Shown: piece after piece, positions 1-43,428 of the stretch | How the letters are laid out: each line of letters starts with the position of its first letter | Position numbering within the stretch: the stretch's first letter is position 1 | Source: an uncultured bacterium | GTDB lineage: Bacteria > Patescibacteriota > Minisyncoccia > UBA6257 > UBA9933 | DNA length: 43,428 nt | Direction: 5' to 3' | Assembly (NCBI GenBank): GCA_913009635.1 | Contig: CAJVXI010000006.1 | Coordinates: 1 to 43,428, forward strand | The notes under the pieces: generated by a model | What the model saw: only the letters and a program-made list of their open reading frames with translations | Databases searched by the model: none | What the model was told of the DNA's origin: nothing | Position numbers and translations under genes: made by a program

Positions 1-2
1 TT

Positions 3-215
3 CAGCAACTTCTTAATACTGATCCTGATACCCGTTTGTCAGATTCCGGAGTAGGTTCGTTAGGCAACGAAACAAACTATTTCGGTCCCTTAACCCAAAA
101 AGCCGTGCAAAAATTCCAAATGAAATATGGAGTAGTTATTGATGAATCCGACCCGGGTTATGGCTACGTTGGCCCTAAAACCAGGGCTAAATTATCAGAG
201 ATATTTAGCCGGTAA
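3..215 (+). CDS. C-terminal end of a peptidoglycan-binding-domain protein (partial)
   Basis: An open frame enters from the left edge and ends at TAA 213-215. The 70 residues look like the end of a PG_binding_1 domain: an LGNETNYFGPLTQKAVQKFQ segment followed by GYGYVGPKTRAKL. The same arrangement, with the GNETxYFGPLT signature, occurs in the large surface protein at 39811-43299, so this is probably a related secreted cell-wall or S-layer protein. Its start, signal peptide and most of the protein lie outside the window. The stop is 2 nt from the stop of the convergent htrA gene. The domain call rests on motif recognition; cell-surface location is inferred. Confidence 0.75.
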   Translation, partial: QQLLNTDPDTRLSDSGVGSLGNETNYFGPLTQKAVQKFQMKYGVVIDESDPGYGYVGPKTRAKLSEIFSR

Positions 216-217
216 AA

Positions 218-1312
218 TTATTTTCGTTCTGCTAACTTTACTTTTACCTCAAACCTTTTCTTGCCTCTAAGAATTTTTAATTTAAGAATATTATTAACTT
301 CAAGATTTTCCAGAAAATCTTGGATTGTTTTTTCCGAACAAATTTTTTCACTATTGCATTCCAAGATAATATCTCCGTCTTTGATGCCAGCATGTTCAGC
401 GGGGCTATTATTAAGAATTGCTTTTTCTTGCGGATTTTCATTAATTATCAAAGCGCCGTAATCAACAGGCAGCTTTAATTTGTCTTTAATATTTTCATTT
501 ATAAGTATATAGCGAATTCCCAGAAACGGTCGTTTAATTCGGCCGTATTTTTTTAATTCATTTAAATCCCGTTTTACTTCATTAATTGGCAAGGCAAAAC
601 CGATATTTTCAGCACCGAATACGGTAGCTACATTAATTCCAATTGCCTCGCCTTTAAGATTAACTAATGGACCGCCTGAATTACCGGGATTTATAGCCGC
701 GTCGGTTTGAACTAAACCACGCATTTCCTGGATCGGTGATTTTGAATCCAATTGAGCCGCGATTGAACGGGAAAGACCGGATATAATTCCCATTGATACG
801 GTATTTTTAAAAAGGCCTAGGGCATTGCCAATTGCGATAACGGTTTCTCCTAATTCAAGCTTAGAAGAATCACCAAGCTTCACCGTAGGAAAGTTTCTGC
901 GTTTGTCCGCGTTCAGTCCGCGTGAGTCCGCGATCCGAAGGATAGCAACGTCATTTATTGGATCTCGGGCTAAAATTTTTGCTTCAAGTTTTTTATTGTC
1001 ATTTGTGATTATCGTGTATTCGGCTTTAGGATCAATAATTATATGTTTATTGGTTATAATAATTCCTTTTTTATCAACAAAAAAACCTGAGCCGCCTCCA
1101 ATATTAATCATTCCATTGCCGTCAATTTGGTCTTTTGGAATTTTTAATTTTGGTAATCTAAATGGTAATCTTTTTTGATTTATTCCAGGCAAAGAAGGAA
1201 ATATTTCAATGGGTACTCTTTTTTCAATTTCTTCTAAATGCTTGGAAATTAAAATTGATACCACTGCTGGCATCACTTTTTTAATTGTTTGTACAATAAG
1301 AGATTTTGACAT
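218..1312 (-). CDS. htrA: HtrA/DegP-like trypsin-type serine protease with C-terminal PDZ domain
   Basis: A protein quality-control serine protease of the envelope. The catalytic triad is visible: His in TNKHIII, Asp in DPINDVAIL and Ser in PGNSGGPLV (about residues 90, 121 and 212 from the start used here). A single PDZ domain follows in the last ~100 residues (FLGIRYI, then SPAEHAGIKDGDIIL). The open frame extends 12 codons upstream to 1348, but those codons overlap a TATAAT (complement of 1320-1325), which lies 7 nt before the ATG at 1312. I therefore prefer the start at 1312 and a leaderless message. No strong signal peptide is seen; the N-terminus SLIVQTIKKVMPAVVSIL is moderately hydrophobic. 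An in-frame repeat-like insertion (899-931, residues ADSRGLNADK) follows the catalytic Asp strand. The first ~17 nt of the gene are duplicated at 1969. Confidence 0.9.
   Translation of the reverse strand: MSKSLIVQTIKKVMPAVVSILISKHLEEIEKRVPIEIFPSLPGINQKRLPFRLPKLKIPKDQIDGNGMINIGGGSGFFVDKKGIIITNKHIIIDPKAEYTIITNDNKKLEAKILARDPINDVAILRIADSRGLNADKRRNFPTVKLGDSSKLELGETVIAIGNALGLFKNTVSMGIISGLSRSIAAQLDSKSPIQEMRGLVQTDAAINPGNSGGPLVNLKGEAIGINVATVFGAENIGFALPINEVKRDLNELKKYGRIKRPFLGIRYILINENIKDKLKLPVDYGALIINENPQEKAILNNSPAEHAGIKDGDIILECNSEKICSEKTIQDFLENLEVNNILKLKILRGKKRFEVKVKLAERK
899..931 (-). repeat. In-frame inserted repeat, copy in htrA
   Basis: Minus-strand run of GCGGACT/ACGCGGAC units coding ADSRGLNADK inside HtrA. 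It matches about 25 of 33 positions, in the same reading frame, with 27033-27066 inside an unrelated histidine kinase (ADSHGLDADS). Its GC content is well above the surrounding gene. Confidence 0.6.
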
Positions 1313-1376
1313 TTGCTTTATTATAGCATTTTTAAATAAAGACAGCACTTACTTTTATGATTTTTAGCGCAGTGAA
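1295..1376. repeat. 82-bp direct repeat, left copy (includes 5' end of htrA)
   Basis: Matches 1969-2050 at 80 of 82 positions with a constant offset of 674 bp. This copy contains the htrA promoter and first codons. Together the two copies bracket the small P-loop gene. Confidence 0.9.
1320..1325 (-). promoter_or_regulatory. -10 box of htrA, leaderless spacing
   Basis: Perfect TATAAT on the minus strand, 7 nt before the ATG at 1312. This spacing puts transcription start at or next to the start codon. No good -35 is seen. The same box is present in the second copy of the direct repeat at 1994-1999. Confidence 0.5.
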
Positions 1377-1502
1377 TATCGCCTCCGCTCTTGCGAGCTT
1401 TGGTGAACTGGCGAAGCCCATTTTTGCGTGTTACGGTGGACAGGTTGACATGATTTTTTAATTCTTCCTTTTTTTATTTTTTAATTATATTAGTATTATT
1501 AA

Positions 1503-1961
1503 ATGAGTAAATTAAACAATTTTATTTATAAAGAAATATTAAAGAATAGTAATATTTTAATAGTTGGATCGACAGATAGTGGAAAAACTTGGTATGTTAA
1601 AAATATTCTCATCCCTTTTTTACAAGACAAGAAAAAAAAAGTTGTTTATTTTCATAACCCCGATAATCTTTTGGGATTAATTAAGAATGTAGATTTTTTT
1701 ATTGTTGATGAAATTGAAACTTTAATAGATAAAGATTTTCTGGAAGCTCATTCAACTGAAATTAAGCCATACTATTCCAAAAAGTATTTAAAGAAAGTTA
1801 AGGGTTGGCACAATAAATTAAAAAAAATAACTATTCCGAGTATTTTTATTTTAACTAGAAATAATCAAAAAGAAATTGATAATGTTGTTAATAATATTAA
1901 AGTAATAGACTGGGGCGTTAAAGTTAAATGTTTAGCTTTTAAAAAACAGAAACAAGAATAA
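1503..1961 (+). CDS. Small P-loop NTPase-like protein of unknown role
   Basis: 152 residues. A Walker A motif GSTDSGKT sits at residues 22-29 after a hydrophobic strand (NILIVG). A Walker B-like FFIVDEIE follows at about 66-73. The rest is lysine-rich with no domain I recognise. At half the size of a normal AAA or KAP ATPase it may be a minimal NTPase core. It is more AT-rich than its neighbours and has no Shine-Dalgarno; AT-rich -10-like boxes (TATATT, TATTAT) lie just upstream. It is the only gene between two 82-bp direct repeats that copy the 5' end of htrA, which points to a recent insertion. Nucleotide binding is well supported by motif; the biological role is unknown. Confidence 0.7.
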   Translation: MSKLNNFIYKEILKNSNILIVGSTDSGKTWYVKNILIPFLQDKKKKVVYFHNPDNLLGLIKNVDFFIVDEIETLIDKDFLEAHSTEIKPYYSKKYLKKVKGWHNKLKKITIPSIFILTRNNQKEIDNVVNNIKVIDWGVKVKCLAFKKQKQE

Positions 1962-1968
1962 TTTAGTA

Positions 1969-2050
1969 AATAAGAGATTTTGACATTTGCTTTATTATAG
2001 CATTTTTAAATAAAGACATCACTTACTTCTATGATTTTTAGCGCAGTGAA
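1969..2050. repeat. 82-bp direct repeat, right copy (orphan htrA 5' end)
   Basis: Second copy of 1295-1376 with two mismatches. It carries the htrA -10 box and first codons, but the frame is not continued, so it is a remnant. The tRNA-Ser gene begins 33 bp further on. Confidence 0.9.
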
Positions 2051-2083
2051 GCCCGACTTCGCCAAGGCTTCGTCGGGTGAAAG

Positions 2084-2166
2084 CGGTGGGTGCAGGACTC
2101 GAACCTGCAAGGGCTTTCGCCCACTGGTTTTCGAAACCAGCGCAATAGCCGTTCTGCCAACCCACC
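2084..2166 (-). tRNA. tRNA-Ser (anticodon CGA)
   Basis: On the minus strand the acceptor GGTGGGT pairs with ACCCACC, the anticodon stem CTGGT/ACCAG encloses TTCGAAA (anticodon CGA), a long variable arm GGGCGAAAGCCC is present, and the T arm is GCAGG-TTCGAGT-CCTGC. No CCA is encoded. It reads UCG codons. Confidence 0.93.
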
Positions 2167-2168
2167 AA

Positions 2169-2241
2169 TGCCCTCGGCAGGAATCGAACCCACATTTTAT
2201 CCTTAGGACGGATTTGTTCTAATCCATTGAACTACGAGGGC
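2169..2241 (-). tRNA. tRNA-Arg (anticodon CCT)
   Basis: Minus strand; acceptor GCCCTCG/CGAGGGC with discriminator A, D arm GTTC/GAAC, anticodon loop GTCCTAA (anticodon CCT, with an unpaired A-A at the base of the stem) and T arm containing GTTCGATT. It lies 2 nt upstream of tRNA-Ser on the same strand, so the two are probably co-transcribed. Confidence 0.9.
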
Positions 2242-2273
2242 ATGTAAAAATTTCTAATTTCTAATTTTAGTTT

Positions 2274-2381
2274 ACCCCGTTAGAAATAAAATACAAATAT
2301 TAAAATTATTTCTTTATATATGGGGAAATAATATACATAGATGTAGAAGTAGGGATTAGCGTTTGTGATTTCTAACGGAGT
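2274..2381. repeat. Inverted repeat enclosing an AT-rich intergenic stretch
   Basis: ACCCCGTTAGAAAT (2274-2287) is the reverse complement of 2368-2381 with one mismatch. The arms are separated by 80 bp without an ORF. The arms use the same TTAGAAAT word as the intergenic regions near 35.8 and 39.6 kb. Confidence 0.5.
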
Positions 2382-2463
2382 TTATAGTTTTTAATTTATA
2401 CTTGCAAGAATTTTAAATTGAAATTATAATAACAATATACGCGTAATTGAATAATTTTTAATT

Positions 2464-2483
2464 TTTACGTAAATTTACGTAAA
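2464..2483. promoter_or_regulatory. Perfect 20-bp palindrome, operator-like
   Basis: TTTACGTAAATTTACGTAAA is exactly self-complementary and lies about 30 bp before the ATG of the small membrane protein at 2512. A further TTTTACG half-site follows at 2490. Its position fits a repressor site; the regulator is unknown. Confidence 0.45.
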
Positions 2484-2511
2484 CCCTGTTTTACGCGAAT
2501 AAATAATAAAT

Positions 2512-2742
2512 ATGAATAATAACGGATTGATAGAATTACAATATATGATGGATCAATGGTGGTTTTGGCCACTGCTTATTTGGTCGTTTATTTGGAAAGG
2601 ATTTGCTTTGTGGCGCTCCGCTCAACTTGGTTCAAAAAAATGGTTTGTGGCTTTATTGATTTTTAACACCGCTGGTATTTTAGAAATATTTTATATTTTT
2701 GTGTTTAGCAAAAAAAAGACAGAAAAGGGGCCTATAGTTTAG
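2512..2742 (+). CDS. Small membrane protein, DUF5652-like
   Basis: 76 residues with two hydrophobic helices. The motif WFWPLLIWSFIWKGFALWRS is followed by a basic turn and FVALLIFNTAGILEIFYIFVF, a pattern I associate with DUF5652 proteins common in Patescibacteria; the function is unknown. The last residues (EKGPIV) and the TAG stop are formed by the first 15 nt of the downstream tRNA-Ala gene, so the CDS and tRNA overlap. A perfect palindrome (2464-2483) lies in the upstream region. Confidence 0.75.
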   Translation: MNNNGLIELQYMMDQWWFWPLLIWSFIWKGFALWRSAQLGSKKWFVALLIFNTAGILEIFYIFVFSKKKTEKGPIV

Positions 2743-2798
2743 TGGCAAAATATCTCAATGGCATTGAGAAGTTGGGAGTTCGATTCTCCCTAGGTCCA
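2728..2798 (+). tRNA. tRNA-Ala (anticodon GGC)
   Basis: Acceptor GGGCCTA/TAGGTCC with discriminator A, anticodon stem TCTCA/TGAGA around ATGGCAT (anticodon GGC) and T arm GGGAG-TTCGATT-CTCCC. Its 5' 15 nt overlap the end of the upstream CDS. No CCA is encoded. Confidence 0.9.
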
Positions 2799-2818
2799 AA
2801 ATTTAATTAATAGATATA

Positions 2819-2901
2819 GGTTCCCGCTTAACTTTAGAAAAGTTAGGCGAGGCTTGCTCAAACTTCTTAAAAAGTTTGAGCGGCGATTCCCCGTAGGTCC
2901 A
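2819..2901 (+). pseudogene. tRNA 3'-end remnant interrupted by a palindromic insert
   Basis: The last 18 nt (2884-2901) match the 3' end of tRNA-Ala (2781-2798) at 16 of 18 positions. Upstream, GGTTC at 2819-2823 would complete a T arm if the intervening ~60 bp were removed. That insert is closed by CCGC/GCGG and contains two hairpins (about 2825-2848; 2856-2865 with 2872-2881, a perfect 10-bp stem). It cannot fold as a working tRNA as it stands. An att-like or repeat-insertion origin is inferred. Confidence 0.55.
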
Positions 2902-2910
2902 CAATAATAT

Positions 2911-2945
2911 AATAAACGGCTCATACGGCGTGTGAGCCGTTTATT
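2911..2945 (+). terminator. Stem-loop terminator after the tRNA region
   Basis: Perfect 13-bp stem AATAAACGGCTCA/TGAGCCGTTTATT with a 9-nt loop. Only a short T-rich tail follows, directly before the -35 of the next promoter. Confidence 0.6.
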
Positions 2946-2947
2946 AT

Positions 2948-2976
2948 TTGACATCTATAATGCAATGTGCTATTAT
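2948..2976 (+). promoter_or_regulatory. Sigma70-type promoter of the cold-shock-domain-like gene
   Basis: TTGACA (2948-2953), 17-bp spacer, TATTAT (2971-2976). This is one of the best promoters in the window and lies about 80 bp before the ATG at 3057, so the transcript has a real 5' leader, unlike many genes here. Confidence 0.8.
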
Positions 2977-2978
2977 AT

Positions 2979-3035
2979 ATTTACTCTAAACAGAGTAAAT
3001 CAGCACATTAAAATAAATTTGGAGTATTTTACTCC
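2979..3035 (+). promoter_or_regulatory. Paired GAGTA/TACTC inverted repeats around the transcription start and leader
   Basis: ATTTACTCT-AAAC-AGAGTAAAT (2979-3000, perfect 9-bp arms) straddles the expected transcription start. GGAGTA-TTT-TACTCC (3021-3035) lies 9 nt before the Shine-Dalgarno AAGGAGG (3044-3050). GAGTAAA of the first can pair with TTTACTC (3028-3034) of the second. The set may be operator half-sites or alternative RNA hairpins. Confidence 0.5.
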
Positions 3036-3056
3036 CAAAACACAAGGAGGTTTAAA

Positions 3057-3905
3057 ATGGTAAACGGAAAAATTTCAGGAGTATCGGTGGAAGTTCAATT
3101 AGTATTGGGCATAAATCTCCCGCCCATAAGAATTAACGGGGATTGTTATTGCGGTGAATATTTCAGCGCAAAAGCGCGAATTAATGACTCCGCTATTCTC
3201 TCTGTGCCAATAGCTTCTCCGCAGAACAAAAGCATTAATTGCTTCACAACGGACAAAGATAAGAACATAGAACTACGCAAAAGCTCAGGCAACGGTCATG
3301 GGACATTATTCAACCAGAATATTGCCCTGAAAGTAAATGAACGCGGAGTATGTCACACAAGATATCCCAATAACAATTTACGCTTAATAAAGATGATTTA
3401 CGGCGGACGGATGGAAATCTGGGAAATCGCTTTGGTTTCTCAAAACGGCAGTTTCTTTGCCCCCACCCAGAAAACTTATGAAGCAAAATTTTACTGGGAT
3501 AAAAAAATGGGAAAAATTGTTTGCCCGCGCTTTGACGAAAGTTGGCCTCAAATCGTTGAATTCGGTAAAAATCTTTTAAACGAAGAGGATATGCTTGAGC
3601 CGATAGAAAAGCACGAATCTGATCTGGCTGAACGAAGAAAAAACGAAAAAGAGGCTGCTTCTTACAGACTGGCAATGTTAAAAAAACCAAACACCGGATA
3701 CGTTTTATGGTGGAGCCACGCCCAAGGATACGGAGCGATTAAAATGTATAATTACATAGCTCGCGTCCACTGGAAAGAAATATTTCGCTGTCATCTCTTG
3801 GCATTTCTAAGTCCTGGAGAGATTGTGAAATATAGCGCTCTCCGTACACCGAACGGAAAAACATCTTTTCGGAAAGAAGCCGTTGGCGTAATGCCAGTAG
3901 GATAA
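3057..3905 (+). CDS. Protein with C-terminal cold-shock (OB-fold)-like domain
   Basis: 282 residues. The last ~70 resemble a cold-shock domain: GYVLWWSHAQGYGAIKMY (compare GxVKWFNxxKGFGFI), ARVHWKEIF (compare DVFVHxSxI), then LSPGEIVKYSALRTPNGKTSF and EAVGV. The domain would bind single-stranded RNA or DNA. The first ~200 residues are soluble, with no family I recognise. The start is fixed by a strong Shine-Dalgarno AAGGAGG 6 nt upstream. The gene is a self-contained unit: promoter with exact -35, inverted repeats in the leader and a strong terminator after the stop. Its GC content and codon choice are higher than in the neighbouring AT-rich genes, which may mean transfer or high expression. 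A nucleic-acid chaperone or regulator is inferred. Confidence 0.6.
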   Translation: MVNGKISGVSVEVQLVLGINLPPIRINGDCYCGEYFSAKARINDSAILSVPIASPQNKSINCFTTDKDKNIELRKSSGNGHGTLFNQNIALKVNERGVCHTRYPNNNLRLIKMIYGGRMEIWEIALVSQNGSFFAPTQKTYEAKFYWDKKMGKIVCPRFDESWPQIVEFGKNLLNEEDMLEPIEKHESDLAERRKNEKEAASYRLAMLKKPNTGYVLWWSHAQGYGAIKMYNYIARVHWKEIFRCHLLAFLSPGEIVKYSALRTPNGKTSFRKEAVGVMPVG

Positions 3906-3917
3906 CCTCCAAATTAA

Positions 3918-3957
3918 AGACCCCATCACGTTTAACGTGATGGGGTCTATCTTTTTT
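3918..3957 (+). terminator. Rho-independent terminator
   Basis: Perfect 13-bp stem AGACCCCATCACG/CGTGATGGGGTCT with loop TTTAA, then CTTTTTTA. It ends the cold-shock-like gene and lies between convergent genes, so it may also act on the minus strand. Confidence 0.9.
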
Positions 3958-3970
3958 ATAATTTCATTTT

Positions 3971-4084
3971 TCAACGCCTCGCTGCCGCAAATCTTAATTC
4001 TTTTTCCGCTAATCTTTCCAAGAACCTCCTTTTGGGATTTATTTTTTTATCTAATACCTTCTTCTTCTTTCTTTTCTTTCTCAT
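3971..4084 (-). CDS. Possible 37-residue Lys/Arg-rich small protein
   Basis: A short minus-strand frame starting MRKKRKKKKVLDKK and ending EKELRFAAARR. It is downstream of, and on the same strand as, the gene at 4117-4473 and stops before the shared terminator. GGGGGAGG directly abuts the ATG, too close for normal ribosome binding, so expression is doubtful. It could be coding or simply purine-rich spacer. Confidence 0.25.
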   Translation of the reverse strand: MRKKRKKKKVLDKKINPKRRFLERLAEKELRFAAARR

Positions 4085-4116
4085 CCTCCCCCTTTGTCTG
4101 TATCTATTTTGCAGCT

Positions 4117-4473
4117 TCAATCTTTAAATGAAGGTAATTTATCCGGAGTTTTTCTTACTTTTATTATTTTTATTTTGCCAATTCTGATTAGACCCTCAAT
4201 TATTAATACTCTTGCGCCATTTTTAATAAAAATCTTTGTATTGCGTTTCCTGCTAACCACTCCGATATAAATAATTCTTGGCGCGCCGTCACGCCTAATA
4301 ATTTTAAAAAATCCATTACAATTTTTATTCTTTTTAACTTCGTATCGTCTACCTCCCAACGAGCCAAACGGATTGGCTACAATGCCAAATTTTTCAAAAA
4401 TTCTATTTATTTTTCGCTTACCAACGCCAACCTCTAAAGCAGTATACCTTTTTGCTATATTAATTTTCGCCAT
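4117..4473 (-). CDS. Small basic protein, possible N-terminal helix-turn-helix
   Basis: 118 residues, strongly basic, with no family recognised. The first ~35 residues (IAKRYTALEVGVGKRKINRI) have the spacing of a helix-turn-helix. The rest is rich in beta-forming residues (RIIYIGVVSRK, ARVLIIEGLIRIGKIKII). The start is supported by GGAGGG 4 nt before the ATG, one of the few clear Shine-Dalgarno sequences in the window. It is convergent with the cold-shock-like gene. The charge and possible helix-turn-helix suggest nucleic-acid binding; this is inference only. Confidence 0.6.
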   Translation of the reverse strand: MAKINIAKRYTALEVGVGKRKINRIFEKFGIVANPFGSLGGRRYEVKKNKNCNGFFKIIRRDGAPRIIYIGVVSRKRNTKIFIKNGARVLIIEGLIRIGKIKIIKVRKTPDKLPSFKD

Positions 4474-4616
4474 TTTGCCCTCCTTATTTATTATTATTAA
4501 ATTAGTTTTATGTTTATATTAAAACCTTCTAATTAAAGAATGTCATATAATAATAAAAACGTCAATAATTGGTCTTTATTTTTACCGTAAATTTGAGTAT
4601 ATTAAATACAGAAAAT

Positions 4617-4687
4617 GGGCCCTTAGCTTAGTGGTAGAGCATCCGGTTTGCATCCGGAAGATAGGAGTTCGATTCTCCTAGGGTCCA
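4617..4687 (+). tRNA. tRNA-Ala (anticodon TGC)
   Basis: Acceptor GGGCCCT/AGGGTCC, D arm GCTT..GAGC, anticodon stem TCCGG/CCGGA around TTTGCAT (anticodon TGC) and T arm AGGAG-TTCGATT-CTCCT. No CCA is encoded. It is the second alanine tRNA in the window. Confidence 0.95.
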
Positions 4688-4691
4688 CAAG

Positions 4692-4776
4692 GGAGGGTTG
4701 GCCGAGCGGTTTAAGGCGCTGGTCTTGAAAACCAGTTGGGGGAAACTCCTCACAGGTTCGAATCCTGTACCCTCCG
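4692..4776 (+). tRNA. tRNA-Ser (anticodon TGA)
   Basis: Acceptor GGAGGGT/ACCCTCC, D arm GGCCGAGC.., anticodon stem CTGGT/ACCAG around CTTGAAA (anticodon TGA), long variable arm TGGGGGAAACTCCTCA and T arm CAGG-TTCGAAT-CCTG. It starts 4 nt after tRNA-Ala. Its 3' end directly abuts a truncated regulator gene. Confidence 0.95.
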
Positions 4777-4926
4777 CAATGGCAAGAAAAATTAGCAAGA
4801 ATTGCCGATGTTGTCAATAATAAGATTATTAAAATAGAATCCAAGAAAAATCAAAACCTTACATTAGAAATTTTACAGAAGATTTCAATGGCGCTCGGTG
4901 TTTCAATTAATGATATTTTGCGTTAA
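4777..4926 (+). pseudogene. XRE-family helix-turn-helix regulator, 5'-truncated fragment
   Basis: In the frame from 4777 to TAA 4924-4926 the translation contains EKLARIADVVNNKIIKIES, then NLTLEILQKISMALGVSI and NDILR. This is the helix 2 to helix 5 part of an HTH_3/XRE domain. There is no start codon in frame and the first helix is missing: the frame runs straight out of the 3' end of tRNA-Ser. It is a gene remnant whose junction is exactly at the tRNA end, as left by integration or deletion at a tRNA attachment site (inferred). Confidence 0.75.
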
Positions 4927-5021
4927 AATATAAATATATAATTAACTATTTATTTTCTCTCAATTTATTCATGTGATAATATTAACCATTATGATTTTTT
5001 TCTATAAAAAAGATAAAAGCA

Positions 5022-5255
5022 ATGCTACAAAAAAGTAATTTCAAAACATTTTACGCATTATCCATCGCCTGGCAATTAGGATTTCTTATTGCTATCCCTA
5101 TTGTCGGTTTTCTGTTTTTGGGAGTTTTGGGTGATAAATTTTTTAAGACCCAGCCATTTTTTTTATTTCTTGGTCTTATTCTTGGTATTGTCCTTACAAT
5201 TTATGAAATATATCATTTATTCGTTCCTTTAATTAAAGATAAAAGAAATGATTAA
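5022..5255 (+). CDS. atpZ: ATP synthase accessory protein, AtpZ/AtpI (ATPase_gene1) type
   Basis: 77 residues, two transmembrane helices (AWQLGFLIAIPIVGFLFLGV and FFLFLGLILGIVLTIYEIYHL) with LGDKFFKTQPF between them, the ATPase_gene1 pattern. Such proteins sit at the head of bacterial atp operons and are implicated in Fo ring assembly or Mg2+/Ca2+ handling. Here too it is the first gene; its last 8 nt overlap atpB. An extended -10-like TGTGATAAT occurs at 4972-4980, about 40 bp upstream, with no convincing -35. Confidence 0.8.
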   Translation: MLQKSNFKTFYALSIAWQLGFLIAIPIVGFLFLGVLGDKFFKTQPFFLFLGLILGIVLTIYEIYHLFVPLIKDKRND

Positions 5256-5991
5256 CATTGGTTTACAACCGGAATATATTTTGTCTGTTTTTGGCGTATT
5301 TCTAACTAATACTTTTTTAACTTCTATTTTAGTTACTGCACTTCTTTGTGTTTTAGGAATAATTTTTTATTTAAAAAAACAGAATCATAAAAACGTTTTT
5401 ATTAATGCAATAAGAATTCTGATTTTTGAATTGTTGAAACTTACCGATATGGTAACACAGGATAGAAAATTATCTAAAAAAATTCTTCCATTAATCACTA
5501 CTTTTTTTCTGTTTATCGTTACTGCTAATCTTTTGGCTCTCGTCCCCGGCTTCTTGGGATCATTTTTTGTAAAAACTTCTGTTGGAGAATTTTCTGTTTT
5601 ACGGTCTCCTAATAGCGATTTGACTACGACAGTGGCACTGGCGTTATTCTCAGTTTTTGCTATTCAATTTTTTTCCTTGCGGGTGTTAGGTGTAAAAAAG
5701 TATATAGGGCGATTCTTTAATTTTACAAATCCAATTAAATTTATTCTTGGATTTTTTGAAATGATTTCGGAGAGTGTTAAAGTGCTTTCGTTTTCTTTCC
5801 GATTGTTTGGAAATATTTTCGCCGGCGAAGTTCTGCTTTTGATTATTGCTTTTTTGGTTCCATATATTATTCCTTTGCCTTTTATGATTTTAGAAGTATT
5901 TGTGGGTATTATTCAGGCATTCATTTTCGCCATATTGACATTGACATTTATTAAGACAAGTACAATGCGTCATATAAAGTCGGGGGCGTAA
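5248..5991 (+). CDS. atpB: ATP synthase Fo subunit a
   Basis: 247-residue integral membrane protein with five or six hydrophobic segments. It has the signature SFSFRLFGNIFAGEVLLLI near residues 180-200, where the Arg is the essential residue facing the c-ring, and ends FVGIIQAFIFAILTLTFI. It forms the proton half-channels of Fo. It overlaps atpZ by 8 nt and is 26 nt before atpE. Confidence 0.95.
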   Translation: MINIGLQPEYILSVFGVFLTNTFLTSILVTALLCVLGIIFYLKKQNHKNVFINAIRILIFELLKLTDMVTQDRKLSKKILPLITTFFLFIVTANLLALVPGFLGSFFVKTSVGEFSVLRSPNSDLTTTVALALFSVFAIQFFSLRVLGVKKYIGRFFNFTNPIKFILGFFEMISESVKVLSFSFRLFGNIFAGEVLLLIIAFLVPYIIPLPFMILEVFVGIIQAFIFAILTLTFIKTSTMRHIKSGA

Positions 5992-6017
5992 ATTATTAAT
6001 AAAAAAAAATAAAAAAA

Positions 6018-6230
6018 ATGATTCAAAATCCATCAGCATTTACTATGGCTATTGGCACTATCGGTCCAGCACTGGCAATCGGTATGATTGGCGCCGCGGC
6101 TTTAATAGGCATGGCGCGCAATCCGGAAAATTCTGAAAAAATTCAGATTGCAATGATTATTGCTATTGCGTTTGCCGAAGCCATTGCCATTTACGCTTTG
6201 GTAGTTGCGCTTATTTTAAAATTTGTCTAA
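6018..6230 (+). CDS. atpE: ATP synthase Fo subunit c
   Basis: 70-residue hairpin: helix 1 [18 protein letters not shown], polar loop RNPE and helix 2 with the ion-carrying Glu54 in AFAEAIAIY. Na+-type rings carry Gln in helix 1 and Ser/Thr after the Glu; here these positions are Ile21 and Ala55, so proton coupling is inferred. It lies between atpB and atpFH in the usual order. Confidence 0.95.
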
Positions 6231-6242
6231 ATAAATAAAATT

Positions 6243-7088
6243 ATGGAATTTTTAGGCAATCTTGGTATAGATATAAAACTTTTAATTGCTCAAATAATAA
6301 ATTTCGGGTTGCTTTTATGGTTACTTACAAAATTTTTATATAAACCCATCATTAAACGAATTGAAAAAGACGAGACGGAGTTGAAGCAAGCTCAAATACA
6401 AAAGAAAGAACTTGAGCAGCAAAAAAATACTTTTGTGGAGCAAAAAAAGAAAGAATTAGCCGAAGCAAGGCAGCGCACGAGAGAAATAATAAAAGAAGCA
6501 AAGAGTATTGCTCAAAAAATAAACAAAGAAACACGTGAAAAAGCAGAAAAGGAAGCATTGGCGTTTATGTATCAGTCAAAAGAAAAACTTGAATCATTAA
6601 AACCCGAAATTGAAAAAGAGATTTTGAAAAGAATACAAACAAGAATTGGCAATTCTTTTGGAGAATCTTTTACAAGTATTCTTTCGCTTTCTTCACAAAA
6701 AGAATTTCAAAATATTCTTTGGGGAGATTTTATTAAACAAGTGCGAAGATTAACACTAAAAAAAATAAAAATGGCGGGTGTAGCTGGTATTGCAAAAAAA
6801 GGAGAAAAAGGAGAAAAAGGAGAAAAAAAGGAGCTATTGGAAAAAAGATTTAAAGAAATATTATCTCAAAAAATCGGCCCCATAGTATTAGAATACGTAC
6901 ACAATCTAAATGCGGGGCAAGAAGAAGAATTAACGGAAATAATTTCGGAAAAAATTGGATTAAAATTAAATATCACCAAAACACAAAATAAAAATCTTAT
7001 CAATGGATTTCGTTTTGAGATTGAAGGGATAATTATTGAAAGTAATTTATTAAATATAATCAACTATGCCACAAATTTTAAAAAATAG
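6243..7088 (+). CDS. atpFH: ATP synthase b subunit fused to the C-terminal domain of delta
   Basis: 281 residues. Residues 1-40 form the b-type membrane anchor (IAQIINFGLLLWLLTKFLY KPII). Residues ~40-120 form a charged coiled-coil stalk. Residues ~120-180 are less clear. The end (~195-281: LLEKRFKEILSQKIGPIVLEY, then NKNLINGFRFEIEGIIIESN) matches the C-terminal beta domain of delta/OSCP. The ~100-residue helical N-terminal domain of delta, which holds the alpha N-termini, is not evident. A KKGEKGEKGEKKE spacer coded by 9-nt repeats (6793-6831) separates the two parts. No separate atpH exists in the operon. The gene overlaps atpA by 23 nt. b-delta fusions are known in mycobacteria, but there delta is complete. 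Confidence 0.8.
   Translation: MEFLGNLGIDIKLLIAQIINFGLLLWLLTKFLYKPIIKRIEKDETELKQAQIQKKELEQQKNTFVEQKKKELAEARQRTREIIKEAKSIAQKINKETREKAEKEALAFMYQSKEKLESLKPEIEKEILKRIQTRIGNSFGESFTSILSLSSQKEFQNILWGDFIKQVRRLTLKKIKMAGVAGIAKKGEKGEKGEKKELLEKRFKEILSQKIGPIVLEYVHNLNAGQEEELTEIISEKIGLKLNITKTQNKNLINGFRFEIEGIIIESNLLNIINYATNFKK
6793..6831 (+). repeat. 9-nt tandem repeat at the b/delta junction
   Basis: Three to four imperfect copies of GGAGAAAAA, in frame, coding GEK units. Each unit resembles a Shine-Dalgarno. Copy number could change without frameshift. Confidence 0.7.
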
Positions 7089-8520
7089 GGAAATTGGACA
7101 TATTGCTTCTTTCTTTTCGGGAGTTGCTCGGATTCAAGGATTGCCCCATATATTTTTACATGAGATGCTTTTAGATGAAGCAGATATGCCGGTAGCTATT
7201 ATTATTGGTTTTGATGAAAATTTTGTTGAAGCGTTGTTTTTTGATGAAAAATTTAATTTGGAAAAACCAATTTTCCGCAGTTTTCAATCTTTTTCAATAC
7301 AAATTTCGGACAGTTACATTGGTAGAATCATTGATGGTTTAGGCGAACCTAAAGATGGGCTGGGGAAAATTCAGGGGAAAATAATCTCTGTTTTTCAACA
7401 AGCGCCCCCGATTATTGATAGAGAACCTGTTTCAACGCCACTCTCTACCGGTATAAAAATTATTGATACTAATCTTCCATTAGGCAAAGGTCAACGAGAA
7501 CTTATAATCGGCGATAGGAAACTTGGCAAAAGTACAATTGTCATAGATACAGTGTTAAATCAAAGGCACGCTGAACCGCCTATATATTGTATATATGTAA
7601 TTTGCGGACAAAAAGAGCAAAAACTTCGTGAGTTAATCTCTCTTTTTAAAAAACATAACGCGTTTCTATACACAACAATTGTTGCCGCTCCAGCAGGCGC
7701 TTCATTCGCGGAGCAGTATCTCGCTCCTTTTGTTGGTTGCGCTATTGGAGAGTATTTTCGAGATAATAACAAAGATGCTCTTATTGTCTATGATGATCTT
7801 TCCAAACACGCAAAAACATACCGGGATATTTCACTATTACTTGAACGTACGCCTGGAAGAGAAGCGTATCCAGGTGACATTTTTTCATTGCATGCCGGGC
7901 TTTTGGAACGAGCCGCTAAAATTTCAAAAGAAAAAGGCGGCGGAACGCTTACCGCGTTGCCGATTATTGAAACGCAAGAAAGCGACATTACGTCTTTTAT
8001 TCCCACCAATCTTATTTCAATTACTGATGGGCAAATTTATTTGGAGGAGGGGCTTTTTCAGAAAGGATTTTTGCCGGCAGTAAATGTGGGACTTTCTGTT
8101 TCTCGCGTGGGCTCTCTTGCGCAGCCGAGTATTCTAAAAGAAGTAGTAGGCGGTATCCGCTTAGCTCTTGCTCAGTACAAAGAGCTTCAAAAATTATCCC
8201 AACTAGAAACGATTGTGAGTAATGAGGCCCAAAAAAAGATTCATAGAGGAGATTTAATGCTGGAACTTTTAAAGCAAGAAAAACATACAAACATTAAATG
8301 GCCGGAACAGGTAATTTTATTTTACACTATTGAACAAGGATTTTTTGATGACATTGAAAGAAAAAAATGGAGCAACTTTGAAATACTTTTATTGGAATTA
8401 GTAAGAAATCGCTACCCCGATGTGTTGCAAAAGATTAAAAGTGGACTATTTAATGAAAAAATAAAGATAAAAATTCAAGAAATCATAAAGGATTTTAAGC
8501 AAGAATTTTTGTTATTATAA
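7066..8520 (+). CDS. atpA: ATP synthase F1 subunit alpha (short N-terminus)
   Basis: 484 residues. The Walker A is GDRKLGKS (~148; usual form GDRQTGKT). The arginine-finger region SVSRVGSLAQ and the ALAQYKELQKL segment are present, so it should complete the beta catalytic sites. The start MPQILKNREIGHIASFF aligns with the first strand of the crown domain (E. coli NEGTIVS at ~28), so the ~25-residue N-terminal helix that binds delta is absent. An upstream extension would have to run further into atpFH, where I see no alpha-like sequence. It overlaps the end of atpFH by 23 nt, suggesting translational coupling. Confidence 0.95.
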   Translation: MPQILKNREIGHIASFFSGVARIQGLPHIFLHEMLLDEADMPVAIIIGFDENFVEALFFDEKFNLEKPIFRSFQSFSIQISDSYIGRIIDGLGEPKDGLGKIQGKIISVFQQAPPIIDREPVSTPLSTGIKIIDTNLPLGKGQRELIIGDRKLGKSTIVIDTVLNQRHAEPPIYCIYVICGQKEQKLRELISLFKKHNAFLYTTIVAAPAGASFAEQYLAPFVGCAIGEYFRDNNKDALIVYDDLSKHAKTYRDISLLLERTPGREAYPGDIFSLHAGLLERAAKISKEKGGGTLTALPIIETQESDITSFIPTNLISITDGQIYLEEGLFQKGFLPAVNVGLSVSRVGSLAQPSILKEVVGGIRLALAQYKELQKLSQLETIVSNEAQKKIHRGDLMLELLKQEKHTNIKWPEQVILFYTIEQGFFDDIERKKWSNFEILLLELVRNRYPDVLQKIKSGLFNEKIKIKIQEIIKDFKQEFLLL

Positions 8521-8539
8521 ATTTAAAAAAATAGATACT

Positions 8540-9223
8540 ATGAATATACTTGAAGTTAAAAATTTAAATGTAAGTTTTTACGGAGAAAAGATTATTGATA
8601 ATCTTAGTTTTAACTTAAGGAATAAAGAAAATTTGGTTATCCTTGGTCCAAATGGCGCCGGCAAGACCGTGCTTTTAAAATGTTTACTCGGTGTAATTCC
8701 ATTTGAAGGAGAAGTAAGGTGGATTAAAGATGTAAAAATCGGCTATGTTCCCCAAAAGTTTTTTCCCGAAAAAAATACTCCTTTGAGCGTGGAAGAATTT
8801 TTCAAATTTAAAAAAGTTAGTAAAAAACAAATTATAGAGGCCCTACAATCAGTTGGTATAGATAATATGTCTATTTTGGATTACACAATCGGTATTATTT
8901 CTTCAGGTCAACTTCAGCGTATTTTAATCGCTTGGGCGTTGATTGATAATCCCAAAATTCTTTTGTTTGACGAACCAACTGCTGGAATTGATATTGAGGG
9001 AGAGAAAACAATTCATAATCTTTTAAGTAGAATAGAAAAAGAACATGATTTGACGATTATTTTTATTACTCATGATTTGAGCGTAGTTTATAAATTCGCC
9101 GATTCTGTCTTATGTTTAAATAAAAAGATAGTTTGCTACGGTTCTCCACAAGAAGCATTAAGCACCGAAAATATAAAACAGCTTTACGGAGAAGAAGTAA
9201 AATTTTACAAACATGCACACTAA
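8540..9223 (+). CDS. ABC transporter ATPase, zinc/manganese (ZnuC/MntB) type, inside the atp operon
   Basis: 227 residues. Walker A GPNGAGKT (~36), Q-loop YVPQKFFP, signature ISSGQLQR (a variant of LSGGQ), Walker B ILLFDEPTAGID and H-loop FITHDLS. Partner and family logic make it the motor of an ABC-3 metal importer. It starts 20 nt after atpA and overlaps the permease by 11 nt. No substrate-binding protein is encoded in the window, so the importer would need one from elsewhere or act differently. Zinc versus manganese cannot be decided from sequence. Confidence 0.85.
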   Translation: MNILEVKNLNVSFYGEKIIDNLSFNLRNKENLVILGPNGAGKTVLLKCLLGVIPFEGEVRWIKDVKIGYVPQKFFPEKNTPLSVEEFFKFKKVSKKQIIEALQSVGIDNMSILDYTIGIISSGQLQRILIAWALIDNPKILLFDEPTAGIDIEGEKTIHNLLSRIEKEHDLTIIFITHDLSVVYKFADSVLCLNKKIVCYGSPQEALSTENIKQLYGEEVKFYKHAH

Positions 9224-9997
9224 TTTATATAGCTTAATAACGGTAATTTTTGTAGGGGGTGTCGCCGGCTATCTTGGCTCTTTGATGATTACAAAAAAGA
9301 TGGCCTTGGTTGGAGATGCTCTCGGGCATGTGGCTTTACCAGGCATGGGTTTGGCTTTGTTATGGGGTTTTAATGTTTCTTTGGGCGCATTTGTTTTTTT
9401 ATTTTTTGGAGTTGTGTCTATTTGGTACTTGCAGACAAAAACTCAGTTATCTACAGAAACATTAGTGGGCATTATCTTTGTCTTAAGTTTGGCAATAGGT
9501 TTTTTAATCATCCCAAAACCGGAATTACTTCATGCTTTAATCGGAAATATCAACCAAGTTTCTTTTTGGGATTTTATCATATCTGTTATTTTAAGCATTT
9601 CAGTATTTTATATTATAAGAAAAATTTATTCTGATATGATATTGTCTTCTATGTCTGAGGATTTGGCTATCGCGAACAAGATAAATATTAAAAAGCAAAA
9701 CTTTATTTATCTTTTAACTATCGCTTTAATTGTCGCGTTGGGAGTAAAAGTAGTCGGTTCTTTGTTGATGGGGGCTTTAGTTATTATTCCGGCCGCGACT
9801 TCAAGAAACGTGAGTCGAAATATGCGCCAATATATCTTTATCTCCATTTTATTTGGGTCTTTAAGCGGCGCCTTAGGGTTTTTGGCGTTCAAAATTACCA
9901 ATTTGCCTGTGGGACCTCTTGTTATTTTAGTAAGCGTTTCTATGTTTATAATTTCTTTATTATTTAAAAATGTAAAATTTTTATCAAAGTGTCACGC

Positions 9998-10001
<4 letters not shown>
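9213..10001 (+). CDS. ABC-3 family metal transporter permease (ZnuB/MntC type)
   Basis: 262 residues with about seven hydrophobic helices. The ABC-3 hallmark GDALGHVALPGMGLALLWG occurs near residue 35, and VVGSLLMGALVIIPAATSRN near 190 matches the conserved core of ZnuB-like permeases. The frame overlaps the ATPase gene by 11 nt and ends with an ATGA overlap onto atpG, so it is translationally linked to both sides. It transports divalent metal ions, probably Zn2+ or Mn2+ (family knowledge; exact ion unknown). Confidence 0.88.
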
Positions 10002-12288
<2,287 letters not shown>

Positions 12289-12293
12289 CAATT

Positions 12294-13301
12294 ATGCTTA
12301 TAAAAAAATTCAGACAGATCTTCTCCAAAAAACGACATCTGGCAACTTTAGTTGTTATTGTTGTTTTATTAACTGCGATTGGTTTAAATAATTATTTACC
12401 GGTTGGTCCGGGCAATCATAACCAAAAACAGATTAACAAAATTCATTCCTCTCTATCATCAGATCAGTTTAGTTTCGCTGTAATGGGCGATAATAAAAAC
12501 AGTTTTAAGATATTCAGAAAAATTTTAAAAGATGTTGATAATGATCAATATCTTTTTGCCATAGATGTTGGGGACTTGGTTTTTGACGGTGAAAAAGAAA
12601 AATATCGTATATTTTATAATATGATTAAGAACGAAAAAACTCCTTTTTTGGTTGCAATCGGCAATCATGATATTCGGGAAAACGGGGCGGAAAACTATTT
12701 TGATATTTTTGGTAAATTCTATTATTCTTTTGATTACGGTAATTCTCTATTTATCGTATTGGATGATGCTAACGAAGAAAGAATTGACGCGGTGCAAATG
12801 AAATGGCTGGAAGAACAATTACAGAAAGATTATCAGCATAAATTTGTTTTTTTACATGTTCCGCCGTTTGATCCTCGGTCAGAAAATCACCATTCTTTAA
12901 AAAATCGAGAAAATGCAAAACAATTTATGGATTTAATGGAAAAGTATAAAGTAGACATTGTTTTTGCTTCTCACATCCATGCTTTTTTTGATGAAATAAG
13001 AAATGATATAAATTATGTTATTACTGGCGGAGCTGGTTCTGAATTATGGGGAATTGATCCGGATCATTATTTTAATCATTATATTAAGGTAGAAGTTAAT
13101 GGCGACAAAATCAATAAAGAGGTAATTAGATTTCCATCAGTTGATTATAATTGGTTTGACAGATTTTTTTATAATATTTGGACTTATATCAACGGATTCT
13201 GGGTAACACACAAGTGGTTGATAATTTTGCTGTTAATAATGTTGATATTATTAACTGACGTGTCTATTGGAAAAATTAAAAAATTGTGGATTAAAAAATA
13301 A
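12294..13301 (+). CDS. Membrane-anchored metallophosphoesterase inside the atp operon
   Basis: 335 residues: an N-terminal membrane helix (HLATLVVIVVLLTAIGL), a calcineurin-like phosphoesterase domain (~55-250) and a C-terminal helix (KWLIILLLIMLILLTDVSI). The metal-binding blocks are in order: GDNK, GDLVFDG, GNHD (~122), FLHVPP and SHIHAFF (usual GHxH). The basic N-terminus predicts that the catalytic domain faces outward. The substrate is unknown; nucleotides, phospholipids or pyrophosphates are all possible. It separates atpD and atpC with gaps of 5 and 3 nt, so co-expression with the synthase is very likely. Confidence 0.85.
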   Translation: MLIKKFRQIFSKKRHLATLVVIVVLLTAIGLNNYLPVGPGNHNQKQINKIHSSLSSDQFSFAVMGDNKNSFKIFRKILKDVDNDQYLFAIDVGDLVFDGEKEKYRIFYNMIKNEKTPFLVAIGNHDIRENGAENYFDIFGKFYYSFDYGNSLFIVLDDANEERIDAVQMKWLEEQLQKDYQHKFVFLHVPPFDPRSENHHSLKNRENAKQFMDLMEKYKVDIVFASHIHAFFDEIRNDINYVITGGAGSELWGIDPDHYFNHYIKVEVNGDKINKEVIRFPSVDYNWFDRFFYNIWTYINGFWVTHKWLIILLLIMLILLTDVSIGKIKKLWIKK

Positions 13302-13304
13302 AAT

Positions 13305-13541
13305 ATGATTAATTGCACAATTACATCGCCAAAAAAAACAACGGTTTATAAAAATGTGCGTAGCATTACGCTGCCAGCATTTTCTGGCCAAATGCAAATT
13401 TTGCCTGGCCACGCAGAGTCTTTTATTTTATTGCAAAAAGGGGATATTTCCTTGCTACAATTAAACAAACTAAGTGAAATTATACAAATTATAAATGGAG
13501 AGTGCTATGTTAAAAACGATGTAGTTAAGGTTATTTTATAA
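13305..13541 (+). CDS. atpC: ATP synthase F1 subunit epsilon, N-terminal domain only
   Basis: 78 residues, against about 130-140 in most bacteria. The beta-sandwich is recognisable (LPAFSGQMQILPGHAESFILL, then INGECYVKNDVVKVIL). The C-terminal helical hairpin that inserts into F1 and inhibits ATP hydrolysis is completely absent. The stop is followed by unrelated intergenic sequence with no continuation in another frame, so this is a real short form rather than a frameshift. It ends the operon. Confidence 0.85.
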   Translation: MINCTITSPKKTTVYKNVRSITLPAFSGQMQILPGHAESFILLQKGDISLLQLNKLSEIIQIINGECYVKNDVVKVIL

Positions 13542-13807
13542 TATTTGATTTTTCCCGTCCGCTGAAAAAAAATCGGGCCTCGCACAACAGTAAGGTTGTA
13601 TGTGAGATAAACTCCACGCTATTATTTTGCTGAATGAAGTTATTGATAAATTTAAATAGAAAAAAAGGCATAAATTGGTGATAAAGATAAAAGGAAGAGA
13701 GAAAGTTGAAATTTTTGATTGGAAAAAGAAAAAAAGAAAGTAAATAAATATAAAAAAGCGTTTCTTATAAGGCGTCTCATAAGGCGCCCTTTAGGGCGCA
13801 TTATAGT
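13542..13807. other. Intergenic region between atpC and tgt with three hairpins
   Basis: No gene seen. CCCG..CGGG (about 13556-13577) and CTCGCACAAC/GTTGTATGTGAG (about 13578-13605) could end the atp transcript, though without a clean T-tract. A perfect GCGCCC-TTTA-GGGCGC hairpin (13784-13799) lies 8 nt before the tgt ATG. The middle is a purine-rich, A/G-biased stretch. No preQ1 riboswitch is recognised upstream of tgt. Confidence 0.45.
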
Positions 13808-15040
13808 ATGTTTAAATTCAATATTAAAAATTCTTTTCATAAAGCCCGTACGGGCTCTTTTAATACGCCTCATGGGAAAATTCAAACTCCGAATTTAGCT
13901 ATTGTAGCAACTCACGGGAAAATAAAACTTTTAAACAAAACAGATCATTTACGGGCCAATCCGGATTTAATAATCGCAAATACTTTTCATTTGTTTGTAA
14001 ATAATAAAATTAATGAAATTAAAAAATCAGGAGGATTGCATAAATGGTCTGAATTTAAAAAACCTATTATGACCGATAGCGGGGGATTTCAAGTTTTTTC
14101 TTTTGGTTGGGGCAAGGTGCATAAAGTTGGCAAGGTATTGACTAATACGGATTATACACAGACCGATACAGAAAATAATCAGTATAAGTCCGTGTCCAGT
14201 CAGTATAGGTCTTCGTCTGTTAAGATTTCTGAAAAAGGAGTTGTTTTTGAATATGATGGCAAGAAATTTGAATTAACTCCTGAAAAATCAATAAAGATTC
14301 AGAAAGACATGGGTGCTGACATTATTTTTGCTTTTGATGAATGTACTTCTCCTCTCCATAGCCATTCATATACAAAAAAATCAATTAACCAAACACATAG
14401 GTGGGCTGTTCGTTCACTAAAAGCTAAAAACTCCCGTCTGCGCCGAAGCTTCGGTAGGCAGGCAAAATCAAAAACTCAACAGGCCTTATTCGGTATTGTC
14501 CAAGGAGGTATTTTTGAAGATTTAAGGAAAAAGTCGTCTAAATTTATAGGACATTTGCCTTTTGAAGGATTTGGTATTGGCGGTTCTTTTGGAGAAAAGC
14601 AAATGGAAGACGTTTTAAAATGGTCATTAAGCGGTTTACCCGAAGAAAAGCCAAGACATCTTTTGGGAATTGGAACAGTTAAAGATATTTTTATTGCCGT
14701 TAAGCAAGGAATTGATTTATTTGATTGCGTTGTGCCAACCCGGGAAGCCAGGCACGGTGTTCTTTATACTAAAGCCGGTAAACTAGCAATTAAGAAAGGA
14801 ATTTTTAGTAAGGATAAAAAACTGATTGAAAGAGGATGTAAATGCTTTATTTGCCGTTCCGGCATCACAAGGCAAGAATTACGAGGTTATTTTAAAGATC
14901 CAATTCAACGTCAAAAAGGACAAAGGTTAGTTGTTATTCATAATATTTATTTTTATAAGCGTCTTTTCCAAGAAATAAGAGAAGCAATAACAAATGGAAA
15001 ATTGTCAAAATTAGAAAAAGAATATTCAGTTTATTTATAA
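13808..15040 (+). CDS. tgt: tRNA-guanine transglycosylase (queuosine pathway)
   Basis: 410 residues. It exchanges guanine-34 of GUN-anticodon tRNAs for preQ1 (or queuine). Seen: MTDSGGFQVFSFG with the first catalytic Asp (~90), the FDECTSPL block, LFGIVQGGIF, GFGIGGSFGE, the nucleophile Asp in LFDCVVPTREARHG (~305), and the zinc site (CKCFIC plus VIHNIY). Two stretches are extra compared with typical enzymes: about 35 residues after FSFGWGK (14110-14225), and about 10 residues (RLRRSFGRQ) coded by a palindromic GC-rich element (14438-14461). Both fall in surface-loop positions and keep the frame. No other queuosine genes are in the window. Confidence 0.93.
   Translation: MFKFNIKNSFHKARTGSFNTPHGKIQTPNLAIVATHGKIKLLNKTDHLRANPDLIIANTFHLFVNNKINEIKKSGGLHKWSEFKKPIMTDSGGFQVFSFGWGKVHKVGKVLTNTDYTQTDTENNQYKSVSSQYRSSSVKISEKGVVFEYDGKKFELTPEKSIKIQKDMGADIIFAFDECTSPLHSHSYTKKSINQTHRWAVRSLKAKNSRLRRSFGRQAKSKTQQALFGIVQGGIFEDLRKKSSKFIGHLPFEGFGIGGSFGEKQMEDVLKWSLSGLPEEKPRHLLGIGTVKDIFIAVKQGIDLFDCVVPTREARHGVLYTKAGKLAIKKGIFSKDKKLIERGCKCFICRSGITRQELRGYFKDPIQRQKGQRLVVIHNIYFYKRLFQEIREAITNGKLSKLEKEYSVYL
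14438..14461 (+). repeat. Palindromic element inserted in frame in tgt
   Basis: CTGCGCCGAAGCTTCGGTAGGCAG, with a perfect core CCGAAGCTTCGG. It is GC-rich in an AT-rich gene and codes a segment missing from typical TGT proteins. Confidence 0.55.
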
Positions 15041-15303
15041 AAATTAATAAATTTTGTTATACTACGATGTAATATCTTATAGAATTGGTTGTATTGCTGA
15101 GCTTTGAATTTAGTTCGCCAGATGACGGATTGAATATATAATAGGAATACTAAATAATGAAAATATAGGATTTAGTATTTAGGGATAACATAACGAAAAT
15201 ATAAAATTTAGGATTTAGAATTTAAGAGGTTGCCCCTAAATCCTATATTCTAAATTCTAATCCCTCGTCGTATTCTTCCCTATATTCTAAATTCTTATAA
15301 ATT
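15041..15303. repeat. AT-rich intergenic region built from GGATTTAG/CTAAATCC words
   Basis: Several copies of AAAATATAGGATTTAG-like units (about 15160-15220) face reverse-complement units (TAAATCCTATATTCTAAATTC, repeated, 15235-15297), so the strand can fold into a long imperfect hairpin ending a few bases before the pump gene. No ORF is seen. Confidence 0.6.
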
Positions 15304-18048
15304 ATGATTGAAAACAAAGACGTACTTAAAACTCCTTTTTGGTCCTTACCCAACGAAGAAGTTTTAGAAATTTTAGAAACCAGCGAAAATGGTTTATCCG
15401 ACGAAGAATTAAAAAGGCGTTTAAAAATTTTTGGCTCTAATATTTTAGAGTCGCAAAAACGAATTCCTAGATTAAGAATTTTTCTAAGGCAATTTCAGAG
15501 CCCGTTAATTTTTATTTTATTAATTGCCGGAGTGATTACTTTGTTTTTAGAACGAGCCGGTGATTCAATAATAATTTTTGCCGCTGTTGTTGTTAACAGT
15601 GTTTTAGGATTTTATCAGGAGAATAAAGCTGAAGAGGCATTGGCAAATCTCAAAACCTATATTGAAGAACGAGCTAAAGTTATTCGCGATAAGAAGGAAT
15701 CTGAAATTAATGCCAAAGAATTGGTGCCGGGCGACATTATTCATTTGTCTCAGGGCGACAGAGTGCCGGCTGACAGCCGTATTATTTCAGCCAATGATTT
15801 AATGGTTGATGAGTCGGTTTTAACGGGCGAATCATTGCCGGACACTAAATCAATTGAGCAAGTTGATTTGAGTACTGTTTTGGCTGACCGGAAATCAATG
15901 GTTTTCGGAGGAACTTTAATAAATCAGGGGGTAGGAATGGCAGTTGTTTGCGCAACCGGCAAAGATACGGAATTGGGTAAAATTGCCGTTTTGGTAAGCG
16001 TAACAAAACAGGAAAGAACTCCGCTTCAAAGCGCTATTAAAAAATTTTCTTGGGAAGCCAGTTTAGTATTAGTTGTTTTAACTTTAGCTATTTTTGTTAT
16101 TGGCTTAATGGTTGATTATTCTTTTCTGGAAATGTTTTTTATCTCCGTAGCTATTATGGTTTCAGCGATACCTGAAGGATTACCGATTGCTTTAACTGTA
16201 ATTTTAGCTACCGGCGTTCAGAGATTGGCTAAAAAGCATGGGATTGTTAGAAAATTATTAGCAGCTGAAACTATGGGAAGCACAACAGTGATTTTAACTG
16301 ACAAAACAGGTACGTTAACTCAAGCTAAGATGGATTTATCCAAAATAATTACAGCTGATGAATTAATTAATGATGAGAGGAAAGAGGATGAAGGAGAGAC
16401 AAAAGAAGAACAATCAGCTTTGAATCGTTCACAGAAATTTATTTTGGAATTAGCCGTGTTGAATAGCGAGGTAATTATAGAGAACCCTGAAGATTTGCCT
16501 GAGAATTGGCGTGTTAACGGTCGGCATCTAGAAACGTCTTTAGTGAAGAAAGCCGGACAAATAGGAATTTCTTTTCCGAAGCTTCAACAAAAAACCAAAC
16601 TTTTTAGTTTTTTGCCTTTTAACGCGGTTAATAAATTCTCGGCGGGGCTTTTGGAATATTCTTTTAAAAAGGACGTTTCAAAACAAAAATTAGTAGGTAA
16701 ATATTTTCTCAATTTTTTTGGGGCCCCTGAAACTCTTTTGGATTTTTCTTCAAAATTTCCAAACGGTAAAAAGATTACCAAAGAACAATATCAAGAAATT
16801 TTAACGGCAATTAATCAAGCCGCTGCCAGCGGTGAGCGAGTTTTAGGCGTTGCGACAAAATCAGTAAAAAATATTGAAGAATTTAAATCTTTAGCGGTCA
16901 GTAAAGGAGAAAAAGAGCAGCAGGTCTTTAAGGACCTTTGTTTTTGGGGTTTGATTACTTTTCGGGACCCAATTCGGCCGAATATTAAAAAAGTAATTGA
17001 AGAAATAAAACAAGTCGGAGTTAAAACAGTGATTGTTACGGGAGATCACCAAGGTACGGCAGAAGCGGTGGCTAAGGAGATTGGCTTTGAGATTGACAGC
17101 GGCAGCGTTATTAACGGATTTGATTTGGATATTTTATCTGACGAAGAATTAAAAAGGCGTTTGCCCATGCTTAAAGTTTTTTCCAGAATAACGCCTGAAG
17201 GAAAAGTAAGGATAGTCAAAGCTTATCAGGAATGCGGAGAAATAGTGGCAATGACCGGCGACGGCGTTAACGACGCTCCAAGTTTAAGGCAGGCGGATAT
17301 TGGGGTGGCAGTTGGTTCTGGTACTGATGTTGCCAAGGGAGTGGCTGATTTGGTTATTTTAGATAATAATTTTGAAACAATTGTCGCTGCAGTGGAAGAA
17401 GGAAGAAAAATATCTCATAACATCAAAAAAGTGATTGTTTATTTATTTTCAAATGTTTTAGATGAATTGTTTTTGATAGGTGGCGCGCTTTTAATGGGAC
17501 TGGTTCTACCATTGAATGCCTTGCAAATTCTTTGGGTTAATTTCTTTTCTGATAGTTTTCCAGCTGTTGCGTTGGCTTTTGAAAATCAAAAAACTTCCGA
17601 GATTCAACAGGTTAGTCATTTAAGAAAAGGTCTTTTTGATAAACGAATGAAATTCTTGATTTTTATTATTGGAACATTAACTAGTTTTCTGCTTTTTGCT
17701 TTATACGCTTGGCTTTTAAAAAGTGGTTTTGAAGGTGATTTAGTAAGAACTTTTATTTTCGCAGCTTTTGGTTTTTATACTTTGTTCTTAATTTTTTCCG
17801 TTAGAAACCTTGAAGAGAGTATTTTCCGCTACAATATTTTTTCAAATAAATATTTGCTTGTCGGAGTCAGCATCGGTTTATTCTTGATGTTTTCAGCAAT
17901 TTATTTCGCTCCGCTTCAAAATTTATTAAGCACGGTTTCTTTGCCATTTGTTTGGGTTTTGGGAGTTCTTGGTTTTGGTTTATTTAATATCGCGGTTATT
18001 GAGTTCGGGAAATGGTTGTTTAGAAAAAGGCGTGTACTTGACAAATAA
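15304..18048 (+). CDS. P-type (P2, Ca2+-ATPase-like) cation-transporting ATPase
   Basis: 914 residues with full P2 architecture. N-terminal cation-ATPase domain; actuator motif DESVLTGES; M4 motif AIPEGLPIALTV (~289, with the Glu used for Ca2+ in SERCA/PMR1); phosphorylation site DKTGTLT (~333); nucleotide domain, shorter than in animal pumps; P-domain TGDHQGTAEA and MTGDGVNDAPSLRQADIG; then six C-terminal membrane helices. Export of Ca2+ (or Mn2+) is the likely function from the PEGLP motif. It stands alone, with an AT-rich inverted-repeat region upstream. Confidence 0.92.
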   Translation: MIENKDVLKTPFWSLPNEEVLEILETSENGLSDEELKRRLKIFGSNILESQKRIPRLRIFLRQFQSPLIFILLIAGVITLFLERAGDSIIIFAAVVVNSVLGFYQENKAEEALANLKTYIEERAKVIRDKKESEINAKELVPGDIIHLSQGDRVPADSRIISANDLMVDESVLTGESLPDTKSIEQVDLSTVLADRKSMVFGGTLINQGVGMAVVCATGKDTELGKIAVLVSVTKQERTPLQSAIKKFSWEASLVLVVLTLAIFVIGLMVDYSFLEMFFISVAIMVSAIPEGLPIALTVILATGVQRLAKKHGIVRKLLAAETMGSTTVILTDKTGTLTQAKMDLSKIITADELINDERKEDEGETKEEQSALNRSQKFILELAVLNSEVIIENPEDLPENWRVNGRHLETSLVKKAGQIGISFPKLQQKTKLFSFLPFNAVNKFSAGLLEYSFKKDVSKQKLVGKYFLNFFGAPETLLDFSSKFPNGKKITKEQYQEILTAINQAAASGERVLGVATKSVKNIEEFKSLAVSKGEKEQQVFKDLCFWGLITFRDPIRPNIKKVIEEIKQVGVKTVIVTGDHQGTAEAVAKEIGFEIDSGSVINGFDLDILSDEELKRRLPMLKVFSRITPEGKVRIVKAYQECGEIVAMTGDGVNDAPSLRQADIGVAVGSGTDVAKGVADLVILDNNFETIVAAVEEGRKISHNIKKVIVYLFSNVLDELFLIGGALLMGLVLPLNALQILWVNFFSDSFPAVALAFENQKTSEIQQVSHLRKGLFDKRMKFLIFIIGTLTSFLLFALYAWLLKSGFEGDLVRTFIFAAFGFYTLFLIFSVRNLEESIFRYNIFSNKYLLVGVSIGLFLMFSAIYFAPLQNLLSTVSLPFVWVLGVLGFGLFNIAVIEFGKWLFRKRRVLDK

Positions 18049-18122
18049 TTATATAAATTGTACTATCTTTTCAGCGGTTGATTTTATCAACTAATTTAAA
18101 AATTTAACAAAGGAGGTTGGTG

Positions 18123-19361
18123 ATGAAAAAAGTAAGTTTGTTGTTTGTGTTTGTCGCGGTTTTTTTTATTTTTGTTGCGGGTTGCGGAGGCGGAGGCGGA
18201 GGAGGCGGAGACGCTAATGTGGTTAGCAACGGAAACGGAAACGGAGATGACGACGATGATGAAGATCAAACTCCATATCTTGTCTGGGCGGTTAATAATA
18301 ACCCAAGCAGTGGCAAGGATTCTGTTAGCGGAACAGCAGTTGATTCCACTGGTCTTTATGTAGCGGGCGTAGACAGTATTCAAACTTATTTTCAGTGGCG
18401 TCTTGAGAAAAGAAGCTTAAGTGATGGCTCTTTGATTTGGACGATAAACAGCGATCCTGGCGGTAATAATTGTCATGATTTTGCTAGCGGAGTGGCAGTT
18501 GACGTGACTGGAGTATATTTAGCTGGAAATGACTGTTCTCTTGGGTCTGATTTTCAGTGGCGTCTTGAGAAACGCGACTTGAATAACGGTTCTCTGATTT
18601 GGGCAGCTATAAGTAATCCAAGTATTGCCGGGGATTGGCTGACAAGCGTTGCTGTTGATTCTACCGGTGTTTATATAGCCGGATATGAATCTGCCGGCAA
18701 TGGCACTAAATGGCGAATTGAAAAACGAAGCTTAAGCAATGGTTCGCTTATTTGGACGGCGAATAGCAATCCAAGCAGCGGGAATGATGTGATAGCAAGC
18801 GTTGTTGTTGATTCTACCGGTATTTATGCGGTTGGAAGCGATTATTCGCTGGGAGTTTATACTCAATGGCGAATAGAAAAAAGAAGTATCAATGACGGTT
18901 CTCTTATTTGGGATGCTACCAGTAATCCAACAGGCGTTTATGATATGGCCTATGATGTGACAGTTGATGCTGGAGGAATTTACATTACTGGGATAGAAAA
19001 TTACATCACTAGTCTTCTGGGTAATGATTCCAAGTGGCGTCTTGAGAAGCGTGACCTGAATAACGGTTCTCTGATTTGGACAGTTGTAAGCAATCCAAGT
19101 AGTGAAAATGACTATGCGGAAAGCGTGACAGTTGATTCCACCGGCGTTTATGTGGCTGGGTCAGAATTTTCACCTGGCAATTATCAATGGCGTTTGGAAA
19201 AGAGAGACCCATATAACGGAACTCTTGTTTGGACGGCCATCAGTAATCCGAGCAGCGGTCAGGATTGGCTTGCTGAAATCGTGACATTAAATTCTGCGGT
19301 TTATATGGTTGGAGATTACTACAGCGGAGGATTTAACTGGCGAATAGAGAAATGGAAATAA
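18123..19361 (+). CDS. Secreted lipoprotein with seven WRLEKR/SLIW repeats
   Basis: The start at ATG 18123 is set by AAGGAGG at 18110-18116. The N-terminus MKKVSLLFVFVAVFFIFVAG precedes a lipobox Cys, then eight glycines and an acidic linker. The rest is seven repeats of about 50-58 residues, each with SLIWTxxSNPSSGxD, VAVDSTGVYVAG and WRLEKR. Seven beta-rich repeats suggest a seven-bladed propeller, unlike an enzyme. Expected location is the outer face of the membrane. Glycine coding uses GGAGGC tracts with higher GC than neighbours. A clear terminator follows, so it is monocistronic. Confidence 0.8.
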   Translation: MKKVSLLFVFVAVFFIFVAGCGGGGGGGGDANVVSNGNGNGDDDDDEDQTPYLVWAVNNNPSSGKDSVSGTAVDSTGLYVAGVDSIQTYFQWRLEKRSLSDGSLIWTINSDPGGNNCHDFASGVAVDVTGVYLAGNDCSLGSDFQWRLEKRDLNNGSLIWAAISNPSIAGDWLTSVAVDSTGVYIAGYESAGNGTKWRIEKRSLSNGSLIWTANSNPSSGNDVIASVVVDSTGIYAVGSDYSLGVYTQWRIEKRSINDGSLIWDATSNPTGVYDMAYDVTVDAGGIYITGIENYITSLLGNDSKWRLEKRDLNNGSLIWTVVSNPSSENDYAESVTVDSTGVYVAGSEFSPGNYQWRLEKRDPYNGTLVWTAISNPSSGQDWLAEIVTLNSAVYMVGDYYSGGFNWRIEKWK

Positions 19362-19377
19362 AAAAGTTTTAACAAAC

Positions 19378-19405
19378 GGGCGACTGTCACAAGTCGCCCT
19401 TTTTT
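19378..19405 (+). terminator. Rho-independent terminator after the lipoprotein gene
   Basis: GGGCGACT-GTCACA-AGTCGCCC followed by TTTTTT. Confidence 0.93.
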
Positions 19406-19461
19406 ATTTAAAAGTTATCCACATATCAAAAAAGGAATAATGTGTTATAATTTTTTATAAT

Positions 19462-20040
19462 ATGGATAATCAAATTCCTCAACCAATAAGTTCTAATATA
19501 TCCAATAAGAAGTTGATTTTAATAATTGTGGCAATAGTAGTTATTGTCGCGGTTGCCGCGTTTTTTTTAGTAAGGAGTTTAGGAATTTTTGCCACATCTG
19601 ACGAGGTGATTGAACAGATATCCAAACAGGTCTCAGAAGACGTTATTAAACAGGTTTTACCAACAGTGCCGGTTTACAATCTTTTTGGAGCCATTACTAA
19701 AATTAATAATAATATTACAATAAACGTTCCTTCAATTATGGGCGTCAATCTTCCCGTTGGCTCTAATTTGAGAGTTAGAGAAATTATTATTTCCGATCAA
19801 ACCAAAATTTATAATCAAGTTAGAAAAAGCGAGAATCTCTTTAACGAAGAACTTAATCAATATAATCAGAAAAAATTGGAAGGCGATACTTCCGTAGTTC
19901 CACCATCTCCTTATAATATGAAAGAAATAACTAAAAATGATTTAAAAGTCGGTGACATTCTTAATGTTAGAGAAAAAAATAACTCTGACATTAAAGAAAC
20001 TTTAAGTTTTGAAGCAAAGACAATTATTAAAACAAAATAA
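19462..20040 (+). CDS. Single-pass membrane protein of unknown function
   Basis: 192 residues: a short cytoplasmic head, one transmembrane helix (LILIIVAIVVIVAVAAFFLV), then an exported domain. The exported part has beta-rich segments (NNNITINVPSIMGVNLPVGS, REIIISDQTKIYNQ, KNDLKVGDILNVRE) resembling small OB-like domains such as DUF5666, but I cannot name the family. TATAAT boxes lie directly upstream (19446-19451 and 19456-19461). Ten nt separate it from the next exported-protein gene. Confidence 0.65.
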   Translation: MDNQIPQPISSNISNKKLILIIVAIVVIVAVAAFFLVRSLGIFATSDEVIEQISKQVSEDVIKQVLPTVPVYNLFGAITKINNNITINVPSIMGVNLPVGSNLRVREIIISDQTKIYNQVRKSENLFNEELNQYNQKKLEGDTSVVPPSPYNMKEITKNDLKVGDILNVREKNNSDIKETLSFEAKTIIKTK

Positions 20041-20050
20041 AAAAATAAAT

Positions 20051-20614
20051 ATGAATAAAATAAAAAATTTTATCAAAAAAATCGGTATCTTGTCTTTTTC
20101 TTTAACTTTGGCATTCGCAATTTTTATGGGAGTTTTTATTGCCAGCGGAGCTTGGACTGAGCCGACTGAGGCGCCTACTGGTGGAAATATTGCTGTACCG
20201 ATAAACACAGGCAGTACTTATCAGGAAAAAACTGCTTCAATTGGAGGAGAGGGAAGTTTTGACGGCAGTATTGGCGTTAACGATATTTATATTTCGTCCG
20301 CTGGTAAATGGGTAAGTGAGTTAAGTACTGTGACGTCTGCAACTTATACAGCAACAGGAAGTTGTGATGAGGGAGATGAGGAATTAGCTTCACGTTATGA
20401 GTCTAGAAAATGCACGGGTCAAGTTGGAGAGGGCTGTGGTTCAGCAAAAAGTTGTACAACAATTAAAGGAACATGGGAAAGTGGCACTCCTATTGCTCCA
20501 ACATGCTCATATTATGATATTTGGAAGAATGATTATGGTAATTGTTGGACTTATAACACTCGAGATTGTACAGCAAATGTTAAATCAGTTATTTGTAAGG
20601 CTTCTTGGTTATAA
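20051..20614 (+). CDS. Exported cysteine-rich pilin-like protein
   Basis: 187 residues. A signal or anchor segment (IGILSFSLTLAFAIFMGVFI) is followed by SGAWTEPTEAPTGGNIAVPI and an SIGVNDIYISSAGKWVSEL segment, a pattern seen in pilin-like surface proteins of this group. The C-terminal half has about eight cysteines, probably disulfide-bonded outside the cell. The start at 20051 is chosen because it begins the basic head and matches the paralogous remnant at 20656. Pilus membership is not demonstrated: no prepilin peptidase site is obvious. Confidence 0.6.
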   Translation: MNKIKNFIKKIGILSFSLTLAFAIFMGVFIASGAWTEPTEAPTGGNIAVPINTGSTYQEKTASIGGEGSFDGSIGVNDIYISSAGKWVSELSTVTSATYTATGSCDEGDEELASRYESRKCTGQVGEGCGSAKSCTTIKGTWESGTPIAPTCSYYDIWKNDYGNCWTYNTRDCTANVKSVICKASWL

Positions 20615-20655
20615 ATATTTAAAAATATTAAATCATTAATTATGATTGCCAAAAG

Positions 20656-20877
20656 ATGACGAGTATAAATAAAATAAATAATTTTATTAAAAAAATCGGC
20701 ATTTTATCTTTTTCTTTAACTTTGGTTTTTTGATTTTTTATGGGCATTTTTATTGCCAGCGGAGCTTGGGTTGAGTCGATTGAAGCGCCTCTTAGCGATA
20801 ATACTCCAGCGTCAATAAATGTTAGCTACACTTACCAAATAAAAATTTCTTATGATGTTTGTGTTTATAACGGTTAA
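20656..20877 (+). pseudogene. Decayed duplicate of the pilin-like gene
   Basis: The translation SINKINNFIKKIGILSFSLT matches the N-terminus of the gene at 20051, then reads LVF-stop(TGA)-FFMGIFIASGAWVES before diverging and ending at TAA 20875. The TGA falls where the paralogue has Ala in LAFAIFMG. The Cys-rich C-terminal half is gone. Other genes here end in TGA, so recoding is unlikely. Confidence 0.75.
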
Positions 20878-20903
20878 ATTGATCTACTAACAGCAATTTT
20901 ACA

Positions 20904-21743
20904 ATGTATCAGCAATCTAAATTTAAATTCCTAATCATCCTTTTTTTATCTTTAGCTTTCTTGGCGGGAATTTTTTTATTGTCAACTCAAGACGAGATTT
21001 CTCCGGTTGAAGCCGCTGACCAATCTCTTTTTGGCTATGCTTGGTCTTCTAATATTGGTTGGCTCAAATTTCGGGGAATGACCCAAGATGGTTTTACTTA
21101 TGGGGTTTCGCTTGATGATGTTACTGGTGAGTTATCTGGATATGCTTGGTCTTCTAATATTGGCTGGATTAATTTTTCTCCCACAGGCCCTTATCCAGAA
21201 AACCCGCAGCAAGGAGCTAAATTAGAAAATGATAAAGTTGTTGGCTGGGCAAGAGCTATAACGGGCGAGGAACCTTTTTCCGGCGGCTGGGACGGTTGGA
21301 TAAAAATGAGCGGTACTGCTTCAGACAGTTCTGATTATGGCGTAAGTTTTGCTGATTGTAATTTTACTGGTTATGCCTGGGGCTCTGACATTATTGGTTG
21401 GATTAGTTTTAGCGGTTCTACTTACGGTGTTTCTTTGAGTTCTTGTGTTGTTACCAAAGACCAACCAAATTGTTCTTTTTCTGCCAGTCCTGACACCATA
21501 ACCTCTCCTCAAAATTCTTCTACTTTGTATTGGAGTTGTGAACCAGACCCATTAGTTGATAGTTGTTATATTTCAGAAGGCGTTGGAGGAGTTGCTTCAG
21601 CCGGTGGCAATCAAACCGTTACTGTTAACGAAACCACTCTTTTCATATTAATTTGCCGAACTTCAGAAGGCGCTTTGTCCATACTTCCGGCTACAGTTGA
21701 AGTCATCAAACAACCTAAGATTATAGAAGTACTCCCTCGCTAA
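20904..21743 (+). CDS. Secreted surface protein with GYAWSSNIGW repeats
   Basis: 279 residues. Signal peptide (FLIILFLSLAFLAGIFLLS), then three or four repeats of the form GYAWSSNIGWINF..YGVS up to ~190, then a Cys-containing Ig-like or beta domain (NCSFSASPDTI.., TLYWSCEP) to the end. The GYAWSSNIGW motif is frequent in predicted extracellular proteins of Patescibacteria; the function is unknown. It follows the pilin-like gene and its remnant, suggesting a surface-protein locus. Confidence 0.7.
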   Translation: MYQQSKFKFLIILFLSLAFLAGIFLLSTQDEISPVEAADQSLFGYAWSSNIGWLKFRGMTQDGFTYGVSLDDVTGELSGYAWSSNIGWINFSPTGPYPENPQQGAKLENDKVVGWARAITGEEPFSGGWDGWIKMSGTASDSSDYGVSFADCNFTGYAWGSDIIGWISFSGSTYGVSLSSCVVTKDQPNCSFSASPDTITSPQNSSTLYWSCEPDPLVDSCYISEGVGGVASAGGNQTVTVNETTLFILICRTSEGALSILPATVEVIKQPKIIEVLPR

Positions 21744-21917
21744 CTTTACGAGGTTCAACTTTGTAAAATTAATACTCTAATATTATTAAATTTATTTCTT
21801 TAAATTATTTTTAAGGTGTTTTTTGTATTGATTAGGTGTTGCAAAAAATTGCTTTTTTTATTATTTCTATTTTTTTATGGTAAATATTTATGAAATTTAA
21901 CTTCATAATTCGTAAAA

Positions 21918-21946
21918 TTGAAATATAAGAAGCTTTGATATATAAT
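21918..21946 (+). promoter_or_regulatory. clpB promoter, leaderless
   Basis: TTGAAA (21918-21923), 17-bp spacer, TATAAT (21941-21946), then 7 nt to the ATG at 21954. Transcription should start at or beside the start codon. No CIRCE element is seen. Confidence 0.75.
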
Positions 21947-21953
21947 GTTGTAT

Positions 21954-24632
21954 ATGAATCATTTTCATCGTTTTACAATTAAAGCCCAAGAGGCATTGCA
22001 AAATGCTCAAGAAGTGGCAGCCAAAGAAAATCATAGTGAGCTTAAAGCGGTTCATCTTTTATCGGCTTTAATTTCTGATGAAAATTCTTTAGTTCGGCCA
22101 TTATTACTTAAGGCAGATGTTAATTTAGAATCTTTAAATGATAAAATTAAAGAGGTCTTGGATAAACAACCGAAAATTCTTTCTAGGGGAAGCGTAAGCC
22201 AACTTTATCTTTCTAAGGAGCTGATGCAGATTTTGGACAAAGCGGCAAAAATTGCCAATCAACAAAAAGATGAATTTGTTTCCTGTGAACATCTTCTTTT
22301 AGCGATTTTGGAAATAAATTCTACGGCTCAGAAAATTTTAGAAAAATTTGGCTTGCGTAAAGAAACAATTTTAAGTATTTTAGCTCATTTACGAGGTTCA
22401 GTAAGAATTACCGATGAAACACCGGAAACAAAATTTCAAGTTTTAGAAAAATACGCGATTAATTTAACCAGCCAGGCAAAAGAAGGCAAGCTTGACCCGG
22501 TAATCGGCCGTAGCGAAGAACTTCGCCGAGTGATTCAGGTTTTAAGCCGAAGAACAAAAAACAATCCGGTTCTTATTGGCGAGCCAGGTGTTGGGAAAAC
22601 CGCTATTGTAGAAGGTTTGGCACAGCGTATTGTTTCTGGCGATGTACCTGAGCCATTAAAAGACAAAGAAATTATAATGCTTGATCTAGGTTCTTTAATT
22701 GCCGGAACGAAATTCCGCGGTGAATTTGAAGATCGATTGAAGGCCTTTATTAAGGAGATTCAGAATTCTGCCGGGCGTTTGATACTTTTTATTGATGAAA
22801 TTCATATGATTGTTGGCGCTGGCGCTGCTGAAGGCGCTATTGATGCTTCTAATTTATTAAAGCCGGCTTTGGCGCGTGGTGAGCTTCATGCTGTTGGCGC
22901 TACTACTATTAGGGAATATCAGCGTTATATTGAAAAAGACGCCGCGTTAGAAAGACGTTTTCAGCCGATTATGGTTAATGAGCCAACAATTGAAGACAGC
23001 ATAACGATTTTGCGAGGACTTAAAGAAAAATATGAAATTCATCATGGTCTTAGAATTAATGATGAAGCTATTATTGCGGCAGTCAATCTTTCTACTCGTT
23101 ATATTGCCGACCGTTTTTTACCCGACAAAGCCATAGATTTAATTGATGAAGCAGCTTCAGCGCGACGTTTGGAAACCGAAAGTTTGCCAACTGAAATAGA
23201 TAAGGTTAGACGCGAGATTATTCGTTTAGAAATAGAACGATCCGCTTTACTTAAAGAAAAAGACGATAACAACAGTAAAGTTAAAACGCGTCTTAAGGAA
23301 GTAAATAAGGAATTATTAAAATTCAAAGAGAACAACGATGAACTTTCTGCTCAATGGCATGCTGAAAAAATTTCTTTTGAACAACTTCATCAATTGCGTC
23401 AAAAAATTGAGGATTTGCGCCGCGAATCGGAACTTGCCGAGCGGGAAGGTGATTTAGGAAAAGTTGCCGAGATAACTTACGGTGTTTTACCGGCAGCGGA
23501 AAAAGAATTTAAGATTTTTGAAAAAAAACATTTTCCAAGTCATTCACCTAAGCCAGTATCTAATCAGCGAAAATCTGCGTCTCGACAAGAAGGATTTATT
23601 AAAGAAGCAGTTGATGAAGAAGATATTGCCGCTGTTGTTTCCCGTTGGACAGGAGTTCCAATCTCTAAAATGTTGGAATCAGAAGTTCAAAAACTTTCCA
23701 AAATTGAAGAAGTGCTTTCTCAGCGAGTAGTTGGTCAAGAAGAGGCAATTAAAGCAGTGGCCAATGCTTTGCGCCGCAGTAGAGCCGGTTTAAGTGACGA
23801 AGATAAACCATTGGCTTCTTTTATGTTCTTGGGCCCAACTGGGGTAGGAAAAACAGAATTAGCCCGCACATTGTCAGAATTTATGTTTAATGATGAAAAG
23901 GCATTAATTCGGATTGATATGTCAGAATATACTGAGCGACACGCAATATCGCGGTTGATTGGTTCGCCGCCAGGTTATGTTGGTCACGAAGAAGGTGGCC
24001 AGTTAACAGAGACGGTTCGTCACCGACCTTATAGTTTGATTCTTTTTGATGAAATTGAAAAAGCTCATCCAGAAGTATTTAATATTTTGCTTCAGGTTTT
24101 GGATAATGGAAGCTTGACTGACGGTAAGGGTAAAAAAGTTAATTTTAAGAATTGTATTATTATTCTGACTTCCAATGTGGGAAGCGAATATTTTAGAGAA
24201 ATTTCTAATATAGGATTTGAATTACCGGCAGATAAAGAAAAAGAAATACAAAACAAAACTTCAATTTTTAAAGACAAGGTAAAGAGCGCCCTTCGTGAAA
24301 CTTTTAGACCGGAGTTTCTTAATCGTTTGGATGAAATTATTATTTTCAATCCTTTATCTCGTCAAGAAATTAGAAAAATTGTTGATATTCAATTGGATCT
24401 TCTTAAGAAAAAATTAGCAGAGCGAGGCATTAAAGTTACTCTTGATAGTTCTTTAAAAAAGCATATTGCTGAAAATGGATTTGATGCCGAATATGGCGCA
24501 AGACCCATAAAACGATTAATTCAAAAAGCGATTCTTGATGAATTGGCTAGTCGAATAATTAAAGGTGAATTTAAAAATGCTAAAAAGGTTAAACTCGGTT
24601 TTCAAAAATCTGGACTTACGGTTAATACTTAA
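21954..24632 (+). CDS. clpB: ClpB-type AAA+ disaggregase
   Basis: About 892 residues from the ATG at 21954 (three more if the frame start at 21945 is used; promoter spacing favours 21954). Clp-N double repeat (1-150), first AAA+ with GEPGVGKT (~209) and [13 protein letters not shown], a long coiled-coil middle domain (~400-530) that marks ClpB rather than ClpA/ClpC, second AAA+ with GPTGVGKT (~627) and [14 protein letters not shown], and the C-terminal D2-small domain. It works with DnaK to resolve aggregates. No ClpP-binding loop is expected in this class. Its 3' end overlaps the next gene by more than 50 nt. Confidence 0.93.
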
Positions 24633-25320
24633 AGCGTTAGTTTTTGCTGGTTTATTAATTTGGCAATTAAGCATTAAACCGGACGGTTTTTTCCCAATTC
24701 TTTTATTTATTTTAATAAGTTTTTATTTTTATTGGCGGTCCATTTTTTCCGGCCGTCAATTTTTTAGCTCGTTTTTAATTCTTTTGATTGCTTCGTTTTT
24801 GGCAATAAGATTTTTAAGTTTTGGGATTACTGGAATAGTGTCAATTTTTGCGCTGGCTACACTATTTTATTTGCTTTTAGGAGTTAAAAATTTAACTTTT
24901 ATTAACCGTTCGGCTATTTATTATTTATTAAGCAGTTTATTGTTCTTTTTGATATTCTTCTTTTTCTTTTTGGTTGATAAGTCGCAGTTCTTTTTAATTA
25001 AATATTTATCAGCCGGTTTAGGCATTTTTCTTCTTTCCAAGGAATTTTTATTTTTCTTTGTGCCGGCTTTTCCTAAAAGAAGAGCTTTGATAGCGTCTGG
25101 ATTTTCTTTATTGATGTTTGAATTCCTTTGGGTTATTTCTTTATTGCCAATCGGATTTTTGAATTCCTCTGCTTTGATGTTGTTTGTTGTGCTTATTTTG
25201 ATGGATTTTATTACCAATCATTTTAACGGCACCTTGACGCGTAGAGTAATTTTAAGAAACGCTACTTCGTGGATTATTCTAATGATTATAATTTTCGCAG
25301 CTTCTAATTGGAGTTTATAA
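24577..25320 (+). CDS. Polytopic membrane protein of unknown function
   Basis: About 247 residues from the ATG at 24577 (an in-frame GTG at 24565 adds four). Seven or eight hydrophobic helices cover nearly the entire chain (ALVFAGLLIWQLSI, FFPILLFILISFYFYW, AIYYLLSSLLFFLIFFFFFL and more). No family recognised. The first ~18 codons are embedded out of frame in the end of clpB, so translation is probably coupled. A role in envelope stress is only suggested by the clpB neighbour. Confidence 0.65.
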   Translation: MLKRLNSVFKNLDLRLILKALVFAGLLIWQLSIKPDGFFPILLFILISFYFYWRSIFSGRQFFSSFLILLIASFLAIRFLSFGITGIVSIFALATLFYLLLGVKNLTFINRSAIYYLLSSLLFFLIFFFFFLVDKSQFFLIKYLSAGLGIFLLSKEFLFFFVPAFPKRRALIASGFSLLMFEFLWVISLLPIGFLNSSALMLFVVLILMDFITNHFNGTLTRRVILRNATSWIILMIIIFAASNWSL

Positions 25321-25395
25321 TTATGAAACATAAAACATGAAGCACGAAACGTAATATAAGATTTTACTATATCCATTAATCACTATTCGCTATTC

Positions 25396-25440
25396 ACTAT
25401 GTTATATATGCGATCGCAAGTATAATATAGTAGAATTAAA
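25396..25440. repeat. GCGATCGC-centred palindromic repeat, copy 1
   Basis: An imperfect palindrome, identical to 26114-26158 at 43 of 45 positions. It contains TATAAT (25421-25426) and ends 3 bp before the PaaX-like start codon, so it may be that gene's promoter/operator. Confidence 0.8.
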
Positions 25441-25443
25441 ACA

Positions 25444-26058
25444 ATGAGAAAAGGAGATATTATTTTAAAAATGTTGGAAACTATTGAGCATTTTACATTC
25501 GGGATGGCTGAACTTTTCGGCGCTTTTTTAGACGCTGGATACGGCGCGTCATACAATAAAATCCAACATCAAACATCAAAGCGGCGAAATAATAATGATT
25601 GGCTAAATAGAGAAATAGAATTAAAAAGAAAGGCAAAGCAAAGGCACTATAATTTAATTTATAGCTTAAAAAAAGATAATTTAATTGAAGAAAAAATAAA
25701 TGGCGATAAAAAGTTTTTTACAATTACCAAAAAAGGCAGAGATAAATTATTATTACTAATAAATAAAAATAAAAAGATGCTTCCTGCGGCCTCCTATCAA
25801 AAAGAAAAAAGCGATAAATTCATTATTATTACTTTTGATATACCAGAAACAGAAAAAACAAAAAGAGAATGGTTAAGAGTGGTTATTAAAAATTTGGGAT
25901 TTAAAATGATTCAGAAAAGTGTCTGGATTGGACAAATAAAAATACCGAAAGAATTTTTGGACGATTTACTTAAATTAAGATTGGTTGATTTTATTGAGAT
26001 CTTTGAAATTAGCAAAACAGGAAGTTTAAAACAGGTTATTAAAAAGCTGTATAAATAA
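25444..26058 (+). CDS. PaaX-like regulator with Cas2-like C-terminal domain
   Basis: 204 residues. Residues ~1-110 contain a winged-helix-like part (LIYSLKKDNLIEEKINGDKK, FFTITKKGRDKL). Residues ~120-204 (KFIIITFDIPETEKTKREW, LGFKMIQKSVWIG) have the ferredoxin-like pattern shared by Cas2 and the PaaX C-terminal domain, including the leading beta-strand Asp. No CRISPR repeats or other cas genes are present, so a transcriptional regulator is more likely than an adaptation nuclease. It is the only gene between two near-identical 45-bp copies of a palindromic repeat, one covering its promoter. Confidence 0.7.
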   Translation: MRKGDIILKMLETIEHFTFGMAELFGAFLDAGYGASYNKIQHQTSKRRNNNDWLNREIELKRKAKQRHYNLIYSLKKDNLIEEKINGDKKFFTITKKGRDKLLLLINKNKKMLPAASYQKEKSDKFIIITFDIPETEKTKREWLRVVIKNLGFKMIQKSVWIGQIKIPKEFLDDLLKLRLVDFIEIFEISKTGSLKQVIKKLYK

Positions 26059-26113
26059 AAAGCAGTATAAATTTTTACATAAAATAAATTAATTTTGTGA
26101 CGTAAGTTAAATT

Positions 26114-26158
26114 ACTATGTTATATACGCGATCGCAAGTATAACATAGTAGAATTAAA
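26114..26158. repeat. GCGATCGC-centred palindromic repeat, copy 2
   Basis: 43/45 identical to copy 1 with an offset of 718 bp. It lies between the convergent ends of the PaaX-like gene and the response regulator, where no promoter is needed. Confidence 0.8.
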
Positions 26159-26225
26159 TTTCTATAAATTTTATCACTTCGCAGTATTATAAATAACGGA
26201 TATTTTGATTTATGCAATAGATATA

Positions 26226-26642
26226 TTAACAACCTATAACTTTCTTAAGCGTTTCCACGAATTTTTGCGGCAGTGTTTCAACTTTTACTAAATATTCACT
26301 TGCTCCTAATTCCATAGCGCGGTTTTTAATATTTGGTTCGCTAATATTAGAGAAAACGACAATCGGAACATCTTTTAATTTAGGGTCGGTTTTAATTTTT
26401 TTCAGGAATTCAAATCCTCTTTCTTCACTTAAATCCTCGTTACCCGCGGCTTTATTAGTCGGTAAAATAAGGTCAAGAATGATTACATCCGGTTCGCTGA
26501 TTTTAGCTACGTCTAATCCGGAAATTAAATCTTGAGCTTTCAAAACTTCATATTCACGAGTTGTGTCCAAAGAAAGCGCTTCTGAGAAAAGTGAGCGAAG
26601 AAAATCTTCATCTTCGATAAATAAAACTTTTACTTTTTCCAT
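26226..26642 (-). CDS. Receiver-only response regulator
   Basis: 138 residues, a single REC domain: acidic pair in FIEDED, phospho-acceptor Asp in IILDLILP, Ser in VVFSN, Lys in YLVKVE. An extra loop (TNKAAGNEDLSEERG) follows the acceptor strand. No output domain. It is 10 nt downstream of a histidine kinase on the same strand, the likely phospho-donor. Confidence 0.9.
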   Translation of the reverse strand: MEKVKVLFIEDEDFLRSLFSEALSLDTTREYEVLKAQDLISGLDVAKISEPDVIILDLILPTNKAAGNEDLSEERGFEFLKKIKTDPKLKDVPIVVFSNISEPNIKNRAMELGASEYLVKVETLPQKFVETLKKVIGC

Positions 26643-26652
26643 ATTATTAATT

Positions 26653-27399
26653 TTATAATGTTAATGGCAATTTAACAATAGACCTGGTTCCTTGATTTTG
26701 ACCTTCGCTTTCAATAGAGAATTCGCCGCCCAATATTTCAATAATTCCTTTTGTGATATCAATACTTAGGCCTGAGCCGTTTGACCAATTTTTTTTAGCT
26801 TCTATGCCTCGGAAGAATCTTTCAAAAATTTTTGGTTTCTCTTCTTCGGTTATTCCAATACCAGAATCTTTAATTTCAATTATAGCATAATTATTTTCTT
26901 TGCGGATGTTGATATCTATTACTTGCTCTGAAGTGCTGTATTTTTCAGCATTGTCCAGAAGTTTTTGAATAACGATGGTTAGATAAAATTTATCAGAGTT
27001 AATTACTAAAGGCGTTTCAGTATCTTTTTGTTCGCATGAGTCTGCGTCAAGTCCGTGCGAGTCCGCATCTTGTTGAATATTAAGAATTAAGCCCTTTTTT
27101 TTATAATTTGGCTTTAATGATTGATTATAAATATTCTCAATGAATTCTTTTAATTGGATTGGTTCGGGGGTTATTTTTAGTCCTTTTCTGATTTGAAGTG
27201 ATAAGAATACGTCATTAATTAAATTGTTTAATTTTTCTGATTCTATCACCATTTTATTAATAATTTCTTTTTGTTTATCAGCTGGGAATTTTTGAAAATC
27301 ACCGCTTTTCATAAAGCTTAAATAACCCTTAACTAAAGTCAGTGGAGTTCTAAGTTGGTGTTTGGCAACACGTAAAAAATCTTTCTTTTCTTCTCTCAT
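26653..27399 (-). CDS. Soluble histidine kinase core without sensor domain
   Basis: 248 residues beginning almost at the dimerisation helix: KKDFLRVAKHQLRTPLTLV carries the phospho-His. The ATP domain has the N box (LLDNAEKYS), G1 DSGIGI, F box IFERFF and G2 GSGLSI. With no membrane or sensory part it needs a partner or senses cytoplasmic state through contacts. A repeat-like in-frame insertion (27033-27066, ADSHGLDADS) sits in a loop before the N box. The start is supported by TATAAT 7 nt before the ATG. It is divergent from the next kinase and paired with the regulator at 26226. Confidence 0.9.
   Translation of the reverse strand: MREEKKDFLRVAKHQLRTPLTLVKGYLSFMKSGDFQKFPADKQKEIINKMVIESEKLNNLINDVFLSLQIRKGLKITPEPIQLKEFIENIYNQSLKPNYKKKGLILNIQQDADSHGLDADSCEQKDTETPLVINSDKFYLTIVIQKLLDNAEKYSTSEQVIDINIRKENNYAIIEIKDSGIGITEEEKPKIFERFFRGIEAKKNWSNGSGLSIDITKGIIEILGGEFSIESEGQNQGTRSIVKLPLTL
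27033..27066 (-). repeat. In-frame inserted repeat, copy in histidine kinase
   Basis: Minus-strand GCGGACTCGCACGGACTTGA.. coding ADSHGLDADS, matching 899-931 in htrA at about 25 of 33 positions in the same reading frame. Confidence 0.6.
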
Positions 27400-27406
27400 T
27401 ACCGTA

Positions 27407-27435
27407 ATTATAGAAAAATGTTAAAATAATAGCAA
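27407..27435 (-). promoter_or_regulatory. Leaderless promoter of the soluble histidine kinase
   Basis: On the minus strand: TTGCTA (27435-27430), 17-bp spacer, TATAAT (27412-27407), then 7 nt to the ATG at 27399. The 63-bp gap also serves the divergent kinase gene. Confidence 0.6.
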
Positions 27436-27462
27436 ATTCTTAAATAAATTTTTTATTATATT

Positions 27463-29130
27463 ATGTCGCAATATTTTGAAAACACTTTAATTTCATTTCA
27501 TTATTTTAATCATCCATTGCTTTCTTGTTTAAGCGCATTGGTTATTTTATTAATAGGCGTTTTTGTTTTATCAAAAGATCGACAATCAAAACTTTACAGG
27601 ACTTTTTTTTATTTGGCTTTTGCGCCAAGTGTCTGGTTTGTTGGCAATGCTTTGTCGATGATTAATTATAATATTGCTAATGCAGCGGTTTTTTGGTGGA
27701 AATTTGGTTATACCGGGGCAATTTTTATTCCCGTGGCTTATTATCATTTTTATTTATCTTATTTTAAAAAAAATAACAAAATTATTCTTTATTTTATTTA
27801 CGCAATTATTTTCTTTGAAATTATTTATTTGTGGTTTTTTCTTGGAGATATAAGAAATTTGTATTATGTTTTGCCTAATGTAGGATTAGTCATTTTGGGA
27901 ATATCTCATTTTTATTATTTTCTTTTCTTTGGCATGGTTAAATATATTGTTATTTCAATGGTAATATTAATATCTTTTTTTAGAGAATTTAAAAAAGAAA
28001 AAACATCTTTTTTTAGAAGAGCGCAGCTTAAATGGTTGACAACCGCGTTTTTTGTGCTTTTTTTGGGAGTAACAGAATGGTTGCCGACATTTAATATTCC
28101 TTTGCGTGTTGGGTGGATGGTTGTGCCGTTTTTTGTTGGTATAATCGCTTACGCCATTCTTAAATATAAACTAATGGACATCAACGTAGTAATCAAAAAA
28201 GCTTTTATTTATTCGGTAGTAATAGCCGTAATAAGCGGTTTTATCACGGGAATCAGTTTTTTGAGTTCTTGGTTTGTCGAACGTATTCCCGGTTTCAGGT
28301 TTTGGACAATTCCTTTACTTGTGGCTATTGTGGCTTTTTACATAGGCAATCTTTTTTGGAGGAAGTCAAAGCAAGTGGAAAAAGCGTATGAAGTGGAAAA
28401 ACTAGCCCACAAAGAACTCAAGCATCTTTCTGAAGTTAAAGACCAATTTATTTTGGCTACTCAACATCATCTAAGAACCCCTTTAACTATTATGAGGGGA
28501 TATTTGTCCATGATTTTAAAAAAAGATAAAAATATTAGCCCAGAAATTATGGATTATCTTAACAGGGTTTCTAACTCCACGGACAGAATCATCAAACTCG
28601 TTAACGAGCTTTTAGACGTGTCTCAATTGGAAATAGGCAAAAAGACATTAGATATTAAATCAATTAATATCAGAAAAATTATTGATGATATTGTTCAAGA
28701 GTTTTATCCTGAGATTCAAAAAAAGAATCTTATTGTTAGAATTATTCCAGAAGACAAAAAAGAATGGTTGAATGTTTCGGCTGACCAAGAGAAAATTATC
28801 GTTGTTTTGTCTAATCTTATTGATAACGCGATTAAATATACTCCGCATGGCGAAATCGTCATTGAAGGCAAGAAAACCGATTCTATGTTTCAAATCTCAA
28901 TCAAAGACCAGGGAATTGGTATTAATACTGATGAAATACCAACTTTATTTACCAATTATTTCGAAAGAGGCGAAGAAGCTCAAAAACTTTATACTACAGG
29001 AAGAGGAATTGGCTTATTCATAACCGCCAGTATTATAAAAGCTCACAACGGAAGAATTTGGGCGGAAAGCAGAGGATTAAATAAGGGATCTAAATTTTAC
29101 ATTGAACTGCCGATGGTAAAAATTAAATAA
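27463..29130 (+). CDS. 7TM-type membrane histidine kinase (HK1)
   Basis: 555 residues. Residues ~1-260 hold seven or eight membrane helices in the style of HisKA_7TM sensors. Another hydrophobic pair (SVVIAVISGFITGISFL, TIPLLVAIVAFYIGNLFW) precedes a short coiled coil (KQVEKAYEVEKLAHKELKHL). The kinase core has DQFILATQHHLRTPLTIM (phospho-His ~335), N box LIDNAIKYT, DQGIGI and TGRGIGLFIT. The ligand is unknown. It is a tandem paralogue of the next gene; 84 consecutive bases (28888-28971) are identical to 30598-30681. Confidence 0.9.
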   Translation: MSQYFENTLISFHYFNHPLLSCLSALVILLIGVFVLSKDRQSKLYRTFFYLAFAPSVWFVGNALSMINYNIANAAVFWWKFGYTGAIFIPVAYYHFYLSYFKKNNKIILYFIYAIIFFEIIYLWFFLGDIRNLYYVLPNVGLVILGISHFYYFLFFGMVKYIVISMVILISFFREFKKEKTSFFRRAQLKWLTTAFFVLFLGVTEWLPTFNIPLRVGWMVVPFFVGIIAYAILKYKLMDINVVIKKAFIYSVVIAVISGFITGISFLSSWFVERIPGFRFWTIPLLVAIVAFYIGNLFWRKSKQVEKAYEVEKLAHKELKHLSEVKDQFILATQHHLRTPLTIMRGYLSMILKKDKNISPEIMDYLNRVSNSTDRIIKLVNELLDVSQLEIGKKTLDIKSINIRKIIDDIVQEFYPEIQKKNLIVRIIPEDKKEWLNVSADQEKIIVVLSNLIDNAIKYTPHGEIVIEGKKTDSMFQISIKDQGIGINTDEIPTLFTNYFERGEEAQKLYTTGRGIGLFITASIIKAHNGRIWAESRGLNKGSKFYIELPMVKIK

Positions 29131-29184
29131 AAATACGAAAAAGGTTGTTTTCTTTAATTATAGACGTGTGTTAAAATAATATTA

Positions 29185-30837
29185 ATGCATATAAGCGTCT
29201 ACTCAATTTTTCCGTTTTTGGGTTCTCTGCTTTTATTATTTTTAAGCATTTTTGTTTATTTTAAACAAAAAAGTTCGTCGATTAATCGGGTATTTAGTCG
29301 TTTTTTGTTTTTTGCTTTTATATGGCTATTTTTTTACGCTGGTTCATATTCTGTAGCAACACCAGAGCAATCTTTATTTTTATTAAGGATAGGGTATTCG
29401 GGAGTTATTTTATTTATGTCGTCTGTTTTACATTTTACATTTTCATTTTTAAATTTAAAATCGCGCTTATATAAAGGAATACTTATTTTTAGCTACGCGA
29501 TAAGTTTTATTTTTGTTTATTTTCTTTATCAAACAAATTATTTTATAAGCGATTTATATGAATATTTTTGGGGTTATTATCCAAAAGCAGGAATTATACA
29601 TCCGATTTTTTTAGTTTTTGTTTTTTCCATAGTATGTAGTATTAATTTTTTGTTTTTTATTAATTGGCTTAAAATAAGAAAAGAAACATCATTATATAGA
29701 TATAAATCGCAATACATTTTATTGGCTTTTTTTATTTTTTCTTTGGGAATTATAGATTTTATTCCGAATTACGGCATAGAAATTTATCCATTTGGGTGGG
29801 TGTTTACGATTTTATTTTCTTTTATTATTGCTTACGCAATATTAAAATACCAATTAATGGACATCAGCGTAGTAATCAAAAAAGCATTTTTCTATTCGGT
29901 TGGTATTGCCATAGCAAGTGGAATCGTCGTATCTGTTAGCTTCCTTAGCTCATGGCTTATGGAAAACATCTCTGGTTTCAGATTCTGGACAATTCCTTTG
30001 ATTGCAGGCATAGCAGCTTTTGTAATAGGCAATCTTTTCTGGAGAAAATCCAAACAAGTAGAAAAGGCATACGAAGTGGAAAAACAAGCCCACAAAGAAC
30101 TCAAACACCTTTCTGAAGTCAAAGACCAGTTCATATTAGCCACTCAGCATCATTTGAGAACCCCACTTACTATTATGAAAGGGTATTTGTCGGTTATTTT
30201 GGAAAAGCACAAAGAGTCTATTTCCAAAGAAGTTGAAAATTATTTAACCAAAACCTCTGATTCCACCAATCGTCTAATCAAACTCGTCAACGAACTCTTA
30301 GACGTATCCCAGTTGGAAATAGGCAAGAAACCACTAAAGATTGAGCCAACTAACGTCAGAAACATCATAGATGACACAATCAAAGACATTCAACCAGAAA
30401 TAGAGAAGAATAATCTGGTTATTAAGATACTTCCTGAAAATATCAAAGAATGGCCGAATATACCTGCTGACCCGGAAAAACTCATGGTTGTTTTCGCGAA
30501 TCTTATTGATAATGCCGTTAAATACTCATCTCAAGGAGAAATTATTATCCAAGGCAAGTTTATCCCGAGTTCTATTAAGGGGAAAACCAATTCCTCCTTT
30601 CAAATCTCAATCAAAGACCAGGGAATTGGTATTAATACTGATGAAATACCAACTTTATTTACCAATTATTTCGAAAGAGGCAAACAAGCGCAAAAACTTT
30701 ATACTACAGGAAGAGGAATAGGTCTTTTCATTACTGCCTCAATCATAAAAGCCCACAACGGCAGAATATGGGCTGAAAGCAGAGGATACAACAAAGGAGC
30801 TACTTTTTATGTGGAATTACCGATGGGACAGAATTAA
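29185..30837 (+). CDS. 7TM-type membrane histidine kinase (HK2), paralogue of HK1
   Basis: 550 residues with the same plan as HK1. The sensor half has diverged strongly while the region from ILKYQLMDISVVIKKAFFYS onward is close. Kinase motifs: ATQHHLRTPLTIM, LIDNAVKYS, DQGIGI, TGRGIGLFIT. A short extra loop (KFIPSSIKGKTNS) precedes the G1 box. TAAAAT lies 7 nt before the ATG, again leaderless in appearance. Tandem duplication with sensor divergence suggests two inputs into one response. Confidence 0.9.
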   Translation: MHISVYSIFPFLGSLLLLFLSIFVYFKQKSSSINRVFSRFLFFAFIWLFFYAGSYSVATPEQSLFLLRIGYSGVILFMSSVLHFTFSFLNLKSRLYKGILIFSYAISFIFVYFLYQTNYFISDLYEYFWGYYPKAGIIHPIFLVFVFSIVCSINFLFFINWLKIRKETSLYRYKSQYILLAFFIFSLGIIDFIPNYGIEIYPFGWVFTILFSFIIAYAILKYQLMDISVVIKKAFFYSVGIAIASGIVVSVSFLSSWLMENISGFRFWTIPLIAGIAAFVIGNLFWRKSKQVEKAYEVEKQAHKELKHLSEVKDQFILATQHHLRTPLTIMKGYLSVILEKHKESISKEVENYLTKTSDSTNRLIKLVNELLDVSQLEIGKKPLKIEPTNVRNIIDDTIKDIQPEIEKNNLVIKILPENIKEWPNIPADPEKLMVVFANLIDNAVKYSSQGEIIIQGKFIPSSIKGKTNSSFQISIKDQGIGINTDEIPTLFTNYFERGKQAQKLYTTGRGIGLFITASIIKAHNGRIWAESRGYNKGATFYVELPMGQN

Positions 30838-30946
30838 AAGATTGCTGATCGAAAGATTGAAAGATTAAAGATATAAATTTTAAGAACTGGTATGGAAATT
30901 AAACAATAAAAATAGTAAAATAAATAAAAAAGTCGTTATTTAAAAA

Positions 30947-31044
30947 GTTATAATGTTATATTGCTTTGTTTATTGTAATTGTTATATTTATTCACTACAA
31001 CAATTAAAACAATTATAACATATATAACAATTATAACATTCTTA
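30947..31044. promoter_or_regulatory. ATTATAAC repeat cluster upstream of the LVIVD gene
   Basis: Two direct copies of ACAATTATAACAT (31009-31021, 31027-31039; 18-bp period) and inverted copies upstream (GTTATAATGTTATA near 30948, TAATTGTTATA near 30976). This could be an operator array or a foldable leader. The remainder of 30838-31047 shows no ORF with a good start. Confidence 0.4.
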
Positions 31045-31047
31045 AAA

Positions 31048-32187
31048 ATGTTAAATAAAAATAATAATTCAGGCAAGATTGGAGTATGGTTAATTATTAT
31101 TTTAGTTGTTGCGGGAGTAGGAATACTTGTTTGGCAATTTCTTATCCCAGAAGAGGTATCAGAAACAGTTGATGAAAAAACCAGTGAACATCTTTCTTAT
31201 TTCCGTTCAATTAATGATAACGAAACAATGGCATTAGCCGGAACTCATGAATTATGGCTAAAAGGAAAGTATCTTTATGTAACAAGCGTTAAAGAACACG
31301 GTCTAAATGTCTTTGATGTTTCCGATCCGGCCAACCCAAAATATATTTCATCAATTTCTGACAATAAAGAGATATTAATGAAAAAACCTCATAGCGTAAT
31401 GTTTAGCAACGACTATGCTTTTATAAGCAGCACAGGAGATAGCGCTATTCAGGTTGTTGATGTGTCAGATCTTGCGAATTTGTTGCCTGTTATGTCAATA
31501 CAAGATAGCGAAGCAATCGGCCTCAAAGGAGTGCATGGTATATCAATAAATGGAAATTATCTTTACGCGGCTGGCAGCGCTGATAACGCTCTTGTTGTAA
31601 TTGACATTTCTGATCCAACAAATATAAAGCATGTAATAACGCTTTTTGACAATGAGGAATTATCACTTAACGCGCCTCATCAAGTCGCGTTTATTGGAAA
31701 TTATGCTTATGTGATAACCGCTACTGAGGGAATAGAAATATTGGATATTTCTGATCCAACTAATCCAAAGCATGTAGCTGCATTTGTGGATGATGAAGGA
31801 ATTGCTCTTAATGGAGGACATAACATAGAGATTGTTGGAAATTATGCTTATACCGTAAGTTATGTTGATGGTTTAGGAATTTTTGATGTTTCCAATCCAA
31901 AATCGCCAAAGCAAATAGCATCTATTTATCCAACCGAGGAAAACGGACTTTTAGCGGCAGCTGATTTAGACATTAGCGGTAAATATCTTTTTATTGTTTC
32001 TGAAGTTGGAAATGCAATGGTAATGATAGATATCTCAGACCCTGCAAATCCAATTATAAAAGATACAATTAAGGATGACGGAACTACTTTTCTTTGGAAT
32101 GGACACTTTACTAAGGTTATTGGAGATTATGTTTATGTAGCTGGCTTGCAGGATGGTTTTGGTATTGTGAAATTTTCTAAGGAGTAA
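31048..32187 (+). CDS. Membrane-anchored LVIVD-repeat beta-propeller protein
   Basis: 379 residues from the ATG at 31048. The frame is open 23 codons further upstream, but that part encodes the repeat cluster and lacks a plausible signal. An N-terminal anchor (IGVWLIIILVVAGVGILVWQ) is followed by seven repeats of about 45 residues of the type HxVxIxGNYAYV..G(I)xIxDISDPTNPKxV. Seven repeats fit a seven-bladed propeller displayed outside the cell. Function unknown; binding or adhesion is plausible for the fold. It lies between kinases HK2 and HK3, so it could act as an external sensing partner (inference). Confidence 0.8.
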   Translation: MLNKNNNSGKIGVWLIIILVVAGVGILVWQFLIPEEVSETVDEKTSEHLSYFRSINDNETMALAGTHELWLKGKYLYVTSVKEHGLNVFDVSDPANPKYISSISDNKEILMKKPHSVMFSNDYAFISSTGDSAIQVVDVSDLANLLPVMSIQDSEAIGLKGVHGISINGNYLYAAGSADNALVVIDISDPTNIKHVITLFDNEELSLNAPHQVAFIGNYAYVITATEGIEILDISDPTNPKHVAAFVDDEGIALNGGHNIEIVGNYAYTVSYVDGLGIFDVSNPKSPKQIASIYPTEENGLLAAADLDISGKYLFIVSEVGNAMVMIDISDPANPIIKDTIKDDGTTFLWNGHFTKVIGDYVYVAGLQDGFGIVKFSKE

Positions 32188-32305
32188 TCGCGAATTGGCG
32201 AATTCACGCGAATATACGAATTTTTTATTCGCCATATTTGCCCGCTTGCTATCACTATGCTTAAGCATTGCGGGCAGGCATATATTCGTTAATTCGCGAA
32301 CACTC
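32188..32305. repeat. GCGAAT/ATTCGC inverted-repeat region upstream of HK3
   Basis: Many copies of the word GCGAAT in both orientations, with a central GCCCGC..GCGGGC hairpin enclosing ATGCTTAAGCAT. Both ends resemble 39727-39800 upstream of the S-layer-like gene. Confidence 0.65.
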
Positions 32306-32312
32306 CAAAATT

Positions 32313-33812
32313 ATGAAATATTCCATTTGGCGAATTCTATTTTTTTTGTTTATTTTAATAGGTCTTTTAGGGCTTGTTTTAGTGTTTGGAATCTCTTTTT
32401 TCTTTTATCAATTTAATGTTGACCAGGTGGTAGAAGAAAGAGTGGCTTCTATGGAGGTTTTATCTAATACGGTTGCAGGCCCTGCTTGGACGGTTAAAGA
32501 AGTTTTGTATCCTGGTACTATTGAAAATATTTTTAGAGGAGTGGCAGAAACCCCTGGAACGAAATTTGTCCGCTTAATTAATAGCGAAACTAATACAATT
32601 GAAAAGAGCAGCAACATAAAAGAAGTGGGAAGAGAAATTCTTAACCTTCCTGCATTTGAAAGAAACGTTGTTGTTAAGGAAGGCGTGTTTGAAGGCGAAC
32701 TAATTAAGGAATTCAGCATAATGGCAAGAGACGGAAGCGATATATGGATAGGAGTTTCTTTAAAGAATATTAAGAAAAATATTTTACAAGTATCTATTAT
32801 TCTTGGAGTTATTACAACGATATTGTTTTTTATTGTAATAGTAGCAATATTCTTTTTTTTCCGAAAAGTTGTTATAAATCCTCTTTTACTGCTTATGAAA
32901 TCATTTGACAGGTTAAAGAATAAGGATTACGAAATAAATTTAGGGGATGTTCCCGTTATTGAAATACAAAATATCTTTCAGTCTTTTAATAGAATGGCTA
33001 AAGAATTGGGAGCGTCTCAAGCAAAGTTGGAGTTTGCCTATAAGACGGAAAAGAAAGCGCGTGAAGAATTAGAATCATTGGATAAATCCAAAGATCAGTT
33101 TCTTCTTACTACTCAACATCATTTAAGAACTCCTTTGGCTATTATTAAGGGCTATCTTGAGCAATTATTAAAAGGCAGGTTGGGTGAACTTACTTCACAA
33201 ATGAGGCATTCTCTGGAAAGGATTAATGCTTCTATTGATCGTCTTGCTACGCTTGTTAATGAATTTCTTAATGTTTCTCAATTAGAAGTTGGAAAAGGTA
33301 TTTTTAATCTTAAATTAACAAAACTTAAACCAATAATTGATGATATAATTTCTGATTTGAAATCAGAAATTGCCAAAAAAAATCTAACAGTTTCTTTTGT
33401 TAATGGCTTTGAATCTTGGTCAAATGTTCTTATTGACCCAACGCGTTTCCGTGAGGCCTTATATATTTTGATTGATAATTCGGTAAAATACAACAAAGAT
33501 GGTGGTGCTATTACTATTAGCGGTGAAACTAAAGAGTACCCAGCTGATAAAAAAAGAGGATTTTTTCAGCTTCATATTCGGGACCTTGGCATTGGGGTTA
33601 CTCAAGAAGAGTTCAAAAAGCTTTTTTCAGAATATTTTTCAAGAGGCGGGGAGGCTGAAAAGATTAACACCACAGGTAAGGGAATAGGACTTGTTTTAGC
33701 TAAAAACATCATAAAAGCTCATAATGGTCGTATCTGGGTTGAAAGCGAAGGAAGGGGGAAGGGGTCAAAATTTACAATAGAATTGCCAATAAGCATGGAA
33801 GAAAAAAAATAG
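32313..33812 (+). CDS. Histidine kinase with extracytoplasmic sensor and HAMP domain (HK3)
   Basis: 499 residues from ATG 32313 (MKYSIWRILFF); the open frame extends 15 codons upstream into the repeat region. TM1 (IWRILFFLFILIGLLGLVLV), an external sensor (~35-160), TM2 (IILGVITTILFFIVIVAIFF), a HAMP-like segment, then the kinase core: DQFLLTTQHHLRTPLAII (phospho-His ~270), LIDNSVKYN, DLGIGV, TGKGIGLVLA. The two receiver genes directly downstream are probable targets. Confidence 0.92.
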   Translation: MKYSIWRILFFLFILIGLLGLVLVFGISFFFYQFNVDQVVEERVASMEVLSNTVAGPAWTVKEVLYPGTIENIFRGVAETPGTKFVRLINSETNTIEKSSNIKEVGREILNLPAFERNVVVKEGVFEGELIKEFSIMARDGSDIWIGVSLKNIKKNILQVSIILGVITTILFFIVIVAIFFFFRKVVINPLLLLMKSFDRLKNKDYEINLGDVPVIEIQNIFQSFNRMAKELGASQAKLEFAYKTEKKAREELESLDKSKDQFLLTTQHHLRTPLAIIKGYLEQLLKGRLGELTSQMRHSLERINASIDRLATLVNEFLNVSQLEVGKGIFNLKLTKLKPIIDDIISDLKSEIAKKNLTVSFVNGFESWSNVLIDPTRFREALYILIDNSVKYNKDGGAITISGETKEYPADKKRGFFQLHIRDLGIGVTQEEFKKLFSEYFSRGGEAEKINTTGKGIGLVLAKNIIKAHNGRIWVESEGRGKGSKFTIELPISMEEKK

Positions 33813-33852
33813 AACTATTGTAATATTTTAATAAAGATTATAAAATAAAAAA

Positions 33853-34296
33853 ATGGAACAGAAACAAGAACATAAATATAGAATTTTAATGTTCGTGGAA
33901 GACGAACCTGATTTAATTGAACTTTATAGGATTGCTTTTGAGTCGGCGGGCTTTTTGATTCAAGGCATAGGCACTGGCGAGGAAGCCGTAGAAGTAATGG
34001 ACAAGCTTATAAAAGAAGAAATTGAGGCGCCTAGCGTTGTTATTCTTGATATTTTGCTGCCTGGCATATCAGGTATGGATGTGTTGAGAGAAATTAGAAA
34101 ACATGAGAAATTTAACAAAATTCCGGTTATTATGTTTACTAATTACAGCAGCGATGATATTAGAGAAGAAGTAAAGAATACAAAAAATGCTGAATATGTT
34201 TTGAAAATGGACGCAACGCCGGATCAATTGGTGGAAATTGCCATAAAAAAGATAGAAGAGGCAAAAAAAATATACAATGGCGAAAAATCAGCCTAA
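33853..34296 (+). CDS. Receiver-only response regulator
   Basis: 147 residues, one REC domain: FVEDEPD, acceptor Asp in VILDILLPG, Thr in IMFTNYS, Lys in VLKMDATP. No output domain. It lies 40 nt after HK3 and overlaps the next receiver gene by 20 nt. Confidence 0.93.
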   Translation: MEQKQEHKYRILMFVEDEPDLIELYRIAFESAGFLIQGIGTGEEAVEVMDKLIKEEIEAPSVVILDILLPGISGMDVLREIRKHEKFNKIPVIMFTNYSSDDIREEVKNTKNAEYVLKMDATPDQLVEIAIKKIEEAKKIYNGEKSA

Positions 34297-34711
34297 AATT
34301 TTACTTGTTGAAGATGAGCCAGATATTGTTGAGATGTATAAAATGGTTTTCAGAGAAAATGGATTTGATTTTGACAGCGCTTTAACGGGTAATGAGGCAA
34401 AGAAAAAAATAAAAGAGATAAGTGACGGTAAAAAAACCAAGCCCGCTTTTATTTTATTGGATTTAGTTTTGCCAGATATTACAGGTATAGATGTATTGAA
34501 AGAAATCAGAAACAATGAAGCAACAAAAGATATTTTGGTTGCTATTTTAAGTAATTATACCAGCGAGAAAGCAAAAGAAAGCAGCCAAGATTTGAAGGTT
34601 GATGAATATATATTGAAAGTGGATATTACTCCTCAAGAATTAGTTGAAAAAATCAAAAAAATCCTAAATTTTTCCGACGAAGATAAATCCATCTCAAGCG
34701 GAAAATCCTAA
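34277..34711 (+). CDS. Receiver-only response regulator, second of a pair
   Basis: 144 residues, one REC domain: LVEDEPD, acceptor Asp in ILLDLVLPD, Ser in AILSNYT, Lys in ILKVDITP. Clearly related to the preceding gene (shared EDEPDxxExY and GIDVLKEIR pattern) and overlapping it by 20 nt. With no output domain, its effect must be through protein contacts or phosphotransfer. Confidence 0.93.
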   Translation: MAKNQPKILLVEDEPDIVEMYKMVFRENGFDFDSALTGNEAKKKIKEISDGKKTKPAFILLDLVLPDITGIDVLKEIRNNEATKDILVAILSNYTSEKAKESSQDLKVDEYILKVDITPQELVEKIKKILNFSDEDKSISSGKS

Positions 34712-34716
34712 ATCCT

Positions 34717-35781
34717 ATGTTTGATATTATTACAATTGGAACAGTTACACGGGATGTTTTTTTAAGCAGCCCGCTTTTTAAAATTATTAAAGATCCGCAA
34801 CATCTTAAAAAAATAGGATTTCCCACTGGTGAGGCCCAGTGTTTTGCTTTTGGAGGGAAAATTGAAATTGGTAAGCCGATTTTAGCCACTGGTGGCGGCG
34901 CAAGCAATACAGCTATAACTTTTAGTCGTAATGGACTAAAAACAGCTTCATTATTTAAGGTAGGTCAGGATGAAGCTGCTGAAGATATTTTAGAAAAATT
35001 TCATAAAGAGAAAATCACACCCTTTGCCGTTAAAGAAAAAAATAAAGCAACTGCTTATTCGGTTATTCTTTTGGCGCCAGGTGGCGAACGGACTATTTTG
35101 GTTTATAGGGGCGCTTCTGAGAATTTAAGAATTAAAGATATTCTTTCCGAAGTGTCGAATATAAAAACTCGCTGGCTGTATATTTCTCCCGGGAAAATAC
35201 CTTTTGATGTTATTAAAAAAATATTTGATTATTTTTCAAAACAAAAAACATTAATCGCTTTTAATCCTTCAAAGAATATGATTCAAATGGGTATGAATAA
35301 AATAAAGCCGCTTTTAGTAAAGTCAAAAGTTGTAATTTTGAATCGCGAGGAAGCTGCTTATTTAACCAACATCGATTATTTTAATGAAAAAGAAATTTTT
35401 AAGAAATTAGACAGGGCAGTGCCCGGTATTGCCGTAATGACTAACGGACCAAAAGGTGTTTCAGTATCGGACGGATTTAATATTTATAGGGCGGGAATTT
35501 TCTCCGCTTTCGGCGAAAAAAAGAATAAAGTTATTGATAGAACAGGAGCAGGAGATGCTTTTGGCTCTGGATTTGTTGCCGGGCTTATGCAAAAAAAGGA
35601 AAAATGTATTAAAGGTCTTTGTAAGATTAATAATATAGAACACGCAATTCGTTTAGGTTCGGCAAACGCTACTTCAGTAGTAGAGCATATCGGAGCTAAG
35701 GAGGGGATATTGACGAAGTCAGGTTTTGAAAGAAGTAAAAGATGGCAGAAGTTGCAAATTGAAATGAGAAAGTTGAATTAG
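34717..35781 (+). CDS. PfkB-family carbohydrate kinase
   Basis: 354 residues, ribokinase fold. ATGGGASNTAITFSRNGL near the N-terminus is the sugar-binding glycine block. DRTGAGDAFGSGFVAGLM (~272-289) is the anion-hole and catalytic-Asp signature. The substrate is not fixed by sequence: ribose, fructose-6-phosphate, adenosine and others are all used in this family. It starts 5 nt after the receiver gene, so it may be co-transcribed, and a class II aldolase lies 1.5 kb on. Confidence 0.85.
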   Translation: MFDIITIGTVTRDVFLSSPLFKIIKDPQHLKKIGFPTGEAQCFAFGGKIEIGKPILATGGGASNTAITFSRNGLKTASLFKVGQDEAAEDILEKFHKEKITPFAVKEKNKATAYSVILLAPGGERTILVYRGASENLRIKDILSEVSNIKTRWLYISPGKIPFDVIKKIFDYFSKQKTLIAFNPSKNMIQMGMNKIKPLLVKSKVVILNREEAAYLTNIDYFNEKEIFKKLDRAVPGIAVMTNGPKGVSVSDGFNIYRAGIFSAFGEKKNKVIDRTGAGDAFGSGFVAGLMQKKEKCIKGLCKINNIEHAIRLGSANATSVVEHIGAKEGILTKSGFERSKRWQKLQIEMRKLN

Positions 35782-35922
35782 CAAAAATTTCTAATTTCTA
35801 ATTTCTAATAAATTAACAATGACTCAATTTTCAATGCCCAAATTTAACCATAACCGTGTTTGAAAATTATTAAATTGAAAATTCAATGAAAATTAAAAAT
35901 TAGAAATTGAAAATTGTTATTT
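35782..35922. repeat. TTAGAAATT-word intergenic inverted repeat
   Basis: TTTCTAATTTCTAATTTCTAAT (from about 35790) faces AATTAAAAATTAGAAATTGA (35889-35908), giving a long possible hairpin that ends next to the following ATG. The same word occurs at 2249-2268 and 39573-39606. Confidence 0.6.
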
Positions 35923-37194
35923 ATGAAATCATTTGAGAAAATTGCTAAAATACTTCGGTCTGATAAAGATGCCATAAGAATCATTGAAGAAAAATTAGGC
36001 GTTTCAACAGGACGGAAGAATATAATAGACATAATAGTTGAAGAAAATGATTTACAGATTAAAAATAGATTACGTCTTTTAGGATTAGATTTAAAATCTA
36101 CAGCTAAGGAAATTTACGACGCTTTAATTAGCAAAATTGAAGCGGACGACAACCAATTATTCAAGGCTCTTGGTTCTCCCTCAGCAACGAGTTCAAAAGA
36201 TTGGCAGCGGGTTTTGGAAATTGCCAAAAATATTTCTGACAGACCAACCGGCTTTTTCCTTAAAAAAGAAAAAGCAATGGAGTTTTTTAAAAAACAGCCC
36301 CCATTAAAAATTCTTCAGGCATTGGGATATAAAAATGTTGACGAGATGCTTCAAGAAGAAGATATTTTTGAGATTTTCAGCGCTTTAAGATTTGTTGAAG
36401 GAAATGAATGGTTGAATAAGGTTTTTTTTAAGCAGTATGAGAATCTTTTACCGAGTGATTTTGAGGAAAGAGAAATTGAAGTTCGCGCGCTGTCAAAAAA
36501 ATGGGCTGACATAGCTAAGAATTTTGTCGCGCATAAATATCACAATATCAGTCATTTAAAAGAATTTGGGGTTGTTTACGTAATTCCTTTATCTTTGGAA
36601 ATTTCCGGAGAAACATTGAGAAATCTTGCTTTAATACTTCACTATTTTAACGAAATTCCTTTTTACTCGGATTTAATTAAAAGATTTTCCAAAATAAAAG
36701 ATAAAAGTAAATTTTCAGAAAAAGTAATTTCTTTATTGCGCGGAGATGTAATTGATAGGCGTTTGCCTTCACAGGCCAAAAATTCAAAAAAAACGCAATG
36801 GATGGTAATTCAGCGGTATTTAGCAAAAGACGATGAAAATGATTGGCGGTTATTTGAACCGCATATTAACCCGGAAGCTCTTCATTGGGAGCGAGCTGAA
36901 AGAATGATGGTGAAATCAGGGGAAATACTGAATAGCTTTGGAACAGATTTGTCTTTCTGGCAGAATCTTAATTGGGTTGGAGATTATTTTAAAACCAATA
37001 CGGGCGTTGAAGTTTTGGTAAGTTTTAATTTAGTTGATACGGCGATGTCTTTAGTGATGGAGAAAGAATTGATAAAATATCTTTATCATAACCAGGAATC
37101 TCTTTGGAATAAAATTTTTATTAAGTATTTCGGAGAGGAAAAAATGGAAGAAATGATGAAGGAGAATATAATTAAAGGATGGTTTGAGATTTAG
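35923..37194 (+). CDS. Conserved-looking protein of unknown function
   Basis: 423 residues from ATG 35923. Soluble, largely helical, with no signal peptide or catalytic motif I can name. Recognisable stretches are WADIAKNFVAHKYHNISHL and INPEALHWERAERMMVKSGE. The N-terminus (IAKILRSDKDAIRIIEEKLG) could be a small helical domain. It sits between a PfkB kinase and fructose-bisphosphate aldolase; no shared pathway can be shown. Confidence 0.6.
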   Translation: MKSFEKIAKILRSDKDAIRIIEEKLGVSTGRKNIIDIIVEENDLQIKNRLRLLGLDLKSTAKEIYDALISKIEADDNQLFKALGSPSATSSKDWQRVLEIAKNISDRPTGFFLKKEKAMEFFKKQPPLKILQALGYKNVDEMLQEEDIFEIFSALRFVEGNEWLNKVFFKQYENLLPSDFEEREIEVRALSKKWADIAKNFVAHKYHNISHLKEFGVVYVIPLSLEISGETLRNLALILHYFNEIPFYSDLIKRFSKIKDKSKFSEKVISLLRGDVIDRRLPSQAKNSKKTQWMVIQRYLAKDDENDWRLFEPHINPEALHWERAERMMVKSGEILNSFGTDLSFWQNLNWVGDYFKTNTGVEVLVSFNLVDTAMSLVMEKELIKYLYHNQESLWNKIFIKYFGEEKMEEMMKENIIKGWFEI

Positions 37195-37196
37195 CG

Positions 37197-37300
37197 TAAT
37201 GCCAATATACGAATGCGTACTAATGATACGAATAGATACTAATAATTCGTATTCATTAGTATAATTAGCATGAATTAGTATATTAGCATTTCATTTAAGC
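37197..37300. repeat. ATACGAAT/ATTAGTAT-word intergenic inverted repeat
   Basis: The 124-bp gap holds repeated AATACGAAT and ATACTAAT words facing reverse-complement copies (ATTCGTATTCATTAGTATAA, AATTAGTATATTAG). No ORF. Confidence 0.55.
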
Positions 37301-37318
37301 TATATTAATAAAATTTCT

Positions 37319-38200
37319 ATGCAGCAATTAAAGCAATTAATTTTTGAAGCTGAAAAGAAGCGAATAGCCATTGGCCATTTCAACATATCAGACATAGCTG
37401 GTTTAAAAGCTATTTTTAAGGCAGCACAGGAGTTAAATTTGCCTGTTATTATTGGTGTTTCTGAAGGGGAGAGTGGTTTTGTTGGAATGCGACAAACTGC
37501 TGCTCTGATTAAAAGCTTGCGTGAGGAATTTGACTATCCAATTTTTCTGAATTCTGACCACACTCATTCATTAGAAAAGATAAAAGAAGCAGTTGAAGCC
37601 GGTTTTGACGCTGTTTTATTCGATGGCGGTAAATTACCAATAGAAGAGAATATTCAAAAAACAAAAGAAGTTGTTGATTATGTAAAAAGCGTTTCTGCCA
37701 GTCAAGGAACTGATATTTTAGTTGAGGGTGAATTGGGATATTTGGGCGGCAGTTCCAAGATTTTAACAGAAATTCCAAAAGACGCGTCAATTAATAAAGA
37801 GGATTTAACAAAACCAGAACAAGCTGAGCAATTCGTAAAAGAAACTGGTATTGATTTATTAGCGCCGGCTATTGGCAATATTCACGGGATGTTTAAGAAT
37901 GTGCCTAACCCGAATTTAAATATTAAACGAATTAAAAAATTAAGAGAAGCCGCTGGCGTTCCATTGGTATTACACGGCGGTTCCGGTATTCGCGACGAAG
38001 ATTTTTTAGCCGCTATTGATGCTGGAATTTCTACTGTTCATATTAATACGGAATTGCGTTTGGCATGGAGAAAGGGAATAGACGCGGCATTAAAAGACAT
38101 GCCGGAAGAAATCACGCCTTATAAGATATTGCCTTCAGCTGTTGAAGAAATTAAGAAAGTAGTGGAAAAAAGGATGAAGTTGTTTAATAAGCTTGATTAG
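37319..38200 (+). CDS. fba: Class II fructose-bisphosphate aldolase
   Basis: 293 residues, Zn2+-dependent TIM barrel that cleaves fructose-1,6-bisphosphate (or a related ketose bisphosphate). Zinc and catalytic blocks: NSDHTHS (~77-83), EGELGYLGG, GNIHGMF, LHGGSGI and HINTELRLAW. Length is normal for the family. Tagatose-bisphosphate aldolase activity cannot be excluded. A terminator follows the stop. Confidence 0.9.
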   Translation: MQQLKQLIFEAEKKRIAIGHFNISDIAGLKAIFKAAQELNLPVIIGVSEGESGFVGMRQTAALIKSLREEFDYPIFLNSDHTHSLEKIKEAVEAGFDAVLFDGGKLPIEENIQKTKEVVDYVKSVSASQGTDILVEGELGYLGGSSKILTEIPKDASINKEDLTKPEQAEQFVKETGIDLLAPAIGNIHGMFKNVPNPNLNIKRIKKLREAAGVPLVLHGGSGIRDEDFLAAIDAGISTVHINTELRLAWRKGIDAALKDMPEEITPYKILPSAVEEIKKVVEKRMKLFNKLD

Positions 38201-38227
38201 CCATTAAGGATAATCGCCAGTAGAATG

Positions 38228-38255
38228 CCATTACAGTTAATTGTAATGGTTTTTT
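38228..38255 (+). terminator. Rho-independent terminator after fba
   Basis: CCATTAC-AGTTAATT-GTAATGG followed by TTTTTT. Confidence 0.85.
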
Positions 38256-38302
38256 ATTTTACTATGTTATACATGCGATCGCATGTATAACATAGTAAAA
38301 TA
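38255..38302. repeat. Perfect 48-bp palindrome, copy 3 of the GCGATCGC-centred repeat
   Basis: The strand is exactly self-complementary over 48 bp, centred on GCGATCGC with arms TACTATGTTATACAT. It is the same repeat as at 25396 and 26114. It ends 1 bp before the -35 box of the downstream regulator. Confidence 0.9.
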
Positions 38303-38303
38303 G

Positions 38304-38331
38304 TTGACAATTTATTTAGATTTATTATTCT
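38304..38331 (+). promoter_or_regulatory. Promoter of the winged-helix regulator, near-leaderless
   Basis: TTGACA (38304-38309), 16-bp spacer, TATTCT (38326-38331), then 8 nt to the ATG at 38340. It directly abuts the 48-bp palindrome. Confidence 0.65.
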
Positions 38332-38339
38332 TATTGTTT

Positions 38340-39050
38340 ATGGATAATGACTCCAAAAATTTTATCAAACAGCGTACTTTCGAAATTAGCTGGGCAGTAT
38401 TCCGGGTGGCTGTTTTAGTGCGTCAACCCAAACTTAAAATTGAGCTGGAAAACGCGGCAATCGATCTTTTAGTTAAACCTATCGAAGTTCAACTTCAATA
38501 TATTGAAAAATTGGAGCAGTTGGTGAAATTGGCAGAGAAAATTGGAGAAATTAAATCAATAAACGCCGATGTGCTTTATAGGGAATTAGGTAATTTGCAA
38601 ACGGTAATTGAAAAAGTAAACGGCAAATCCATTCGGCAAGTTCAGGGTAAACGGCAATTACCGGATGTTGAAATTGAATCAATTTTTTCCAAGCCACCGA
38701 TGATTATAGATAAAAATAATAGTATAAATACCAGTACTAATACCAGTATTTTTTCAGCAAATAAATCTAAACGGCAAATTCATTCGGCAATCTTAAGTCA
38801 AACGGCAAACGGCAATGTAAACGGCAATTCTTATAGACAAACGGCAAACATAGAAAGAAAGTCAATAATATTGAAAAATATCCAAAAATCTTCAGAAAAT
38901 CTTCAATTTAAGGATTTAATCGGCATTTTATCCGGGATAAGTGAAAGAACAGTCAGAAACGATATTCAACAGCTTTGTGATGAAGGCGCAATTGAGCGTG
39001 TTGGAGGCGGAGGGCCGCATAGTTATTATAGATTAGCCACTAGCCACTAG
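38340..39050 (+). CDS. Putative transcriptional regulator with C-terminal DeoR-like winged helix
   Basis: 236 residues from ATG 38340; upstream codons to 38304 lie inside the promoter. Residues 1-~90 are helical (ISWAVFRVAVLVRQPKLKI, LEQLVKLAEKIGEI). Residues ~93-170 form a low-complexity linker. Residues ~175-236 are a winged helix-turn-helix (LQFKDLIGILSGISERTVRN, DIQQLCDEGAIERVGGGG, SYYRL). The linker DNA carries about nine AAACGGCAA-like words in different reading frames. Target genes are unknown. Confidence 0.7.
   Translation: MDNDSKNFIKQRTFEISWAVFRVAVLVRQPKLKIELENAAIDLLVKPIEVQLQYIEKLEQLVKLAEKIGEIKSINADVLYRELGNLQTVIEKVNGKSIRQVQGKRQLPDVEIESIFSKPPMIIDKNNSINTSTNTSIFSANKSKRQIHSAILSQTANGNVNGNSYRQTANIERKSIILKNIQKSSENLQFKDLIGILSGISERTVRNDIQQLCDEGAIERVGGGGPHSYYRLATSH
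38618..38847 (+). repeat. Dispersed AAACGGCAA words within the regulator gene
   Basis: Copies near 38618, 38631 (ATTCGGCAA), 38649, 38769, 38782, 38800, 38807, 38818 and 38839. They fall in different codon phases (NGK, KRQ and QTA translations), so the repetition is at DNA level. Confidence 0.75.
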
Positions 39051-39376
39051 GGGTTTAGCCATTAGTCGCTAGTAACAAAGACAGTGGATAGTCGTTATCT
39101 TATATATAATTTATCCACAGTTGGCATTTGATAAATTTTGGATATATTTCTATAATAATTTAAACCCCTAAGAAGAACCTGCGGTTCTCTACGGGGCAAG
39201 CAAGATTTAGAGTGAGGCTAAATTGAACCAGCCACCAGCCAATAGGGTATAGTGTTTTACTTTAATAATAAAGTGGATACTAGTGGCTAACCACTAATCA
39301 CTAGTGGCTAAAATTTGTCTCGCTCAAAAGCGAGTTTTTTTATGGAGTAATCACTAATATGCGAATTGCTGCGAAT
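39051..39376. other. Intergenic region with CTAGTGGC words, a hairpin and a terminator
   Basis: No gene seen. TTAGCCACTAGCCACTAG (from 39033) faces CTAGTGGCTAACCACTAATC/ACTAGTGG near 39281-39310. Between them lies a compact stem-loop (39165-39196: CCCC, AGAACC-TGC-GGTTCT, GGGG). A terminator closes the region. A single perfect DnaA-box-like TTATCCACA lies near 39112. Confidence 0.5.
39319..39341 (+). terminator. Rho-independent terminator
   Basis: CTCGCT-CAAA-AGCGAG followed by TTTTTTT. Confidence 0.88.
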
Positions 39377-39544
39377 ATGGCGAATAAAAAACGTAAAAAT
39401 ATCACCCTTGATAATCTGGCTCAAATAATGACGCAGAGCTTTGTTGACGCTAAAAAAAGCGTAAACAAAGAATTAGAAGACCATCGCAAACGCATTGGAC
39501 GATTAGAAGAACAAGTAGGGAAGTTGCAAGTTAGTTTGCGTTAA
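39377..39544 (+). CDS. Small coiled-coil protein
   Basis: 55 residues from ATG 39377 (six more if the ATG at 39359 is used, which lies within a GCGAAT repeat unit). A basic head MANKKRKN is followed by a heptad-like helix (VNKELEDHRKRIGRLEEQVGKL). No membrane segment. Function unknown. The product resembles short coiled-coil proteins often seen in this lineage. Confidence 0.55.
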   Translation: MANKKRKNITLDNLAQIMTQSFVDAKKSVNKELEDHRKRIGRLEEQVGKLQVSLR

Positions 39545-39726
39545 TTAAATAATTAAGTTTAAGTCATTAAAAATTGATTAAAAATTAAAAATTAGAAATT
39601 AGAAATTTTAACCAAAATACAATAGTTATTTCTTTAATTTAATTCATCATCTACCTCACAAGTATGATGGCGGGTCGATAATTGAGGGCAATAACTTTCT
39701 GAAAAATAATTTTAAGTCGAAAAGAG
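39545..39726. other. AT-rich intergenic sequence with TTAGAAATT words
   Basis: AAAAATTAAAAATTAGAAATTAGAAATTTT (39573-39608) repeats the word seen at 2249 and 35790. Nothing coding or structured is recognised in the rest. Confidence 0.4.
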
Positions 39727-39800
39727 TAATCGCGAATTGGCGAATACTTGCGAATATAGCGAATTCGCCATATTTGCAAAGATTTGTAATTTGCGAACAC
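39727..39800. repeat. GCGAAT/ATTCGC inverted-repeat region upstream of the S-layer-like gene
   Basis: Starts GAGTAATCGCGAATTGGCGAA, as at 32183, and ends TTTGCGAACACTTAA, as at 32295, where the HK3 gene begins. It is a related upstream module, shorter in the middle. A third partial unit lies at 39345-39384. Confidence 0.65.
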
Positions 39801-39810
39801 TTAATTAAAA

Positions 39811-42800
39811 ATGAATAAAACAATAAATAAATTTTCAGCTATTGGTTTATCAGTTACTACCGCTGTCTGGCTTTCAGGCGCTGGAATACTTATGCCAATG
39901 GTTGCTCAAGCTGTTACTGTTGATGAACTTCAAGTTCAAATCCAAGCTTTATTGGAACAGATTACAAGCTTGAATACTCAGTTGTCCGCTCTTCAAGGAG
40001 GAGCTGCTCCATCAGTAACCTTTACTCAAAGCCTCACTTTGGGAAGCAGAGGAGCTGATGTAAAAGCGCTTCAAGAATTCTTGAATGCCAACGGAGCTCA
40101 AGTAGCTTCAAGCGGAGCTGGTTCACCTGGTAATGAAACTGAATACTTTGGTCCTTTGACTAAAGCAGCGGTTATTGTTTACCAGAACTTACACGTAGCT
40201 CAAATTTTAACTCCAGTCGGTCTTTCCGCGGGAACCGGATATTTCGGTCCTTCAACAATGAGTTATATTAATTCATTGGCTGCGGCAGGCGACACTGGCG
40301 ACACCGGTGATACCGGTGATACTGGAGACACAGGAGTTACTAGTGGATTGACTCTCGCTTTATCAGCTGGCAATCCAGCAAGCACCACGGTTCCGAAAGG
40401 AGCAACAGGTGTTGTATTTATGGAATTTAACGTTGCTGGAAGTGGCACCTTAAATTCTCTTGTATTTAAGAGAATGGGAATTGGCGCGACTGGTGACTTT
40501 GGTTCAAGCGGTTTCTATCTTTATGATGGAAGCACTCGTTTAACTAGTGGACGAAGTATTAATTCAACCACTCACGAAGTTTCATTCATTAACCTTGCTT
40601 TAGAGGTTTCAGGAACTAAAACTTTGAGTTTGGTAGCTGATATTGATACTGGTTCTGGCGCTACAGCTGGAAATATTCACTACTTCACACTAATTTCATC
40701 TACTGGTGATCCAACCCCATCGGGCGCGCTTACTGGCAATCCAATGACTATTGGTGGACAATCAGTAGGAACTATTACTGCTGATGATGGTGCAAAGCCA
40801 TCCAACCCTAAAGTTGGTCAGAGCGACGCGCTTTTGTTGAACTTGAAATTAACAGCCGGTTCAACCGCAGAAGATATTGAAGTAACTAAAGTTTCTTTGA
40901 CTGAAGGTGGTACAATTAGTAATTCAAATCTTACCAATTTTGTTTTGAAGAGAGCAGGTGAAACTCTTGCCACTGCTTCAGCAATTGGCGCTAAGGATTT
41001 GATTACATTTGTATTTGACACCCCATTCTTATTGGAGAAAGGTCAGGAAAGAACTTTTGAAATTCGCGGTGATATTGCCGGAGCAACACGTTCCAGCGAC
41101 ACCATTATTCTTTATGTTGATAGCGCTTCAGACATTAAAGCTATTGGCAAGACCTATGGGTATGCGGTAACACCAACAATTTCTGGTATTGATACTACTA
41201 GCGAATCTGACACTTTGACCGTTCAGGGTGGTCAGTTGACTATTACCTTAAATGGTCCTCTTGCAGGCGATATTTCAAAACGCGCCCAAGATATTGAAGT
41301 GCTTAATTTCACTATTGCTTCACAAAACAATGTGGAAATCCGCAATTTGAGGTTTACTGCTTCAACAAGTAATATAACTACTGGACAAGGTTTCCCTGAC
41401 TTTAAGATTTGGGATACTGGAACTAGCGCTGTTATTACCAGCGCGACTGATATTACAACCACTACTTCAACTAGTGTTGTATTTACCGATACAATTAATA
41501 TCAGCGCGGGTGAATCCAAAACCTTTAAGGCAACCGTTGACGTTGATTCTGATAATGACGCAGATGATACATTGAGAATTGATTTGGCCGCTTTTGTAGC
41601 CAATGACGTCAAAAACTTAGACAACAATACTTATGTTGCTATTGCTTCTATAGTTCCAAACGGAATTACAGGTAATATTCAGACCGTTCAGGCTCCAACA
41701 TTAACTGTTGCGTTGTCTGGTACTCCTAGCTCACAAACAATTGTTAGGGGAACTCAGAACGTGTCATTGGTTGGTATCAGCTTAAGAGCTTCAGCTGACG
41801 ACATTAAGATTACTACTTTAAGAGTCACAGCTACATCTTCAAATGCTACCTTGGGTTCAGGAGAGATTCAGAGCTTGGGTCTTTATGACGGAGCTACATT
41901 GGTTTCTGATTTGAAATCATTGGATTCTTCCGCTCTTACCGCGACATTCTCTAATCTTAATTACACAATTGCTAAAGGACAGACCAAGATATTGACTGTT
42001 ATAGGTAATATTGCTTCAGACGCCACTGACGCCGATGTTTATTACGTAGATATGGCATCAATCAGCACTGACGATATTACTGCTTATGACAGCGATGGTA
42101 ATAGCGCAACTGTGGACGGTACAATTCCTAACTCAAGCGGAACAGTATCAATTACTGTTACTACTGCTGGCACTGTCACTGTTGCTAAGGCATCAGATGA
42201 TACTGATTCAGAAGCAGGAATTGTTATTGCTGGAAATGAAACAACATTAGCTAAGTTCAAATGGACTTCTGCTAATGAAGCAATGACCATTAACAAGATG
42301 CGATTATTGGTTGTTCCAACTAACAGCGCTACTGCAACTTCAACAGCAGTTGAGGATGATGTATTGGTTATTAAGCTTTATGAGTCAAATGGCACTACAG
42401 TTATTGGCGACTCTAGTGGTTATCCTATAGTTGGTGGCGGTATTGCCACTATTACAGACCTTGGATGGACCATTCCTAAGAATGACGATAAGACCATGGT
42501 TGTAAAGGCTACTCTTAACACAATTGCTGCCGGCGCTGACACAGGTCAGTCCGTTTATGTAAGCGTAATGGGCACTTCAGGCACAACCTTTGAAGCCCAG
42601 GGCGCTTCATCTAAGTTGAATTCTCTTACCGCGGCTACTGGAAACCAGAAAGTTGTTTACAAGACCAAACCAACTTTGAGTTTGGCTGGTCCTGCTAATG
42701 ACGGTAAACCAAGCTCTAGCTCTAAATTGTCAGCTGGAGAAGTAGCAGTTTTGAGATTTAAGATAGCGGCTGACTCAGGAGATGATATTTCCTGGGGTAA

Positions 42801-43299
42801 GATTCAGCTTTATGTTCAGATGACAGGAGCAACAATGACGGCAGTTACCGCAGCTCCAGGTACTACTGGTAATGTAAAAATTAAGAATCTTTCAACCACT
42901 TCAAATCTTAATATCGGTACTGCTTACAGCGGTTCAGCTGTAGGTTCAACTGGTCAGGCGACTATTGTTGGAGGCGCTTCTGGTTATGTGTCTTTGATTT
43001 TGGCTTCTGATGAAGTAATTACCAAAAATACTGACAGAGAATACGAGGTCACCTTGACATTTGCTAACCTTAGCTCAACTGTAGGCGCTGCTTACATAGT
43101 GCTTAAGTTGAACAAGGAGGAATCTACATTAGTTACGGCAACCACCTATAATACTGTTGAAACAGCAACAGAAGATGGTCAGCCGTCATTCATTTGGTCT
43201 GATAATTCAGCAGTCAGCCATTCACATGGATCAGTTGACTGGGCAAACGGTGTCTATATAAAGACAATGCCATCAAATTCAGTAACGATTTCTAACTAA
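39811..43299 (+). CDS. Large S-layer-like surface protein with peptidoglycan-binding domain
   Basis: 1162 residues, the largest protein in the window. Signal peptide ending near PMVAQA; short coiled coil (VDELQVQIQALLEQITSL); PG_binding_1 domain (~70-150: LGSRGADVKALQEFLNANG, NETEYFGPLTKAAV); a GDTGDTGDTGDTGDTG hinge (~152-170); then ~1000 residues of repeated beta-sandwich modules, each running from LSAGNPASTTVPKG-like entries to KTLSLVADI-like ends, rich in Thr/Ser and nearly free of Cys. It probably anchors to the wall by the N-terminal domain and forms the cell-surface layer (inference). Codon use is richer in GC than nearby genes, as expected for high expression. A strong terminator follows. 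Confidence 0.82.
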   Translation: MNKTINKFSAIGLSVTTAVWLSGAGILMPMVAQAVTVDELQVQIQALLEQITSLNTQLSALQGGAAPSVTFTQSLTLGSRGADVKALQEFLNANGAQVASSGAGSPGNETEYFGPLTKAAVIVYQNLHVAQILTPVGLSAGTGYFGPSTMSYINSLAAAGDTGDTGDTGDTGDTGVTSGLTLALSAGNPASTTVPKGATGVVFMEFNVAGSGTLNSLVFKRMGIGATGDFGSSGFYLYDGSTRLTSGRSINSTTHEVSFINLALEVSGTKTLSLVADIDTGSGATAGNIHYFTLISSTGDPTPSGALTGNPMTIGGQSVGTITADDGAKPSNPKVGQSDALLLNLKLTAGSTAEDIEVTKVSLTEGGTISNSNLTNFVLKRAGETLATASAIGAKDLITFVFDTPFLLEKGQERTFEIRGDIAGATRSSDTIILYVDSASDIKAIGKTYGYAVTPTISGIDTTSESDTLTVQGGQLTITLNGPLAGDISKRAQDIEVLNFTIASQNNVEIRNLRFTASTSNITTGQGFPDFKIWDTGTSAVITSATDITTTTSTSVVFTDTINISAGESKTFKATVDVDSDNDADDTLRIDLAAFVANDVKNLDNNTYVAIASIVPNGITGNIQTVQAPTLTVALSGTPSSQTIVRGTQNVSLVGISLRASADDIKITTLRVTATSSNATLGSGEIQSLGLYDGATLVSDLKSLDSSALTATFSNLNYTIAKGQTKILTVIGNIASDATDADVYYVDMASISTDDITAYDSDGNSATVDGTIPNSSGTVSITVTTAGTVTVAKASDDTDSEAGIVIAGNETTLAKFKWTSANEAMTINKMRLLVVPTNSATATSTAVEDDVLVIKLYESNGTTVIGDSSGYPIVGGGIATITDLGWTIPKNDDKTMVVKATLNTIAAGADTGQSVYVSVMGTSGTTFEAQGASSKLNSLTAATGNQKVVYKTKPTLSLAGPANDGKPSSSSKLSAGEVAVLRFKIAADSGDDISWGKIQLYVQMTGATMTAVTAAPGTTGNVKIKNLSTTSNLNIGTAYSGSAVGSTGQATIVGGASGYVSLILASDEVITKNTDREYEVTLTFANLSSTVGAAYIVLKLNKEESTLVTATTYNTVETATEDGQPSFIWSDNSAVSHSHGSVDWANGVYIKTMPSNSVTISN

Positions 43300-43326
43300 C
43301 CAATAACCATCCTTGAGGGTTATAAA

Positions 43327-43362
43327 ACAAAAAGCTCCGCTCTTGCGGGGCTTTTTGTTTCG
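43327..43362 (+). terminator. Rho-independent terminator of the S-layer-like gene
   Basis: 14-bp stem ACAAAAAGCTCCGC/GCGGGGCTTTTTGT (one G-U pair) with loop TCTT and a T-rich tail. Confidence 0.92.
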
Positions 43363-43428
43363 CTGATAAACTTACCTTTAAACTTTTAAACTTTATCTTT
43401 AAACATTTAAACTTGTTTTTAAACTATT

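Follow-up and report, generated by a model that had tools for sequence, protein, structure and literature searches.

A Cas2/PaaX-like gene framed by its own palindromes in Patescibacteria, a candidate single-gene mobile unit

Why does a small bacterial gene lie between two nearly identical palindromes? This question is raised by a locus in a 43,428-nucleotide stretch of DNA (hereafter, the window) from a Wolfebacteria-like Patescibacterium with a 713-kb genome. The related contigs bear the names of Candidatus Wolfebacteria and other Parcubacteria. As described in a first-pass annotation made from the letters of the window, two direct 45-bp repeats (43/45 identical, 718 bp apart) frame a gene for a 204-aa protein, which is the only gene between them (Table 1). 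At its core, the repeat consists of an imperfect palindrome of 38 bp, and for the 24-bp core of this palindrome 0.00 matches are expected according to dinucleotide shuffles. The upstream copy stops 3 bp short of the start codon; the downstream copy lies, again in agreement with the annotation, between two convergent gene ends (26058 and 26226). The string TATAAT is present inside the upstream copy (25421–25426), whereas its proposed use as the promoter of the gene is unproven, because none of the promoter-like pairs listed by the promoter scan makes use of it. The palindromes are absent from the terminator-like features of the terminator scan. The annotation had missed the perfect palindrome at a third place in the window, whose neighbours on either side are an aldolase-like gene that has a terminator-like hairpin and the following gene, encoded on the same strand, and likewise the solo copies on other contigs and three framed paralogues of the gene. 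Elsewhere in the window, two direct copies of a 94-bp sequence lie 674 bp apart and are 93% identical; this repeat, referred to as the P-loop unit, differs in sequence from the palindromes of the Cas2-like unit.

Table 1. Coordinates of the framed gene, its palindromes, and other repeats and units mentioned in the text. Positions without a locus or genome handle are those of the window.
Feature	Position	Strand	Description	DNA hairpin
Upstream copy	25395–25432, in repeat 25396–25440		imperfect 38-bp palindrome, core GCGATCGC	−5.2 kcal/mol, z −2.15
204-aa gene	25444–26058	+	N-terminal PadR/MarR-like winged-helix resemblance; C-terminal Cas2-like domain (PaaX_M)	
Downstream copy	26113–26150, in repeat 26114–26158		imperfect 38-bp palindrome	−7.2 kcal/mol, z −3.29
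Solo copy	38255–38302		perfect 48-bp palindrome, 2 mismatches to window pattern	−19.4 kcal/mol, z −8.65
94-bp direct repeat	1295–1388 and 1969–2062		P-loop unit	
Dispersed palindrome	2909–2947; L021 1508–1548; L023 1157–1187		intergenic, AAACGGCTCA...TGAGCCGTTT	
Short intergenic repeats	L019 near 660–700; L021 1110–1240; L022 905–980		ATCCCTGTTTAAAT / ATCCTTGAATAAATTCAAGGAT, own genome	
RAYT-type Y1 transposase units	L143 G020:C1:300400–303400; L144 G017:C1:101800–104600		with TATGTACGTCATCAGATGACGTACATA; same intergenic site	
Framed nucleotidase-like gene	L193 1501–2253 (G021:C3:210155–210907)		related palindromes 717 bp apart	
RAYT-type gene	L235 1158–2023 (G000 contig 15, own genome)		TCGGAAGTCCGACTTCCGA palindromes on both sides	
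Perfect 35-bp palindrome	L234 1457–1491 (G000 contig 8)		inside open frame of another Y1 transposase gene	
Similar imperfect palindrome	L234 2024–2054		just past end of that Y1 transposase gene	

The genome-wide count did not return a palindrome that is abundant and unlinked to the gene, the outcome that the first-pass annotation had set against its own reading. Allowing up to three mismatches, the window-type 38-bp pattern occurs three times in the genome, each time within the window. A looser search with the core added seven places, five of which are solo copies (contigs 12, 14, 9, 11, and 5), while the other two flank the closest paralogue of the gene, on contig 13, as the two ends of its unit. 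Solo copies per genome are few in these pattern searches, which miss copies differing by more than three bases and leave out the contig-10 type; in this respect, the units differ from REPs, which usually reach more than 100 copies per genome. Regarding other repeats, a dispersed intergenic palindrome occurs in at least three places, and short intergenic repeats of another kind cluster beside solo palindromes in the same genome (Table 1).

The C-terminal part of the 204-aa protein matches the Pfam families PaaX_M (E = 8.5e-12; 45.5 bits at a cut-off of 24) and Cas2 (E = 1.6e-5), the Cas2 scores being just over the Pfam and NCBIfam cut-offs (PF09827 and TIGR01573), and the N-terminal part shows a weak PadR/MarR winged-helix likeness. 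An AlphaFold model (pLDDT 77.6, pTM 0.46) gave E. coli PaaX as the first fold match, followed by many Cas2 structures. As every structure match has an E-value above 0.001, the assignment to the Cas2/PaaX fold is supported but not strong. Like the PaaX repressor (PF20803 family; PDB 8a39), the protein scores above the PaaX_M cut-off; unlike it, it comprises about 200 aa instead of the 305 aa in 8a39 and, with 14.3 bits, stays far under the cut-off of the full-length PaaX equivalog TIGR02277 (264.55). Its likeness to Cas2 lies in the motif FDIPE...R..LR..L...QKSVW, which aligns with Cas2-like proteins, and in D132, which aligns with the Asp of the Cas2-like protein 3exc and corresponds to the conserved aspartate of the Cas2 fold. 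All of the 133 short homologues have D132, R141, and S159; an Asp is found at the D132 position in 6/10 long homologues, and one of these long entries (L200) is likely a short protein whose start was called too early. Scans with the protein found no relative on viral contigs and, on plasmids, nothing but weak matches to Rhodococcus PaaX regulators, so that neither a phage nor a plasmid origin is indicated.

The genome encodes four PaaX_M genes, each located between two copies of its own palindrome type; the type on contig 4 is imperfect, with two nearly identical copies. Homologues of the protein were found in 38/61 genomes of the family and order, and the PaaX_M domain in 90/287 genomes across the phylum. 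For 139 loci with both flanks, many of them from metagenome-assembled genomes, the 250 bp before the gene were aligned to the 250 bp after it and the scores compared to those of flanks swapped between loci, a conservative control in that the swapped flanks also carry the CGNNCG core described below. This alignment-based test was used instead of a stricter symmetric-palindrome score, which proved too conservative with swapped controls because the loci have the core in common. Among short homologues (up to 228 aa; 129 sampled across the phylum), 116 (about 90%) had flanks matching above the 95th percentile of the swapped-flank controls, and 88 exceeded the 99th percentile. The long PaaX-like forms, which belong to the same phylum and domain family and served as an internal control, had matching flanks in 0/10 cases of this small sample. 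Framing is a family trait and a hallmark of the short form.

Position statistics were calculated for 103 loci chosen for having a matched pair (at least 24/32), a selection that inflates within-locus identity, and the informative part is the contrast of arm, spacer, and core within the set. The centre of the palindrome reads CGATCG, CGGCCG, CGGTCG, or similar, i.e., a conserved CGNNCG core. The outer arms vary between loci, but the two copies of one locus agree at about 88–95% of outer positions, whereas the spacer is looser, with about 72–85% agreement at most positions. This pattern is what one would expect of two sites recognised by a single protein. Across loci, arms resemble each other mainly where the proteins are close (N-terminal part above about 50% identity); the relation between arm similarity and protein identity is significant by permutation with a tiny rho of about 0.1, carried by close relatives. 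Palindrome centres lie at a median of 40 bp upstream of the start codon and 38 bp past the stop codon. In the 28 loci whose two copies are both asymmetric, 19 pairs are direct, 6 inverted, and 3 tied.

Signs of movement were seen both within the genome and between congeners. Between the window unit and the contig-13 unit, 80% of the nucleotides are identical from one palindrome to the other, while the flanks are unrelated; because this identity starts and ends at the palindromes, it was the framed unit that was copied. As expected of a mobile unit of any kind, the two are related, stand at unrelated sites, and lose their homology at the repeat. The neighbourhood of the contig-13 unit aligns in several other genera, which probably makes contig 13 the older location and the window unit the copy that moved. 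One site in genus g2 holds a framed Cas2-like gene in genomes G021 and G001 and a Y1 transposase with TATGTACGTCATCAGATGACGTACATA copies on both sides in G020 and G017 (the G020 protein being PF01797), a single case that may reflect a common hotspot. The palindrome type of G021 has two solo copies elsewhere in G021; no copy was found in G020, which is without that Cas2-like gene, and where one of the two intergenic stretches has its equivalent in G020, these palindromes are missing. Another palindrome type is represented by two framing copies and by solo copies in G017, G020, and G021, and was not found in G001, whose framed gene has different arms. Within g2, solo copies and whole units are present or absent by species. 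Several observations count against a mobile unit: neither an exact empty site nor a target duplication was found at the sites compared, copy numbers are low, the contig-13 locus is constant across several genera and looks vertical, and the upstream palindrome lies where an operator would. In the search for empty sites that the first-pass annotation had proposed, the compared sites instead hold the RAYT unit or other repeats in the relative.

Further loci were recorded alongside. In G009 and G018, which belong to one genus, one site (L051/L068) has flanks that are 76–89% identical, framed genes that are only 67% identical, and differing palindromes, as if one unit had replaced another. In the genome of the window, a RAYT-type gene is located between palindromes that contain TCGGAAGTCCGACTTCCGA, and one palindrome lies inside, and a similar one just past, another Y1 transposase gene (Table 1).

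Taking these results together, we regard the 0.76-kb segment 25395–26158 as probably a REPtron-like single-gene mobile unit with a palindrome-specific Cas2-fold protein. The first-pass annotation had offered two origins, an autoregulatory operator that was duplicated, or a small mobile cassette with a palindrome-recognising protein. The cassette is now better supported, because framing marks the short forms (116/129 versus 0/10 long ones), because palindrome, gene, and palindrome were copied as one unit in this genome, and because units and solo copies differ between congeners; autoregulation may coexist with it. The unit is laid out like a REP–RAYT unit (REPtron), i.e., palindrome, gene, palindrome. 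Its protein would recognise its own palindrome as a dimer, using the common CGNNCG core and the locus-specific outer arms. Acting at both ends, possibly with DNA cleavage by the Cas2-like domain, it would copy or move the unit, which would leave or spread solo palindromes; the order of these steps is our suggestion. By binding the upstream copy, the protein would probably also repress its own promoter. To our knowledge, stand-alone proteins of the Cas2-like family have no known transposition or nuclease activity.

RAYTs (REP-associated tyrosine transposases) are Y1 (IS200/IS605-like) enzymes that carry an HUH motif and a catalytic tyrosine. Their genes are flanked by REPs in inverted orientation (PMC2817692). 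The Cas2-like units resemble this system in that one small gene has its own palindromes on both sides, solo copies are scattered between genes, repeats and protein go together, and sister species carry a RAYT unit at the genomic site of a framed Cas2-like gene. They differ from it in several respects. The protein is Cas2/PaaX-like and has no Y1_Tnp match in Pfam, and no histidine is present among the conserved columns of 73 homologues, hence no conserved histidine pair. The palindromes are AT-rich with a CGNNCG centre and without a GT(A/G)G head, and their orientation is direct in the window and mostly direct among asymmetric copies of the phylum.

We consider it rather unlikely, although worth serious attention, that the gene encodes a PaaX-like autorepressor. 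PaaX represses at its operator, and phenylacetyl-CoA relieves the repression. Applied to our locus, the upstream palindrome would be the promoter operator and the downstream one a second operator (for DNA looping or an antisense block), the solo palindromes would form the regulon, and copies would have arisen by ordinary duplication and recombination. The best fold match is indeed the repressor PaaX and the winged-helix resemblance would suit such a role, but the 10 long, true PaaX-like homologues sampled in the phylum are unframed. An operator would be expected near the start codon, where the upstream palindrome lies with its internal TATAAT, yet two solo copies in g2 (L179 and L190) appear, judged from open reading frames, between convergent genes, and solo copies are not retained between sister species. 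The profile of core and arms suits any dimeric DNA-binding protein, whereas the copying of the unit together with both palindromes argues against a mere repressor.

Set against the mobile unit driven by its own protein, an arrangement in which another enzyme, such as a host tyrosine recombinase or a RAYT, acts on the palindromes and the Cas2-like gene travels along as a passenger seems improbable. The contig-13 unit does stand beside a gene that reads as a tyrosine recombinase, in a neighbourhood common to relatives, and RAYTs occur in this genome; however, the RAYT units seen have palindromes of other sequence, and framing goes with the short Cas2-like form. Each Cas2-like gene has arms of its own, different from locus to locus, so that one common enzyme would need to read dozens of different arms. 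In G021, a nucleotidase-like gene with MutY-like and Nth-like genes as its neighbours is also framed by related palindromes, an arrangement that fits a passenger and is possibly a composite unit, or chance. In pdif modules and integron-like cassettes, one gene is bounded by short direct repeats, possibly sites of recombination; the Cas2-like units share this layout, but have gene-specific arms rather than one common site. Lastly, it is highly improbable that the protein is a Cas2 of the CRISPR-related or toxin-like (VapD-type) kind and the repeats incidental. Pfam and NCBIfam do give Cas2 matches, and Cas2 structures are among the fold matches, but CRISPR Cas2 is encoded together with Cas1 and a CRISPR array, and Cas1 was found in 0/21 genomes (own and 20 relatives) versus 9/14 control genomes; CRISPR involvement was rejected on this ground. 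The palindromes are not incidental, and in the window they enclose the gene alone. Compared to Cas2, the protein has an extra N-terminal half.

The recurrent framing suggests an undescribed one-gene mobile unit; we found no published description of the framed Cas2-like arrangement in the open-access literature of PubMed Central, and its undescribed status is thus unproven. By domain match alone, these genes would be labelled Cas2 or PaaX, in genomes in which no Cas1 was found. With less confidence, we propose that such units may occur across the Patescibacteria, that a Cas2/PaaX-fold enzyme, rather than an HUH, DDE, or tyrosine enzyme, may cut and join at cognate CGNNCG palindromes, and that the units may represent a convergent counterpart of RAYTs and a role of the Cas2 fold in DNA mobility outside CRISPR. 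If the protein were only a repressor, it would still be unusual in having its own gene enclosed, throughout a phylum, by a pair of near-identical operators. If the mobile unit is real, the short homologues would constitute a widespread family of very small (about 0.7–0.8 kb) palindrome-bounded units, in which a Cas2-fold protein takes the place held by RAYT transposases in REP units and the Cas2 fold is tied to DNA mobility outside CRISPR. It would also explain some intergenic palindromes found in Patescibacteria and provide a natural set of matched arm–protein pairs from which to learn how such a protein reads DNA.
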